Origin: Clostridiales bacterium | GTDB lineage: Bacteria; Bacillota; Clostridia; Christensenellales; Pumilibacteraceae | Length of the DNA: 64,000 bases | Assembly (NCBI GenBank): GCA_022511445.1 | Contig: JAFLVE010000011.1 | Span: 1-64,000, forward strand | Direction of reading: 5' to 3' | Part shown: one piece after another, positions 1 to 64,000 of the stretch | Position numbering within the stretch: the first letter of the stretch is position 1 | How the letters are laid out: each line of letters begins with the position of its first letter | Program-made: the position numbers and the translations under genes | Notes under the pieces: generated by a model | The model's input: the letters and a program-made list of their open reading frames with translations, nothing else | Database searches by the model: none | What the model was told of the DNA's origin: nothing

Positions 1-41
1 TATAGTGTATATAAAAAAGCAATCGGGTAATAATCGTAAGC

Positions 42-563
42 ATGAAAACGAACAAATTGTATGTTAAAATCCTGTCCTTTGTGTTGTCTTTCTGCATGAT
101 TATTTGTTTACCTATAATAATTTTGTCGTGTAAGGAAAATAATACATACAGCGGAGAACTGCTTCGACTGCATATACGCGCCAACTCGAACAGCGAGCCC
201 GACCAAGCCGTCAAGCTGAAGGTGCGCGACAGCATCAATCAATACCTTGCGGAAAATATCACAGCAACCTCGTTTGCGGCGGCGTACGCCGAAATAGGGT
301 TGAGACTCAAAAAGATTTCCGATATTGCGGACAACGTACTGCAAGCCAACGGTTTTTACTACGGCGCAAAGGCGGAATTAGCTAACGAGTATTTCCCGAC
401 AAGAGTGTACGGCAACGTGGAGGTCAAGGAAGGATTCTACGACGCGCTCATTGTTAAGCTCGGCGAAGGGAAGGGGGATAACTGGTGGTGCGTTGTATAT
501 CCGCCGTTATGCTACGGCGACAAGTTCGAGTACAAGTCGATATTTGCGGAGCTGTTCGGCTAA
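42..563 (+). CDS. spoIIR: Stage II sporulation protein R (SpoIIR)
   Basis: N-terminal TM followed by LRLHIRANSNSEPDQAVKLKVRD, typical of SpoIIR. Confidence 0.9.
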   Translation: MKTNKLYVKILSFVLSFCMIICLPIIILSCKENNTYSGELLRLHIRANSNSEPDQAVKLKVRDSINQYLAENITATSFAAAYAEIGLRLKKISDIADNVLQANGFYYGAKAELANEYFPTRVYGNVEVKEGFYDALIVKLGEGKGDNWWCVVYPPLCYGDKFEYKSIFAELFG

Positions 564-587
564 AAAAATAATTACGGAAAAACGGAA

Positions 588-1712
588 ATGACAAAGGTTT
601 TAAGACGACAGGTTATAGCGATTTTATTTGCTCTCATTATGCTTGCGGCGCTGGTATCTTACGCGCCGATCGCGCATGCGGAGGTAGCCGCGGGCAACAG
701 TTTCGGCAACGTAGCGGCGGTGCAGGCGCGGCTTAAAACGCTCGGCTACTACACGTCGAGCGTAGACGGCGTGTGGGGAAGCGGAACGACGTCCGCGGTT
801 AAGCGTTACCAAAGCGCAAAAGGGCTTACCTCGGACGGCGTTGTGGGCAGCAAAACGGCAAGCGCGCTCGGCATAAAGCTCCCTATATCGGGCGGAATTT
901 CGTACGGGAAAACGACGGCAAACGTTGCGGCGTTGCAGGCTCGGCTGCGTACTCTCGGCTACTACAAGTCGAAGGTTGACGGCGTCTGGGGCAACAAAAC
1001 GCTTGCCGCGGTTCTTTCCTACCAGTCGGCGGCGGGTCTGACCGTAGACGGCGTGGTGGGCGCGGGCACGTGCGGTAGGCTTGGAATAACAATGTCAGGC
1101 TCCGCGCGCTCGGGCGGTATAAGTAAGGGTAAAACCTCCGACAACATTAAAAAGGTGCAGACCGCGCTTAAAAACGCGGGGTACTATACTTCGAGTGTGG
1201 ACGGGCTGTGGGGCAACAATACTATGTGCGCCGTAATGGCGTTTCAGTCCGATAAAGGGCTTACCGTGGACGGCACGGTGGGCGCCTCTACGGAGCGTGC
1301 GCTCGGAATAACGCTTTCTTCGGGCTCTACCGGCACGGGCGGCGGAGCGGGCGGACTGTCCGACTCCGATCTTACTCTTCTTGCTCGGTGTGTGTACGGC
1401 GAATCGCGCGGGGAGCCGTATACCGGTCAGGTCGCGGTGGCGGCGGTCGTCCTTAACAGGGTGCGTTCGTCCAAATTCCCCAACACGATTTACGGCGTTA
1501 TTTATCAGGCGGGCGCCTTTACCGCGGTTTCCGACGGGCAGATAAATCTAACGCCCAACGAGTCGGCGTACAGAGCGGCGCGCGACGCCGTAAACGGCTG
1601 GGATCCCACGGGCGGTTGCTTGTACTATTACAATCCCGCAACCGCAACGTCGAGCTGGATTTGGTCGCTTACAGTTCATTTGAAAATAGGAAAGCACAAT
1701 TTCGCGCTTTAA
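588..1712 (+). CDS. sleB: Spore cortex-lytic enzyme SleB-like: three peptidoglycan-binding repeats plus Hydrolase_2 domain
   Basis: Three repeats of VxxxQxxLxxLGYYxSxVDGxWGxxT; C-terminal LLARCVYGESRGEPYTGQVAVAAVVLNRV and LYYYNPATATSSWIW...IGKH. Confidence 0.92.
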   Translation: MTKVLRRQVIAILFALIMLAALVSYAPIAHAEVAAGNSFGNVAAVQARLKTLGYYTSSVDGVWGSGTTSAVKRYQSAKGLTSDGVVGSKTASALGIKLPISGGISYGKTTANVAALQARLRTLGYYKSKVDGVWGNKTLAAVLSYQSAAGLTVDGVVGAGTCGRLGITMSGSARSGGISKGKTSDNIKKVQTALKNAGYYTSSVDGLWGNNTMCAVMAFQSDKGLTVDGTVGASTERALGITLSSGSTGTGGGAGGLSDSDLTLLARCVYGESRGEPYTGQVAVAAVVLNRVRSSKFPNTIYGVIYQAGAFTAVSDGQINLTPNESAYRAARDAVNGWDPTGGCLYYYNPATATSSWIWSLTVHLKIGKHNFAL

Positions 1713-1751
1713 TATATAACGGGAAAAACATAATTAAAAGGATAAAAAACT

Positions 1752-2861
1752 ATGACAAACAATCTCAACGAAAAAAGAGGAATGATAATTTCCGTCTCGA
1801 TAATCGTGTCGCTTCTGTACGCTTTGGCGGTGCTTACCGTCGGAATGGTGTTTGCGGTACGCAACAAAATTATCGACGACAAGAAAGAGGAGTCAAAAGT
1901 GTCGGCGCAATTATTGGTCGACGCGAGCAGCGGATTAAAGAACAAGGCGTCCGCTCTGCGCCTTTGCAATAACGAGGAAACCGCCGATAAACTCCTTGAC
2001 GAGGCGCTTATCTACGCCGTACGTGCGGAGACCGCTCTCGAGTGCGACCACGGCGTTTGGTGCGAATGCAGGGCAAAGGAGGCGTTTCTGAACGACGCGT
2101 GCGCCCTTCTTTCGGGAAAGACGAGCGAAGCGATGAAAAAATCGGACTTGCTTTACGCGTACTCGTCGGCGCTTTTGGACTCGCTGTCTAACTCGACCGA
2201 GTTCGAATATAACGGCGAGCTTTTTGAGCAAAAGGACGAGGACGATCACAGCGAGCCGACAGATGAGGATATCGAAAAAGCAAAGGCGCAAATCGACAAG
2301 ATACTGTCCGCGGACAGCGCCGAATATGCGGGTGCGTACCACGGTAAAATTTCGTTCGAGATAACCTCGGGCGGACGGCACGGCTATGCGGTAGTCAAGG
2401 GCGACAAAATATACGAGTTCGCGTTCAGCGGCGGAGCGGGCGACAAGGGCGAGGAAAAAGAGGACGCCGAGAATATTGCTTTATCAACCGCTGAGAAGTG
2501 CGGTTTCGACGGGCTTACGGTCTACTCCTCGTCGAGCGTCGGCGGCGTTACCACGGTTAAGATGTGCCACGAGATAGACGGCGCGGCGTGCCGCGACGAG
2601 TGCGCGAGCGTTACGATAGAGGGCGGCGAGGCGATAGGCTTTACTGCGGGCGAGTGCGAGCATAATCATAAGCTCCCCTCCGTCAAGGTAAAGGAAGCCG
2701 ACGCGCGCAAAAATTCGGGCTCGGAGTCAGAGGGCAGGCTTGTAACCACCTTCGACGGCACGCGCGACAGAGTGTGCTACGAGTACGTTGTAGAATGCGA
2801 GGACGGGATTCACTACGTTTACGTTTGTGCCGAAAACGGCGAACAAATGCAAATAAGATAA
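1752..2861 (+). CDS. YpeB-like germination protein (shortened)
   Basis: Directly downstream of sleB; N-terminal TM, helical N-terminal region, PepSY-like C-terminal segments. Confidence 0.7.
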   Translation: MTNNLNEKRGMIISVSIIVSLLYALAVLTVGMVFAVRNKIIDDKKEESKVSAQLLVDASSGLKNKASALRLCNNEETADKLLDEALIYAVRAETALECDHGVWCECRAKEAFLNDACALLSGKTSEAMKKSDLLYAYSSALLDSLSNSTEFEYNGELFEQKDEDDHSEPTDEDIEKAKAQIDKILSADSAEYAGAYHGKISFEITSGGRHGYAVVKGDKIYEFAFSGGAGDKGEEKEDAENIALSTAEKCGFDGLTVYSSSSVGGVTTVKMCHEIDGAACRDECASVTIEGGEAIGFTAGECEHNHKLPSVKVKEADARKNSGSESEGRLVTTFDGTRDRVCYEYVVECEDGIHYVYVCAENGEQMQIR

Positions 2862-2917
2862 CCGAAAAAGGTTGCAAAAAATAATATAAAGTGATACAAT
2901 GAATGTAGGAGGACACA

Positions 2918-2950
2918 ATGGACAGTTCCGACAGTAGTTGTAGAGAATAA
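2918..2950 (+). CDS. Possible 10-aa leader peptide MDSSDSSCRE upstream of corA
   Basis: AGGAGG at 2907-2912, 5 nt before ATG; followed by overlapping alternative hairpins. Confidence 0.35.
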   Translation: MDSSDSSCRE

Positions 2951-3001
2951 ACAAGCGCCTTTGGATTAAACCGGGCGCTTTGGCCCGTTGTAAAAAGCGT
3001 T

Positions 3002-3940
3002 ATGTTAAAAATCTATGCAATGGAAAGCGGAAAACGCGAGTTATCGGAGTGTGAGGAAATCGCCAAGGGTTGCTGGATTAATTTGTCCAACCCGTCCGAC
3101 CTCGAGGTTCAGCAGGTCTGCGAAAAAACTAATATACCGGAAGATATGATAAAAGCGGCGCTCGACGAGGAAGAACGCGCTCATATCGACGTTGACGACG
3201 ATAATACCCTTATCGTTATAGATATACCTGTCATAAACGAGGAGAAGGACGCGTACGTATATTCTACGCTCCCTCTCGCTGTTTTGTTTAATACGGATTA
3301 TTTTATCACCGTATGTCTGCGCGAGACAATCGTCCTCGAGCGGTTTATTAATAACACAATAAGAAACTTCGACGTTAATAAGCGCACGCGGTTTATTTAT
3401 CAGATTCTCTACACCAACGCGACCATGTATCTCCACTATCTTAAGATGATAGACCGCACAGCTAACCGCATACAGTCGGCGCTGCACCGCTCGCTTAAAA
3501 ATACCGAACTGTTACAGCTTCTCGACCTCGACAAAGCGCTTGTTTACTTTTCTACGTCGCTAAACGCCAATCAGATTGTTATAGACAGATTGAGACAGCT
3601 TAATACCGTTAAGCACTACGAGGACGACAACGACCTCCTCGACGACGTAATCATTGAGAACAAGCAGGCGATAGAGATGGCGTCAATACACCGCGAGGTT
3701 TTGTCGGGCACAATGGACGCGTTCGCCTCGGTTATTAGCAACAACCAAAACATCGTTATGAAGCTCCTTACGGCTATAACCATTTTGCTGACTATCCCTA
3801 CTCTTATTTCCGGTCTTTGGGGAATGAACGTGGGCGTACCGCTTGCCGACAATCCGTACGGGTTTTGGATAATAATAGGAATCATCGCCGCAATACTTAT
3901 CCCCGTTACAATTATCATGATAAAGAAAAAAATGTTTTAG
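3002..3940 (+). CDS. corA: CorA-family divalent cation transporter
   Basis: C-terminal TM pair with GMN motif (GLWGMNVGVPLADNPYGFW). Confidence 0.92.
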   Translation: MLKIYAMESGKRELSECEEIAKGCWINLSNPSDLEVQQVCEKTNIPEDMIKAALDEEERAHIDVDDDNTLIVIDIPVINEEKDAYVYSTLPLAVLFNTDYFITVCLRETIVLERFINNTIRNFDVNKRTRFIYQILYTNATMYLHYLKMIDRTANRIQSALHRSLKNTELLQLLDLDKALVYFSTSLNANQIVIDRLRQLNTVKHYEDDNDLLDDVIIENKQAIEMASIHREVLSGTMDAFASVISNNQNIVMKLLTAITILLTIPTLISGLWGMNVGVPLADNPYGFWIIIGIIAAILIPVTIIMIKKKMF

Positions 3941-3988
3941 CTGCGCGGAAATACGGTACTTCAAAATTAATTATTAACGAGGTGAATT

Positions 3989-4543
3989 ATGACAGCAAAG
4001 GAATGTATGCTATCGCGCCGCAGTACGCGCGCCTTTAAGCCCGACAAGGTGGATAAAGCGCTTTTGGAGCAAATAGCGGAAGCCGGACTTTATGCTCCGT
4101 CCGCCATGAACGAACAGCCCTGGACGCTTACCGTCGTGACCAACGCCCAAAAGCTTGCCGCCGTTAACGCCGCGGTTAAAAAGTATTTCGCCTCCACGGG
4201 GGACGAGCGTCTTGCCGCCCGTGCCGCCGACAAAAATTACTGCTGTTACTACGGCGCGCCCGTTCTTATTATAGTGTCCTGCGAGGCGGGCTCGCTGTAT
4301 CCCGTAGAGGACGCGTCGTGCGCGCTCCAAAACATATTCCTCTCCGCGCACGAATTGGGGCTTGGCAGTTGCTGGATAAATCAGCTCGGCGGCGCCGCGT
4401 GCGACTATCCCGCGGTGCGCGAGCTTCTCGACGGCTTCGGAGTGCCGTCCGCCGACAAGGTGTACGGCTGTGCCGCAATCGGTTATATCGCGTCGGAAAC
4501 GGAGACAAAGCCTCGGCGCGGAAAGGTAAAATTCGTAGATTAA
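3989..4543 (+). CDS. Nitroreductase family protein
   Basis: SRRSTRAFKPDKVDKALLEQIAEAGLYAPSAMNEQPW; SD ACGAGGTG. Confidence 0.9.
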   Translation: MTAKECMLSRRSTRAFKPDKVDKALLEQIAEAGLYAPSAMNEQPWTLTVVTNAQKLAAVNAAVKKYFASTGDERLAARAADKNYCCYYGAPVLIIVSCEAGSLYPVEDASCALQNIFLSAHELGLGSCWINQLGGAACDYPAVRELLDGFGVPSADKVYGCAAIGYIASETETKPRRGKVKFVD

Positions 4544-4597
4544 CGATTAAAATACCATATATTTACAGTCGTTTTTGTATAATTTCCCTCTCTGTTA

Positions 4598-4626
4598 TTG
4601 ACAAAACCCAATCGCGGTTGTATAAT
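4598..4626 (+). promoter_or_regulatory. Sigma-A-type promoter TTGACA-N17-TATAAT, 6 nt before ATG 4633
   Basis: TTGACA 4598-4603, TATAAT 4621-4626. Confidence 0.75.
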
Positions 4627-4632
4627 TGACCT

Positions 4633-6816
4633 ATGGGTGTTTTTGATTTTTCCAAAGTCGAAAATATAATATTCGTAGCGTCGACTGGCGTAGCGTCTTT
4701 ACTTATGCTCGTTTTTCTGTTGACGGCTATCATTAAAGGCAAACACAAGACGGGCGCTTTCGATATTATTGCACGAATTCTTGCCGTGCTCGTGTTTATT
4801 GCGGCGCTTGCGCTTTCTGCCGCCGCCGTTCTTTCCATGCTTAACGGCGCTTACCGCATTGACGCAACCGCGGAGGAAGCCTCGCTTGTTTTCGGCGAGA
4901 CCGTTATAGCTCTCCCGTTACCTCAATATTTCGTCATTCTCAAGGATCTTATAGGCGACGTGCTGTGTTTTGCGCCCGCGCTTTTGTCGCTGTTGGTGCT
5001 TATCGTGGACGGCGCACTCGCGCGTAAAAACTACGAAGCTCCCGCAAAGGGCAAAGCCAAAAAGCCCGCCGTGGACAACCGTACCCCCGAGCAGAAAAAG
5101 CGCGACGCGGAGATAGAAAGAATTCGTCGCCTCGCTTCTTCCGCAGTTAAAAAGACTTCGGCGGCGGCAGGCGATACCGCAAGGGATTCCGCAAAGGACA
5201 AAGCGGAGCCCGCAAAGACAGAGGCGCCCGCGGCGGCGCAGGAAAAGGAAGAGTCCGCCGATTTCGATTGGCGCGTAAGTCCTCCGCCTAAACCCCAACA
5301 GACCGAGTTTGTCGGGCTTTCCGAGGAGAGCGGCAACGACTCGTTCGATTCGTTCGACAGCGATTTCGAGGAAACGGCTTCGCCCAAGGGCGACGGCGCG
5401 TTCGACAGCTTTACCGTTTCGGAAAGCGGCGGCGACGAGGAGGAAAAGCCCGTCGATTCCTTCGAGAGCGAGTCCGAGGAAAACAACGAGTATGTCGTGG
5501 AGGAAGAGGAGCCCGAACAAGACTCTTACGACGAGACTGTTTCAAGCGAAGCCGATCAAACGGAAGATATCGGAGAATCGGTCGGCGGCTACGACGAGCA
5601 AGTAGCGGAAGGCGAAACCGAGGAACAATACGAAACCGAGGAAGAGGAAGCCGAGCAAGATACATACGACGAGCAAGACGCTTACGACGAAGAGGAAACG
5701 GATAGCGAAGCCGAGCAGGGCGAGTTTACCGAGACCGTCGACACTCTTTACAACCCCGACGAGACGGATATACCAAATGCCGAGAGCGCTCAAAACGTTG
5801 AGCCTTACTCCGTAAACGATACCGAAGACGTGGAATCGCTCTACAATCCTAACGAGACCGATATCTACGGCGACGAGCAATACGGTAACAGCGACGACGC
5901 CGCAGAAGAGTCGGACGACAACGTAGAGGAAGTCGCAATCGGCGGCGAGAGCGATATTGACGAGTATGAGGAATACGATGACTCCGACGAAACGGACGGC
6001 GTTTCCGAACAGTCTTACGACGAGACGGTTGCGGACGGCTACGACGAGACCGAGGATTTCGGTATCGGGTCGGACGACGATATTGAGCCGAACAGGGATA
6101 TTTACATTCCCGAAATTCGTACTATAACAAGACAGCGCACCGATTCGACCGAACAGGAGCCCGAGACGGCGTACTCTCAAGAGGACGAAAGCGACGAGCC
6201 GCTTGTGCTCGACGAGCCCGTTCTCGACGAGCCGATTATACCGGAGGAGCCTACGGTCGAAGAGCCCGCAGTCGAGGTGCCCGAACGACCTGTTTATACC
6301 GCACCCGAAAAGCCGGTATACGAGGAGCCTGTTAAGCCGGTAAAACCCGCGGAGCCTGTACGGCATACGCCTCCGCCCGCGCGGCCCGAGCCTCCTCGAC
6401 CCGCCGCGGAGACAAAGCGCCCCGAAAGGCGAGTAGGTCCCGACCCGAATGCAAAGAGCGCGCACGACGAAACCGTCAAAAAGAAGATAGAGCAGGTTAG
6501 GCTGGCGCACGAAACGGAGGCGGCAAAGCGCCGTGAATCGGTTAAAAAGCCGACGGAAAAGGTTGAGCCGAAGGCGGCAAGACCGAGCGGCAGGAGCGCG
6601 ATTCCCGTCGACGTGCCCAAAAAGACCGTTTCTTCGTCAAGGCAAACGGGCGGCGCGAGGACTACTGGTGAGACGAGCGACAAGAAAAAGCTTCCGCTTA
6701 CCCGCCGCTACGTAATTATCAACAGGACCAATGCGGTCAACGTTTTCAACGATTATCTTAAAGAGCGCGGAAAAGAAAAGCTCGATTCAATGGTCACCAC
6801 AATCATACTCAAATAG
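4633..6816 (+). CDS. Membrane protein with long acidic low-complexity region, proline-rich linker and basic C-terminus; unknown function
   Basis: Three predicted TM segments at N-terminus, then Glu/Asp-rich repeats, EEPxx repeats, conserved-looking C-terminal RRYVIINRTNAVNVFNDYLKERGKEK. Confidence 0.75.
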   Translation: MGVFDFSKVENIIFVASTGVASLLMLVFLLTAIIKGKHKTGAFDIIARILAVLVFIAALALSAAAVLSMLNGAYRIDATAEEASLVFGETVIALPLPQYFVILKDLIGDVLCFAPALLSLLVLIVDGALARKNYEAPAKGKAKKPAVDNRTPEQKKRDAEIERIRRLASSAVKKTSAAAGDTARDSAKDKAEPAKTEAPAAAQEKEESADFDWRVSPPPKPQQTEFVGLSEESGNDSFDSFDSDFEETASPKGDGAFDSFTVSESGGDEEEKPVDSFESESEENNEYVVEEEEPEQDSYDETVSSEADQTEDIGESVGGYDEQVAEGETEEQYETEEEEAEQDTYDEQDAYDEEETDSEAEQGEFTETVDTLYNPDETDIPNAESAQNVEPYSVNDTEDVESLYNPNETDIYGDEQYGNSDDAAEESDDNVEEVAIGGESDIDEYEEYDDSDETDGVSEQSYDETVADGYDETEDFGIGSDDDIEPNRDIYIPEIRTITRQRTDSTEQEPETAYSQEDESDEPLVLDEPVLDEPIIPEEPTVEEPAVEVPERPVYTAPEKPVYEEPVKPVKPAEPVRHTPPPARPEPPRPAAETKRPERRVGPDPNAKSAHDETVKKKIEQVRLAHETEAAKRRESVKKPTEKVEPKAARPSGRSAIPVDVPKKTVSSSRQTGGARTTGETSDKKKLPLTRRYVIINRTNAVNVFNDYLKERGKEKLDSMVTTIILK

Positions 6817-6831
6817 ATAAGAGGTAAAACT

Positions 6832-7782
6832 ATGTATTGCGTCGGAGTGGATATCGGCGGAATGTCGATAAAAGCCGGTGTTGTAGACGCCAAAGGCAAT
6901 ATTTTAAAGAAAGAAAGCATTCCTACCGTAGTAGATGACGGTCCCGATAAAATTATCGCCGATATGGGCGAGCTCATTTTGCGCCTTGCCGACCCCAAGG
7001 ACAGGGATTTTGTGGGCATAGGCTTGGGTTGTCCGGGCGCTATCAATTCGGCGGCGGGAACGGTCGATCAGGCGTACAACCTTAAGTGGACGAAAGTTCC
7101 GCTTGCCGAAAAGCTGTCGAGATATATAAGCCGCCCCATAGTCGTAAGCAACGACGCCAATGTAGCGGCGCTCGGCGAAACCATGTTCGGCGTAGGTAGA
7201 ACGTACAGTAACACGGTAATGATTACGCTCGGTACCGGCGTAGGCGGCGGAATAATCATAGACAACAAGCTGTACGAGGGCAACGAGAGCAAGGGCGGCG
7301 AACTCGGACATATGGTTATTTCCGTGGACGGCGAGCAGTGTACCTGCGGGCGCAAGGGCTGTCTCGAGGCGTATTGCAGTGCGACCGCGCTTATACACGA
7401 TACTCAAAAGGCTATGAAGGCGGACAAGTCCTCCAAAATGTGGGAGTACGCTCAAGGCTCGCTCGACAAGGTCAGCGGAAAAACGGCGTTTGAATGCAGT
7501 AAGCTGGGCGACGAGAGCGCGATTAAGGTAGTAGACCGCTTTGTTAAATATCTCGGCGAGGGCATGCTCAATTTCGCAAACATATTCAGACCGCAGGCGA
7601 TTATACTCGGCGGCGGAATTTGCGCTCAGGGCGCGTACCTTATAAACAAGCTTAAGGACTACTGCGTAGAACGCGATTACGGCTTTGCCGGTATGCCGCG
7701 CTTTGATATCCTTACCGCGCAGCTCGGCAACGACGCGGGCATAATCGGAGCGGCGGCGCTCATTTTTTCCAACAATCAGTAA
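6832..7782 (+). CDS. ROK family glucokinase
   Basis: GVDIGGMSIKAGVVD, ROK signature and zinc motif CTCGRKGCLEAYCS. Confidence 0.92.
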   Translation: MYCVGVDIGGMSIKAGVVDAKGNILKKESIPTVVDDGPDKIIADMGELILRLADPKDRDFVGIGLGCPGAINSAAGTVDQAYNLKWTKVPLAEKLSRYISRPIVVSNDANVAALGETMFGVGRTYSNTVMITLGTGVGGGIIIDNKLYEGNESKGGELGHMVISVDGEQCTCGRKGCLEAYCSATALIHDTQKAMKADKSSKMWEYAQGSLDKVSGKTAFECSKLGDESAIKVVDRFVKYLGEGMLNFANIFRPQAIILGGGICAQGAYLINKLKDYCVERDYGFAGMPRFDILTAQLGNDAGIIGAAALIFSNNQ

Positions 7783-7815
7783 TATCTCGGGGAAACCCGA
7801 AAAGGAGACAATATT

Positions 7816-8355
7816 ATGAAAGATTTAAAAGGCACCAAAACCGAACAGAACCTCATGTCCGCTTTCTCGGGCGAGAGTATGGCTCGCAACAAGTACGACT
7901 ATTATGCTTCTCAGGCCAAAAAGGACGGCTACGAGCAGATAGCCGCTATTTTTGCCGAGACCGCTCTTAACGAAAAGGAGCACGCCAAGCTTTGGTACAA
8001 GCTTCTTAACGGCGGCATTAACGACACGCTTACCAACCTTAAGGACGCCGCAGGCGGCGAAAACTACGAGTGGACCGAGATGTACAAGACGTTTGCCGAG
8101 GAAGCCGAAAAGGAAGGCTTTACTCAAATCGCAACCCTTTTCCGCAAGGTCGCCGCAATCGAAAAGACGCACGAAGAGCGTTACCTTAAGCTCGCCATGA
8201 ACGTCGAAAACGACGGCGTGTTCAAAAAGGGCACGCAGGTTGTTTGGGTGTGCATGAACTGCGGTCACATGCTCGTAGGCCCTGAGGCGCCCGCGGCTTG
8301 CCCCGTCTGCGCTCATCCCCGTTCCTTCTTCGCGATGAAGCCCGAAAACTATTAA
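7816..8355 (+). CDS. Rubrerythrin
   Basis: Ferritin-like N-terminus ([16 protein letters not shown]) and rubredoxin-like CxxCGH...CPVCAHP. Confidence 0.95.
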
Positions 8356-8380
8356 TTAGCTTACTTAAACAAAAGATGAA

Positions 8381-8415
8381 AAAAGGAATTGACTTTTTAT
8401 CGGTCAATTCCTTTT
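8381..8415 (+). terminator. Rho-independent terminator
   Basis: AAAAGGAATTGAC / GTCAATTCCTTTT with 9-nt loop, T-rich tail. Confidence 0.8.
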
Positions 8416-8516
8416 GTTTTATGCTTGAAAAATCCAAGCAACTGTGTTACAATATAGACAGTTACGATTGTGATAAAATATAAAATATTAAAAGGCGGTT
8501 CGAGAGGATAGGAGAG

Positions 8517-9629
8517 ATGATTTTTAAGGAAGTACATAAAAACTTCGGATTCGGGTGTATGCGCCTTCCCAAACGGGACGGCAAGATAGACTATACCGAA
8601 TTCAATAAGATGATAGATAGATTTATCGAGAGCGGGTTTAACTACTTCGACACGGCGCACGGCTACCACGACGGGCTAAGCGAAACATCTATCCGCGACT
8701 GTCTTACCTCGCGCTATCCTCGCGAAAAGTATTTGCTTACAAACAAGCTTACCGAGCCGTATTTTAAAACTCAAGCGGACATTCGTCCCTTTTTCGAAAG
8801 TCAGTTATCTCTTTGCGGCGTGGAGTATTTCGACTTTTATTTAATGCACGCGCAAAACAAAGACAACTACGAGCATTTTAAGCGTTGCCGCGCGTACGAA
8901 ACGGCCTTGGAGCTAAAGAAGGAAGGCAAAATCAAACACTTCGGAATTTCATTTCACGACACGCCCGAGGTGCTCGATAAAATCCTTACCGAGTATCCGC
9001 AGGTGGAAGCGGTGCAGATACAGTTTAACTACCTAGATTACGACGATCCCGCCATTGCCTCGCGCAAATGCTACGAGGTGTGTAGGGCGCACAATAAGCC
9101 GGTCATCGTAATGGAGCCCGTAAAGGGCGGAAGCCTTGTCAATCTTCCCGAGGCGGCTAAAAAACACCTCGACGCGCTTAACGGCGGCAGTGAGGCAAGC
9201 TATGCGCTTCGCTTTGCCGCGGGGTTCGACGGCGTGTTTATGGTGCTTTCCGGAATGAGCGATTTGGCGCAGATGGAAGATAACATTTCGACCATGGTCG
9301 ACTTTAAGCCGCTTAACTCGGCGGAGAGAAACGCGGTGGCGCAGGTGTGCGCCGTGTTTAAGAAAATGGATATTATCGCGTGCACGGCGTGCAGATACTG
9401 CACCGCAGGCTGCCCCAAAAAGATATCTATTCCCGATCTTTTCGCGTGCTTGAACACCAAAAACGTTCACCACGACTGGAACGCCGATTATTACTACACC
9501 GACGTTCACACCAAGTCGGGCGGAAAGGCGTCCGAGTGTATCGAGTGCGGTAAGTGCGAAAACGCGTGCCCGCAGCATCTGCCTATTCGCGCGCTCCTAA
9601 AAGACGTTGCGGCGGAGTTCGAAAAGTAA
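8517..9629 (+). CDS. Aldo/keto reductase with C-terminal 4Fe-4S domain
   Basis: FDTAHGY, LTNKL, CTACRYCTAGCP and CIECGKCENACP. Confidence 0.92.
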   Translation: MIFKEVHKNFGFGCMRLPKRDGKIDYTEFNKMIDRFIESGFNYFDTAHGYHDGLSETSIRDCLTSRYPREKYLLTNKLTEPYFKTQADIRPFFESQLSLCGVEYFDFYLMHAQNKDNYEHFKRCRAYETALELKKEGKIKHFGISFHDTPEVLDKILTEYPQVEAVQIQFNYLDYDDPAIASRKCYEVCRAHNKPVIVMEPVKGGSLVNLPEAAKKHLDALNGGSEASYALRFAAGFDGVFMVLSGMSDLAQMEDNISTMVDFKPLNSAERNAVAQVCAVFKKMDIIACTACRYCTAGCPKKISIPDLFACLNTKNVHHDWNADYYYTDVHTKSGGKASECIECGKCENACPQHLPIRALLKDVAAEFEK

Positions 9630-9631
9630 TT

Positions 9632-10735
9632 ATGGAATATCGGGTGTTACCGCGCGGCGGCGAAAAAATAAGCGTAATAGGGCTCGGTACGGGCGGCATG
9701 CAGGTCACTCCGCCGAGCGAGATTCAAGCGATTATAAGTAAGGCAATCGACGGCGGTATTAACTATTTCGATATGTGCGCGGGCGGAATAAGCGTGTACG
9801 AGCCGTTCGGTAAAGCGATAAAGGGCAGGCGGGATAAGATCTACATTCAGCTCCACTTCGGCGCGGTGTACAACGCTAACGGCGAATACGGATTTTCGCG
9901 CGACCTTAAAGTCATCAAAGACACCTTCGAGTGGGAGATGAAAACGCTTGGCACCGACTACGCAGACTTTGGGTTTTTGCATTGCGTAGACGAGGAAAGC
10001 GACGTAAAAGCCTTAAATGAAAACGGCATTTTCGATTTTGTAAAAGAGCTTAAAAGTCGCGGCGTAGTTAAACACCTGTGCTTTTCCTCGCACACGCCCA
10101 AGGTGGCCAATATTCTTCTCGACACGGGCGTTATGGACCTTATGATGTTTTCGGTCAATCCCGCGTACGACCTTGAGCGCGGCGACGAGTACGGTATAGG
10201 CACTACGGCAGAGCGTGCCGAGCTGATGCGCCGCTGTGAAAAGGAGGGGGTTGGTATTTCGGTCATGAAGCCCTTCCACGGCGGACAGCTTTTAAGCGAA
10301 AAAACCTCGCCGTTTAAAAAGGCTATGACCGTCAATCAATGCTTACAGTACAGTCTCGACCGTCCCGCGGTAGTTACCGTGCTGCCCGGGGCGCTGACTT
10401 TGGCCGAGCTCGACGTGCTTCTTAAATACCCGTCCTCTACGGCGGAGGAGCGCGACTACTCGATAATAGGCGAATTCACTCCCGAAGCGGCGGTAGGTAA
10501 CTGCGTGTACTGCAACCACTGTCAGCCGTGCCCCGCCGGAATAGATATCGGGCTTATAAATAAGTATTACGACCTGTCGCTTGCGGGAGATAAGCTGGCG
10601 TTTAACCACTACGACAAGCTTGCCGTAAAAGCTGACAAATGCATAAAGTGCGGACATTGCGTTTCCCGCTGCCCGTTTAAGGTAAACCAGCAGGACAAAA
10701 TGCAAAAAATAGAAAAATACTTTAAAGGAGTTTAG
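9632..10735 (+). CDS. Aldo/keto reductase-like protein with C-terminal 4Fe-4S domain (start moved to ATG 9632)
   Basis: MEYRVLPRGGEKISVIGLGTGG; CVYCNHCQPCP and CIKCGHCVSRCP. Confidence 0.9.
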   Translation: MEYRVLPRGGEKISVIGLGTGGMQVTPPSEIQAIISKAIDGGINYFDMCAGGISVYEPFGKAIKGRRDKIYIQLHFGAVYNANGEYGFSRDLKVIKDTFEWEMKTLGTDYADFGFLHCVDEESDVKALNENGIFDFVKELKSRGVVKHLCFSSHTPKVANILLDTGVMDLMMFSVNPAYDLERGDEYGIGTTAERAELMRRCEKEGVGISVMKPFHGGQLLSEKTSPFKKAMTVNQCLQYSLDRPAVVTVLPGALTLAELDVLLKYPSSTAEERDYSIIGEFTPEAAVGNCVYCNHCQPCPAGIDIGLINKYYDLSLAGDKLAFNHYDKLAVKADKCIKCGHCVSRCPFKVNQQDKMQKIEKYFKGV

Positions 10736-10736
10736 T

Positions 10737-11339
10737 ATGATAGAAAATGTGCTCGTAAGGAAGGGCTATTCCTTCAAAATGAAGATCACCGTAAAAAGCC
10801 TTGTGTCTCTCGGGCTTGTGGTGCTTGCCGTGGCGCTTCCGCAGATTATTCACGCGGCGACAGGTCAAGCGGGCGGCGTTCAGTGGCTGCCTATGTATCT
10901 GCCCGTGCTTTTGGGCGGGTGCCTGCTTGGGGCTTGGTGGGGACTCGGAATCGGCGTAATGTCTCCTATCGTCAGCTTTTTGATAACGCTCGCCTTAGGT
11001 AATCCCATGCCCGCCGCGGCAAGGCTTCCGTTTATGATTGTCGAGCTTTCGGTGTTCGCGGCAGTTTCGGGGCTTTTCAGCAAAAAGATTTCCGCAAACG
11101 GCTGGATGGCGTTCCCCGCGGTGCTTCTTGCGGCGGTTGCGGGAAGAGCGACGTTTATGCTTCTCGTGGTTATTTTCCAAGCCGTGACTCCGTTTACTCC
11201 TCAGCTTATTTGGTCGCAGATACAGACCGGTCTTATCGGACTCGTTTTGCAGGCTGTGCTTGTGCCGTTTATCGTAATGGGCTTAAAGCTTCTTATAGAC
11301 AGAGACAATCGTGAAAGACTTAACGACGGCAAAGAATAA
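10737..11339 (+). CDS. ECF transporter S component-like membrane protein
   Basis: Multi-TM; YLPVLLGGCLLGAWWGLGIGVMSPIVSFL resembles ECF S-components. Confidence 0.65.
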   Translation: MIENVLVRKGYSFKMKITVKSLVSLGLVVLAVALPQIIHAATGQAGGVQWLPMYLPVLLGGCLLGAWWGLGIGVMSPIVSFLITLALGNPMPAAARLPFMIVELSVFAAVSGLFSKKISANGWMAFPAVLLAAVAGRATFMLLVVIFQAVTPFTPQLIWSQIQTGLIGLVLQAVLVPFIVMGLKLLIDRDNRERLNDGKE

Positions 11340-11733
11340 TCTCGGCGCGCACACCATCTGCCTTTGTAAGGGCGGGGAATGTCTTACCGACGACAAGCGC
11401 GGCATTGCGCCCATGGTTGGATTTATTTCGCGCGGGCTCGATCTAAACGGATATTCGGTCGCCGACAGAATGGTGGGGAAGGCGGTGGCGCTGCTCTTTG
11501 TTAAATGCGGGATTTCCGCCGTGTATGCCAAAACGCTCTCCTTAAGCGGAAAGGCGGTTTTGGAAAAGTTCGGTATTCCCGTGGAGTACGGCGCGCTCGT
11601 CGAAAAGGTGATTAACCGCGACGGCACCGATATTTGCCCGATGGAAAAAACGCTGAAGGACTGCTCCGATCCCGAAGAGGCATACGTTTTAATTAAAAAC
11701 AAACTCGCGGAATTAACCGCGAAAAATCAATAA
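11311..11733 (+). CDS. DUF1893 family protein
   Basis: HTICLCKGGECLTDDKRGIAPMVGFISRG...DRMVGKAVALLFVKCG; GTG start overlapping upstream CDS by 29 nt. Confidence 0.75.
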   Translation: MKDLTTAKNNLGAHTICLCKGGECLTDDKRGIAPMVGFISRGLDLNGYSVADRMVGKAVALLFVKCGISAVYAKTLSLSGKAVLEKFGIPVEYGALVEKVINRDGTDICPMEKTLKDCSDPEEAYVLIKNKLAELTAKNQ

Positions 11734-11754
11734 CAGATAAAAAAGAGGAATACT

Positions 11755-12411
11755 ATGAAGCTTCTTGTTGTTTTCTACTCCAAACACGGATACGTTAAGC
11801 GTTACGTCGATATTATCGGCAACGCCATCGGCTGTGACGCCGTTCCCGTCGAAAAGCTTAAAGCCGACATGCTCGGAAAGTACGATAAGATTTTGTATAT
11901 CGCGTCAGTAAAAGGCTACGCGCTTAACGGTCTGAAAAAGTTTGCCGACCTGTACGACATCTGCTACAAAAAGCTCGTCATGTGCGGCGTAGGTCTCTCG
12001 CCGTACCGCAACTATATTCCGAGCCGAGTAAAACAGGCGTCGATTAGCGTTGCGTACGAAAAGTTTATACCCGTTTTCTATATGCAGGGCGGATTCGATA
12101 TCGACGAGCTGTCCCGCACCGAAAAGTTTTCGGTTGCTCTCCGCGTCCGCTCGATCAAGATGAACGAGGTGCTCGAGGACCAAGATAAATTCTTCCTCGA
12201 CGCCGTAAACGCTCCCGTCGACGAGGTAAAGCTCGAAAACGCCCAAACGCTTATCGACTATCTCGAGGGGCGGGAAGTGGACGAAACGCTGTATTCTCCG
12301 CCCGAAATAACCGATCCCGAGGAAGAGAAAAAGTTCTTCGAGGAGCTCGAGGCGGCGGGCAAAGCGCCCGAAAACAAGGAGCGCGCGCTTAAGAAAAAGC
12401 TTACAAAATAG
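11755..12411 (+). CDS. Flavodoxin-domain-like protein
   Basis: N-terminal MKLLVVFYSKHGYVKRYVDIIG flavodoxin-like strand and loop. Confidence 0.55.
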   Translation: MKLLVVFYSKHGYVKRYVDIIGNAIGCDAVPVEKLKADMLGKYDKILYIASVKGYALNGLKKFADLYDICYKKLVMCGVGLSPYRNYIPSRVKQASISVAYEKFIPVFYMQGGFDIDELSRTEKFSVALRVRSIKMNEVLEDQDKFFLDAVNAPVDEVKLENAQTLIDYLEGREVDETLYSPPEITDPEEEKKFFEELEAAGKAPENKERALKKKLTK

Positions 12412-12492
12412 TCTTTTTCACCGCTTAAAGCGCGCGCCGCATTTCGGCGCAAAATCTTAAGACAAAGCACAACATATACGGCAAAACATAAT

Positions 12493-12527
12493 ACGCGGCG
12501 GAATACCTTTTTCGCCGCGTTTTTTTG
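12493..12527 (+). terminator. Rho-independent terminator
   Basis: ACGCGGCG / CGCCGCGT followed by T7. Confidence 0.75.
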
Positions 12528-12668
12528 TGCGAAATTATTTATTTTTTCGACAAATCGGGCGTCAAAAGATTTGACAATAGGGTGATTATATAGTATACTC
12601 CATAATCGCACGGTTTAATATAACTAAACAAAAAACTTAAATAAATTTAACTTTTTAGAGGCGACATT

Positions 12669-13223
12669 TTGGCAATCGACGGAAACACACATACGATAGG
12701 CTCAAAGCTTAGGGATTTGCGGCTTAAAAACGGACTTACGCAGGAAGAGCTTGCGGACAGGGCGGAGCTATCTAAGGGCTTTATAAGTCAGCTCGAAAAC
12801 GACTTAACTTCGCCGTCCATTGCGACGCTTATCGACATACTACAGCTGCTCGGCTCGAGCTTAAGGGAATTCTTTTCGGACAGCGACGACAGTCAGCTTA
12901 CGTTTACCCAAGAGGACTATTTCCGAAAGGAATCGGACGGCACGGTCGTTACCTGGATTGTCCCCACCGCGCAGAAAAACGCGCTCGAGCCCATTATACT
13001 CGAGCTTGACGCGGGCGTTTCCACGGACCCCGACTACCCGCACTAGGGCGAGGAATTCGGCTACGTGCTCGAGGGCGAAGTGGAGGTTGTGGTAGGCGAC
13101 AGGAAATCGGTTGCAAAACAGGGCGACTCGTTCTACTTCACGTCCGACAGGCAGCATTTTATTCGAAACATTGCGGATAAAAAAAGTAAGATATTGTGGG
13201 TGTCGTGCCCGCCTACCTTTTAA
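12669..13223 (+). pseudogene. XRE-family HTH plus cupin regulator interrupted by in-frame TAG at 13044-13046
   Basis: HTH LRDLRLKNGLTQEELADRAELSKGFISQLEN; after the TAG the same frame continues as GEEFGYVLEGEVEVVVGDRKSVAKQGDSFYFTSDRQHFIRNIADKKSKILWVSCPPTF to TAA 13221-13223. Confidence 0.7.
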
Positions 13224-13399
13224 GGCGTATCTATTAGACGGCGTATATATCGCACGAATATTTCGTCAGCCGTCGCGCCGCCCTCGGTCATTTAGTTCTG
13301 ACTAAACTCCCGTCGGTCGCCGCTTTGGTCTCCGCTCTCGCGCGCATCTACGCCGCCTATACGATATAGTTTCTCATCGATTCTTTTCTGATAAAAGCT
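13224..13399. repeat. Hairpin-rich intergenic element upstream of potA
   Basis: TTTAGT-TCTG-ACTAAA stem-loop; imperfect long-range complementarity between the two ends. Confidence 0.35.
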
Positions 13400-13426
13400 T
13401 TGTTACAAGGAGGTAATGTCATTATT

Positions 13427-14935
13427 ATGGCAAACGCTACGGTAAGCAAGTTCGATAACATTATCGAAATTAAAAACGTAACCAAGGTTTTCGACGGCAT
13501 AACGGTTGTCGACGACGTTAACCTTGCGGTGCGCCGCGGAGAGTTTGTAACCCTTCTCGGTCCGTCCGGCTGCGGTAAGACTACGCTTCTTCGCATGATT
13601 GCCGGATTCGAGATTCCCACCAAGGGCTCGATATATCTCGAAAAGCAGGACGTTACCACCATTCCGCCTCACCTCCGTCCCATAAACACGGTGTTCCAAA
13701 AGTATGCGCTTTTCCCGCATCTCAACGTATTTAAAAACATAGCGTTCGGACTTAAGCTTAAAAAAATTCCGACGGGCGAGGTGGATAAAAAGGGTAAGCC
13801 TATTTTCCGCAAGTTTACCAAGGACGAGATTCAAGAAAAGGTGGAGCGCGTTCTTAAGCTTGTAAACCTCGAGGCGTACGGCTACCGCGATATAACGGGG
13901 CTTTCGGGCGGTCAGCAGCAGCGCGTAGCCATTGCGCGCGCTATCGTGTGCGAGCCCAAAGTTCTTCTTCTCGACGAGCCGCTCGGTGCGCTTGACCTTA
14001 AGATGCGAAAGGAAATGCAGCTTGAGCTTGCCGCAATGCACAAGAACATAGGCATAACGTTTATCTACGTTACGCACGACCAGGAGGAGGCGCTCACCAT
14101 GTCGGACAAGGTGGTGGTGCTTACCGACGGCGCCGTTCAGCAGTACGGCACGCCCAAAACCATTTACGACGAGCCCGCAAACGCCTTTGTCGCGGACTTT
14201 ATCGGCGAGAGTAATATTCTGTCCGGCGTAATGCACGCCGACTACCGCGTCGAGTTTTGCGGTGCGGAGTTCGAGTGTCTCGATAAGGGCTTCAGTAAGG
14301 ACGAACATGTCGACCTTGTAATTCGTCCCGAGGATATTAAGATAAGCCGCAAAAAAGGTACGCTTTGCGGCAAGGTCGTTTCCACCGTGTTCAAGGGCAC
14401 CTATTACGAAATGGAGGTGCTTGCCGAAAACTACGAGTTTACCGTCCAGAACACCGAAGAGTTTACCGCAGGGGAAACGGTGTACCTTTCCGTCGAGCCG
14501 AACGGCATACACATAATGAAAAAGCTTAAGGTCGTCAACGAGTTTATAGGCACGGTGACCTCCGAGGATACCGTCGAGTTTTGCGGCGGCGAGTTCGAGT
14601 TTAAAAACACGCTCGGGCTCGAAAAGGGCGACAAGGTGCGCGTAAAGATTCCGTTTAGCAAGATAGAGCTTACCGACGACGAGGACGACGGCGTTATAGG
14701 CGCAAACGTAACGCAGGCGTTTTACAAGGGCAGCTACTACCAGGTCCAGGTGTACACCGACGACGACAACGAGTTCTTTATCGATACCGCGGACGAGTGG
14801 GATATGAACGACCGCGTAGGCATTAAGATAAAGCCCGAGGATATCGAGATAGTAAAAGTCGAAGTCGACGAGGACGGGAACGTTCTTTCCGAAGAGGCTG
14901 TCTCCGATACCGAAAAGTCCGAGGAGGTGGAATAA
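13427..14935 (+). CDS. potA: Spermidine/putrescine ABC transporter ATP-binding protein with extended/duplicated C-terminal region
   Basis: Walker A GPSGCGKTT, LSGGQQQR, LLLDEPLGALD; SD AAGGAGG; duplicated TOBE-like segment. Confidence 0.93.
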   Translation: MANATVSKFDNIIEIKNVTKVFDGITVVDDVNLAVRRGEFVTLLGPSGCGKTTLLRMIAGFEIPTKGSIYLEKQDVTTIPPHLRPINTVFQKYALFPHLNVFKNIAFGLKLKKIPTGEVDKKGKPIFRKFTKDEIQEKVERVLKLVNLEAYGYRDITGLSGGQQQRVAIARAIVCEPKVLLLDEPLGALDLKMRKEMQLELAAMHKNIGITFIYVTHDQEEALTMSDKVVVLTDGAVQQYGTPKTIYDEPANAFVADFIGESNILSGVMHADYRVEFCGAEFECLDKGFSKDEHVDLVIRPEDIKISRKKGTLCGKVVSTVFKGTYYEMEVLAENYEFTVQNTEEFTAGETVYLSVEPNGIHIMKKLKVVNEFIGTVTSEDTVEFCGGEFEFKNTLGLEKGDKVRVKIPFSKIELTDDEDDGVIGANVTQAFYKGSYYQVQVYTDDDNEFFIDTADEWDMNDRVGIKIKPEDIEIVKVEVDEDGNVLSEEAVSDTEKSEEVE

Positions 14936-15796
14936 ATGGCAAAGCTCGACAGTTCCGCCGTACTCGAAAACGGCGCGCCTCCTCCCGAGGGGAAAGTAAA
15001 AAAGCGTAAAATGCGCGGAATAAAACGCACGGCGTTTTCCGTTCCGTACCTTGCGCTGTCCATTATCTTTGTCGTTATACCGCTGTTTATAATGCTGTAC
15101 TACGCGTTTACCGACCTTGACGGCAATTTTTCGTTTGCCAACTTCGCGCATTTCTTTTCGCGCCCGAACATTATGAAGGTTATGGGTCGATCCTTCCTCG
15201 TCGCGCTTATTACAACCGTGCTTTGCTTTTTGCTCGCGTACCCACTTGCTCTTGCGCTGTCGTCCTCGACCCTTAACAGAAACGCGATACTCGTTATGCT
15301 GTTTATTCTTCCCATGTGGATAAACTCGCTTCTTCGCACGTACGCGATGAAGATTGTATTAAACATTCTCGAGGTGACCAATCCGTGGGTGGCGGTGACA
15401 ACCGGCATGGTGTACGACTTTTTCCCGTTTATGCTTATGCCGTTGTACTCCATACTTTCGGGTATGGACAAAAACGTTCTCGAGGCGTCGCAGGATCTCG
15501 GCGCGTCGCCCATAAGAACGCTGTTTACCGTTAAATTACCGCTGTCGCTTCCAGGTATCGTGTCGGGCGTACTTATGGTGTTTATGCCGACGGTATCAAC
15601 GTTTGCGATATCGGATATTTTGGGTAACACCGATACCTACCTTTTCGGTAACGTAATCGACCAGTGGTTCAGAAACAGCGGCGGATGGCATATCGGCTCG
15701 GCATACTCGTTTATACTGCTCGTACTTATCGCGGTGACCGTACTTATCGCCAACAAGGTGACAAAGGGTCGTACCGAAGTGGGGGGTGTGCTGTGA
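14936..15796 (+). CDS. potB: Spermidine/putrescine ABC transporter permease
   Basis: Multi-TM permease, EASQDLGASPIRTLFTVKLPLSLPGI loop. Confidence 0.92.
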   Translation: MAKLDSSAVLENGAPPPEGKVKKRKMRGIKRTAFSVPYLALSIIFVVIPLFIMLYYAFTDLDGNFSFANFAHFFSRPNIMKVMGRSFLVALITTVLCFLLAYPLALALSSSTLNRNAILVMLFILPMWINSLLRTYAMKIVLNILEVTNPWVAVTTGMVYDFFPFMLMPLYSILSGMDKNVLEASQDLGASPIRTLFTVKLPLSLPGIVSGVLMVFMPTVSTFAISDILGNTDTYLFGNVIDQWFRNSGGWHIGSAYSFILLVLIAVTVLIANKVTKGRTEVGGVL

Positions 15797-16593
15797 ATAA
15801 AACCGTTAAAAGCGTACTCATCTGGGCGTTTGTCGGCGTCATGCTCGCCTTTATGTACCTGCCCATTATAATTCTTATCGTATATTCGTTTACGGACGCA
15901 AAGGCGCTCGGCGTGTGGAGCGGGTTTTCCATGGAGCTTTACGTCAACCTGTTTACCGATTCGGAGATTTTGTCCGCGCTCGGTAACTCCATGATTCTTG
16001 CGGCTTCCTCCGCAACGCTTGCGACAATTCTCGGCACGACCGCCGCGGTAGGCATTTTCTACCTCCGCAAATGGAAAAAGACCGCCGCAGATTTTATCGC
16101 GAACATCACTATGGAAAACGCCGAAATCGTAACGGGCGTTGCGTTTATGATGTTCTTCCTCGCAATCAATCTCGGCTACGGCTGGCCCGCGCTTATTATA
16201 GCGCACACCATGATAACCGTGCCGTACGTCATTCTGTCGGTAACGCCGCGCCTTAACCAAATTAACCCCAATCTGTACGAGGCGGGGTTGGATCTCGGCG
16301 CGTCGCCAATCCGCTCACTCGTGACCGTGGTCATTCCGCAGCTTCTTCCCGGCATGATAAGCGGCTTTATTATGGCGTTTACGCTGTCGCTCGACGACTT
16401 TATTATAAGCAAGTTTATAAACGGCGGGGTGGAGACCATACCTATTTATTTGTACAACGCGCTCGCTAAGCGCGGCGCCGACCCGACTCTTAGAGCATTG
16501 TCGTCCGTGCTGTTTATAGCCGTACTCACGGTGCTTATCGTTATGAACGTTGTGTCCGCTAAGAGAAAAAAGCAAGCGGCTAAGGCGGTGTAA
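15793..16593 (+). CDS. potC: Spermidine/putrescine ABC transporter permease (GTG start 15793)
   Basis: EAGLDLGASPIRSLVTVVIPQLLPGM; GTG overlaps the potB TGA. Confidence 0.92.
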   Translation: MNKTVKSVLIWAFVGVMLAFMYLPIIILIVYSFTDAKALGVWSGFSMELYVNLFTDSEILSALGNSMILAASSATLATILGTTAAVGIFYLRKWKKTAADFIANITMENAEIVTGVAFMMFFLAINLGYGWPALIIAHTMITVPYVILSVTPRLNQINPNLYEAGLDLGASPIRSLVTVVIPQLLPGMISGFIMAFTLSLDDFIISKFINGGVETIPIYLYNALAKRGADPTLRALSSVLFIAVLTVLIVMNVVSAKRKKQAAKAV

Positions 16594-16594
16594 C

Positions 16595-17854
16595 ATGATT
16601 GTATCTAAGATTAAAAAAGCGTTCTGCACTTTGCTTGCCGCGGCGGTGGCTGTCGCTCCGTTTTCGCTTACGGCGTGCGCGCCTCGTGACGAGGTGCTTA
16701 AAATCTATAACTGGGGCGACTATATCGAGGAGAGCCTTATCGAGGAGTTTGAGGCGTGGTACGAGGAAGAAACGGGCGAGAGGATAATCGTTCAGTACGA
16801 TACCTTCGATACCAACGAGACAATGCTAACCCGCATCGAGACACAGCGCGCCGACTACGATCTTGTGTGCCCGTCCGACTACATAGCGGAGCGCATGATA
16901 CGCGAAGGGCTTGCGCAAAAGGTTAATCCCGATATATTCGATATAAAAGAGGAAGGTTTGTTTTACGACTCCCTTCTCGAAATGGTACGAGAATCTATCG
17001 ACGAATATAACGAATACTTTACGCCGTACGTTTGGGGTACGGTAGGGATAATGTACGACGTGGACCACATAGACCCTAACGGCGAATTCGGCGAGCTGTG
17101 CGAAAGCTGGGAAGCGATGTGGAGCGATAAGTGGGAGAAAAAAACGGGCAAAAAGCGCGTGCTTATGAAGGACAGCGTGCGCGACGCGTACTCCGTCGCT
17201 TGCATCTACGCAAACCGCGATAAGCTTTCCGAGATGACGGACGGATTTACGAACTACGACAGTCAGGATTACAGAGAGGCGTTGGTATCGTACTTTTCGA
17301 CCGTCAGCGACGAGAGCATCGCTCTTGCCCAAAAAACTCTTATCGACCAAAAAAAGGTGACTTATAAATACGAGGTGGACGACGGTAAAATGGATATGGT
17401 CGCGGGTACGACGGAAGCATGGCTAGGCGTGTTTTGGTCGTGCGACCCCGAGCTTATAATGATAGAGGACGGCGGCGATCATTTTTACTACACCGTGCCA
17501 AAAGAGGGCAGTAACGTTTGGATAGACGGCTGGCTTATCCCCAAGTATGCAAAAAACACCAAAGCGGCAAACTACTTCCTTAAGTTTATAAACACCTACG
17601 ACTATGCGTACACCAACTTCGATTATCTCGGCTCGTCCATCGCGGTGGTGGACGTTATGGAGGACGCCAAGGCGTATTACGAAGAGGACGAGGACGGTTT
17701 CTTCGACGACTATTACGACGGTTTTAAGGAAATGTATATCGAAATGCTTTTCCCCTCCGACGAAGTGCTTTCCCGTTGCGCCATAATGCGCGACTTCGGG
17801 CTTAAAAGAAATACCGATCTCGACAGCATGTGGATTGACGTAAAGACGGCGTAG
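16595..17854 (+). CDS. potD: Spermidine/putrescine substrate-binding lipoprotein
   Basis: Lipobox LTAC; VLKIYNWGDYIEESLIEEFE. Confidence 0.93.
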   Translation: MIVSKIKKAFCTLLAAAVAVAPFSLTACAPRDEVLKIYNWGDYIEESLIEEFEAWYEEETGERIIVQYDTFDTNETMLTRIETQRADYDLVCPSDYIAERMIREGLAQKVNPDIFDIKEEGLFYDSLLEMVRESIDEYNEYFTPYVWGTVGIMYDVDHIDPNGEFGELCESWEAMWSDKWEKKTGKKRVLMKDSVRDAYSVACIYANRDKLSEMTDGFTNYDSQDYREALVSYFSTVSDESIALAQKTLIDQKKVTYKYEVDDGKMDMVAGTTEAWLGVFWSCDPELIMIEDGGDHFYYTVPKEGSNVWIDGWLIPKYAKNTKAANYFLKFINTYDYAYTNFDYLGSSIAVVDVMEDAKAYYEEDEDGFFDDYYDGFKEMYIEMLFPSDEVLSRCAIMRDFGLKRNTDLDSMWIDVKTA

Positions 17855-17864
17855 TTTATATTCG

Positions 17865-18025
17865 CCTCTGCACAAGCTCGTGCACCAATCTTACTGTAAA
17901 TTTGCACGCTACGTGCGTCTATACGTTTTGCCGTAGGGCTTCGGCTACGACTGCAACGTATATCCTTCGTATCGCACAAATTTCCTACGCAATCTCGGCG
18001 CGTCGCTTGTGCATCGTCTCATTTT
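17865..18025. repeat. Hairpin-rich intergenic element downstream of potD
   Basis: GCAC-AAGCTC-GTGC, GCACG-CTA-CGTGC, CGTAG-GGCTTCGG-CTACG stem-loops. Confidence 0.4.
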
Positions 18026-18036
18026 GACAGGAATAT

Positions 18037-19884
18037 ATGACTAAAATTATTTTTGACGCAATTGTAATAGGAACGGGGCACGCAGGCATAGAAGCGGCGC
18101 TCGCGTTATCGAAGACGGGTGCAAAAACGCTCGCCTTATCGATAACGCTTGATAACGTCGGCTACATGGCGTGCAACCCGTCGATAGGCGGAACGGGCAA
18201 GGGGCACCTTGTGCGCGAGCTTGACGCGATGGGCGGGTTTATGGGTATCGCCGCGGATAATGCCGCGACGCAGATTCGTATGCTCAATTCGTCCAAGGGT
18301 CTTGCCGTACGCTCGCTCCGCGCCCAGGCCGACAAGTACAAATACCACGAGTTTACAAAAGCGGCTTTGGAAAATGCGGATAACCTCGTGCTTCGCCAGG
18401 ACGAAGTAAAGTCTGTTATTAAGTCGGACGGCGGCTTTACCGTCGAGTGCGTTACGGGCATGGAATACTATTGCCGCGCGGTAGTCGTCGCTTCGGGCGT
18501 GTACCTCGACAGCACGATTATTTGCGGTAAGACCGTACAAAAACGCGGTCCCGTATGCTTTCCGAGAAGCGACTATTTAGCTAAAAGCTTAACCGCGCTC
18601 GGGTTTAAATTAAGGCGGTTTAAAACGGGTACGCCCGCAAGACTGCTCGGCAAGACAATTGATTTTTCGGCGCTCGAAATTCAGTACGGCGATACCGTTC
18701 CGTACACCTTTTCGGCGCTCACGAAACGTCAGCCTAAAAACAGCTCGGTGTGCTACCTCGGCTACACCAACGAAACTACGCACGAGATTATCCGCGCGGC
18801 GTTATCGTCGTCGCCCCGAAGCCTCGGGCTGATAACGGGCACGGGCGCAAGGTACTGCCCGTCGATTGAGGACAAAATAGTGCGGTTTGCGGACAAGCCG
18901 CGCCACACCTTTTTCCTCGAGCCGGAGGGCGCTTTTACCGACGAATGGTATATTCAGGGAATTTCGACCTCCCTTCCGCCCGAAGTCCAGCGCGATATGT
19001 ACCGCTCGATTAGGGGCTTAGACCGCGTTGAGATTGCGCGCGACGCGTATGCCATAGAATACGAGTGCATTGACGCCAGGGAGCTTTTTGCAAGCCTTAT
19101 GAGTAAACGCGTTCCCGGATTGTTCTTTGCCGGCCAGATAAACGGCACGAGCGGCTACGAGGAGGCGGCGGCGCAGGGGCTTGTAGCGGGCATAAACGCT
19201 TCGGCGTATCTTAGGGGCAAGGACCCGCTCATTCTCGACAGGACAAACAGCTATATCGGCGTTATGATAGACGATCTCGTTACGGTGGGAAGCGACGAGC
19301 CGTACCGTATGCTTACGGGCAGGGCGGAGTGCAGATTGAGCTTAAGGCAGGACAACGCCGACCTTAGGCTTACCGAGCTTGCATATCCCTACGGCACGGT
19401 GAGCGAAGAAAGAATAAAAGCGCTTAACAAAAAGAAAAAGGAAACCGAAAAGTGCAAAGCGCTGTTTTCGACAAAGCTCGACATGGAAACCGTCGAGCGA
19501 ATTTTCGAGGCGGCTAAAGAGGAAAGTCCCAAGCCCATGACGGCGGAGGAGGTTTTGCGCCGTCCGGGCGTCACGCTCGACCTGTTTAATAAATACTCGG
19601 ACGTGCTGAAAAGCGTATCGAGCGCGGCGCAATTGGAGGCGTACGCGGCTATAAGGTACGACAGCTACTTAAAACGCCAAACCGCCGAGCTTAACGAAAA
19701 ATCTCGGCTCGAAAATATGCGCCTTTCCGCCGACGCGGATTATACTAAAGTGGAGGGGTTGCGCCTCGAAGCGAGGGAAAAGCTTAACGCCGCAAAGCCG
19801 CTGTCTATCGGTCAGGCGTCGAGAGTATCGGGCGTAACTCCCGCCGACGTGTGGGTGCTTATCAAGCATTTCGGCGAAGAATAG
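18037..19884 (+). CDS. mnmG: tRNA uridine-5-carboxymethylaminomethyl synthesis enzyme MnmG (GidA)
   Basis: GTGHAGIEAALA, CNPSIGGTGKGHLVRELDAMGG, QINGTSGYEEAAAQGLVAG. Confidence 0.97.
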   Translation: MTKIIFDAIVIGTGHAGIEAALALSKTGAKTLALSITLDNVGYMACNPSIGGTGKGHLVRELDAMGGFMGIAADNAATQIRMLNSSKGLAVRSLRAQADKYKYHEFTKAALENADNLVLRQDEVKSVIKSDGGFTVECVTGMEYYCRAVVVASGVYLDSTIICGKTVQKRGPVCFPRSDYLAKSLTALGFKLRRFKTGTPARLLGKTIDFSALEIQYGDTVPYTFSALTKRQPKNSSVCYLGYTNETTHEIIRAALSSSPRSLGLITGTGARYCPSIEDKIVRFADKPRHTFFLEPEGAFTDEWYIQGISTSLPPEVQRDMYRSIRGLDRVEIARDAYAIEYECIDARELFASLMSKRVPGLFFAGQINGTSGYEEAAAQGLVAGINASAYLRGKDPLILDRTNSYIGVMIDDLVTVGSDEPYRMLTGRAECRLSLRQDNADLRLTELAYPYGTVSEERIKALNKKKKETEKCKALFSTKLDMETVERIFEAAKEESPKPMTAEEVLRRPGVTLDLFNKYSDVLKSVSSAAQLEAYAAIRYDSYLKRQTAELNEKSRLENMRLSADADYTKVEGLRLEAREKLNAAKPLSIGQASRVSGVTPADVWVLIKHFGEE

Positions 19885-19982
19885 ATTACAAACCAAAGGT
19901 TTGACGAATGTCGTGTGTAAACTGCACAGCGCATTCGACATTTCACCCGACTAATTGCTTTCCTAAAAGAAAATTATTAAGG

Positions 19983-20004
19983 ACCGCTTCGCGGTTTTTT
20001 TTTT
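19983..20004 (+). terminator. Rho-independent terminator
   Basis: ACCGC-TTC-GCGGT followed by T-tract. Confidence 0.75.
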
Positions 20005-20040
20005 ACGCTTAAAGCGCGTTTAATCTCATTATAAAAACTC

Positions 20041-20069
20041 TTTACAATAATCGGGTAAAGTTGTATAAT
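20041..20069 (+). promoter_or_regulatory. Promoter TTTACA-N17-TATAAT, 6 nt before ATG 20076
   Basis: TTTACA 20041-20046, TATAAT 20064-20069. Confidence 0.7.
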
Positions 20070-20075
20070 TTAATT

Positions 20076-20930
20076 ATGGTTAAGACGGCGGTGGTAAATC
20101 CGATATACAGGGACAAAAAGAACAGAGCGTGGGAGCTTGACTTTTTGCGTGGCGTCGCCGTTATAGCTATGTGCTTCGACCATCTTATGTACGACTTTGC
20201 TTCTTGCAAAGGCTGGTTTTCTAACGGCAGGGAGCCCAATGCTTTTATCGACGCGCTGTCAAAGTTCGCCGTCGCGTATTGGAACACGTCCAAAGTGACG
20301 GAGATGGGCTTTAGGTTTTGGGCGCATCATATATTCGTATTTTTCTTTTTGTTTTTGGTGGGAGTAAGCTGTTCGTTTTCGCGCGACAACGTAAAGCGGG
20401 GAAGCCTGCTTGCGGTTGTTTCCATTGCGTTTACCGGCGTAACGCTATTAATGGGAAGCTTTATGAAGCCAATCGTTTTCGGCATACTTCACTGCATTGC
20501 GCTTTCCGTTCTTTGCGTGGCGGCGGTCGATATAGCGACGAAAAAGGTTAAATGGCTTAACGTTTACCTTCCGCTCGTCATCGGTGTTGTTATCCTTTTT
20601 TTTGCGATTCACCTGCGGACTTGGGACACCGCCGCGATAGTCGATAGGGATTTTAACGCAGAACACATGCTCGGCTATATACTCGGCGGCAATGCGTACG
20701 GCTCGGACTGGTTCGGGCTGTTCCCCAACGTCGGCATGGTTTTTCTCGGCATGTACTGGGGAAAGAGCATGTACCCGGTGCGCCGATCGCTGCTTCCTTT
20801 CTTTGACAAAAAGTGGCATAAGCCGGTTACGTTCGTGGGACGGCACGCGCTTATATTTTACCTTGCGCATCAGGTCGTTATGGCGCTTATAGTCGGCGCT
20901 ATCTGCCTTATGGCGGGTTACAGATTTTAG
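20076..20930 (+). CDS. DUF1624/HGSNAT-like acyltransferase membrane protein
   Basis: RAWELDFLRGVAVIAMCFDHLMYDF; multi-TM. Confidence 0.75.
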   Translation: MVKTAVVNPIYRDKKNRAWELDFLRGVAVIAMCFDHLMYDFASCKGWFSNGREPNAFIDALSKFAVAYWNTSKVTEMGFRFWAHHIFVFFFLFLVGVSCSFSRDNVKRGSLLAVVSIAFTGVTLLMGSFMKPIVFGILHCIALSVLCVAAVDIATKKVKWLNVYLPLVIGVVILFFAIHLRTWDTAAIVDRDFNAEHMLGYILGGNAYGSDWFGLFPNVGMVFLGMYWGKSMYPVRRSLLPFFDKKWHKPVTFVGRHALIFYLAHQVVMALIVGAICLMAGYRF

Positions 20931-20945
20931 TTAAGAGGAACTACA

Positions 20946-22541
20946 ATGCTGCTTTACGATATGATAAAAACCCATACGAAGTTCGATACGAAGATTCCGG
21001 CGTTATACTATATGGGAAAATACTTTTCGTACGACACGCTTTACCGCTCGATAGACGACGCGGCGGCGCGGCTTTCTTCGCTTGTAAAAGCGGGAGACGT
21101 TGCGACTATTTGCATGCCCAATACGCCCGAATGCGTGTACTGCTTTTACGCACTGAACAGACTCGGCGTCATTGCGCACATGGTGCACCCGTTGGCGCCT
21201 CTGAATCAGCTTAAAAAATTTATGACGGCGGCAAAGTCGAAGCTGCTTATAACTCTATCCATAAACCTCGAAAAGTACGGCGAGATAGCAAAGGACGTGC
21301 CGATAATATCAGTTCACCCCGCGCGCTCGCTTTCTCCCGTTCTGCGCTTTTTGTTCGATATAAAAAACAAGCCGTACAAGGGCGATATGACAAATATCAT
21401 TCCGTTCGACTCTCTCAAGGCGGGTGTTGTGCCCGAAAAGTTCGAGCGCGACGACAACGAGACGGGCGTGTATCTCCACAGCGGCGGAACGGGCGGCGAG
21501 CCCAAAATAATCGAGCTGTCGGATAGGAGCATTAACTGCCTCGCTTCACGCGGACTGGAAATTCTCGGCATAGAGGACGGCGTGGGCACCTACATGCTTG
21601 CCGCGCTTCCAATGTTTCACGGTTTCGGACTCGCTATGAGCATACACACCATTCTTTGCCACGGCGCAGTCAGCGTGATGATGCCGAAGTTCGACCCCAA
21701 GCTTACCGTAAAGCTGCTGAAAAAGAATAAAATGCATTATATCATAGGCGTTCCCAATCTCTTTAGAGCGTTACTAAAGCAAAAGGACTTTAGAGGCGAC
21801 GCGCTCAAAAATCTTTATATTGCGTTTGTGGGCGGCGACTGCGCGCCGCAGGATTTACTCGACGAGTTCAACTCGCACATGGAAAAAGCGGGCGCAAAGG
21901 GGAGACTGTTCGAGGGCTACGGACTTACCGAAACGGTAACGGTGTGCGCCGTAAACAGCTACGCGCATTCCCGCCGTACTTCCATGGGAATGATGCTCTC
22001 CGGGCTTAAGGCGGCGGTTGTGGAGCCGGAAGGAGTTACGCCGCTCCCTGCGGGGGAAAAGGGCGAGATTGTCGTTGCGGGCGATACGCTTATGAACGGA
22101 TATCTCGACAACCCCGAGGAAAACGCAAGGGTGTTTTTCGATATGGACGGAGAAAAGTACGTCCGCACAGGCGACTTCGGCTACATGGACGAGGACGGAT
22201 TTTTGTACTTCGTTCAGCGACTGAAAAGAATAATCAAAATCGCGGGGATAAGCGTTTATCCCAAGGAGATAGAGTCGTCCGCGCTCGAAATCGAGGGCGT
22301 AACAGGCTCGTGCGCCGTCGAGTACAAGGACGGCGGCAAAACCAAAATCGCGCTGTTTCTTACCGGCGCGCCGCAGGACGACGGAAAGGTTAAGGCTAAA
22401 ATCGAACAAGATCTGTCGCACTACGCCGTGCCGACAATAGTGCGCGTAATCGACGCAATACCCGTTACGCCGGTAATGAAGGCGGACACAATCGCGCTTA
22501 CCGCCGTTGCCGAAAAAATCGCAAGAGGAGAAAACTTATGA
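20946..22541 (+). CDS. AMP-binding acyl-CoA synthetase family protein
   Basis: LHSGGTGGEPKIIELS, GYGLTETVT, YVRTGDFGYMDEDGFLYFVQRLKRIIK. Confidence 0.93.
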   Translation: MLLYDMIKTHTKFDTKIPALYYMGKYFSYDTLYRSIDDAAARLSSLVKAGDVATICMPNTPECVYCFYALNRLGVIAHMVHPLAPLNQLKKFMTAAKSKLLITLSINLEKYGEIAKDVPIISVHPARSLSPVLRFLFDIKNKPYKGDMTNIIPFDSLKAGVVPEKFERDDNETGVYLHSGGTGGEPKIIELSDRSINCLASRGLEILGIEDGVGTYMLAALPMFHGFGLAMSIHTILCHGAVSVMMPKFDPKLTVKLLKKNKMHYIIGVPNLFRALLKQKDFRGDALKNLYIAFVGGDCAPQDLLDEFNSHMEKAGAKGRLFEGYGLTETVTVCAVNSYAHSRRTSMGMMLSGLKAAVVEPEGVTPLPAGEKGEIVVAGDTLMNGYLDNPEENARVFFDMDGEKYVRTGDFGYMDEDGFLYFVQRLKRIIKIAGISVYPKEIESSALEIEGVTGSCAVEYKDGGKTKIALFLTGAPQDDGKVKAKIEQDLSHYAVPTIVRVIDAIPVTPVMKADTIALTAVAEKIARGENL

Positions 22542-23374
22542 AGCTGAAATTTCTCGGTACCGCGGCGGCGGAGGGTGTGCCCGCGGTGTTTTGCAACTGC
22601 GACAACTGTAAGCGCGCTCGGCTTTTGGGCGGAAAGGATATCCGCACCCGCAGTCAGATTTTAATAGACGCCGACACTCTTTTCGATTTTCCCATGGACA
22701 CTTATATGCACGCGCTTATGCACGGCGTGGACCTTTCGGCGGTAAAGCACGTGCTTATCTCGCACAGTCACATGGACCACTGCTATCCGCAGGAATTTAT
22801 TATGCGCGGCGGACCGTTCGCGCACGAGCTTACCGAGAAAATAGTCGAGGTTATTTGCAACGACAAGGTGCGCGAAATGTTCCTTGCCGACACGGCAAGA
22901 GAGATTCGTCCCGAAGTGCGGGAAAACATATCCGTAACTCGTGTGCGCCCGTTTGAGCGGCTTAATCGCGGTGATATGACAATAATCCCGCTCCCCGCGG
23001 CTCATACCGCAAACGAGGAGTGTCTTGTCTACTACGTCGAACGCGGCGGCGTAGGCGCGCTGCTGTTAAACGATACGGGCGTACTCGACGGCGACGTTTA
23101 CGCGCGGCTTTACGATATGGGCGGAAGGGCAAAGGCGGTCACGTTCGACTGCACTTACGGCGTTAAGCGCCACGGTCCCGGCAGGCACATGGGGCTTTTG
23201 GACGACGTCGACCAAGCCGAGCTTTTGTTGAAAAAAGGAGTTATCGACAGCCGTACAAAGCTTATATGCACGCACCTCAGCCACAACAACGCGCATGATT
23301 ACGCCGCCATGCAGGTGGAGGCGGACCCGTTCGGGTTTACCGTAGCCTACGACGGAATGGAAATTACGATATAG
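22538..23374 (+). CDS. MBL-fold metallohydrolase (PhnP-like)
   Basis: CNCDNCKRAR, LISHSHMDHCY; 4-nt overlap with upstream CDS. Confidence 0.85.
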   Translation: MKLKFLGTAAAEGVPAVFCNCDNCKRARLLGGKDIRTRSQILIDADTLFDFPMDTYMHALMHGVDLSAVKHVLISHSHMDHCYPQEFIMRGGPFAHELTEKIVEVICNDKVREMFLADTAREIRPEVRENISVTRVRPFERLNRGDMTIIPLPAAHTANEECLVYYVERGGVGALLLNDTGVLDGDVYARLYDMGGRAKAVTFDCTYGVKRHGPGRHMGLLDDVDQAELLLKKGVIDSRTKLICTHLSHNNAHDYAAMQVEADPFGFTVAYDGMEITI

Positions 23375-23393
23375 CCTTAAACGTTATAAACTA

Positions 23394-23421
23394 AAAAACG
23401 GAACACCAAGTTCCGTTTTTT
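23394..23421 (+). terminator. Rho-independent terminator
   Basis: CGGAAC-ACCAA-GTTCCG flanked by A- and T-tracts. Confidence 0.8.
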
Positions 23422-23482
23422 GTGTCGAATTTATTTAGTTTATATCGAAAGTATTATAGTATTATACGGGGGATGAGTCGGT

Positions 23483-23716
23483 TTAGCGCAGTATCCCCAG
23501 CGCCTCGCCTATAATACCGTGTTCTCGTATGAACTCGTCGACAAGCGGGAATGATTCCTCGATTGTGTCGTAGCTTTTTACTATCTCGCGGAGCACCGCT
23601 ATATTTTCGGGCGTGGTGGGGAGATCGCCGAGCTTTTCTAGGAGCAACGCCTTTTTCTTTTCTTCCCGGGTCATTATATTCCAATACGGATTTTCGAGCA
23701 CTCTTTTTATATCCAT
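23483..23716 (-). CDS. Small hypothetical protein (77 aa)
   Basis: Reverse-strand promoter TTGATT-N17-TATAAT and SD AGGAG upstream of ATG. Confidence 0.65.
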   Translation of the reverse strand: MDIKRVLENPYWNIMTREEKKKALLLEKLGDLPTTPENIAVLREIVKSYDTIEESFPLVDEFIREHGIIGEALGILR

Positions 23717-23865
23717 TTTTTCTCCTTGCGTATGTAATAATTATATCACGGGTTTGCCGTAAAATCAAGGTTATTTACAAATTATAAATTTCGCGGGTTG
23801 ATTTACCGTGCGGTATATGATACAATAAAGACGGGGCGGAGCTTTACTTTCCCGTCGATATTAAA

Positions 23866-24801
23866 ATGAACGAAGCACACAACATAAAATCGAGCGTTGT
23901 CGGGCGGTTTGCGCCAACGCCGAGCGGCGACATGCACCTCGGCAATCTTTTGTGCGCGCTTGTCGCTTACCTTTCGGCAAAGAGCAAGGGCGGCAAGTTT
24001 ATCGTAAGGATAGAGGATCTCGACCCGATTAGAAGTCCGAGGGCGGGCGGCGAAAAAATACTCGATACCCTATGCCGCTTTGGGCTTGTGTCCGACGAGC
24101 CGCCGATTTTTCAGAGCGACAGGAGCGAGCTTTACCGCGAAAAGGCGCTTGTTTTAGAGCGCATGGGGCTTACTTACCCTTGCTATTGCAGCCGCGCAGA
24201 GCTTCACGCCGCGGAAGCGCCGAGGGTGTGCGACGGCGCCGTCGTGTATTCGAGAAAGTGCTTTTTTTTGTCCGCGGAGGAAAAGGCGAAAAAAGAACTC
24301 GTCCGCAAGCCGTGCTTAAGGGTTAAAGTCCCTAACGAGGTTATTTCCTTTACAGACGCTGTGTACGGAGATTACTCTCAAAATCTCGAAACGGAATGCG
24401 GCGACTTTATAATTCGCCGTTCGGACGGGGTGTACGCCTATCAGCTTGCCGTCACCGTAGACGACGGCGAACAGGGCGTAACCGAGGTTGTTCGCGGCGA
24501 GGACCTTTTATCGAGCACTCCGCGCCAGATATATTTAATGCGGCTATTAGGCTATATGGAGCCTAAGTATTTGCACATTCCGCTTGTGTGCGACAGTTTC
24601 GGGCGAAAGCTGAGTAAAACGGAGGGCGATCGCATTGCGGAAAGCTTAAAGCGCTTGCCGAAGGAGCGCATACTCGGTGCGCTCGGCTACGCGATAGGTA
24701 TAATCGAAAGAGACAGGGCGGCGGACCTATCCGAGCTTACGGGATTATTCTCGGCGGACAAGATCACCCGCGGCGCCGTCAGGCTTCCCGAATCGCTGTA
24801 A
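23866..24801 (+). CDS. gluQ: Glutamyl-Q tRNA(Asp) synthetase-like (GluRS paralog lacking the anticodon-binding domain)
   Basis: GRFAPTPSGDMHLGNLLCALVAY; IEDLDPIR; CYCSR; about 300 aa. Confidence 0.85.
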   Translation: MNEAHNIKSSVVGRFAPTPSGDMHLGNLLCALVAYLSAKSKGGKFIVRIEDLDPIRSPRAGGEKILDTLCRFGLVSDEPPIFQSDRSELYREKALVLERMGLTYPCYCSRAELHAAEAPRVCDGAVVYSRKCFFLSAEEKAKKELVRKPCLRVKVPNEVISFTDAVYGDYSQNLETECGDFIIRRSDGVYAYQLAVTVDDGEQGVTEVVRGEDLLSSTPRQIYLMRLLGYMEPKYLHIPLVCDSFGRKLSKTEGDRIAESLKRLPKERILGALGYAIGIIERDRAADLSELTGLFSADKITRGAVRLPESL

Positions 24802-24836
24802 AAGCCGAGTAAGTTTTTGACGGTAAAGGAGTAGGT

Positions 24837-25103
24837 ATGATTCATTCGTTAAGCGGCGGCGTTATTAAGGATTACGGCGCTTACACATTTGTTAAGGTTG
24901 TTTTCGAGGACGAGGAACGCCCGTACTGGTATATATCCGATTTTCCCGTAGAGGAGGGCGACAAGGTGTTTGCGCCGTTCGGAAAGGCGGACATGCCGCG
25001 AGAGGCAACCGTCGTTAAGGTGGAACGCAACGTCAGCGGACAAGTAACGCCCATTCCGCTAAAGACCGCAAAAAAGCTATTGGGTCCCGTTCTTCAGCAT
25101 TAA
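24837..25103 (+). CDS. Small protein resembling the PriA N-terminal DNA-binding region
   Basis: GDKVFAPFGKADMPREATVVKV pattern; SD AAAGGAG. Confidence 0.5.
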   Translation: MIHSLSGGVIKDYGAYTFVKVVFEDEERPYWYISDFPVEEGDKVFAPFGKADMPREATVVKVERNVSGQVTPIPLKTAKKLLGPVLQH

Positions 25104-25111
25104 CCTTACGC

Positions 25112-25140
25112 TTGACAAAGTCGATTCGATTATATATAAT
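25112..25140 (+). promoter_or_regulatory. Promoter TTGACA-N17-TATAAT, 6 nt before ATG 25147
   Basis: TTGACA 25112-25117, TATAAT 25135-25140. Confidence 0.75.
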
Positions 25141-25146
25141 TCAGTT

Positions 25147-25533
25147 ATGTTTTTGAGCCTTTCCCAACCGGTTATAATAACACTTGTCGTCGTAATTGCC
25201 GCGCAGTACGGCTTTGCGACGTTTTGCCTGATGAAGCTTGCGACTATCGATTTGCCGCGCAAAAACTACGCGCTGTGGAACGTGTTTATTATTCTCGTGT
25301 TTTTTATCGGCGGCATAGTTTTTCTTATCTATTATTCCAAGGTGAAGGAATCTTTGCGTATCCCGCCGTACGTGCCGACCGGCGAAAGCGAGGGCGGCGC
25401 CGACGCAGAAAACGCTACAATAGAGAACGAAAACGCCGAAGACTCGCGCGAGGATATTTTCGAGGAAGCGCCTTCGTCCGTAGACGGTGAGGATGGCGAC
25501 GGTAATGCCGACATTCCGGAAGGCGAGGCGTAA
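25147..25533 (+). CDS. Small two-TM membrane protein (PLDc_N-like) with acidic tail
   Basis: NYALWNVFIILVFFIGGIVFLIYY resembles PLDc_N segment. Confidence 0.6.
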   Translation: MFLSLSQPVIITLVVVIAAQYGFATFCLMKLATIDLPRKNYALWNVFIILVFFIGGIVFLIYYSKVKESLRIPPYVPTGESEGGADAENATIENENAEDSREDIFEEAPSSVDGEDGDGNADIPEGEA

Positions 25534-25635
25534 AGGTGACTTTAATTCCGCCAAACAACCACTAAAAAAGGACCGCGAAACGTTCCTCTTTTTATATCTA
25601 ATTTAATTTTATCTTAGCCCCTTAGCGGCGTGTTT

Positions 25636-27657
25636 TTATATGTTAAGCTCCAGACCGTTTTCGTTTACGTACGAGCACCAGTTTCCGTTTTCGATTATTT
25701 CCTCGCGGGCAATCTCTTTAAAGAATTTTTCCTTTTCTCTCGGCGTGCGGTCTATCGCGTCTTCCCACCGCGTTACGGCGGCGGAGTAGAAGCGGAGCAT
25801 TCTTACGTTGTCGTCCGTTTTGCGGTCGAACGACAGCTTTCCCCAATAGCTCGACAGTAGGAGAGACGCCGCGGTGCCTATTCCGAGGATAATCGCTCCG
25901 ATGTTGCGCCAAGCTATATGTGCAAAAGCGATGTTTTCCCAAAACAAAGAGTAATTAAAAGCGTGGCATATATACGTAACAATCTCCAATCCCAATACCA
26001 AAGCGTACAGTCCGATTGCGATATACTTGAATATGTCGGACAGCTTTTTGTGGAGTTCGGACGTTTTTTTGTTGGGCGGCAATTTTCTGCTGTGGTAGTT
26101 TTCCTGCCCCTCGGGACCGCCTATTCCCTTATTGTTTCTTTCGAGCCATACAAACATTATTTTGTCTGCGTCGATATTAAGCTTGTGGGTTTCGTTGACT
26201 ACCGCGAGCGCCTGAATGGCTTTGTGGATCCACAGTATGCCTACTTTTTGAGTCCACGGGCATAAATCGCAGACGTTTGTAATTGTAATTTCCTCGTCTA
26301 TGCAAGAGGACAAGTAAAACTGTATTCTCAGCGCTTCCGCAAAGGTGCGGTACACGGTGTAGTATTTGTGGTATCCCCGTTGTCTTCCGATTCGGAGCAT
26401 GATTATTATTGCCACAATCGCGGCGGTGCAGGGGATTATCATAAACGGTAGCGCCGCGTCGTCGTAAATAAGGAAAAACAGCGCTACGGCGGTACCGAGT
26501 ATCGCGATAATAAATAGAATCCTGCTGTATGCGGCTTGGTGTACGCTGTACGAAAGATAGTCCGTCTTGGCGTAATGATAACAAAGGCTTTTTCTGTACT
26601 CGTCGAGCTCGGTTGTTTTTCCGTCGTCTATCCACAGTTTTTGAATTATCTTTTCCTCTTTAACGCCGCAAGATAGATTATTGTACTCGACCGTTTGGGC
26701 GATAAGCGTTTGAATGTACTCAGGCGGTTTTTCAGAAAAGGTGTAATATACCAATTTAGTGACGTCTTTTTCTTCTTTAACGTCGCTGCATGCTTGTTGG
26801 GCGGCGGAATCATCGTCTTCCTTAGGCTCGAGCGTTATTTTTATTTCCTTACGGTCTCTGTTTTCGGCTTTATCGGCAGGGACGGGATAGTTGTTTTCGG
26901 GGTCGGGCTTTTTTTCGAAATTTACTTCCGTATCCTCGTCCGCGTTTTTTGCTTTTTTATTAAGGAACTCTCTGTGTCCCTCTTTTTCTTTAACGGTCGG
27001 AACGTGCGCAATCATCCATTGCTTTTTGATTTCCCGTTCGGGCTGACCCTCTCTCCGCGCGTTTATGTAAATAACGGCGGCGGAATCGTTAACGGCGCCC
27101 GGCTTAAACATTCCGTCGTGGTCTAAATAATTGTGAGCCAAAGCGAATTTTATTACCTCTACCGTGCCGCAGCCGTATTGTTCCGAAGGAGACTTTCCAT
27201 CCCACAGCGCCAACAGTATGTGCGAGTGCTCGGCTATATATATGCCGGTCTGGCGGTATTCGTAGTTTTCACGGCTCAACTTCATAAAGTCCCGACACTG
27301 TTCGATATCGGGCGCGACAAATCGGCGCTTTGTTTTGGCGAGATTGGAGAGGAGGTTTTTTTTGTCGTCTCCGTCGTCAAAGCTATTAATGTACTCGTCC
27401 TCGGGTCGGGGGAGAACGGCGTACACGTCTATCCCCAGATCGAACGCCGCCTCGGCGCACAGCGTGTCGGCGCCTTGAGCAAAAGCGTTTAGCATAACGA
27501 TGGGCGTATCTTCTCCGCCCGATTTCGACTCGCAAAGCTTCTTGATTTCCTCGAGGCTTTCTATAATGCGCTTTTTTATTTCGGGCTTGTCCGCCTCGGC
27601 AATGTTTCTGTGACCCGTCACGCCCACTATAATCGGGATTTTTTCGCTTACAGGCAT
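25636..27657 (-). CDS. SLOG-domain plus multi-TM (SLATT-like) fusion protein
   Basis: N-terminal VGVTGHRNIAEADK...MLNAFAQGADTLCAEAAFDLGIDVYAVLP (SLOG-like); C-terminal hydrophobic hairpin pairs. Confidence 0.7.
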   Translation of the reverse strand: MPVSEKIPIIVGVTGHRNIAEADKPEIKKRIIESLEEIKKLCESKSGGEDTPIVMLNAFAQGADTLCAEAAFDLGIDVYAVLPRPEDEYINSFDDGDDKKNLLSNLAKTKRRFVAPDIEQCRDFMKLSRENYEYRQTGIYIAEHSHILLALWDGKSPSEQYGCGTVEVIKFALAHNYLDHDGMFKPGAVNDSAAVIYINARREGQPEREIKKQWMIAHVPTVKEKEGHREFLNKKAKNADEDTEVNFEKKPDPENNYPVPADKAENRDRKEIKITLEPKEDDDSAAQQACSDVKEEKDVTKLVYYTFSEKPPEYIQTLIAQTVEYNNLSCGVKEEKIIQKLWIDDGKTTELDEYRKSLCYHYAKTDYLSYSVHQAAYSRILFIIAILGTAVALFFLIYDDAALPFMIIPCTAAIVAIIIMLRIGRQRGYHKYYTVYRTFAEALRIQFYLSSCIDEEITITNVCDLCPWTQKVGILWIHKAIQALAVVNETHKLNIDADKIMFVWLERNNKGIGGPEGQENYHSRKLPPNKKTSELHKKLSDIFKYIAIGLYALVLGLEIVTYICHAFNYSLFWENIAFAHIAWRNIGAIILGIGTAASLLLSSYWGKLSFDRKTDDNVRMLRFYSAAVTRWEDAIDRTPREKEKFFKEIAREEIIENGNWCSYVNENGLELNI

Positions 27658-27977
27658 TATCCTACCTCTTGCTTTCGGTTTAGAGTTAGGGACATTATAT
27701 CACGCGTGGGGCTGTTTGTCAACCTTGCCGTTTTGCGGTGCGTTGACATATATACATATTAGCATTCGTGCGATAAAACCCCAAAAAACGGCTTCGGATT
27801 ACGTTATGTGTGCAATCGTGCATATATAAAATCGATTTACAAAGCGGATTTTTGACTTTTTCGCGAAAAATCCCCTTGAACGAAGGCCGCAATTGTGATA
27901 TACTGTATTATCGGACAGTAAAAGCGAGAGAAAGAATTCGAGTTAAGTTCGAGAATCTAAGGAATCAATCTGTTATT

Positions 27978-29072
27978 GTGACGGAAAAAGGCAGAAACAA
28001 AAGTGCGGTTATAACGCTTATAATAGGTCTTGCGCTGAATCTGGCGCTCGGCGGGGCAAAGCTTGCCGCGGGGATTATATCCGACTCGGTGTCGGTTATG
28101 TCGGACGCGTTTAACAATCTGTCCGACGCTGGCGTGTCGATGGTAACTATCGTCGCGGTGTGGTTAAGCGCGCGCGCCGCGGATCACGACCATCCGTACG
28201 GGCACGGCAGGTACGAGTATATAGCAACCTTTATACTCGGCGCGGTTATCGCCATGGTGGGCGTAGAGGTGTGCATAAGCGGGGTGCAGAGGATAATCAC
28301 ACCCGTCGACGTGGAGTTCGGCGCGGTGGTTTGGGCGGCGCTCGGCGCGTCGGTCGGGATAAAAGCGTTTATGGCGGTGTTCTATGCGGTGCGCGGAAAA
28401 AAGGTCGGCTCGGACACCATTAAGGCGGCGGCGGTCGATTCTGCGTCCGACTGCGTGGTGACCGCCGTAGTTCTTGCCTGCGCCGTTGCCGAAATGTTCA
28501 CGGGCGCGCATATCGACGGGTACGCGTCGATTGCGGTTGCGATCTTTGTTCTTGTGTTTGCGGTCAGAATACTGAAAAACACCGTAAACAGACTGCTCGG
28601 TACGCGCCCCTCCCAAAACCTAATCGAAAGTGTAAAAATGCTTATTCTGTCCGAGCAAGCGGTTGTATCATTGCACGATCTTATAATAAACGACTACGGC
28701 GAAAAGAGCAAGCTTGCCGAGGTGGACGTTGTGTTTCCCGCAAAGATGAGCTTTGTCGAAGTCCACGCGGTGTGCGACAGGATAGAGAGCGCGGCGCGCG
28801 ATACGCTCGGGGTAAAGCTGTGCATTCACGCCGACCCGTTTATCACAGACGACGAGCGGCTTAACGAGCTGAGGACAAGGATAGATGCGCTTCTTAAGCC
28901 GTTCGGTGCGAGCGCGCACGATATAGGGATAGACGACTGCAAAAAGCGTGTGGCGCTCGACGTGCTCATTTCGGGCGACGGTCAGCCTGTGGACGAGATC
29001 GCGGGGCTTATAAACGCCGAATCGGAAACCCTCCTCGGCTACGGCGCGGACGTCAATGTGGATTACATTTAA
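27978..29072 (+). CDS. Cation diffusion facilitator family transporter (start probably GTG 27978)
   Basis: SDSVSVMSDAFNNLSDAG, HDHPYGHGRYEY. Confidence 0.9.
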   Translation: MTEKGRNKSAVITLIIGLALNLALGGAKLAAGIISDSVSVMSDAFNNLSDAGVSMVTIVAVWLSARAADHDHPYGHGRYEYIATFILGAVIAMVGVEVCISGVQRIITPVDVEFGAVVWAALGASVGIKAFMAVFYAVRGKKVGSDTIKAAAVDSASDCVVTAVVLACAVAEMFTGAHIDGYASIAVAIFVLVFAVRILKNTVNRLLGTRPSQNLIESVKMLILSEQAVVSLHDLIINDYGEKSKLAEVDVVFPAKMSFVEVHAVCDRIESAARDTLGVKLCIHADPFITDDERLNELRTRIDALLKPFGASAHDIGIDDCKKRVALDVLISGDGQPVDEIAGLINAESETLLGYGADVNVDYI

Positions 29073-29073
29073 T

Positions 29074-30153
29074 ATGGCTAACGGAAAAAAGAAAAAGGTT
29101 ATAATAGGCATGTCGGGCGGGGTCGATTCCGCCGTTGCCGCATACTTGCTTAAGCGGGACGGATACGATACCGTCGGACTGTTTATGCATAATTGGGAGG
29201 AGGAAGGCTGTCCGTCTACCGACGATTGGCGGGACGTCGAGCGCGTGTGCGCCGCGATTGGAATCGATTGCTATTCGGTCAACTTCGCCAAGGAATATGC
29301 GGACGGCGTGTTCGAGTATTTTTTGAAGGAGTATAAAGCGTACCGCACGCCCAATCCCGACGTTTTGTGTAACCGCGTCGTTAAGTTCGGCGTTTTCCGC
29401 GACTACGCGCTCTCGCTCGGCGCGGACTTTATCGCGACGGGGCACTATTGCAAGGCGGGCATTTTCGGCAGCGCGCCCGCGCTGTTTCGCGCCGCGGACG
29501 AAAATAAGGACCAGACCTACTTTTTGAATCAAGTAAAAACCGAACAGCTCGGTGGCGTGCTGTTTCCGCTTGCCGACTTAATTAAGCCGCGCGTCAGAGA
29601 GATAGCGGCGGAGCTTAATCTGCCCGTCGCCGCAAAAAAGGACAGCACGGGGATATGCTTTATCGGCGAGCGAAAGTTTAAGCAGTTTCTTAAGCAGTAT
29701 CTCCCCGCGCAAAGCGGAGATATTGTAGATATAAACGGCAACGTCGTAGGCCGTCACGACGGGCTTATGTACTACACGCTCGGTCAGCGCCGCGGACTCG
29801 GCATAGGCGGAGTTAAGGGCGAGGCGGGCAGGTGGTTTGTTCTCGATAAGGACGTAAAAAACAACAGGCTTGTCGTCTCGTGCGGCGACGAATCGGAGCT
29901 TTATTCTTCCGCGCTCGAGGGTAGCGGGTTTAACGTTATAGGAAGTTTCGACATGCCGAGTAAACTTATCTGCACGGCTAAAACGCGTTACCGCCAGCCC
30001 GATTTTCCCGCTACGCTTTATCTTAAAAAGGACGGAGCGTTCACGCTCGAGTTTGAAACAAAGCAACGCGCAGTAACGCCCGGGCAGTACGCCGTAATAT
30101 ATGCGGGAGAGCGCTGCATCGGCGGCGGGGTGATAGAGCGCGCAATAAAATAA
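29074..30153 (+). CDS. mnmA: tRNA-specific 2-thiouridylase
   Basis: GMSGGVDSAVAAYLLK, NPDVLCNRVVKFG, CFIGERKFKQFL. Confidence 0.96.
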   Translation: MANGKKKKVIIGMSGGVDSAVAAYLLKRDGYDTVGLFMHNWEEEGCPSTDDWRDVERVCAAIGIDCYSVNFAKEYADGVFEYFLKEYKAYRTPNPDVLCNRVVKFGVFRDYALSLGADFIATGHYCKAGIFGSAPALFRAADENKDQTYFLNQVKTEQLGGVLFPLADLIKPRVREIAAELNLPVAAKKDSTGICFIGERKFKQFLKQYLPAQSGDIVDINGNVVGRHDGLMYYTLGQRRGLGIGGVKGEAGRWFVLDKDVKNNRLVVSCGDESELYSSALEGSGFNVIGSFDMPSKLICTAKTRYRQPDFPATLYLKKDGAFTLEFETKQRAVTPGQYAVIYAGERCIGGGVIERAIK

Positions 30154-30220
30154 AGTGAAAACCTTTACCGAATTGCTTTTTCGGTATATAATATATACAG
30201 ACCGATAGGAGACTTTTTTA

Positions 30221-30961
30221 ATGATTTGGGATTACTTTACCGACCCCGAATACATGCTGTACGCGATTTCGATTGTGCTTATTATCCCGGTGTTCATCTT
30301 TGGGATAGTCGCTTCCGCACGCGTTAACTCGGTGTTTAATAAGTATAACGGCATACGCGTCAGTTCGGGAATCAATGCCGAAACGTACGTAAGGAATTTT
30401 CTTATAAACAGCGGGGTAAACGGTATTCGCTTCGCCGCGGTAAGAGGCTCGCTCACCGATAACTTTAACCCCACAAACAACACCATAAGTCTGTCCGACA
30501 CCGTGCGCGGCGCGGCGACGATCGGCGCGATAGGGGTTGCGTGTCACGAGGCGGGGCATGCCGTTCAGCACGCAAAAAAATACTTCTTTTCTTCGGCGCG
30601 GCTTAAGCTTGTTCCTATCGTCAACTTTGCAAGCGGAATGATTTGGCCGATATTCATTATCGGTTACGTTTTTGGACTCGGGACAATGCACGGAGGTATA
30701 GGCAATATCTTTATATATGCCGGGCTTGCCGTAATGGGGCTCTCGTTGCTGTTTTCGCTCGTTACGCTCCCCACCGAGTTTAATGCGAGCGCAAGGGCGT
30801 ACGCCTATCTTAAAACGTGCCTGCTCCCCGAAGAGGCTGTCGGCGTAAGAAAGGTGCTTACAGCCGCCGCTATGACTTACGTCGCGTCGTTTATGATGAC
30901 CTCTTTACACTTCCTGCGATTCTTGGCGCTGTTCCTTATAAACACAAGGCGCCGCCGCTAA
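30221..30961 (+). CDS. Membrane zinc metalloprotease (YugP/Zn_protease_2 type)
   Basis: VACHEAGHAVQHAKKY; hydrophobic segments. Confidence 0.88.
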   Translation: MIWDYFTDPEYMLYAISIVLIIPVFIFGIVASARVNSVFNKYNGIRVSSGINAETYVRNFLINSGVNGIRFAAVRGSLTDNFNPTNNTISLSDTVRGAATIGAIGVACHEAGHAVQHAKKYFFSSARLKLVPIVNFASGMIWPIFIIGYVFGLGTMHGGIGNIFIYAGLAVMGLSLLFSLVTLPTEFNASARAYAYLKTCLLPEEAVGVRKVLTAAAMTYVASFMMTSLHFLRFLALFLINTRRRR

Positions 30962-30975
30962 AAACAAATAAAAGA

Positions 30976-31005
30976 AAAAATCGGGCGTATCTCGGCCCGA
31001 TTTTT
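30976..31005. terminator. Bidirectional terminator
   Basis: AAAAATCGGGC / GCCCGATTTTT. Confidence 0.8.
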
Positions 31006-31016
31006 GTTTGCGGTTT

Positions 31017-31568
31017 TTATACGGAGGAATCAATTTCCTCGATATTGTCTATCAGCCCGCCGTCGAGCGTGTACTTGTTTAGGTGCGCTACCTCGTTCGT
31101 ATCTATGAGATAAAAGAGCGGCTCCGTTTTCCAAAAGCATTCCTCTATTCTGTCGTACCCCTCGAAAAACGCGACGAGTGCGCGTTTATCCACGGTTTCT
31201 TTAAGCGACTCGCTCAGCATAGCGTACGCCGAAAACACGTCGCCGTTTTTTATAAGCGAAAACAGCCGCATTACAGGCGAGGGCTGCACCGCGGTTTCCT
31301 GACGTGAAAAGCCGTACACCGTCATGTGCCGAGGCTCGAGCGTAAGAAGATAATTGTTTTTGTCGAGTCTTATTCCGTTATATAGCTCGGCCTTGGTGTT
31401 ACGCGCGCCCTCGAGCTTTACCGTATACGGGAGAAGAGTGTGCCTAATAGGCAGCACCGTTACGTACAGCACGTCGAATTCGGAAAAGGCGAGGCTGTCC
31501 GCTCGCTCGAAAAAATCGCCGTTTATTTGGTACACGCAATCGAATTTGCTTTTAATATGCAGTTCCAT
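31017..31568 (-). CDS. Hypothetical protein (183 aa)
   Basis: Open frame between a bidirectional terminator and a divergent gene. Confidence 0.6.
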   Translation of the reverse strand: MELHIKSKFDCVYQINGDFFERADSLAFSEFDVLYVTVLPIRHTLLPYTVKLEGARNTKAELYNGIRLDKNNYLLTLEPRHMTVYGFSRQETAVQPSPVMRLFSLIKNGDVFSAYAMLSESLKETVDKRALVAFFEGYDRIEECFWKTEPLFYLIDTNEVAHLNKYTLDGGLIDNIEEIDSSV

Positions 31569-31646
31569 ACAATATATTTATGACGGGCTTTAGCTTAGTA
31601 TGTATATTATGAGCGGCAAAAGGCAATCATTGTTTCGGAGGCTAAT

Positions 31647-32213
31647 ATGAACAACAGCAATTGGACAATAGAACAAACAAAACGCCTTTTTTCGCTCTGC
31701 GACAAGGCAAAAAAATCGGGGAAAAGTCTCGGCGAGGCGTTTGCCGTTTCGGCGGCGGAGACGGGACGCTCGGTAAACTCGGTAAGAAATTATTACTACG
31801 CTCAAACAAAAATTTTCGAGCTCGTGCCCGACGTTGCGAAAAAGCTTGGCGTTACGTTATGCGAGGTAAAACGCGAGGCGTTTGTGCCGTTTAGCGGCGA
31901 CGAGGTAAAATCTCTTATCGAGCACATTCTCGTAAAAAAGGGCGAGGGCGTTTCCGTCCGCGCGGCGATAGCGGAAATATCCCCCGACCCGAAAACCGCG
32001 CTCCGCTATCAAAACAAATATCGCTCGTACCTTCGCTCGCACAGAAGCGAGGTGGAGGCCATTATGGCGGATTTAAGCAGCCGCGGCATAAAATACTTCG
32101 ACCCGTACAAAAAGTCGGGTGCGGATAACTTCGAGCGGCTTACGCGCTACCTTGCCGCTCTCGACCAGAAAAGCGTGGGTAAATTCCTTTCTATTATCGA
32201 AAAGATAACCTGA
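31647..32213 (+). CDS. RsfA-like/SANT-like DNA-binding protein
   Basis: WTIEQTKRLFSLCDKAKKSGKSLGEAFAVSAAETGRSVNSVRNYYY; SD GGAGG. Confidence 0.6.
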   Translation: MNNSNWTIEQTKRLFSLCDKAKKSGKSLGEAFAVSAAETGRSVNSVRNYYYAQTKIFELVPDVAKKLGVTLCEVKREAFVPFSGDEVKSLIEHILVKKGEGVSVRAAIAEISPDPKTALRYQNKYRSYLRSHRSEVEAIMADLSSRGIKYFDPYKKSGADNFERLTRYLAALDQKSVGKFLSIIEKIT

Positions 32214-32390
32214 TTGCTTTCGGCGTAGTTCAGAACGAAAAGAATCCGACCTTAACGCGGTCGGGTTCTTTTTGTCGTTGAGAAAAAGCGTGCGTATAAC
32301 GTTATATAACCGTTTGGATATGTCGAAATTCGCTTGCATTTTCGACGGCGGAGATATATAATATGAGTAGTAATATTTAGAGGCACTCTC

Positions 32391-33005
32391 ATGGACGGTA
32401 TTAAAAAAAGTGGGAAGCTTGATAAAAACGGAAAGACTCTCGAGGAGTTTTTGCGTTCTTACGACGTTACCGAATATTTTCGTCCGTCCGTGACGGTGGA
32501 CGCCGTTTTGTTAAGTAAAACCGCGTGCGGCGGAAAGGTGCTTTTAATTAAGCGCGGCGGGCATCCGTACATAGGCGACTGGGCGTTCCCCGGCGGGTTT
32601 GTGGAAGCGGACGAGTCGTGCGAGGAAGCGGTAGCCCGCGAGCTGTGCGAGGAGACCGGCATAACGAAGATTCCGCTGTATCAAGCGGTTACCGTTTCGA
32701 CACCCGACAGAGATCCGCGCTGGCGCAATATTACCGTTGTGTACTGCGCGCTTACGGACGAGGTTAAAGCCGTGGGCGGCGACGACGCCGACGAAGCGTG
32801 CTGGTTCGATTTTACATACGCCGATTCGGGGAAATTCGTAACGCTTGATTTTTCGGGCGACGAAAGCTTTACCGTAAAATTAAAGGTCGTGCGCGACGGG
32901 CGGGGTAAGATAGATATAAACAAAACCGAAATTGTCGAAAGCGGAAAGACGGCGTTCGACCATGCCAAAGTACTGTGCTACTTATACGAGGAGTATTTGA
33001 AATGA
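32391..33005 (+). CDS. NUDIX hydrolase
   Basis: [24 protein letters not shown] Nudix box. Confidence 0.93.
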
Positions 33006-33907
33006 AGATTGCCCTTGTTGCTACGGGCGGCACGATAGGAAGCCGCAAAAATCAGGACGGCATAATTAAGCTGAGCGATTCGGCTACGACGCATATAGCG
33101 TCCATTGTCGGCGCCGATTCGGTATTCGATTCTCTTACTACGCACAGCGAGAGAATGCAGTTCTCCGACCTTAACGAGCTTAGGAAAATCGTTAGGAGCG
33201 CGCTTGCGACAAACCCCGACGGCGTTATAATAACGCACGGCACCGACACGCTTGCTTCCACCTCGTCCTACCTTGCGTACGCCTTTTGCGATACCAAGGT
33301 ACCTATCGTAATGTGCTCGGCGGACCTTCCGCTGACAGAGCCCGAAAGCAACGGCTTTGCGGTGCTCAATTCCGCCAAAATCTTTCTCGAGCACGGAAAG
33401 CCCGGCGTGTACGTTGTGTACAAAAACCCCGACTGCGCGCCCGCAATTCACCATGCGGCAAGGCTGCTCCCCGCGCACCTTCACGACCACTATTATAAGT
33501 CGATAGGCGGCGATTGCGAGTTTAAAGATACAGGGCTTATGCACGGGCTCGACTTTAACCTCGTAGAGCACAAGGTGCTTTGCATAATCCCGTACGTAGG
33601 GCTCGATTACTCGGTGTTTAATCTCGACGGATATTCAGCTGTCGTTCACTCGGCGTACCATTCCGGCACGGTCAACGCGGCGCACTTTAACGCCTTTGCG
33701 GCGGCGCACCCCGATATACCCATGTTCATGACGGCGGGGCGGAAAAAGTACGACGGGCAGGTTTTTGTAAACAACGTAGTGCAGTGCCACGGCATAACGC
33801 GCCCCGCGCTTTACATGAAGGTGCTTATAGGTCTTAACAACAACATAAAGGACCTCGCCGCGTTTGTAAGGAAAAACGCCTGCGGCGAAATTGTCGAAAA
33901 ATATTAA
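33002..33907 (+). CDS. L-asparaginase-like protein (ATG overlaps upstream TGA)
   Basis: ATGGTIGS and [11 protein letters not shown]. Confidence 0.92.
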
Positions 33908-33925
33908 GCTTTAAAAATCATAAAT

Positions 33926-33959
33926 AAAAACCCGTCGCAAATAAATGCGTCGGGTTTTT
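33926..33959. terminator. Bidirectional terminator between convergent genes
   Basis: AAAAACCCGTCGCA-AATAAA-TGCGTCGGGTTTTT. Confidence 0.85.
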
Positions 33960-33990
33960 GTTATGTGCATTTGATTTATAAGCAGTAGTA

Positions 33991-36900
33991 TTATAATCCG
34001 TACTGCCAGGGGTTGGAGGACGAGCCGGCAATCGGAAGCTCGCCGAGAAGCAGCGACATTATATCGGGGTAGGATACGTTTTTGCCTACGTCCTTTTTGT
34101 TGTTGTCGAGATACACGTCGTGGATCGTGTACGAGGTAAGACCTTTACTTTTAATCATTCTTATGCCTTCCTCGCTCGTATATTCCTGCACGTTCCTGAG
34201 CGTTGCCGTAAGGTCGATTTTCACGTTGGCGGCGGATACGCCTATCGCGCCCGTCGTTATTTGCGCCGCGGTTACATAGTTATCGAGTATGTTGTCGTCG
34301 CCGTCGTTTGCGCCTGTGAGCGATACCGTAATGTCGGATAGGGCGGTAGAGCCTGTAAGCTCCTTGAGCCCGACGGAAACGGTGTGCTTTGCGCCGTCGT
34401 AATCGTAGCCCTTGAACACCGTGGCTATCGTCGGGTTTTTGTCCGTTTCCTCCGTTGCGCTCTTTGCTACCTCGTCGATTATTACCTGCTGCATATTAAT
34501 TCCGAGTATGCTTGTGGAAAGGGGGACGAGTAAGAACAGGAAGTCGTTAAAGAAGGTCGTTAAGGTCGGATCGGCGAACATTGCGGAAAGGTCGTCGAGA
34601 GTGTAGACTCTGTACTCGCGCTTACAGTCGAAGAAGGACGTGCCGCCGATACCCCATAATCCGCCGCGCGTAACCTTTTCCCAGCTTCTTACGCCGTCTA
34701 TATAGATAAGGTCGTCGAAGAAGTAAAGCCTCGTCGTGCAATCGCCTACGGCTTGTTGCAGTACGATTTTGCAGTCATCGTAGATAAGCTCGACGAACGC
34801 CGCCGTCTTAACCTCCGGCTCGTCGTCCGTTACGGTAAGCCCCATAGCTCTGCGGTCGGATTTGGTAAGCAGCTTAACCTTTACGTTGTACTTAATGGAT
34901 ATAGAGTCGTTTATTATACCTATAAGCGAGAGCGAGAGCTTAATTCTGTCGCTCGTGCTGCCGCCGCCTATTTCGAACTCGGCAAGGTTGGCGGTGTTCA
35001 TTACGTCGAACAGAAGGTGTTTTATGTTGCCGAGGTCGGAATAGTCGACCTTTGCCTTGTATTGGTCCTTAGTGGGGATAGGGGACATCTCTACCGTGCC
35101 GCCGGCTACAAACTTAACGTCCATATCCACTCGCGCCGTCTTTGCGTCGAGGTTGGTTACCGAAACCTCGTTAAGCACGTTGCCGTCCGAGAATACTGCG
35201 ACTTTTGCGGTGCCGTCCGCGCCCGTCGTTATCTCGTTAGCAATATCCGCCCAAAGGTTGTTGTCCTCGTAGCCGAACGCAATGCCGCTGACAATGCGCT
35301 TAAACATGGACCCGTCGATAGCGGCGCCGACGTACTCCGATTCGTTATCGTCGTCTACGGAAATTCCGAACAGCTCGATTGCGTTGGCGATATGTCGTTT
35401 AACGTCGTCGAGCGAGTTTTTAAGTCCGTCGAAGCTTCCCGCGTTTGTTACAATATCCAGCGCGGACTTTACTTCGTCTAACGCCGCCGTAGCGTTATTA
35501 ATAGTGGAAGCCAAGTCGTTAAGAATAGTCTTTACTTTATCAAGCCCCACGATGTTCATGTACCCGAACACCGTCTTATCAATCGGCAAGCGGTACGGTC
35601 CGACAAGCGCCTCGACCGTCTCGTCGTCCACGCCGATTATATCCATGGCGGCGGCTACAATCTGCATTACCGACGTAAAGTCGATAGATACAAGCTCGCC
35701 GTAGCCGGTGCCGTTTTCCACGTATCCGAGGTAGGCGACGGGAGATTCGGGGTAGCGGTCGATTATGTAAAGGTCGATATCTATTACGCCCGTCGTGGAG
35801 GCGGCGGAGACCATGTCGAGCGAAATGTGCGCTTCGAGCGCTACGGAGAAGGTGCTCGATTCGTTTCCGCTTTCGTCCGTTTCTACGTGCTTTGTGAATT
35901 TGCCCTTAAGCGCGCTGTTCTCTCTTCCCGTAACCTTGATTGTGTCGGCGGGCTCTGTTTCGGTCGCGTACACGTCGTATGTGAAAGAGAACGACGGAAT
36001 GTCGAATGTTATCTCGTCCTTTTCGAGCGGGTTTACCGTCGTGAAGGTGGAAATAGCCATGTCCGCGACCTGAACGAATTCCATTACGGAAACGTACTGT
36101 CTGTCGTCGGGCGGGTAGATTGCCGTTTCCGTTGTATGCGATACTACGTCGGTCGCTTTAACGACTATGATCATTCCGAAAAGCTCGGTGGAAATTTCCG
36201 CGCCGACAAGCCGTAATTCGGTTGTCTCGTCGGTTTTAACTTCCGTAAGCAGCGGCGTTACCTTAAGCGTTATGCCCATTACCGTCGCGTGAATAACGGG
36301 GGTGCCGTCATATTCCGAAAGCTCTATCATGTCGAGCAGGGTGAGCGCCGCGCTCTTTCCGTGTAGCGCGCCGAGGTCGGTGAACAGCCCTTTGAATACG
36401 CTGTCGAAGGTGGGATTTTCCACCATTGCTTTTATGCGGTCCGCAATAAGCCCTATCTCGCTGAACGAGCTTGTGCCGTCGCCCAGCCCCAACAGGTTTT
36501 TAAGCTCCTCGGCAAGGTATGCGGGCAGGTATTTTTCGAGCACCGAGTAAATGCGCTCGATGTCGGCAGTCGTGTCGAAGGACAGGGCGATAGAGCCCGC
36601 TTCGATATAAATCACGCCGTCGACGAATGTTATCGTTACGTCCTGCGCCGCCTCCGTCGTGGAGAACAGAGTCACCGTTGCGCGGAGAGCTATTTTTTCG
36701 CCGAACGATACGGTAAGATTTTTGCAGGTAATGTCAACATAGTTGCCCGTCGACTTTTCGGTAAGCGACGCGTTGATGTCGAGCGACACAGTCTTTGCGT
36801 CGCCGTGTGTTTCTATAAGCGACAGGATAGGGGAAATAAGCTGCGAGTACGTCGCAATGCTTATACAGTTTTCTTTGGGTGATACGGACTGCCGAGCGAG

Positions 36901-39732
36901 GCTGTCCACCGAAACGGTGAAAGACGCGACCTCGTCAATATCAGCCGTAAGAGATTTAAGCGCGCCGTCCTCGCCGAGCGCGGTGATAATTTCCGCCGTA
37001 ACCGATTTTCCGAGCGCGTCGACGGTAAGCGACAGAGCGGTTAGGCCGCCGTCGAGCTTTATCTTTATTTGGGCGGCAAGCTCCGCTCCGACAGAGTTAA
37101 AGTCTGCGCCGAGCGTAAAACCGTCCTCCTCGGGTACGCCGTACAGCGCGCCGATTATATCGGAGATTTGGGCGGAAGAGAAAACGTTTATTAAATCGGT
37201 AATTGCGATAAGCGCGTCGCTTGTTTCGCTTCCGTTCGGTACCGCTTCCTTAATCTCGTTGATTAAAGAGTCGAGCTCGCCGTTTTCTATTCCGCACGAG
37301 ACCGAAATAGTGTCGGGAATAACTACGTACAGCACTCCGCCGGCAAGGGTTACGGATACTCCTTTTACGTCGGCGATATCGAGCTCGAGCGATAAGCCGA
37401 GGGAGTTTTCTCCGTCGGGCAGGGCGACGGTTATTCCGCCCACGATGGTGGCGCCGAGAAGGGTGCCGTTAAACGAAAGCTTATAGCCTTCGGCGGTCGC
37501 AAGGGGAAGCACCGCGTCCAATACGGTGGAAAGATTTTGCGCGGGGATAAACGCGCCGACAGGCTTTACGATTGCCTGCGAGCCGGCGGTCACATTTCCG
37601 AGATCGATACGTACGTTTGTGTTTTCTACGGTGAAGTTAAGCGCGGTGCGGGATAGGTCGGTATTCATATCGAGCTTGGCGGTTATTCCGTTTATATCGA
37701 GCTTGACGGAAATTATACCCTTGTTTACGCTTAGCTCTTTAATAGCGGATATTATCGATTCCGCCGTGTCTTTTACATCTATTTTGTCGAGCGAGGACAG
37801 CATTTCGCCTATGCCGCTCGGGAGAACGGGATCGAGCGAGGAAATTAGGCTGTTTAGTCCCGCTTCGTCGCACGATATTTTTATTCCGCCGAGCGTTATG
37901 TATACCGTGCCGTCCGTGTATACGACGGAAAGCGGGAAGTTTGTGCCGTCAAGCTTGACTGCAAGCCCGTTTTTGAATCCGAGCGAAAGCAGCGCGGACA
38001 GGGTGAAGTCTCCCGCCGATATGGATATCGGCGCGGACAAGCCTTTCGCCCTGACTACGTCCAGCACTTTTTCGAGCATTGCGGTAAGGTCGTTGATATC
38101 TATTTTCTTTTCGCCCGGGGTGTCGAGTAGGTCGGACACAATGTCGAGCGCACCCGAAATATCTTTGTAGCTGTCGTCTACCGCGGGGAACTCGGTCGAT
38201 TTAGGTACGGCGCTGATTTCAATCATCGTGCCGTTAAGGTTGATTGAGGCGGTGACGGCGTTAAGCTTCATTCCGTCGCCTATTATAAGCGCCGCGTCTA
38301 CGTCGACGCCGTCGGTAAGCGAGAAGGGAATACGAACGGTCGTTAAATCGCCGTCGGTCGTCATCTCGCAGTTGCTCATTACCGTGCCGAGAATGTCGTC
38401 GCCCAATAGGTTGTCGAAGTCGAGTTCGCCGAGCAGCGAGCTTAATGCTTCGTGCTTGAGAAGGGCTTTTGCTTTGTCTGTCGATATGTAACCTTTTAAG
38501 TTATTTGCGGAGACGTACAGCCTGTCGCCGCCGTACTGAACGAACAGCGCGCCCAGCTTGGCTTTGATCACCATTGTGTCGAGGTTTACCGATATGTTGA
38601 GCGCGCCGCCTACGTCCTTGCCGTTTATCGCTATATTGGCTTCGAGGTCGAGATCCTTGCCCGCAAGGTAGGGTCCGAACGCCTCGGCGAGGTAGTCCGA
38701 CGGTCCGAGCGTGGAGGGGAGGTCGCCTTCGGTAACGTCGGCGTTAAAATGATTGGAAAAGAAGTCGTACTCCGGAATTTCGCCGTCCTTGTCGATATCC
38801 GTAAAAGTCTCGGTGAGCGACGACCGCATCGTCATCACTCCCAAAAACGACATCGAGGGAATGGATATCTCGTACGTCTCGTTGGATTCGACGGAGATAG
38901 GATACCAGTTTTCGTCTATCGTAAAGGAAAGCTTTACCGACTTAAACGAGATGTAATTAGCGCCCGCGAGCGTCATTACCTCGTTGCGGTAGAACTTTGT
39001 AGCTCCGTCGGGATCGAGATTAAGCGTAAACCTGTAATAGCCGTCGTCGCCTTGCATGAGCTTTTCGGGTACTTCTAAAAGAACGCCGTCATCTTCTCCG
39101 TCCGAATTTGCCGCGGGTTTGACTAAGGCGTTGTCGTCCTGTATGGACTGAATTACTTCGGTGTTTATTATGTGCTTTGTTATCTCGTTGGGGATAACGC
39201 CGTAGCTTGAATAAAAGTCGTCAAGCCCCATCCTACTGCATTTGTCCGAGAACGTGGCGACTCCGTCTCCCACCTTGGTGGCGGGGCGGTACAGTATCGT
39301 ATCCTTGCCCGCGAAAAACTTTTGCTCGCCGACGCTCTTGAGCGTGGAGGAAGAAATCGCCTCGGCAAAAATATAGCCTCCCTTTACGACGCGTATGTTG
39401 TGTACGTTTTGAAGATGCTTAATAAGTCCTACGTCGGAAATGACGGTGCCTATCGTTTCGCCTTTAAAGTAGCTCGAGGAATAGATTCTTTCCGCCGCGT
39501 AGGAAAGGCTTTCCAGCGCGTTGTGGTCGGACGGGCGCGAGCCGTCGGTGGGAACTGCGGTGTGCATTATATTGGGAGTGTCGCCGTCGGGGACGTAAAC
39601 GGTCGTCCCGTCCATTGCGCTCATGGAAAATCCCATAAGCACAAACAAAGCGGCTATTGTCAAAAGTATAAATATTATGGAAAGATGCCTTCTCGAAAAC
39701 GGCGCTCTTTTTTTAATAAGCGGTCTTGCCAT
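33991..39732 (-). CDS. Very large (1913 aa) N-terminally membrane-anchored protein with repeated beta-rich modules; unknown function
   Basis: Single N-terminal TM (HLSIIFILLTIAALFVLMGFS); recurring (D)G-x-[LVI]Y[VI] modules near residues 405, 610, 801 and 1041. Confidence 0.85.
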   Translation of the reverse strand: MARPLIKKRAPFSRRHLSIIFILLTIAALFVLMGFSMSAMDGTTVYVPDGDTPNIMHTAVPTDGSRPSDHNALESLSYAAERIYSSSYFKGETIGTVISDVGLIKHLQNVHNIRVVKGGYIFAEAISSSTLKSVGEQKFFAGKDTILYRPATKVGDGVATFSDKCSRMGLDDFYSSYGVIPNEITKHIINTEVIQSIQDDNALVKPAANSDGEDDGVLLEVPEKLMQGDDGYYRFTLNLDPDGATKFYRNEVMTLAGANYISFKSVKLSFTIDENWYPISVESNETYEISIPSMSFLGVMTMRSSLTETFTDIDKDGEIPEYDFFSNHFNADVTEGDLPSTLGPSDYLAEAFGPYLAGKDLDLEANIAINGKDVGGALNISVNLDTMVIKAKLGALFVQYGGDRLYVSANNLKGYISTDKAKALLKHEALSSLLGELDFDNLLGDDILGTVMSNCEMTTDGDLTTVRIPFSLTDGVDVDAALIIGDGMKLNAVTASINLNGTMIEISAVPKSTEFPAVDDSYKDISGALDIVSDLLDTPGEKKIDINDLTAMLEKVLDVVRAKGLSAPISISAGDFTLSALLSLGFKNGLAVKLDGTNFPLSVVYTDGTVYITLGGIKISCDEAGLNSLISSLDPVLPSGIGEMLSSLDKIDVKDTAESIISAIKELSVNKGIISVKLDINGITAKLDMNTDLSRTALNFTVENTNVRIDLGNVTAGSQAIVKPVGAFIPAQNLSTVLDAVLPLATAEGYKLSFNGTLLGATIVGGITVALPDGENSLGLSLELDIADVKGVSVTLAGGVLYVVIPDTISVSCGIENGELDSLINEIKEAVPNGSETSDALIAITDLINVFSSAQISDIIGALYGVPEEDGFTLGADFNSVGAELAAQIKIKLDGGLTALSLTVDALGKSVTAEIITALGEDGALKSLTADIDEVASFTVSVDSLARQSVSPKENCISIATYSQLISPILSLIETHGDAKTVSLDINASLTEKSTGNYVDITCKNLTVSFGEKIALRATVTLFSTTEAAQDVTITFVDGVIYIEAGSIALSFDTTADIERIYSVLEKYLPAYLAEELKNLLGLGDGTSSFSEIGLIADRIKAMVENPTFDSVFKGLFTDLGALHGKSAALTLLDMIELSEYDGTPVIHATVMGITLKVTPLLTEVKTDETTELRLVGAEISTELFGMIIVVKATDVVSHTTETAIYPPDDRQYVSVMEFVQVADMAISTFTTVNPLEKDEITFDIPSFSFTYDVYATETEPADTIKVTGRENSALKGKFTKHVETDESGNESSTFSVALEAHISLDMVSAASTTGVIDIDLYIIDRYPESPVAYLGYVENGTGYGELVSIDFTSVMQIVAAAMDIIGVDDETVEALVGPYRLPIDKTVFGYMNIVGLDKVKTILNDLASTINNATAALDEVKSALDIVTNAGSFDGLKNSLDDVKRHIANAIELFGISVDDDNESEYVGAAIDGSMFKRIVSGIAFGYEDNNLWADIANEITTGADGTAKVAVFSDGNVLNEVSVTNLDAKTARVDMDVKFVAGGTVEMSPIPTKDQYKAKVDYSDLGNIKHLLFDVMNTANLAEFEIGGGSTSDRIKLSLSLIGIINDSISIKYNVKVKLLTKSDRRAMGLTVTDDEPEVKTAAFVELIYDDCKIVLQQAVGDCTTRLYFFDDLIYIDGVRSWEKVTRGGLWGIGGTSFFDCKREYRVYTLDDLSAMFADPTLTTFFNDFLFLLVPLSTSILGINMQQVIIDEVAKSATEETDKNPTIATVFKGYDYDGAKHTVSVGLKELTGSTALSDITVSLTGANDGDDNILDNYVTAAQITTGAIGVSAANVKIDLTATLRNVQEYTSEEGIRMIKSKGLTSYTIHDVYLDNNKKDVGKNVSYPDIMSLLLGELPIAGSSSNPWQYGL

Positions 39733-40019
39733 TTTGCACGTCCCGGCAGATTGTATTATTGTTAGCTATATATAATATAGTAATTATATTTTAACTTCTC
39801 GAAAGTTCCATGTCAATATTTATCCGACATTTTAACTGACAAATGTCCAAAAAATAGGTATTTTTACATAATCCTTACAATTAAAATGGGTTTCGGCGTC
39901 GGACAAGTATATTTATAAAGTACAAATATTCGATATAAAAATACTTAAAAACACAATTTTCACGCAGTCAAAACGGTTGACAGCGGCATATTCATATAGT
40001 ATAATGTACAAACAATTGA

Positions 40020-40088
<69 letters not shown>

Positions 40089-40097
<9 letters not shown>

Positions 40098-40142
40098 AAA
40101 TAAATGGGTGTCCCTAAGGACACCCATTTATTTTGGTAGCGG
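40089..40142. repeat. Perfect 25-bp inverted repeat with 4-nt loop overlapping the tRNA 3' end; probably also acts as terminator
   Basis: CCGCTACCAAAATAAATGGGTGTCC-CTAA-GGACACCCATTTATTTTGGTAGCGG. Confidence 0.9.
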
Positions 40143-40221
40143 CTGAAGGATTGGAGCGCGCCGAAGAAATTTATGACTGCTAGCCGCTTGGCGCTTGCGC
40201 GTTAAGCGGTGCATTTTTCTC

Positions 40222-40250
40222 TTGACAAACCTCTCGCTACGGTATATAAT
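40222..40250 (+). promoter_or_regulatory. Consensus promoter TTGACA-N17-TATAAT of the lexA-like/polymerase operon
   Basis: TTGACA 40222-40227, TATAAT 40245-40250. Confidence 0.85.
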
Positions 40251-40256
40251 ATCTAA

Positions 40257-40275
40257 AACGGACAAGTTGTCCGTT
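40257..40275 (+). promoter_or_regulatory. Palindromic operator at predicted +1 region
   Basis: AACGGACAA-G-TTGTCCGTT, perfect 9-bp arms. Confidence 0.75.
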
Positions 40276-40290
40276 AATACGAGGTGCGCC

Positions 40291-40896
40291 GTGCGGGTTA
40301 AAAGCGAGGAGCTTATTGTTAAAATCAAAGGGTGTATAGAAAGGTTTTATTTCGAACGCGGGTATTTGCCTGCTGTTAGAGAGATAGCGGCGATTTTAAG
40401 TGTATCCAAAAGCAACGTTCAGCAGTATTTAACGGCTATGGCGGAGCGGGGTATTGCCGTAAAAACGGAGGACGGCTACGCGACGGAAAACACGATGCGC
40501 TCTTCCCGCGATATCGTTTTTGTGCCAAAGGTGGGGCGGGTGCCGTGCGGTCCGCTTACCGAGGAGTACGAGGACGTAGAAGAGTATATCCCGCTGCCCG
40601 CAGCGCTTATCGGCAGGGGCGAGTATTTTTTACTCACCGCGTTCGGTGATTCCATGATAAACGCGGGGATATCGAGCGGCGACCTTTTGCTTATAAAACG
40701 ACAGCAATTTGCACATAACGGAGATATAGCGGTTGCGCTTGTTAACGGCGAAGTTACGCTTAAGCGCTTTTACCGCGACGAGGCGCTCGGCGCAGTAGTT
40801 CTCCATCCCGAAAACGATAATATGGACGATATCGTCGTTAAGGACTGCGCGGTGCAGGGCGTTGCCGTAAAGGTCATCAAGGATCTCACCTTATGA
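40291..40896 (+). CDS. LexA-like self-cleaving repressor (GTG start 40291)
   Basis: N-terminal winged-HTH; VPCG cleavage-like site; FGDSM with catalytic Ser; KRQQFAHNGDIAVA with Lys. Confidence 0.85.
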   Translation: MRVKSEELIVKIKGCIERFYFERGYLPAVREIAAILSVSKSNVQQYLTAMAERGIAVKTEDGYATENTMRSSRDIVFVPKVGRVPCGPLTEEYEDVEEYIPLPAALIGRGEYFLLTAFGDSMINAGISSGDLLLIKRQQFAHNGDIAVALVNGEVTLKRFYRDEALGAVVLHPENDNMDDIVVKDCAVQGVAVKVIKDLTL

Positions 40897-42164
40897 TAAA
40901 AGACAGAACTTACATGTGCATAGACATGAAGTCGTTTTTTGCGTCGGTCGAGTGCGTGGAGCGCGGGCTCAACCCCATGACGACCAATCTCGTAGTTGCG
41001 GATTCCACCCGCGGCACGGGAACGATTTGTCTTGCCGTTTCGCCGAGCATGAAGGCGCTCGGCGTAAAAAACAGGTGCAGGGTTTTTCAGATTCCCAAGA
41101 ATATAGAGTACATTACGGCGCCGCCGCGCATGCAAAAATATATCGACTACGCCGCCGAAATCTACGGGATTTACCTCGAGGTTATCGACAAGGACGACAT
41201 TCACGTATATTCGATTGACGAGAGTTTTATAGACGTTACCGATTATCTCGTGCTGTACAAAAAGACGGCGCGGGAGTTTGCGAAACAGCTGACGGGCGAG
41301 ATAGCAAGGCGGCTGGGAATCCCCGCGACGGTGGGTATAGGCACCAATCTGTATCTTGCCAAAATCGCGCTCGACATAACCGCCAAAAAATCGCCCGAGC
41401 ATATCGGCTACCTCGACGAGGCGACGTATATCGAAACGCTGTCGCACCACCGCCCTATAACCGATTTTTGGGGGATAGCGGGCGGCACGGCGCGGCGGCT
41501 CGAAAAGTACGGCATATTCGACATGGCGGGCGTAGCCAAGTGCCCGGAGGATCTTTTATACCGCGAGTTCGGGGTAAACGCCGAGCTTATAATCGACCAT
41601 TCGCACGGGAAAGAAAGCTGTCTTATGCGCGACATTAAAAACTACAAGACAAAGAGCAGGTCCATTTCGAACAGTCAGATACTGTTCCGCGACTACACGG
41701 CAGAAGAGGCGCGGCTTGTAGTGGAGGAAATGGTGCGAAGCGGCTGTCAGGAGCTTATGCGGCGTGGCGTTATAACCGATAACGTCAATCTCTACGTCGG
41801 GTATTCGGGGCGCGACGTCGACTCGGTGCACGCGCACAAGCGCATGAACATTCGCACCAATCTGCCCCAAAAGATAATGCCGTTCGTAATGGAGCTTTAC
41901 GACAAAAAGGTGGATAAGTCGCTTACAGTCCGTCGGCTCGGCATAGGCTTCGACGACGTGGTGGATTCAAGGCTGGAGGGCTACGACCTATTTACCGATA
42001 TCGCGCAGGTCGAAAAGGAAAAAAGCGTGTCTAAAACGATACTCGACCTTCAGCAGAAGTTCGGAAGAAACGCCGTCGTCATGGCGTCCGATCTTCAGTC
42101 GCACGCAACGCTTATGGAACGCAACAGACTTATAGGAGGGCACCGCGCAAATGATGAGTCGTGA
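40893..42164 (+). CDS. Y-family DNA polymerase (UmuC/DinB-like)
   Basis: CIDMKSFFASVECVERGLNP, YSIDESFIDVT. Confidence 0.93.
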   Translation: MIKDRTYMCIDMKSFFASVECVERGLNPMTTNLVVADSTRGTGTICLAVSPSMKALGVKNRCRVFQIPKNIEYITAPPRMQKYIDYAAEIYGIYLEVIDKDDIHVYSIDESFIDVTDYLVLYKKTAREFAKQLTGEIARRLGIPATVGIGTNLYLAKIALDITAKKSPEHIGYLDEATYIETLSHHRPITDFWGIAGGTARRLEKYGIFDMAGVAKCPEDLLYREFGVNAELIIDHSHGKESCLMRDIKNYKTKSRSISNSQILFRDYTAEEARLVVEEMVRSGCQELMRRGVITDNVNLYVGYSGRDVDSVHAHKRMNIRTNLPQKIMPFVMELYDKKVDKSLTVRRLGIGFDDVVDSRLEGYDLFTDIAQVEKEKSVSKTILDLQQKFGRNAVVMASDLQSHATLMERNRLIGGHRANDES

Positions 42165-42492
42165 GGACAGAGCCAAGCAGTTCGCCCCGTTCGAGGCGCT
42201 GACGGGGCTACGTAAAGCGTTAAGGCAAAAGGAAATAGAACACGAGCGCACCGAAAAGATAGAATTGTCCGAGGCGCGCGCGGAAAAGCTCGACCGAATG
42301 CTGAAAAAGCTGGAGCGCGGCACGCTTGTCCGTGTTACGTACTACAACGCCGGATATTATATCGACGTGGAGGGCGAGGTGTCCGCAGTCGACAAGGTAA
42401 GCGGCTGCATAAAAATAGGCGGCGGGAAAATATTTTTCGACGATTTGTACGATATAAAAACAGTCGGCGCCGCCGAGGACGGCGACGAGTAA
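42151..42492 (+). CDS. YolD-like protein
   Basis: MSREDRAKQFAPFEALTGL; overlaps the polymerase 3' end. Confidence 0.8.
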   Translation: MMSREDRAKQFAPFEALTGLRKALRQKEIEHERTEKIELSEARAEKLDRMLKKLERGTLVRVTYYNAGYYIDVEGEVSAVDKVSGCIKIGGGKIFFDDLYDIKTVGAAEDGDE

Positions 42493-42602
42493 ATAGGTTT
42501 TAGAAGTCGATAGGTCGATCTTCAATAATAGAAAATACCGTATAAGCTGTACTTTTTTCTTTAATTGTGATATAGTTAAAAAAAATACCGATAGGAGAGG
42601 GC

Positions 42603-43586
42603 ATGACAAAAGATACGAATAACATGATACGCGGTACGGAAGAGTTTTACATAGACAGCGGAGTGCTTGTTGAATATACGGGAAGCAATCCCGTCGTTGT
42701 CGTGCCGTCCGGCGTTACGGGAATTGTGAACGCGGCATTCCAAAACGCCGAGTTTATAACAAGCGTGACTATTCCCGCGAGCGTTACCGATATTTCCTTC
42801 GGTATTTTCGCGCAATGTCCGCTTCTTGATGAATTGTCGGTCGACGAACAAAACCCCAAGTATTACAGCGTGGATAACTGCATAATAAACAAAAAAACAA
42901 AAGCTCTTATCGCGGGGTGCAAAAACAGCGTTATTCCAAATGACGTTACGAGTATCGGCGATTATGCGTTTTCACGTTGCGGCGGGCTGAAAAACGCTGA
43001 TATTCCCGACGGCGTAAAAAGTATCGGTAATTTCGCGTTTAGAGTTTGCGGCGGGCTGAAAAGCGTGACTATTCCCGACTCGGTGAAAAGTATCGGGATA
43101 GACGCGTTTCAGGAATGTACCGCGCTTAAGAACATAACTGTCCCGAACGGCGTTACGGTAATAGAAGAGGGCGCGTTTTTTGGCTGCAAGGCTTTAAAGA
43201 GCGTCGTTCTTCCTAGCGGCGTTACAAGCATAGGCGAAACCTCGTTCCACAGTTGCGCGGCTCTTAAAAGCATAGATATTCCCGATAGCGTTACGGAAAT
43301 CAGTCACGGCGCGTTTACGGGTTGTAAAAGTCTTACGAGCGTAGTACTTCCGAACGGCGTTACTTTTATCGGCGACAGCGCGTTTGAAAACTGTATCGGA
43401 CTTAAGGAAATAAACATTCCCGACAGCGTAAAAAGTATCGGCGTTTACGCGTTTAAAAAATGCACGGCGCTTACAAGCATAATTTTTAACGGTACGACGG
43501 AAAAGTGGAACGCAATCGAAAAAGGCGAGGATTGGGATATTAAAACGGGGAAGTACACCGTTCGTTGTACCGACGGAGAGGCGTAA
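42603..43586 (+). CDS. BspA-type leucine-rich repeat (LRR_5) protein
   Basis: Tandem ~23-aa repeats xxIPDSVKSIGxxAFxxCxxLKS. Confidence 0.9.
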   Translation: MTKDTNNMIRGTEEFYIDSGVLVEYTGSNPVVVVPSGVTGIVNAAFQNAEFITSVTIPASVTDISFGIFAQCPLLDELSVDEQNPKYYSVDNCIINKKTKALIAGCKNSVIPNDVTSIGDYAFSRCGGLKNADIPDGVKSIGNFAFRVCGGLKSVTIPDSVKSIGIDAFQECTALKNITVPNGVTVIEEGAFFGCKALKSVVLPSGVTSIGETSFHSCAALKSIDIPDSVTEISHGAFTGCKSLTSVVLPNGVTFIGDSAFENCIGLKEINIPDSVKSIGVYAFKKCTALTSIIFNGTTEKWNAIEKGEDWDIKTGKYTVRCTDGEA

Positions 43587-43600
43587 AAAACCACAGTTAA

Positions 43601-43735
43601 TTTGCCTTACGGCAAGTGATATGCCTACGGCGTGATATTCGCCTATCGGCGAGCGAGAGGTGCGGAGACGCTTTAGAGTATTTGTCCGCTAAGTGGATTA
43701 AGACAAATAAAAACGACCTGATATTAGGTCGTTTT
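43601..43735. repeat. Chain of short stem-loops with GTGATAT-like spacers, ending in a terminator (43709-43735)
   Basis: TTGCC-TTAC-GGCAA, ATGCC-TAC-GGCGT, TCGCC-TATC-GGCGA, AAAAACGACCT/AGGTCGTTTTT. Confidence 0.6.
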
Positions 43736-43759
43736 TCAGTGCCGGTTTCGTATAGCGCG

Positions 43760-44995
43760 TTACTCGAAATCTTTTGTAAAGTTGCCGTTTTCGAAAACCT
43801 TAAAGGTTTTGCCGTCCTCCGTTTCGGCGGTAATCTCGAGGTCCTTGGTACCCACCATAAAGTCGACGTGGACGTCGGAATCGTTAATGCCCAATTTGTC
43901 GAGCTTGTCTTTACTCATCTTATCGCCGCCCTTTACGCAGGTGGGGTAGGCCTTGCCTATTGCGAAATGGCAGGAAGCGTTCTCGTCGAACAGCGTTTCG
44001 TAAAAGAGTACGCCCAGCTTGCTTATGGGCGAATCGTAGGGCACAAGCGCTACTTCGCCCAGCCTTTTCGCGCCGTCGTCCGATTCGATAATACCTTTAA
44101 GGACGTCGCGGTTTGTCTTTGCGTCGTAGTCGACTATCTCGCCGTCCTTTAGCGTTAAGGACAAATCCTTTATAATCTTGCCGTTGTAGCACAGCGGGAG
44201 GGAGGCTTTAATTACGCCGTTCACATTGTTGCAGTCGGGCGCCGAAAAAACCTCTTCGGTAGGCATATTCGCATTGAAAGACACGCCGTTGCAGTCCTCG
44301 GCGCCGCCGCCGAAAACGTAGCCTTTGGGAAGTCCGACGGTTACGTCGGTGCCCAGCTTATTTTTGTAGTGCAGGGTTTTTATCTTTGCGGCGTTCAGCT
44401 TTTCACAGCGCACGCTTAACCGCTCCGAGTGCTTTTTCCATTCCTTAACGGGATCGTCGCAGTCGACGCGCGTCGTCTTGGCAATGTACTTGCCGAGTTT
44501 TTTCATTGCGTCCTTTTCATCGAGGTCGGGGAACATCAGCTTCGCCCACTCGGGGTGAGGGTAGGCGATAATCGACCACTTTATCTTGTTGGACATAGCC
44601 ATGTCGTAGTAGGGCGTAAGACCGCGCATGTCCGTACGGCGGGACGCGGTTATTTTGTCGGAGTCCGCGCCGCTCAGTCCGTTGGGGTCGTCGCAGATTA
44701 TGTTTATAACGCAGCCGCCGTCTTTTGCAAAGTAGTTGCGCTCGTCGTATAAAAACGCAGGCTTGTTCGTAAGGGTTTCCTCGGTCTGGTATTTAAAGTC
44801 GAGCTTGTTAAGCTCGTCGTCGCGGTAACGGACGTGCACGCGCTTTGCGCCGCGCTCGTACGCGAGGCGGACCACCTCGCGCGTAAGCTCTACCGCATAC
44901 ACCGACGAGAGGACGAATACTTCCTCTCCCTCTTGAACGTTGACGCCCGACTTGACGACGGCCGCCGCGAGATTTTTGATAAGCTTTTTATTCAT
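43760..44995 (-). CDS. M29-family aminopeptidase
   Basis: VNVQEGEEVFVLSSVYAVELTREVVRLAYERGAKRVHV...; M29-like C-terminal H/D/E motifs. Confidence 0.88.
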   Translation of the reverse strand: MNKKLIKNLAAAVVKSGVNVQEGEEVFVLSSVYAVELTREVVRLAYERGAKRVHVRYRDDELNKLDFKYQTEETLTNKPAFLYDERNYFAKDGGCVINIICDDPNGLSGADSDKITASRRTDMRGLTPYYDMAMSNKIKWSIIAYPHPEWAKLMFPDLDEKDAMKKLGKYIAKTTRVDCDDPVKEWKKHSERLSVRCEKLNAAKIKTLHYKNKLGTDVTVGLPKGYVFGGGAEDCNGVSFNANMPTEEVFSAPDCNNVNGVIKASLPLCYNGKIIKDLSLTLKDGEIVDYDAKTNRDVLKGIIESDDGAKRLGEVALVPYDSPISKLGVLFYETLFDENASCHFAIGKAYPTCVKGGDKMSKDKLDKLGINDSDVHVDFMVGTKDLEITAETEDGKTFKVFENGNFTKDFE

Positions 44996-45034
44996 AATAT
45001 AATCCTAAGTATATTTTGTGTTGTTTTCGATTAA

Positions 45035-45535
45035 TTAAACTATCCCGACGACTGCGGGGAAATCCTCTATCTCGAGCTTGTATACCGCCTCGCATCCGAG
45101 GTCGGGATAGGCGATAAGCTGAGAGGAGCGTACCTTGCTCTGATACAGAGCCGCCGCGCCGCCGATTGCGGTAAGATACACCGCGCCCCGTTTTTTTATT
45201 GCGGATATAACCTCGGCGTTCCTGACGCCTTTTCCTATCATTACCGAAAGTCCGTTCTCGATTAAAAGCGGAGTGTAAGCGTCCATTCGTCCGCTCGTGG
45301 TAGGACCGCACGCGCCTATTATATTTCCGTTTGCGGGCGTGGGACCGCAGTAGTATACCGCGGCGCCGCGTAAATCGAATGGAAGCTTTTCGCCCGATTT
45401 TATCGCCGCGGCTATTCGCTTGTGCGCCTGATCGCGCGCCGTATAAACCGTGCCGTAAAGGGATACGACGTCTCCCACGTGTAAATCTTTTATATGCGCC
45501 GTATCGCTCGGCACTATAAATTTTTTTGCGCTCAT
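45035..45535 (-). CDS. Class I fumarate hydratase, beta subunit
   Basis: YYCGPTPANGNIIGACGPTTSGRMD; AIGGAAALY. Confidence 0.92.
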   Translation of the reverse strand: MSAKKFIVPSDTAHIKDLHVGDVVSLYGTVYTARDQAHKRIAAAIKSGEKLPFDLRGAAVYYCGPTPANGNIIGACGPTTSGRMDAYTPLLIENGLSVMIGKGVRNAEVISAIKKRGAVYLTAIGGAAALYQSKVRSSQLIAYPDLGCEAVYKLEIEDFPAVVGIV

Positions 45536-46350
45536 AGCTTCACCGTCCCGTGTCTTAGACTGTGACACTGAAGATTAACCGCGACGGGCAGCATTCCTAT
45601 GTGCGTGGGCGCAAGCTCGATATTGACCGCAAGCGCGGTATTGTTCCCGCCGAACGCCGCAACGCCTATTCCGAGCGCGTTCACCTTTTCGAGCGCGATT
45701 TTTTCGAGCCGAGCCGCGTCGGCGCGCGCGTTTGACTGTCCTATCGGGCGGAGCAGGGCGCGCTTTGAAAGCATGCACGCCGTTTCCGCAACGCCGCCGA
45801 TTCCTACTCCAACGACAAGCGGCGGACAGGCGTTCGCCCCGCCCGAGCTTACCGCGTCGACGATAGAAGATATTATTCCGTCCTCGCCGTCGGCGGGCTT
45901 AAGCATGTACAGCTTTGCCATGTTTTCGCTGCCCGCGCCTTTAGCAAGGAATGATATTTCGAGCCCGTCGCCCGAGACGATTTCCGTTTCGATAATGGGC
46001 GGAGTGTTGTCCTTTGTATTAAGACGGGTAAGTGGATCCGCAACCGATTTTCTCGCGGGCGAGTATGCGGCGCGCACCGCCTCTTCGAGCGCGAGCCGAA
46101 GCCCCGGGCAATACGCCTCGTCTCCGAGGCGGACCATGATTAGAGCTTGACCTGTGTCCTGACAGGCAAAAACCTTCTTTTCCTTAGCGATACGGTTGTT
46201 TTCGGCAATGAGCTTTGCCGCGTACGAAGCAAGCGGTGCGTCGCAAAGGTTTTCGAGTTTTTCGGTTACGGCTCGGTCGGGCTCTATAAGACAGCGCTCT
46301 ATAAGCGAGGTAACCTCGCGTTTGACCGTTACGGTGTCGATGTTTCTCAT
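45532..46350 (-). CDS. Class I fumarate hydratase, alpha subunit
   Basis: CQDTGQALIMVRLG, SGGANACPPLVVGVGIGG, ELAPTHIGMLPVAVNLQCHS. Confidence 0.93.
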   Translation of the reverse strand: MRNIDTVTVKREVTSLIERCLIEPDRAVTEKLENLCDAPLASYAAKLIAENNRIAKEKKVFACQDTGQALIMVRLGDEAYCPGLRLALEEAVRAAYSPARKSVADPLTRLNTKDNTPPIIETEIVSGDGLEISFLAKGAGSENMAKLYMLKPADGEDGIISSIVDAVSSGGANACPPLVVGVGIGGVAETACMLSKRALLRPIGQSNARADAARLEKIALEKVNALGIGVAAFGGNNTALAVNIELAPTHIGMLPVAVNLQCHSLRHGTVKL

Positions 46351-46355
46351 GCCCT

Positions 46356-46384
46356 TATTATATCATATAACGCTACGCATTACA
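46356..46384 (-). promoter_or_regulatory. Reverse-strand promoter TTGTAA-N17-TATAAT, 6 nt before ATG of fumarase alpha
   Basis: Reverse complement reads TTGTAATGCGTAGCGTTATATGATATAATAAGGGCATG. Confidence 0.7.
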
Positions 46385-46396
46385 AACATTTTTCGC

Positions 46397-46425
46397 TTGA
46401 TTATAGTACCGTTAAGTGATATAAT
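46397..46425 (+). promoter_or_regulatory. Promoter TTGATT-N17-TATAAT, 6 nt before ATG 46432
   Basis: TTGATT 46397-46402, TATAAT 46420-46425. Confidence 0.7.
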
Positions 46426-46431
46426 AAGGCT

Positions 46432-47196
46432 ATGAGTTTAAGCTTATGTTGTATCGCGTCGGGCTCCAAGGGGAATTGCACCTTTGTTACCGACAGGAAG
46501 AGCCGTATCGTAATAGACCTCGGCATTTCGGCGTCGAGAGCGGAGAATTCACTTTCCGCGCTCGGTGCGGATTGCGATTGCGATATTATCGTTACGCACT
46601 CTCATACCGATCACATAAACGGAATCAAAACGTTTTTAAAACGGCATCCCGGCGCGAGAGTGCACTGTCAAAAGGAATGTGCCCGCGCCGTCGGATCGTT
46701 CGTCGGCTTTAACCCCCTTATAGAGAACAGGGATTTTTATTTGGGCGATATCCGAGTTACGGCGATCCCCGTTCCGCACGACGTGCCCTGCTTCGGATAT
46801 ATAATCGAGTGCGGGGGGAAGCGCGCCGCCGTGGTTACCGATATAGGCGCGGTGGAGGATAACGCGCTTAAAGCGCTCTCCGGCGTGGATCTTCTTGTAA
46901 TAGAGGCAAACCACGACGTGGAAATGCTCCGCTCGAGCGTGAAATACTCGCCGCAGTTAAAGGCGAGAATTTTGTCTCGGCACGGACACCTCTCTAACGC
47001 CGACTGCGCTTCCGTATGCGCTTTTCTCGCGACCGGCGGAGTGAGAAATTTTGTGCTCGCGCATCTGTCCGAGGAGAACAACACGCCAGAAATAGCGCGG
47101 CGCGAGGTGGAGAGCGCGATTACTGACGCGGGCGCGCATGCAAACATCGTTGTGGCGAGTCAAAACGCAATGACGGGATTGTTCGAAATATGTTAG
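46432..47196 (+). CDS. MBL-fold hydrolase (YycJ/WalJ-like)
   Basis: CIASGSKGNCTFV, VTHSHTDHINGI. Confidence 0.9.
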   Translation: MSLSLCCIASGSKGNCTFVTDRKSRIVIDLGISASRAENSLSALGADCDCDIIVTHSHTDHINGIKTFLKRHPGARVHCQKECARAVGSFVGFNPLIENRDFYLGDIRVTAIPVPHDVPCFGYIIECGGKRAAVVTDIGAVEDNALKALSGVDLLVIEANHDVEMLRSSVKYSPQLKARILSRHGHLSNADCASVCAFLATGGVRNFVLAHLSEENNTPEIARREVESAITDAGAHANIVVASQNAMTGLFEIC

Positions 47197-48263
47197 AGAA
47201 TAAGCTGAAAAATTACAAGCCGTACGACTTTTCCGCGTCATGCTCGTTCTACCTCGGCGCGATTATCGTAACGCTTATTATGCAGGGCGTTGCGGGGATT
47301 GTGTCGGCGGCGCTTGCAGGCTCCGTGCCCGATATAGCGGACAACGGCGACTTTAACACCGCGTTCATGATACTCTTTCAGGTTGCGAACGCCGGGTTTA
47401 TCGTGCTGTATTCGTACGTTAAAAAGAACAAGTTTTCGTTTACTTTCGTCCGCGACGGGGAAAGCGGCAAGGGCTTAAACGCAATGTGTTTTATAGTGCC
47501 GATTATAGGTGCCGCCGTACTTATGGCGGCTATGTATCTTCCCACAATGTGGTACGGCTACCTTACCGAGGCTATCGGCTTTCCGTCCGACAAGGGCAAT
47601 ATTAGCCTGACCACGCCGTCGTCAATCGTGATGATAGTAACGGCGTCCGTTTTTCTCGCGCCGATTTTCGAGGAAACCATTTACCGCGGCGTGCTCTTCC
47701 GCGGTCTTAGGGAAAACGGCTCGACGTTAAAGGCGGTAATGCTGTCCGCGCTTGCGTTTATGCTTATGCACATGAGCCCGCTCCAGGTTGTGTTTCAGTT
47801 TGCGTTAGGCGTTGCAAGCGCGTACCTTGCCCTAAAAAGCGGCAGGCTTCTTCCGTCCGTAATAATGCACGCGGCGGCAAACGCGCTTGCGCTCGTAATG
47901 CAAATGACCGCGTTCGGCGACGTGCTTTGGGGCTGGCAGGTTTGGCTTACCGAGCATATCGCCGCGGCGGTCTTTATAACGCTCGGGCTGTTTGTCGCAG
48001 GCTTTGCGGCTATATATTTCCTTGTTCCGCTTGCATTCGGAAAGGGCTTGCCGTTCGGTAAGAGAAACGCTGAAATAACGGAGGCGCCCGATATAAGCGG
48101 CGACGGAGCTTCGCAAAAAACGGTTGCCGCCGATATAAACGCTGTGCGCGACGAGACGATGGCGGAGCTTCGCAAAAAGGAAGGGCGGATAAGATATTTT
48201 ATAGCGCTCGGAATTTCCCTCGCTATGTTTATAATCAATCTTGTGGCGGGGATACTTTCATGA
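47190..48263 (+). CDS. CPBP family intramembrane metalloprotease
   Basis: FEETIYRGVLFRGL, multi-TM. Confidence 0.9.
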   Translation: MLENKLKNYKPYDFSASCSFYLGAIIVTLIMQGVAGIVSAALAGSVPDIADNGDFNTAFMILFQVANAGFIVLYSYVKKNKFSFTFVRDGESGKGLNAMCFIVPIIGAAVLMAAMYLPTMWYGYLTEAIGFPSDKGNISLTTPSSIVMIVTASVFLAPIFEETIYRGVLFRGLRENGSTLKAVMLSALAFMLMHMSPLQVVFQFALGVASAYLALKSGRLLPSVIMHAAANALALVMQMTAFGDVLWGWQVWLTEHIAAAVFITLGLFVAGFAAIYFLVPLAFGKGLPFGKRNAEITEAPDISGDGASQKTVAADINAVRDETMAELRKKEGRIRYFIALGISLAMFIINLVAGILS

Positions 48264-49372
48264 TGGCGCCGCTTACTCCCGCTCTTAAACGCGACTACCG
48301 CGCCGTGTCGTACGCGCTTACCTCCGCGGCGGTCGGGCTTATAATAATGCGTATACTCGTGTACTTTTTGCCGATAGACACGAGCACGTACGGCGGCGAG
48401 CTGTCGAGTAACGCCTTTTTTACGCTTATCACTCAGCTTGTGTTTTTCCTTGCCGTTCCGTTTTGCGTGTATAAATTCTACGGCAAGCGCACCGTAAAGG
48501 AAACGCTTGAATTCAGCTCGGTGCACGGATTTAAAAAGTATCATCTTTTGGCGATTCCGCTCGGGTTTTGCGCGCTTGTTCTCACTATCGGCATCTCGTC
48601 GAGCTGGGCTAATTTTCTCAGAATGACGGGCTACAACATGCCGTCGTCGTCCACAGACAAGCCCGAAACTCTTAACGCAGGTTTTTTAATCGCGGATATA
48701 ATCCTTACCGCGGCGATACCCGCGGTGTGCGAGGAGTTTGTAATGCGCGGCGGACTTCTTACAACCGCTAAGTCGACCTTCGGAACCGTGGGGTGCGTAG
48801 TGCTGTGCGGAGTGGCGTTCGGACTGTTCCACCAAAACGTAAAGCAGGTTTTTTACACGGCGCTTTTCGGCGCGGCGGCGGGATTTCTCACGTTAAAGCT
48901 GAAAAGCATTTTTCCCGCCATGATAATGCACTTTTCCAATAATTTCTTTTCGGTGCTTTTAGACTACGCCACCGACTATAACTGGGCGGTAGGCGGCAAT
49001 ACCTACAACTTTATCAATACCGTTGCGGCTACGCGGCCGTGGGCGCTTTTCCTTATATTCTTTTCGGTACTCGGAATTGCCGTCGGGCTTGTATTGATTA
49101 TGCTGTACATGCGCGAAAAGGCGGTCATAAAGCGCAAGATAGAAACGCTTAAGGATTCGGCTTTCGACACGACCAAAAAACGCGTGGTTTTAATGGGCGA
49201 GTTCGACGAGGAAAGGGTGAGAGAGCTCGAGATGGAAAGGCAGGTCTACGGCGCCGACTATCAGGAGGAAAAGTACAAGCCCGCCCCGCGCGACGTTATG
49301 ATTATAATTGCGGTCGGAGTCGTAACCTTACTGACAACGGTATTTACTTATGTGTGGGGGTTTTTCTATTGA
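48260..49372 (+). CDS. CPBP family intramembrane metalloprotease
   Basis: CEEFVMRGGLL, multi-TM; 4-nt overlap with upstream CDS. Confidence 0.9.
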   Translation: MMAPLTPALKRDYRAVSYALTSAAVGLIIMRILVYFLPIDTSTYGGELSSNAFFTLITQLVFFLAVPFCVYKFYGKRTVKETLEFSSVHGFKKYHLLAIPLGFCALVLTIGISSSWANFLRMTGYNMPSSSTDKPETLNAGFLIADIILTAAIPAVCEEFVMRGGLLTTAKSTFGTVGCVVLCGVAFGLFHQNVKQVFYTALFGAAAGFLTLKLKSIFPAMIMHFSNNFFSVLLDYATDYNWAVGGNTYNFINTVAATRPWALFLIFFSVLGIAVGLVLIMLYMREKAVIKRKIETLKDSAFDTTKKRVVLMGEFDEERVRELEMERQVYGADYQEEKYKPAPRDVMIIIAVGVVTLLTTVFTYVWGFFY

Positions 49373-49809
49373 AAAAGATCAGGTTGCTTTGCGTCGGAAA
49401 GGCGAGTAAGTCTTTTTGCCGCGACGGAATAGACGAGTACCTGAAGCGGCTTAAAAGCTTTTACGACGTGTCGGTCGTCGAAATCCCCGAACAGCCGACG
49501 GTCAGAAAGGAATGCGACGAGCTTATGCGCCGCATGCTCGGGCATGACTGCGTGCTTCTCGATATCGGCGGGGAAATGCTCTCGTCCGAGGGCTTTGCGC
49601 GACTTCTCTACGACGCGCACGCGCGCGGCGACGAGGTGACTTTCGTAATAGGCGGTGCGTCGGGCGTGGACGGCAGCGTTCGGCAGATGTGCAGGCGCAG
49701 GGTGTCCTTCGGCGCGGTCACGTATCCGCACCAAATAGCAAGGCTTCTCCTTGCCGAACAGCTCTACCGCGCGGCGACCATACTTAACAGACTTCCGTAC
49801 CATAAGTAA
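49369..49809 (+). CDS. rlmH: 23S rRNA (pseudouridine1915-N3)-methyltransferase RlmH (TTG start 49369)
   Basis: FVIGGASGVDGSVR...; AEQLYRAATILNRLPYHK C-terminus. Confidence 0.92.
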   Translation: MKKIRLLCVGKASKSFCRDGIDEYLKRLKSFYDVSVVEIPEQPTVRKECDELMRRMLGHDCVLLDIGGEMLSSEGFARLLYDAHARGDEVTFVIGGASGVDGSVRQMCRRRVSFGAVTYPHQIARLLLAEQLYRAATILNRLPYHK

Positions 49810-49855
49810 CTCTTAATGTAAATTCGCCCGCAGCCGTTATCATATACTACTGTAT

Positions 49856-50659
49856 ATGGATATAGCGGACTATGTAAAAACGGAATTAACAAAGAGTGGC
49901 GCGGATATTTTTTCTATCGGAAAAAGCGCGGCGGGAGAGGATATGCTTTGCGCGCACCGCGGCGAATACTTCGGCGGTCAGATAATAATTACCTCTGCGA
50001 TACACGCCCGAGAGTGCTGTACGGCGCACGTCGTGATTAGACAAATCGAAAAATATCGGGAACAAAGCGGCGTGTATTTTATTCCGCTCGTCAATCCCGA
50101 CGGGGCGAGATTTTTTTGCGGAGAGCATATACGCGGATTTCCGGTACTCGAAAAGAACGAGGACAAAAGGCCCGTTTGGAAGGCGAATGCCGAGGGCGTC
50201 GACCTTAACACCAACTTCGACGCGAGCTGGGGAAGCGGAAGGCAAAACGTGCTCCTTCCCGGTCCCTCCGACTTTATAGGAAGCTATCCGCTGTGCGCGC
50301 CCGAGTCGCGTGCGCTTGCGGCGTTCACCCAAAAGGTTAAGCCGATATTCACTTTAAGCTATCATTGTATGGGCGGCGAGCTGTACTGGGAATACGGTCA
50401 GAGCGGGGCGCGGCGAGTTCGCGACGAAAAAATCGCCGCGGCGATTGCAAAGCGCATAGACGTAAAAAAGGTTGACGGGCATTTGTTTTCGGCGGGCGGG
50501 TACAAGGACTATTGCATACAAAAACTGAAAATCCCGTCCGTCACTGTGGAGCTTATTAAAAGTGGCTCTCATCCGTTTTACGAAAAGGATATAGCCGAGG
50601 ACAGGGAGAAAAACGCTCTTCTTCCCGAGTATATAACGAAGCTTATGAGGACAATATGA
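49856..50659 (+). CDS. M14-family zinc carboxypeptidase
   Basis: SAIHARECCTAHVVIRQIEKY; NPDGARFF; GVDLNTNFDASWG. Confidence 0.9.
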   Translation: MDIADYVKTELTKSGADIFSIGKSAAGEDMLCAHRGEYFGGQIIITSAIHARECCTAHVVIRQIEKYREQSGVYFIPLVNPDGARFFCGEHIRGFPVLEKNEDKRPVWKANAEGVDLNTNFDASWGSGRQNVLLPGPSDFIGSYPLCAPESRALAAFTQKVKPIFTLSYHCMGGELYWEYGQSGARRVRDEKIAAAIAKRIDVKKVDGHLFSAGGYKDYCIQKLKIPSVTVELIKSGSHPFYEKDIAEDREKNALLPEYITKLMRTI

Positions 50660-51135
50660 GTAACAACGAAAACATTAAAGAATATAGCGAGCGCGACGAA
50701 GCGTTTATGAAAAAAGCGATAGAACTGCTTTCAGAGTGCCCCGAATGCGAGGTGCCAGTCGCCGCAATAATAGTGTGCGACGGCGAGATTGTGGGACGGG
50801 GCGTGAACAGACGGGAGACGGACAGCGACCCCACGGCGCACGCCGAGGTGGTAGCCATTCGCGACGCGGCAAATAAGCTAGGGCGGTGGAATTTAAGCGG
50901 ATGCGAGCTGTTCGTAACGCTCGAGCCGTGCGTGATGTGCGGCGGAGCAATCGTGTACTCGCGCATTTCGCGCGTCGTGTTCGGCGCGTACGACCTTAGA
51001 TTCGGCGCGTGCGGTACCGCGCTCGACGTTGTGCGGTGCGACAAGCTGAATCACCGAGCGGAGGTTGTGGGCGGCGTTCTCGACAAGGAATGTCTTAAGC
51101 CGATTACCGATTTTTTCAAAGCGCGAAGAAAATGA
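50656..51135 (+). CDS. tadA: tRNA adenosine(34) deaminase
   Basis: HAEVVAIRDAANKLGRWNLSGCELFVTLEPCVMCGGAIVYSRI. Confidence 0.93.
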   Translation: MSNNENIKEYSERDEAFMKKAIELLSECPECEVPVAAIIVCDGEIVGRGVNRRETDSDPTAHAEVVAIRDAANKLGRWNLSGCELFVTLEPCVMCGGAIVYSRISRVVFGAYDLRFGACGTALDVVRCDKLNHRAEVVGGVLDKECLKPITDFFKARRK

Positions 51136-51187
51136 TTAAAATTATATTAGAGTACGATTAAATGTTTCCGATTTGGTTTGTTCTGTA

Positions 51188-51216
51188 TTGACAACGTGTT
51201 TCGTTCGGTATATAAT
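51188..51216 (+). promoter_or_regulatory. Promoter TTGACA-N17-TATAAT
   Basis: TTGACA 51188-51193, TATAAT 51211-51216. Confidence 0.8.
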
Positions 51217-51239
51217 TTATCCGAAAAGCGAGGTGAATT

Positions 51240-51545
51240 ATGATAGTCGGGAGATTGCTTAATAAGATTATAAACATCTTTACGGGGCTGTTTGCTATAA
51301 GTACCCTTATTCTTATGCTTGTAAGCTACATTAACTCTTACACTAACGTCTTGGTGCTTGCAGGCGAGGGCGTCGCCGAAACGGTGGAACGGTTTAGAAA
51401 CTACTTCACACTCGCCACCATTTTTTGCGCGGGGATAGAGTTCACGCTTAAGCGCAACATTATTCTCGCCATAATCTTCGCATGCATAGTCGTCGCGGTC
51501 GCGGCGTTTATGATTTACACCGACGTAACTCCGCTTTCCGTATAA
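51240..51545 (+). CDS. Small membrane protein (101 aa)
   Basis: SD GAGGTG, hydrophobic segments, own promoter and terminator. Confidence 0.65.
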   Translation: MIVGRLLNKIINIFTGLFAISTLILMLVSYINSYTNVLVLAGEGVAETVERFRNYFTLATIFCAGIEFTLKRNIILAIIFACIVVAVAAFMIYTDVTPLSV

Positions 51546-51558
51546 AAAGCATTTATCA

Positions 51559-51585
51559 AGGCGCCTAAAATCGGGCGCCTTTTTC
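51559..51585 (+). terminator. Rho-independent terminator
   Basis: AAGGCGCC / GGCGCCTT followed by T-tract. Confidence 0.8.
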
Positions 51586-51651
51586 TGTTTTTGCGTAAAG
51601 CGTGCGCCGCGGCGTAATATATTATTTATCGATATAGAAAAGGAGAGTCCT

Positions 51652-54120
51652 ATGGCCAAAAAGAAAAAACCCGTTATGACTTTAGCCGACTACTTAAGCG
51701 AGGAGGGTAACCTCGAAAAGGAATTGAAAGCGCAAGAAAGCCTCGAAGAGGACGAGGATTTCGATCCGAGCATGTTTGCGGGCGTCGTTTCGCTCGAGGA
51801 TTTGCTCGAGGGCGACAGCGAGGTAAGGTATCTTACGCTCGATAATCTCGGAAGCTTATTCGTCGAGCTTAAGGTGAAATCGAAAGACGGCAGGACTTCC
51901 GTGCGCCGACCCAAGGTGTACTTTTCGGCGTACAGGGACGATTACGACAAATACTTCGACCTTATTACGGACGCCGTTGCCGACGAGCTTAACTGCGATA
52001 TTTATTACCTCGAAAAAAACGCCGAGGTGGGGGGCGGGGAGGCTATTTCACAGCGCATTTCGGAGATGAGTCTTTTCGTATTTCCCGTCACACAAAAACT
52101 GCTCTCGTACGACGGGCGCGTTCTCGACGTGGAGCTTAAGGCGGCTATGGAGTACGGCGTTCCCATTATGCCTGTATACATAGACGGCGATATAAACGAG
52201 TTTAACGAAAAGGTGGGGCACTACGAGGTGATTAAATACTCCGCGCCCGATTTTAAGGACAAGCTGAATAAGTTTATAAACAACACTCTGTTCGGCGGCG
52301 AGGACATAAAAAAGATAGAGGGCGAGTTCACCTCCGGCATATTCTTAAGCTACCGTAAAAAAGACGTCGATCACGCCCGCAGGCTTATAAATGTTTTGCG
52401 CCGCGACAGCGAGCTTGACGACGTTGTCATCTGGTACGACAACTATCTTACCGTCGGCGAGGACTATAACGAGGAGATTGCTTCCGCGCTTTCGTCGTGC
52501 GATTTGTTTGCGCTTCTCGTAACGCCCAATCTCGTCGGCGAGGAAAACTACGTGTCCAAGATAGAATACCCCTCCGCCTCCCGCGAAGGCAAAAAGGTGT
52601 TTGCGGTGGAGGCGGTGCCGTCCGACCGTAAGCTTTTGGAAAAGAACTACGCAGGCGATTACCCCGTGTTTTCGCTTGGCGACAAAGCGCTTACGGAATA
52701 TGTAAAGTCCAATCTTAAAAGTGAGCTCGCTTCCGCTCCGCACACGCCCGAGCACAAATACTTTGTCGGCTTGGCGTACTATTTCGGCGTAAAGGTGGAG
52801 GTGAATAGGTCGCTTGGCGGTAGACTGCTACTGGAGAGTGCGGACGAGGGGCATATCCCCGCGCTTATAAGAGTGCTGTCCGTGCGCCGCTACAATCCCG
52901 ATCTTATCGACGACGACAAGCTTATAGAGCTTTGCGAGCGCGCGCTCGCTGCACTCGAAAAGGGCGGGAAGATTAAAGACTCCGACAGCTACGAGGCGAT
53001 TGCCGACAGCCTTGTAAGCGAGTACATAACGAGCTACCAAACGGAAAAAGCGGAGGCGCTTATCGTTAAGATCCTCGGTCTGGTGGAAAAAGCGCCGAGT
53101 CGCCGCGTTACCTATTACGAAAAGTATGCGCGGCTGTACTTCAGGCTTGCCTCCGCGCTCGAAATACGCGGCAGGTACAAGGACGCCGAGCTTTACGCCG
53201 ATTTTGCGCTCGAATACGCGGAAAAGATTTTGGAGTCGGACGTTGCCGATGCGCCCGACGCGCTTTACTACCGCATTCTCGGCGCGGTCGCCTCCGCTAA
53301 GACCAAGTGCGGCAAAACCGACGGCGCGGCGGAGATTTTGGAAAAGGCGAAAAAACGGTTTAACCGCGGCGGCGTAAAAACGAGCGATGACGAAAAGCTC
53401 GCTTACGCGCAGTTTGCGGTTAGCTATGCAACCGCGCTGTACCAAACCGGCAATCCCAACGAGGCGCTCGACCTTGCGTTCGAGACCGAAAAAATGCTCT
53501 CCGCGCTTACCAAAACCGACCTTGTTACCGACACGCTCGCGTCGGTGTACGAAATATTGGGCACGGTGTACTTTACATACGCCAACGGCGATCATAACCT
53601 TCTTAACGCCGCGCTCCACTACCTGGAAAAGGCTGTCGACACCGTCGAGCTGATTAAGGATATGAGTCCGGACGGCAAGGCGCTTCGCAGGGCTAAGTAC
53701 GGGCTTAACTACGGCGCGGCGCTCTCGCAGTGCAATATAGGCGAGGAGGCGGTAAGCGTTTTATGTGACGTTATAGACGCGTGCAAAGACGCCTACTTTG
53801 ACGGCGGGCAAAAATACCTGCTTATAAAAGAGGCGGTCGGCGCTCTCGCTATCGAGCTTGTATCGCAAAAGAAGTACGCCGAAGCGATAGAATACTACGA
53901 CGAGTTTTTCGCGCTCGTCCGAAGGGATGAGATTTCGTCGCCCTCGCAATACTACGACTGTGCGAACTTTTCCTACCGCGCCGCGTACATCTACGTTAAC
54001 ATGATAAAAGACAGGGCGGGCGCGGAAACGTATATCGACAAGGCGTTGGAGTTTATCGGACTTTGCGACATAACCGACGACAACGTCGTATCGCTGTATC
54101 ACTCCGTTAAGGCGCTGTAA
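51652..54120 (+). CDS. Tandem TIR-like domains plus Sel1/TPR-type helical repeats
   Basis: First TIR-like KVYFSAYRDDYDKYFDLITDAVADEL...; second TIR SGIFLSYRKKDVDHARRLINVLRRDSELDDVVIWYDNYLTVGEDYNEEIASALSSCDLFALLVTPNLV; TPR-like C-terminus. Confidence 0.8.
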   Translation: MAKKKKPVMTLADYLSEEGNLEKELKAQESLEEDEDFDPSMFAGVVSLEDLLEGDSEVRYLTLDNLGSLFVELKVKSKDGRTSVRRPKVYFSAYRDDYDKYFDLITDAVADELNCDIYYLEKNAEVGGGEAISQRISEMSLFVFPVTQKLLSYDGRVLDVELKAAMEYGVPIMPVYIDGDINEFNEKVGHYEVIKYSAPDFKDKLNKFINNTLFGGEDIKKIEGEFTSGIFLSYRKKDVDHARRLINVLRRDSELDDVVIWYDNYLTVGEDYNEEIASALSSCDLFALLVTPNLVGEENYVSKIEYPSASREGKKVFAVEAVPSDRKLLEKNYAGDYPVFSLGDKALTEYVKSNLKSELASAPHTPEHKYFVGLAYYFGVKVEVNRSLGGRLLLESADEGHIPALIRVLSVRRYNPDLIDDDKLIELCERALAALEKGGKIKDSDSYEAIADSLVSEYITSYQTEKAEALIVKILGLVEKAPSRRVTYYEKYARLYFRLASALEIRGRYKDAELYADFALEYAEKILESDVADAPDALYYRILGAVASAKTKCGKTDGAAEILEKAKKRFNRGGVKTSDDEKLAYAQFAVSYATALYQTGNPNEALDLAFETEKMLSALTKTDLVTDTLASVYEILGTVYFTYANGDHNLLNAALHYLEKAVDTVELIKDMSPDGKALRRAKYGLNYGAALSQCNIGEEAVSVLCDVIDACKDAYFDGGQKYLLIKEAVGALAIELVSQKKYAEAIEYYDEFFALVRRDEISSPSQYYDCANFSYRAAYIYVNMIKDRAGAETYIDKALEFIGLCDITDDNVVSLYHSVKAL

Positions 54121-54154
54121 AGTATCCGCCGCCTAATTTATTTCCCATAAAACA

Positions 54155-54190
54155 AACACTCCCTCGGTTTTACCGAAGGAGTGTTTTTAT
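54155..54190. terminator. Bidirectional terminator
   Basis: AACACTCCCTCGG-TTTTA-CCGAAGGAGTGTT with T-tract. Confidence 0.8.
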
Positions 54191-54199
54191 TGCGGAGTT

Positions 54200-54658
54200 T
54201 TATATGTGTAGCATAAGCCGCAGGGCGGCGGAGGTGTGCTCTAAATCTTGATAAGTTCCGAAGTAGTGGAATAGCAGCGCGGCTTCCGTTATTATCGCGA
54301 CCGTAAAGATGAGGACAACAAGGGCGGTGGAGACTATGCCGATAATAAGTCCGGCTTTGGCGAAGTTGTATTTTATTCCGCCGTTCTCCTTTGCGTACTT
54401 AAGTCCTATTGCAGAACACACGATACCCGGCACGGGCGAAACGAACGATAGGATAAACCCGATAAGCGCAATAATGTTTTTGTCGGTGTCGTCGCGGTGA
54501 TCGGGAGCCTTTTTCACTTCCTCTACGGACGGAGCCTTGTGCGTATCCAAGTTTCGCTCCGTCGGTGCATTCTCGCTTTTTTTGGTTAATTTGTATCCGC
54601 AGCTATGGCAAAAGCTTACGTCTTCGCCGAGCTTGGAGCCGCAATTGGGGCAAAACAT
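54200..54658 (-). CDS. Zinc-ribbon plus DUF4190-like membrane protein
   Basis: MFCPNCGSKLGEDVSFCHSCGYKL; two TMs. Confidence 0.8.
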   Translation of the reverse strand: MFCPNCGSKLGEDVSFCHSCGYKLTKKSENAPTERNLDTHKAPSVEEVKKAPDHRDDTDKNIIALIGFILSFVSPVPGIVCSAIGLKYAKENGGIKYNFAKAGLIIGIVSTALVVLIFTVAIITEAALLFHYFGTYQDLEHTSAALRLMLHI

Positions 54659-54697
54659 GTTCCTTCTCCGAATAAAGATTGTGTTATTACGTCGTGA

Positions 54698-55231
54698 TTA
54701 AAAATCGTAAAGCTGATACAGCATTTCAAAGATAAAATTGTAGTAGCCGGTAACAATCATGATGAAGTTTATAAACATCTGCACTGCGCTTATAACTATG
54801 CCGGCGATTGCCATACCCTTACGGTTGCCCGTAGGACCTGCTTTTTTAAGTCCCATAATCGAGCAAATAAGTCCGGCGATGGGAACGAAAAAGGAAAGTA
54901 TAAATCCGACAAGCGCAAGCGTATTGTTATCCTTTGCGGGCGCGCCTGCGTTATTCTGCGGCGGAGGGTTGTTTACATTGTGTTGCGGCGGCGCGTTGTT
55001 GTATTGGCGCATGCTGTCCGGCGTTTCGTACGCCGCGCCGAAGGGCGAGTTGTCCACAGGCTGTTTGGGCTGATTTTCGTACGCCGCGCCGAAAGGAGTG
55101 TTGTCCTCCTTGGGAGTCGATTGGGTCTCGTTCGGTGCGGTGGGCGAATCCTCGTGGGGCAGCACCGCGCCGCACGTGGGGCAGAATTTAGCGTCGTTTT
55201 CGACTACGCTTCCGCAATTGGGGCAAAACAT
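54698..55231 (-). CDS. Zinc-ribbon plus DUF4190-like membrane protein (paralog), with repeated NTPFGAAYE linker
   Basis: MFCPNCGSVVENDAKFCPTCGAVLP; NTLALVGFILSFFVPIAGLICSIMGLKKA. Confidence 0.8.
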   Translation of the reverse strand: MFCPNCGSVVENDAKFCPTCGAVLPHEDSPTAPNETQSTPKEDNTPFGAAYENQPKQPVDNSPFGAAYETPDSMRQYNNAPPQHNVNNPPPQNNAGAPAKDNNTLALVGFILSFFVPIAGLICSIMGLKKAGPTGNRKGMAIAGIVISAVQMFINFIMIVTGYYNFIFEMLYQLYDF

Positions 55232-55328
55232 TTACATATCCTCCGTAGTATATTCTAAATTAATTATAATACGGTAAATTTGATTTATCAAGGGTTTTTT
55301 TTATTATTAACAGTTTTTTAATCATTTT

Positions 55329-56576
55329 TTAATTTTTTGTCATAAATTTTTCCGCGGCTTTCGTTACGTCGCCCGCGCCCATAAAAATAACCGCCTCGGC
55401 TCCGGCGTTTATTGCGATATTAGCCGCTTCGTCGAGAGAGCTCGCGAGATCGGCGCATTTTCCAAGCATAAAAAGCTCGTCTGTTATTATCTCCGAGCTT
55501 ATGCCTTCTATTTGTTTTTCCCTCGCCGCGTATATCGGCGCGAGTATAACCGTCTCCGCGGAGTACAGCGCCGCCGCCGTCTCCTTAAAAAGCGCGGCGG
55601 TGCGCGAATAGGTGTGCGGCTGGAACACGACTGCGACCGATTTATATATCTCGTGCGCCGCCGTTATCGTCGCGGTTATCTCGTCGGGATGGTGCGCGTA
55701 GTCGGAGTATACCGCCTTGCCGTGCGCCTTTCCCAAGTATTCGAACCGCCTCGCTATGCCCCCGAAGTTTTTGATTGCGGCTATGGCGGAATCCATCGGA
55801 ACGTCGAGTAAATGCGAAACGGACAGCGCGGCGAGCGCGTTATATACGTTGTGCTTTCCGTGTACCGAGAGCTCGGCGCGGGCGAGCTTTTTCCCGCCCG
55901 CCGTAAAGTCGAACGAGTAAAGCCCGTTTTTACTCGATAGCTTTTCCGCACGGTAAAAGTTGTTTTTTTCGAGTCCGAAGCTTATACCGCCCGTTTTGGA
56001 TAAATACGGGTCGTCGCCGTTTACGAGCGGGGTTTCCGAGTTTTTGATGAATTTAAGATATGCGCTTTTTAATTCCGCCTCGGTTTTGTAAAAATCGGGG
56101 TGGTCGTACGCCACGTTAAGCACTACTCCTATGTCGGGCGATAAAAAATGAAAGCTTTTGTTATATTCGCACGCTTCTGTGACAAAAATATCTCTGCCGC
56201 CTATTTTCGACGCGCCCAAAGCCCCCACGTGAACGGTGGGGGAAAGAAACTCGAGCGCCGCTCCCGTCATAGCGGTCGAGGTGCTTTTTCCGTGACAGCC
56301 GGATACGGCGACGCACTTATCGTACAGCCTCGATAGATCCCCGAGGAATTCGGCGCGCTCCACCGTTTTTATGCCCAGCTTTTTCGCTTCTTTCAGCTCG
56401 CAGTTGTCCTGTTTGACGGCGTTGGTGTATACGACGAGGTCTGATCCCGTTACGTTTTTGGGGTCGTGACCGAGTAGATCGCGGTCGGAGCCCGACACCG
56501 TGTGTCCGAAAGAGGCGGCAAGCTCCATAAGCGCGCTCATGGAAGCGCCGTTGCACCCTATAAAATGAATTTTCAT
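55329..56576 (-). CDS. murC: UDP-N-acetylmuramate--L-alanine ligase (MurC-like)
   Basis: MKIHFIGCNGASMSALMELAASFGHTVSGSD; VSGCHGKSTSTAM; YSDYAHHPDEITATI; FQPHTYSRT. Confidence 0.9.
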   Translation of the reverse strand: MKIHFIGCNGASMSALMELAASFGHTVSGSDRDLLGHDPKNVTGSDLVVYTNAVKQDNCELKEAKKLGIKTVERAEFLGDLSRLYDKCVAVSGCHGKSTSTAMTGAALEFLSPTVHVGALGASKIGGRDIFVTEACEYNKSFHFLSPDIGVVLNVAYDHPDFYKTEAELKSAYLKFIKNSETPLVNGDDPYLSKTGGISFGLEKNNFYRAEKLSSKNGLYSFDFTAGGKKLARAELSVHGKHNVYNALAALSVSHLLDVPMDSAIAAIKNFGGIARRFEYLGKAHGKAVYSDYAHHPDEITATITAAHEIYKSVAVVFQPHTYSRTAALFKETAAALYSAETVILAPIYAAREKQIEGISSEIITDELFMLGKCADLASSLDEAANIAINAGAEAVIFMGAGDVTKAAEKFMTKN

Positions 56577-56747
56577 ATTAGTGGAATATGCGCTTTTGTC
56601 CGCCGCCGTTACCCATAAAATTCGGAACAGTTAATTAAATTTTACAATTGTATAAAGGTCGGTGAAAAATATGTCGAAAACTATTGCTTTTTGGAATTTG
56701 TTGTGCTACAATATGGTAGTGCCTGCAATTCCAACTGGAGGAAAATT

Positions 56748-57029
56748 GTGGAAATTACCGAGGTAAGGCTTCGTTTGGTAAAAGACCCCGGCAAGTTAAA
56801 GGCTGCGGCATCTATTACCATTGACGGATGCTTTGTCGTTCACGACCTTCGCGTGGTCGAGAATGAGGGGGCGTTGTTTATCGCAATGCCCAACAAGCGC
56901 ATAAACACGGGAGAGTTCCGTGACATAGCGCATCCAATCAATAACGAAACGCGCGACTATATCGCCAAGCTCGTTATCGAGAAATATAAAGAGGAAGCCG
57001 CAAAGGCGGCGCAAGATTCGCAAGACTGA
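56748..57029 (+). CDS. spoVG: SpoVG (GTG start 56748)
   Basis: EITEVRLRLVKDPGKLKAAASITIDGCFVVHDLRVVEN...FIAMPNKR; SD GGAGG. Confidence 0.95.
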   Translation: MEITEVRLRLVKDPGKLKAAASITIDGCFVVHDLRVVENEGALFIAMPNKRINTGEFRDIAHPINNETRDYIAKLVIEKYKEEAAKAAQDSQD

Positions 57030-57413
57030 TTTCACACCTCCGTTAGTACCCAAGCACGACTTTTTACGAGTCTTTTTGTTAGTTTGTGTCGTGTCGCATG
57101 ATAGCGCTACCCTTTGTTAAATTTCCTTTGTGAGACGCTTCGGGAAAAAACCCCCGTCGACGTCTATTTTGTGTTATCGATTAATGCGTATTCCGTTTAA
57201 CTGCGGAGCGTCGGTTTTTTTATGCGGCGGCGCTATTGTTTTTTTTGCGCTATTACTCCTCTGTAAAACGGCGGGGCATAAAGAGTATTTGTCGCTAAAA
57301 ACAGCGCAAAAACGCTTGCTTTTGTTTTATTGTAGTGATATAATAACAATGCTTTGTTTTTAAGCGGATTTTTCCGCGTTGCAAAAAGTACGGATTTTAG
57401 GAGAAATACGGTT

Positions 57414-57713
57414 ATGCAATTTCTTTCGGCAACAGTAGCGGGCTGGGTCGCAGACTCGTTCCCGATTATAAGACTTGTGATGCTTATACTCATGATTCTT
57501 ATCGGGCTTGCGCTCGTTTTACTTATAATGTTTCAGCCTTCTTCGTCTTCGGGCATGGGCGCGCTCACCGGTCAGCGCGACACATTCTACTCAAAGGACA
57601 AATCAAAGTCGCTTGAGTCGGTCATGAAAAAGATTACGGTCATTCTCGGCGTTATCGAGGGTGTGCTCGCAATCATCTTCTTCGTGACTCTGATTATCTA
57701 CCGCGGAGCATAA
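57414..57713 (+). CDS. secG: Preprotein translocase subunit SecG
   Basis: LVLLIMFQPSSSSGMGALTG between two TMs; followed by rnr. Confidence 0.85.
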   Translation: MQFLSATVAGWVADSFPIIRLVMLILMILIGLALVLLIMFQPSSSSGMGALTGQRDTFYSKDKSKSLESVMKKITVILGVIEGVLAIIFFVTLIIYRGA

Positions 57714-57718
57714 AGGAA

Positions 57719-57742
57719 GGGACCGGATAACGGTCCTTTTTT
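57719..57742 (+). terminator. Rho-independent terminator
   Basis: GGACCG-GATAA-CGGTCC followed by T6. Confidence 0.75.
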
Positions 57743-57799
57743 ATTGGAGAATATACGGTCGGTACGGTAAATTTCGGCAATAATACCATAGGTGAAAAA

Positions 57800-59821
57800 T
57801 TGAAAAAGAACAGTAAGAAAAAGTCTAACGATAGGAAAAAAACCAAAGGAAGAATAAAATCGGAGGTAAAGCACGCCGCCCGCAGGTCTGCCGTAAAAAA
57901 ATCACGTGCGGTAAAACCGACGGGATATGACGGAACTGTCCCGACGGTTGTCGGCGTTATCGATTGCAAGGGCGACCGCTTCGGGTTTATTCCGCACGGT
58001 GACGGCGACGTGTACGTGCACGGACACAATCTTTTCGGCGCGCGCCACGGCGACACCGTTCGCGTGCTTATTACCGATACTCGCCCACTTCGCGAGGGCG
58101 GAGTGCGCGAGGAAGGGCAGGTGATAGAAATTTTGGAGCGCAATCCCATGAATATCGTCGCGACGGTGGTTTATGAGGATAACGCTTTTTTCGCCGTGCC
58201 CGACGACAGACATTTCGGCGACAAGCTCGACGTCGTATCTCTCGGCGGCGCTGCCGAGCACGACAAGGTTATAATCGAAATCGTGCCGAGTAGATTCGGC
58301 GATACCGCAAAGGTGGTCGCCGTGCTCGGACGTTTCGACGAGATCGGCATGGACGTAAAAAGCGTCATTGCGTCGCACAATCTGCGCACCGAATTTCCCC
58401 AGGACGTTTTACTCGAGTGCGAGGCGTTCCCCGATACGATAGACGAGAGCGAGGCGGAAAAGCCGTACCGAGCGGATTTTCGCGGTAGCATTATTTTTAC
58501 AATCGACGGCGCGGACAGCAAGGACTTTGACGACGCCGTGTCGATAGAGCGCACGCCGACGGGCGGATATAAGCTCGGCGTGTACATTGCGGACGTAGCG
58601 GAGTACGTTAAAAAGGGCGCGCCCCTTGACAGGGAGGCGTACCTTCGCGGTACCAGTGTGTACCTTGCCGACCGCGTTATTCCCATGCTGCCCGAAAAGC
58701 TGAGTAACGGGCTTTGCTCGCTTAACGAGGGCGAGGACAGGCTCACGCTTGCGGTGCTTATGGATTTTGACGGAAGCGGAAACATGCTCGATTACGAGAT
58801 AACGGAGGGGGTGATACGCTCCTCGGCGCGCCTTACCTATACGGGCGTTCAGGCAATGCTTGACGGCGACGAGGCGTTAAGAGCGCGCTACGCCGCCGTC
58901 GTCCCGTCGCTCGAGGCAATGAAGGAGCTTGCGCTAAAGCGCATAAAGCTTAGGAAAGAGCGCGGCTCGATAGACTTTACTCTTACCGAAACGCAGATTA
59001 AATTCGATTCGGTGGGGCACGTCGTCGATATAGAAAAGCGCCCCTCGCTTTTAAGCATGAAGATTATCGAGGAGTTTATGATTGCCGCCAACTGTGCCGT
59101 TGCGGAAAAGTTCAGCAAACTCAAAATCCCGTTCGTATACAGGGTGCACGAGCGGCCGTCCGGCGAAAAGCTTCAAAACCTTAACGCGTTTTTGGAGGCT
59201 GTCGGCGTGCGCGCGCGCATTTCCCTTACGCCTAACCCGAAGCAGGTGGCTTCGCTCCTTAGCGGTATAGACGAGGACATATCGGCGGCGGTAAACAAAA
59301 TCGCGCTCCGCTCCATGGCAAAGGCGACCTACGAGCCGAGAAACGAGGGGCACTTCGGGCTTAACGAGGAATACTACTGTCACTTTACTTCGCCCATACG
59401 CCGCTATCCCGACCTTATGATTCACAGGATTATAAAAACGTGTTTAAGAGAGGGAGTAAAGGCGACGAAAAAATTCCGCGACGATACCGTTTCCGCCGCA
59501 AAGCAAAGCTCCAAAACCGAGCGCGTCGCGCAGGACTGCGAGCGCAAGGTAGACGACTGTAAAAAGGCTGAGTACATGTCGCACCATATCGGAGAAAAAT
59601 ACACCGGCGTAATAAGCTCGGTGACCGACTTCGGCTATTTTGTGGAGCTGCCTAATTCGGCGGAGGGGCTTGTCCGCATGGGACATCTTCCGCCCGCAGC
59701 CTCGTTTGACAAGCGGCGTATGTGCATAGTGTGCGGAAGAAAGCAATATCGTCTCGGCGACAAGGCGGACGTTATCGTCGAAAAGGTCGAGGGCGACAGA
59801 ATCGATTTCCGCCCGGTGTAG
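57800..59821 (+). CDS. rnr: Ribonuclease R (TTG start)
   Basis: FTIDGADSKDFDDAVSIE; YCHFTSPIRRYPDLMIHRI; C-terminal S1 domain. Confidence 0.95.
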   Translation: MKKNSKKKSNDRKKTKGRIKSEVKHAARRSAVKKSRAVKPTGYDGTVPTVVGVIDCKGDRFGFIPHGDGDVYVHGHNLFGARHGDTVRVLITDTRPLREGGVREEGQVIEILERNPMNIVATVVYEDNAFFAVPDDRHFGDKLDVVSLGGAAEHDKVIIEIVPSRFGDTAKVVAVLGRFDEIGMDVKSVIASHNLRTEFPQDVLLECEAFPDTIDESEAEKPYRADFRGSIIFTIDGADSKDFDDAVSIERTPTGGYKLGVYIADVAEYVKKGAPLDREAYLRGTSVYLADRVIPMLPEKLSNGLCSLNEGEDRLTLAVLMDFDGSGNMLDYEITEGVIRSSARLTYTGVQAMLDGDEALRARYAAVVPSLEAMKELALKRIKLRKERGSIDFTLTETQIKFDSVGHVVDIEKRPSLLSMKIIEEFMIAANCAVAEKFSKLKIPFVYRVHERPSGEKLQNLNAFLEAVGVRARISLTPNPKQVASLLSGIDEDISAAVNKIALRSMAKATYEPRNEGHFGLNEEYYCHFTSPIRRYPDLMIHRIIKTCLREGVKATKKFRDDTVSAAKQSSKTERVAQDCERKVDDCKKAEYMSHHIGEKYTGVISSVTDFGYFVELPNSAEGLVRMGHLPPAASFDKRRMCIVCGRKQYRLGDKADVIVEKVEGDRIDFRPV

Positions 59822-59913
59822 TTCGTATAGGATATATATAGCATATAACTTCGGTTGACAAGGAAGCGTTATTGTAGTAAAATATCGGCTGAAGTCAGAG
59901 CGATGGAGTGGAT

Positions 59914-61005
59914 ATGAAAATAGGCGTTGTTGGACTCCCCAACGTGGGGAAAAGTACGCTGTTTAACGCGATAACGGAAGCGGGCGCGGAATGCGCCAAC
60001 TATCCGTTTTGCACAATCGAGCCCAACGTGGGCGTCGTTGCCGTTCCCGACGAGCGGCTATCCGTGCTCGAAAAGATGTATTCTTCCAAGCGCGTAGTGC
60101 CCGCCACAATCGAGTTTGTCGATATTGCGGGGCTTGTAAAGGGCGCAAGCCACGGCGAGGGGCTCGGCAATAAGTTCCTGTCGCACATACGCGAGGTGGA
60201 CGCAATACTTATGGTCGTACGTTGCTTCGACGACGAGAATATAATAAACGTGTCCGATACGGTCGACCCCGTTCGCGACGCGGAGACGATAAACACCGAG
60301 CTGTGCCTTGCCGACCTCGAGAGTATAGAAAAGCGGCGCGCGCGGTTTGAAAAGATAGTAAAAAGCGGCGATCCCAAAGCCGCCGCCGCGCTTAAAACTT
60401 TGCAGGATATGACGGAGTGCGTAAACTCGGGAAAGTCGTTGCGCTCTCTTCACCTCGACTATGAAACGCTGTCCGCGGTCGACGGACAGTTTTTGCTGTC
60501 CACAAAACCGATTATCTACGTCGCCAACATTTCGGAAAGCGATATCGGCGCGGCGGAAAATAAATACGTTAAAGCGCTTAAGGACTTTGCCGCGGCGGAC
60601 GGTGCGGCTTGCATCGATATCTGCGCCAAGGCCGAGCAGGAAATTTCCGCTCTTCCCAAAGAGGAGCGTGCGGAATACCTCGAGGCGTTGGGACTTACTA
60701 AGTCCGGGCTCGAGCGCATTATAACCTCCGGCTACGACCTACTCGGGCTGATGAGTTTTCTCACCGCGGGCGAAAAGGAAGTTCGCGCCTGGACGATAGA
60801 AAAGGGCACCACCGCGCCAAAGGCGGCTGGCAAGATTCACACCGACTTCGAGCGCGGCTTTATCCGCGCCGAAATAGTGTCGTACGACGACCTTGTTACT
60901 TGCGGAAGCATTGCCGCGGTCAAGGCGGCGGGCAAACTCCGCAGCGAGGGTAAGGACTACGTTATGCGCGACGGCGACGTCGTCGAATTTAAATTTAACG
61001 TGTAG
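59914..61005 (+). CDS. ychF: Obg-like ATPase/GTPase YchF
   Basis: MKIGVVGLPNVGKSTLFNAITEAGAECANYPFCTIEPNVGVV. Confidence 0.95.
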   Translation: MKIGVVGLPNVGKSTLFNAITEAGAECANYPFCTIEPNVGVVAVPDERLSVLEKMYSSKRVVPATIEFVDIAGLVKGASHGEGLGNKFLSHIREVDAILMVVRCFDDENIINVSDTVDPVRDAETINTELCLADLESIEKRRARFEKIVKSGDPKAAAALKTLQDMTECVNSGKSLRSLHLDYETLSAVDGQFLLSTKPIIYVANISESDIGAAENKYVKALKDFAAADGAACIDICAKAEQEISALPKEERAEYLEALGLTKSGLERIITSGYDLLGLMSFLTAGEKEVRAWTIEKGTTAPKAAGKIHTDFERGFIRAEIVSYDDLVTCGSIAAVKAAGKLRSEGKDYVMRDGDVVEFKFNV

Positions 61006-61033
61006 TAAACGAGATACGATTTAAGAGGACAAT

Positions 61034-62683
61034 ATGCTTGATTTTAAGAAGATAATTTACGACGAGGCGGTTAAGGCGCTTGACGGGCTCGAGATAACCG
61101 ACGTAGCGCCGAGCGACGCGTTTTGCGACTACTGCGTTCCGTGCTTTAAGTTTGCAAAGCTTTTGCGTAAAGCGCCCAAGATTATTGCCGAGGAAGCGGC
61201 AAGCAGAATTAAAATCGACGGAATAAAAACGGAGGCGCTTAACGGCTACCTTAACTTCACGATAGAGCGCGACACGCTTACAAAGCTGTTGTTTTCCACT
61301 GTGCTCGGCGCCGATAAGCCGCTCAAGGGCAAGACGGTGTGTATCGATTACTCGTCCGTAAATATCGCAAAGCCGTTCCATATCGGGCATTTGATGACGA
61401 CCGTCATAGGCGGCTCGCTGTACAAAATGTACGCCGCGCTCGGCGCAAAGGCGGTTGGTATAAACCACCTCGGCGATTGGGGCACGCAGTTCGGCGGGCT
61501 TATTTCCGCGTTCCGCAAATGGGGAAGCGAGGAAAGACTTAACGCGCGCGGGCTTGACGAGCTCCTCGAGCTTTACGTTAAGTTTCACGCCGAGGAGAAA
61601 AACGACCCGTCGCTTAAGGACGAGGCGCGCGGCTGGTCCAAAAAGATAGAGTCCGGCGATCCTTACGCCGTGGGGCTTTTCGAAAAGTTTAAGGCAATCA
61701 CGCTCGAGCAAGCCAAAAAGGTTTACCGTCGGCTTAATATAGAGTTCGACAGCTATCTCGGCGAAAGCTTTTACGTCGACAAGGTTGGCGGCGTAGAGGA
61801 TAAACTAAAAACGAAAAACCTTCTCGAAACGAGCGACGGCGCGGAGATAGTTACGGTAGGCGAGGATATGCCGCCCGCTATCATACGGCGCAGCGACGGC
61901 GCGTCGCTGTACGTAGCGCGCGACCTTGCCGCCGCGTACTACCGTCACGAAACCTACAACTTCGATAAATGCCTGTATGTTGTGGCGTCGCACCAGGCGC
62001 TGCACTTTAAGCAGTTTTTTAAGGTGCTCGAGCTTCTCGGCGAGCCGTGGGCAAAGGACATGGTGCACGTAAGCTACGGCATGGTATCAGTCGAGGGCGC
62101 GGCGCTTTCCACCCGCGAGGGCAACGTTCTGTTCTTAAACGACGTGCTCGATTCGGCGGTAAGTAAGGCGGCGGGTATAATCGAGGAGCGCAATCCCTCG
62201 CTCGAGGGTAAGGAAAAGGTGTCCGAAAGCGTGGGCGTCGGCGCGGTCGTTTTCGGCGCGCTGTACGACGGCAGGCTAAAGGATAAGAATTTCTCGCTGG
62301 AAGCGGCGCTCAACTTCGACGGCGAAACGGGGCCGTACGTTCAGTACACGCACGCGCGCTGCCGTTCCGTGCTCTCTAAGGCAGGAAAGTTTAACCGCAA
62401 AGTGGACGTGAAACATCTTTCTGACGACGCCGCGTACGAGACGGTAAAGCTCCTTTACGACTTCGATTCGGTCGTGTATAACGCCGCAACCAAGTACGAG
62501 CCGTCCGTGGTTTCGAGGCGGCTTGTTAAAATCTGCCAGGCGTTTAACAGGTTTTATAACGCGGACAGAATCATGTGCGGCGGGGAAGTGCAGGACGCAC
62601 GTCTCGCGCTTACCGAAAAGGTCGCGGACACGCTTAAGTACGGCTTGTCCTTGCTCCTTCTCGACGCACCCGAAAGAATGTGA
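61034..62683 (+). CDS. argS: Arginyl-tRNA synthetase
   Basis: SSVNIAKPFHIGHLMTTVIGGSLYKMYAALGAKAVGINHLGDWGTQFG. Confidence 0.95.
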   Translation: MLDFKKIIYDEAVKALDGLEITDVAPSDAFCDYCVPCFKFAKLLRKAPKIIAEEAASRIKIDGIKTEALNGYLNFTIERDTLTKLLFSTVLGADKPLKGKTVCIDYSSVNIAKPFHIGHLMTTVIGGSLYKMYAALGAKAVGINHLGDWGTQFGGLISAFRKWGSEERLNARGLDELLELYVKFHAEEKNDPSLKDEARGWSKKIESGDPYAVGLFEKFKAITLEQAKKVYRRLNIEFDSYLGESFYVDKVGGVEDKLKTKNLLETSDGAEIVTVGEDMPPAIIRRSDGASLYVARDLAAAYYRHETYNFDKCLYVVASHQALHFKQFFKVLELLGEPWAKDMVHVSYGMVSVEGAALSTREGNVLFLNDVLDSAVSKAAGIIEERNPSLEGKEKVSESVGVGAVVFGALYDGRLKDKNFSLEAALNFDGETGPYVQYTHARCRSVLSKAGKFNRKVDVKHLSDDAAYETVKLLYDFDSVVYNAATKYEPSVVSRRLVKICQAFNRFYNADRIMCGGEVQDARLALTEKVADTLKYGLSLLLLDAPERM

Positions 62684-62729
62684 TTGTTGCTTAGATAAGA
62701 GATAAAAGATAAGTTTAGACGATTTTAAA

Positions 62730-62753
62730 GTCCCCGCTATGCGGGGATTTTTT
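62730..62753 (+). terminator. Rho-independent terminator after argS
   Basis: TCCCCGC-TAT-GCGGGGA followed by T-tract. Confidence 0.8.
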
Positions 62754-62761
62754 ACAGAGAT

Positions 62762-62864
62762 GAGATTCTTCGGCGAAGCCTCAGAATGACAAAAAAGGGA
62801 ATAAGTAAGAGACAAACATTTTTTGTCATTCTGAACAAGCGCGAAGCGCGCCGTGAAGAATCTC
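62762..62864. repeat. Imperfect palindromic REP/MITE-like element
   Basis: GAGATTCTTC/GAAGAATCTC at the ends and CAGAATGACAAAAAA/TTTTTTGTCATTCTG inside. Confidence 0.75.
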
Positions 62865-62936
62865 TACCTTAATGCCGCGAAGCGGCTTATTATTAATTTT
62901 AAATTATTCGATTTTATCTTAGCAACGAAGTCGGCG

Positions 62937-63116
62937 CTAAAACGTGTAGCCTTCGTCTCTGCCGCAGTTATTCCGCGAGTCGCCGTCCCCGAAAAGATTG
63001 CCGTTACGCGACTGCATCATTAGGAACATAATAAGTATTTGGTTTATATCCTCGGTACCGTTCGACTCCGTAAGCAGCAGAATAAGCATAAGTATCGAAA
63101 AAATATCTTCACGCAT
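62937..63116 (-). CDS. Small ORF (59 aa), MREDIFSILMLILLLTESNGTEDINQILIMFLMMQSRNGNLFGDGDSRNNCGRDEGYTF; not in ORF track
   Basis: Reverse strand GGAGG, 7 nt before ATG 63116; stop TAG 62937-62939. Confidence 0.6.
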   Translation of the reverse strand: MREDIFSILMLILLLTESNGTEDINQILIMFLMMQSRNGNLFGDGDSRNNCGRDEGYTF

Positions 63117-63274
63117 GGCACGTCCTCCGATATGTTGTTATATATGCGGTCTGCGTTTTTTGCGTTACTTTTTTTACTGCGGGATGAGTAAAAGAAAAAA
63201 AGAGTGTAACCCAATCGTTTTAAAAAATTCGACAAATTTTTTAAGACGGCGTAAAAAAAGCGGATTTTTCGGCA

Positions 63275-63303
63275 TTGACACACACTTTTATATATGTTAA
63301 ACT
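63275..63303 (+). promoter_or_regulatory. Promoter TTGACA-N17-TAAACT with ATATG...CATAT inverted motif, upstream of arsR-like gene
   Basis: TTGACA 63275-63280; TATATGTTAAACTATGCATATATG spanning the -10. Confidence 0.6.
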
Positions 63304-63311
63304 ATGCATAT

Positions 63312-63662
63312 ATGAACACGATGCTTCTTGACGCCGTAACCGCCGGCGAAATCACGGCGCAGCTGCCGAGCGAAACCGCATTAAACTGCTTATCCGATTA
63401 TTTTTCGGCGCTTGCGGACGTTACGCGGCTGAAAATTTTATCGGCGCTGTCGGTGTCTACGCTTTGCGTGACCGATATTTCGGCGCTGACTGGAATAAAC
63501 CAGACTACTGTGTCGCACCAGCTCCGCCACTTAAAATCGGTGCGGCTCGTAAAGTCTACGCGTCAAGGCAAGGTCATGTTCTACTCACTCGGAGATAAAG
63601 GATTTTCGACTATCATGGGGTGCGCCGTCACGTCGGTATTCGAAAGGGAGAGCTTATGGTAA
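63312..63662 (+). CDS. ArsR-family HTH regulator
   Basis: LADVTRLKILSALSVSTLCVTDISALTGINQTTVSHQLRHLKSVRLVKSTRQGKVMFYSL. Confidence 0.9.
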   Translation: MNTMLLDAVTAGEITAQLPSETALNCLSDYFSALADVTRLKILSALSVSTLCVTDISALTGINQTTVSHQLRHLKSVRLVKSTRQGKVMFYSLGDKGFSTIMGCAVTSVFERESLW

Positions 63663-64000
63663 TAACCGAAAAATGGGACGAGGTTTTGTCCGAAGAATAC
63701 AAAAAGCCGTATTTCTCCAAGCTTATGGAGGAGGTCGAACGCGAGTATGCGCATTACACGGTGTACCCGCCGCGCGAATGCGTTTTCGCGGCGTTAAGGC
63801 TTGTGGACTACGACAAGGTGCGAGTTGTCATTCTCGGTCAGGATCCATACCACGGCGCAGGTCAGGCAAACGGGCTCGCCTTTGCCGTAAACAACGGGAT
63901 AACTCCGCCCCCGTCGCTCGTCAATATTTTTAACGAGCTTCGCTCCGACCTCGGCGTTAACGTGTCGGACGACACCTCGCTTATTGGCTGGGCAAATCAA
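63656..64000 (+). CDS. ung: Uracil-DNA glycosylase (family 1), truncated by window end; not in ORF track
   Basis: MVITEKWDEVLSEEYKKPYFSKLMEEV...VVILGQDPYHGAGQANGLAFAVNNGITPPPSLVNIFNEL. Confidence 0.95.
   Translation, partial: MVITEKWDEVLSEEYKKPYFSKLMEEVEREYAHYTVYPPRECVFAALRLVDYDKVRVVILGQDPYHGAGQANGLAFAVNNGITPPPSLVNIFNELRSDLGVNVSDDTSLIGWANQ

Follow-up and report, generated by a model that had tools for sequence, protein, structure and literature searches.

An orphan SLOG–SLATT fusion gene in a Clostridiales genome and the association of its relatives with RyR and TIR genes

The sequence analysed here (the window) is a stretch of 64,000 nucleotides from contig JAFLVE010000011.1 of a Clostridiales gut bacterium of the family Pumilibacteraceae. 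It carries a gene that begins with ATG and encodes a 673-residue protein (ORF analysis), in which an N-terminal SLOG domain is joined through a charged linker to a membrane half (Table 1). The reading frame given in the initial annotation was recovered exactly, and the hydrophobic stretches that it quoted are present; hydropathy resolves two hairpins. The GC content of the gene is 0.48 compared with about 0.51 for the window. The promoter ends approximately 37 bp ahead of the ATG in the window, and its TTGACA-N17-TATAAT arrangement is kept in the sister genome G018 despite an altered spacer sequence.

Table 1. Features of the SLOG–SLATT fusion gene and its start region (window coordinates).
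Feature	Position	Strand	Evidence
SLOG–SLATT fusion gene	25636..27657, stop included	-	ORF, orthologue, purifying selection
SLOG domain, residues ~1–205; motifs GVTGHR, AxGxD, LP, WDG, GT	27043..27657	-	YAcAr in relatives, fold match, invariant residues
Charged linker, residues 206–345	26623..27042	-	alignment
First SLATT-type (DUF4231) unit, residues 346–460	26278..26622	-	DUF4231 in relatives, hydropathy
TM1, residues 380-398	26464–26520	-	hydropathy
TM2, residues 403-421	26395–26451	-	hydropathy
Second hairpin (residues 500–673), probably also a SLATT unit	25639..26160	-	hydropathy, weak repeat signal
TM3, residues ~542-564	25966–26034	-	hydropathy
TM4, residues 586-604	25846–25902	-	hydropathy
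Sigma-70 consensus promoter TTGACA-17-TATAAT, TG extension	27694..27722	-	sequence; conserved in sister
AGAGG, probable ribosome-binding site	27665..27669	-	by eye

The orthologue in G018 (JAFLVD010000003.1) is full length and syntenic, with an amino acid identity of 0.735 (~73%). The two copies differ with a dN/dS of 0.15 at a dS of ~1.2, which indicates that the window copy has been kept up rather than left to decay. Since the orthologue is syntenic and full length, dN/dS is low and the promoter is common to both species, we regard the fusion as a genuine gene and exclude a chance ORF. Identity between the sisters is 82% in the SLATT part and 70% in the SLOG part, and falls to just 49% in linker residues 211–310; the alignment also showed that most relatives have a far shorter linker than the window lineage. 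A pattern scan of contigs for the fusion matched the sister genome only, and the full-length fusion was found in ~4% of the 396 genomes of the order. The family alignment was built from 21 full-length relatives, and the linkage counts given below refer to 20 fusion genomes.

The assignment of both domains rests on relatives and on structure because the window protein alone remained below threshold in every profile library. Profile searches for SLOG and SLATT, of the kind that the initial annotation had proposed, gave matches for both in the relatives. YAcAr, a Pfam SLOG family, was matched by six of the 21 (best 7e-6), whereas the window protein by itself matched no SLOG family, and neither it nor the family profile found a match among PDB sequences. 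A model of residues 1–215 (pLDDT 76, about 90 in the core) provided all of the structural evidence; a full-length AlphaFold model made from a two-sequence alignment reached a pLDDT of 36 and was not used. The best PDB match of the partial model was YpsA (2nx2, E 5e-9, probability 1.00), with further matches to DprA, ShosA, LOG/MoCo carrier proteins and TRPM channels, including an ADPR-bound structure of TRPM2, a channel activated by ADPR. A weak match to the ThsA SLOG domain bound to 3'cADPR was also obtained (E 0.01). Residues A60, G62, D64, A68, P83, W152, G154 and G164 are invariant across the 21 relatives. By its predicted fold and the family profile the domain belongs to the YpsA/YAcAr branch of the SLOG superfamily, in agreement with the initial annotation, whose quoted motifs are present.

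DUF4231 was matched by 12 of the 21 relatives (best 6e-8) and, over the cut-off, by a Caballeronia relative; it reached a sub-threshold E-value of 0.014 in the window protein, in which SLATT_1 gave 0.058. The invariant residues of the membrane half are R437, E441, R444, Q518 and W660, the first three of which lie on a helix within the first SLATT unit. The first hairpin, followed by this helix and matched by DUF4231 in relatives, is thus SLATT-type by sequence, as had been claimed for the whole C-terminus. The second hairpin is probably SLATT as well, to judge from a SLATT_1 match at 0.008 in one relative and a weak profile comparison between the hairpins (E 0.027). PADLOC placed the window protein in no defence family and gave scattered weak matches to KwaA, a 2TM effector and ShosA in the relatives. 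Matches to DUF2207_C, DUF4153 and Lipase_GDSL_3 were judged to be hydrophobic or chance hits.

The neighbours of the fusion are a small unassigned gene at 25147–25533 and a divergent cation-efflux-like gene followed by mnmA (names assigned by eye). In 11 congeners the same two flanking genes are separated by 86–652 bp that hold no fusion. G006 and G010, both among the 11, have a fusion at another site, downstream of an sbcC-like gene (named by eye). The window fusion entered a housekeeping block as a single gene, and the empty site together with the copies in G006 and G010 indicates that fusions enter differing sites within the genus. No integrase was visible at the window insertion. The gene had been described as stand-alone, and indeed no signal-making gene lies within ~20 kb of it. 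The window genome has three TIR matches, two of them over the cut-off, including an 822-residue TIR–TPR protein at 51652–54120 on the plus strand (TIR_2 E 3e-9). Many genomes of the genus have TIR ORFs of ~820 residues, which may represent a core TIR protein. At 33991–39732, on the minus strand, the window also encodes a 1,913-residue protein that matched no Pfam family at 1e-3.

The surroundings of the relatives are of a different kind. Profile searches of the 20 fusion genomes, counting matches over the cut-off, found a RyR gene (PF02026) adjoining the fusion at a distance of 14–639 bp in nine genomes, where 0.02 would be expected; these make up nine of all 11 RyR matches in the set. TIR_2 was found within 10 kb of the fusion for 12 of 43 matches, in 10 of the 20 genomes (expected 0.4). 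The Poisson tails of both counts overstate independence, as four of the 20 genomes (four species) belong to one genus; the RyR-linked loci come from about six genera and the TIR-linked loci likewise. Three more fusion neighbours end in RyR-like sequence that was below threshold or unscored, and in one further genome, G309, the RyR gene at the fusion locus has a DUF4062 gene beside it; DUF4062 serves antiphage defence as a NADase resembling TIR (PMC13174449). Outside the order, a Caballeronia plasmid carries a SLOG–DUF4231 gene followed by a TIR gene. An IMG/VR contig has a RyR gene followed by the fusion and, on the opposite strand, a TIR gene; a first scan of viral sequences for the fusion gave no match, and other scans were likewise empty. 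In congeners, related SLOG domains are fused behind a RyR domain, and one such gene adjoins a TIR gene. The fusion tree gave no single history of the orphan and RyR-linked states, its long branches making deep placements unsure.

The linkage of relatives to RyR, TIR and DUF4062 genes makes the fusion look like the effector component of a multi-gene system. The initial annotation had proposed a compact one-gene system, and the neighbourhood analysis of homologues that it called for does not support this. Sensor and effector do appear to be joined in one polypeptide, as it had stated, except that the sensor is better understood as a sensor of a signal than of the phage. Our proposal, which we hold somewhat better than even, is that the fusion is a membrane effector of NAD-derived, Thoeris-like signalling and that the orphan is signalled in trans. 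The fusion is most likely one piece of a TIR/RyR system rather than self-contained, and probably a membrane "suicide" effector opened by a signal. A TIR (or DUF4062) enzyme would make an ADPR-type signal after infection, and the cytosolic SLOG domain would bind it. Binding would cause the paired SLATT hairpins to oligomerise or to change conformation, and these would then permeabilise the inner membrane and stop the infected cell. At related loci the adjacent RyR protein may bind, buffer or remove the same signal. In the window lineage the effector would have parted from its partner genes and would be transcribed from its own strong promoter, the signal being supplied by a TIR protein encoded elsewhere. 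Several findings count against this proposal: no RyR gene was found in the window genome, no TIR gene lies within ~24 kb of the fusion, the nearest TIR protein belongs to a size class found across the genus, fusion-free genomes included, PADLOC assigned the window protein to no defence family, and four of the species behind the linkage counts are of a single genus. A bolder version, which we put forward tentatively and rate below even, is that TIR (or DUF4062), RyR and SLOG–SLATT form a distinct immune class in which a host RyR binder or eraser sets the threshold of the pore and orphans eavesdrop on unlinked TIR signals.

A true one-gene system, in which the SLOG domain senses an infection or stress metabolite (NAD, ADPR or nucleotides) and gates the SLATT part with no dedicated enzyme, is unlikely in our estimation. 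The window gene stands alone, is under purifying selection in two species behind a conserved private promoter, and entered its site as a single gene; moreover, the fusions of G010, G006 and G046 have neither RyR nor TIR genes nearby. Most relatives are, however, linked to RyR or TIR, which suggests an enzyme-made signal, and TIR genes are present in trans. The TRPM N-terminal SLOG structures among the fold matches, together with a strong promoter suggestive of constitutive expression, would also suit a non-immune membrane regulator or nucleotide-gated ion channel of TRPM-like logic, responding for example to osmotic or redox stress. We consider this improbable, as patchy presence, varied insertion sites within one genus and linkage to TIR, RyR, DUF4062 and NACHT are all typical of conflict genes.

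Two further explanations have less in their favour. If the SLOG domain were itself an enzyme, a LOG-like phosphoribohydrolase for which the SLATT part is a mere anchor, the GTxE sequence resembling that of LOG enzymes, which the window protein has kept in the alignment, would be accounted for, and the superfamily does include enzymes. The LOG-type glutamate (E167) is, however, kept in 11 and replaced in 10 of the 21 relatives, which favours a binder over a catalyst, and the SLATT half is the better conserved between the sisters; catalysis is therefore a very doubtful reading. That the gene is a stranded remnant with no present function we regard as the most improbable case. No partner gene lies in its vicinity, but the frame is intact, and the dN/dS of 0.15 at a dS of ~1.2 and the conserved promoter argue that the orphan is functional.

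Among known systems, the favoured effector reading finds a close parallel in Thoeris ThsA (SIR2-SLOG and TM-macro forms; PMC11204291), where a nucleotide-sensing domain is likewise fused to an abortive effector with TIR partners, one ThsA class having SLOG and the other a TM effector. The TM-macro form is thought to work through nucleotide-induced clustering of its TM domains (PMC11204291). The fusion differs in coupling SLOG to TM hairpins instead of SIR2, in a SLOG domain nearest to YpsA/YAcAr and not to ThsA, and in the RyR partner of its relatives. An adjacent TIR gene (ThsB) is lacking at the window gene and has a counterpart within 10 kb at 10 of 20 related loci, and profile searches found neither SIR2 nor macro domains in the fusion or its relatives. 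With SLATT/DUF4231 2TM effectors, predicted to be nucleotide-responsive membrane pores (PMC7159879) and including the SLATT gene required for phage defence by DRT10 (PMC12632851), the fusion shares a 2TM hairpin followed by a conserved helix; it differs in probably having two tandem hairpins, covalently joined to SLOG. YpsA/YAcAr proteins (cpYpsA-related) are its closest SLOG relatives by profile and fold, yet YpsA is soluble and stand-alone whereas the fusion carries TM hairpins. TRPM channels offer an analogy of logic only, a SLOG fold gating a membrane channel (predicted in the case of the fusion), as their TM part is unrelated. RyDEP and other RyR R12-domain proteins of phages, which cleave, degrade or sequester 2'/3'cADPR (PMC13232231), represent the domain type of the neighbour in nine of the 20 genomes; the known ones are phage counter-defence, whereas those linked to the fusion are host-side and stand beside the effector.

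Coupling between SLOG and SLATT is implied by the name of the latter (SMODS and SLOG-associating 2TM effector). It was reportedly foreseen in 2015 by Burroughs et al., who are said to have predicted nucleotide-gated SLATT pores. The fusion with its RyR/TIR linkage is a variant on this earlier prediction. Our literature search, which covered mostly open-access papers, found no paper on a TIR–RyR–SLOG–SLATT locus and no signal assigned to a SLOG–SLATT protein. The conserved pairing with RyR and TIR points to ADPR and cADPR isomers as candidate ligands and to RyR as a candidate eraser, and the single-gene insertions suggest that such effectors can spread without a signal enzyme. There is also a parallel with animal channels that bear SLOG (TRPM) and RyR domains.

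Several minor observations were made on related loci. As annotated, the Caballeronia DUF4231 gene (L017:3860-5773) starts too late to include the in-frame GVTGHR of its SLOG domain. A viral contig encodes a 708-residue SLOG protein (L125:2959-5085) beside an amidase lysis gene; its TM hairpins were recognised by eye, and its TM part has no Pfam match. Related single-domain SLOG proteins without SLATT lie in clusters with TIR and caspase-family genes on rhizobial and Methylorubrum plasmids (L018, L020 and L021), one of them a Ti plasmid. At L098/L099 the fusion has as its neighbour a TrkA_N–RyR protein whose N-terminus includes a hydrophobic stretch and which may be a second membrane component. 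Scattered through the order is a family of proteins of ~750 residues that begin with an HD-like region (by eye), contain a RyR or RyR-like domain and end in a SLOG domain (L033/L100, L009, L010, L027 and L028); its member in G005 lies directly upstream of the fusion, and that in G007 is followed by a TIR–LRR_5 gene.
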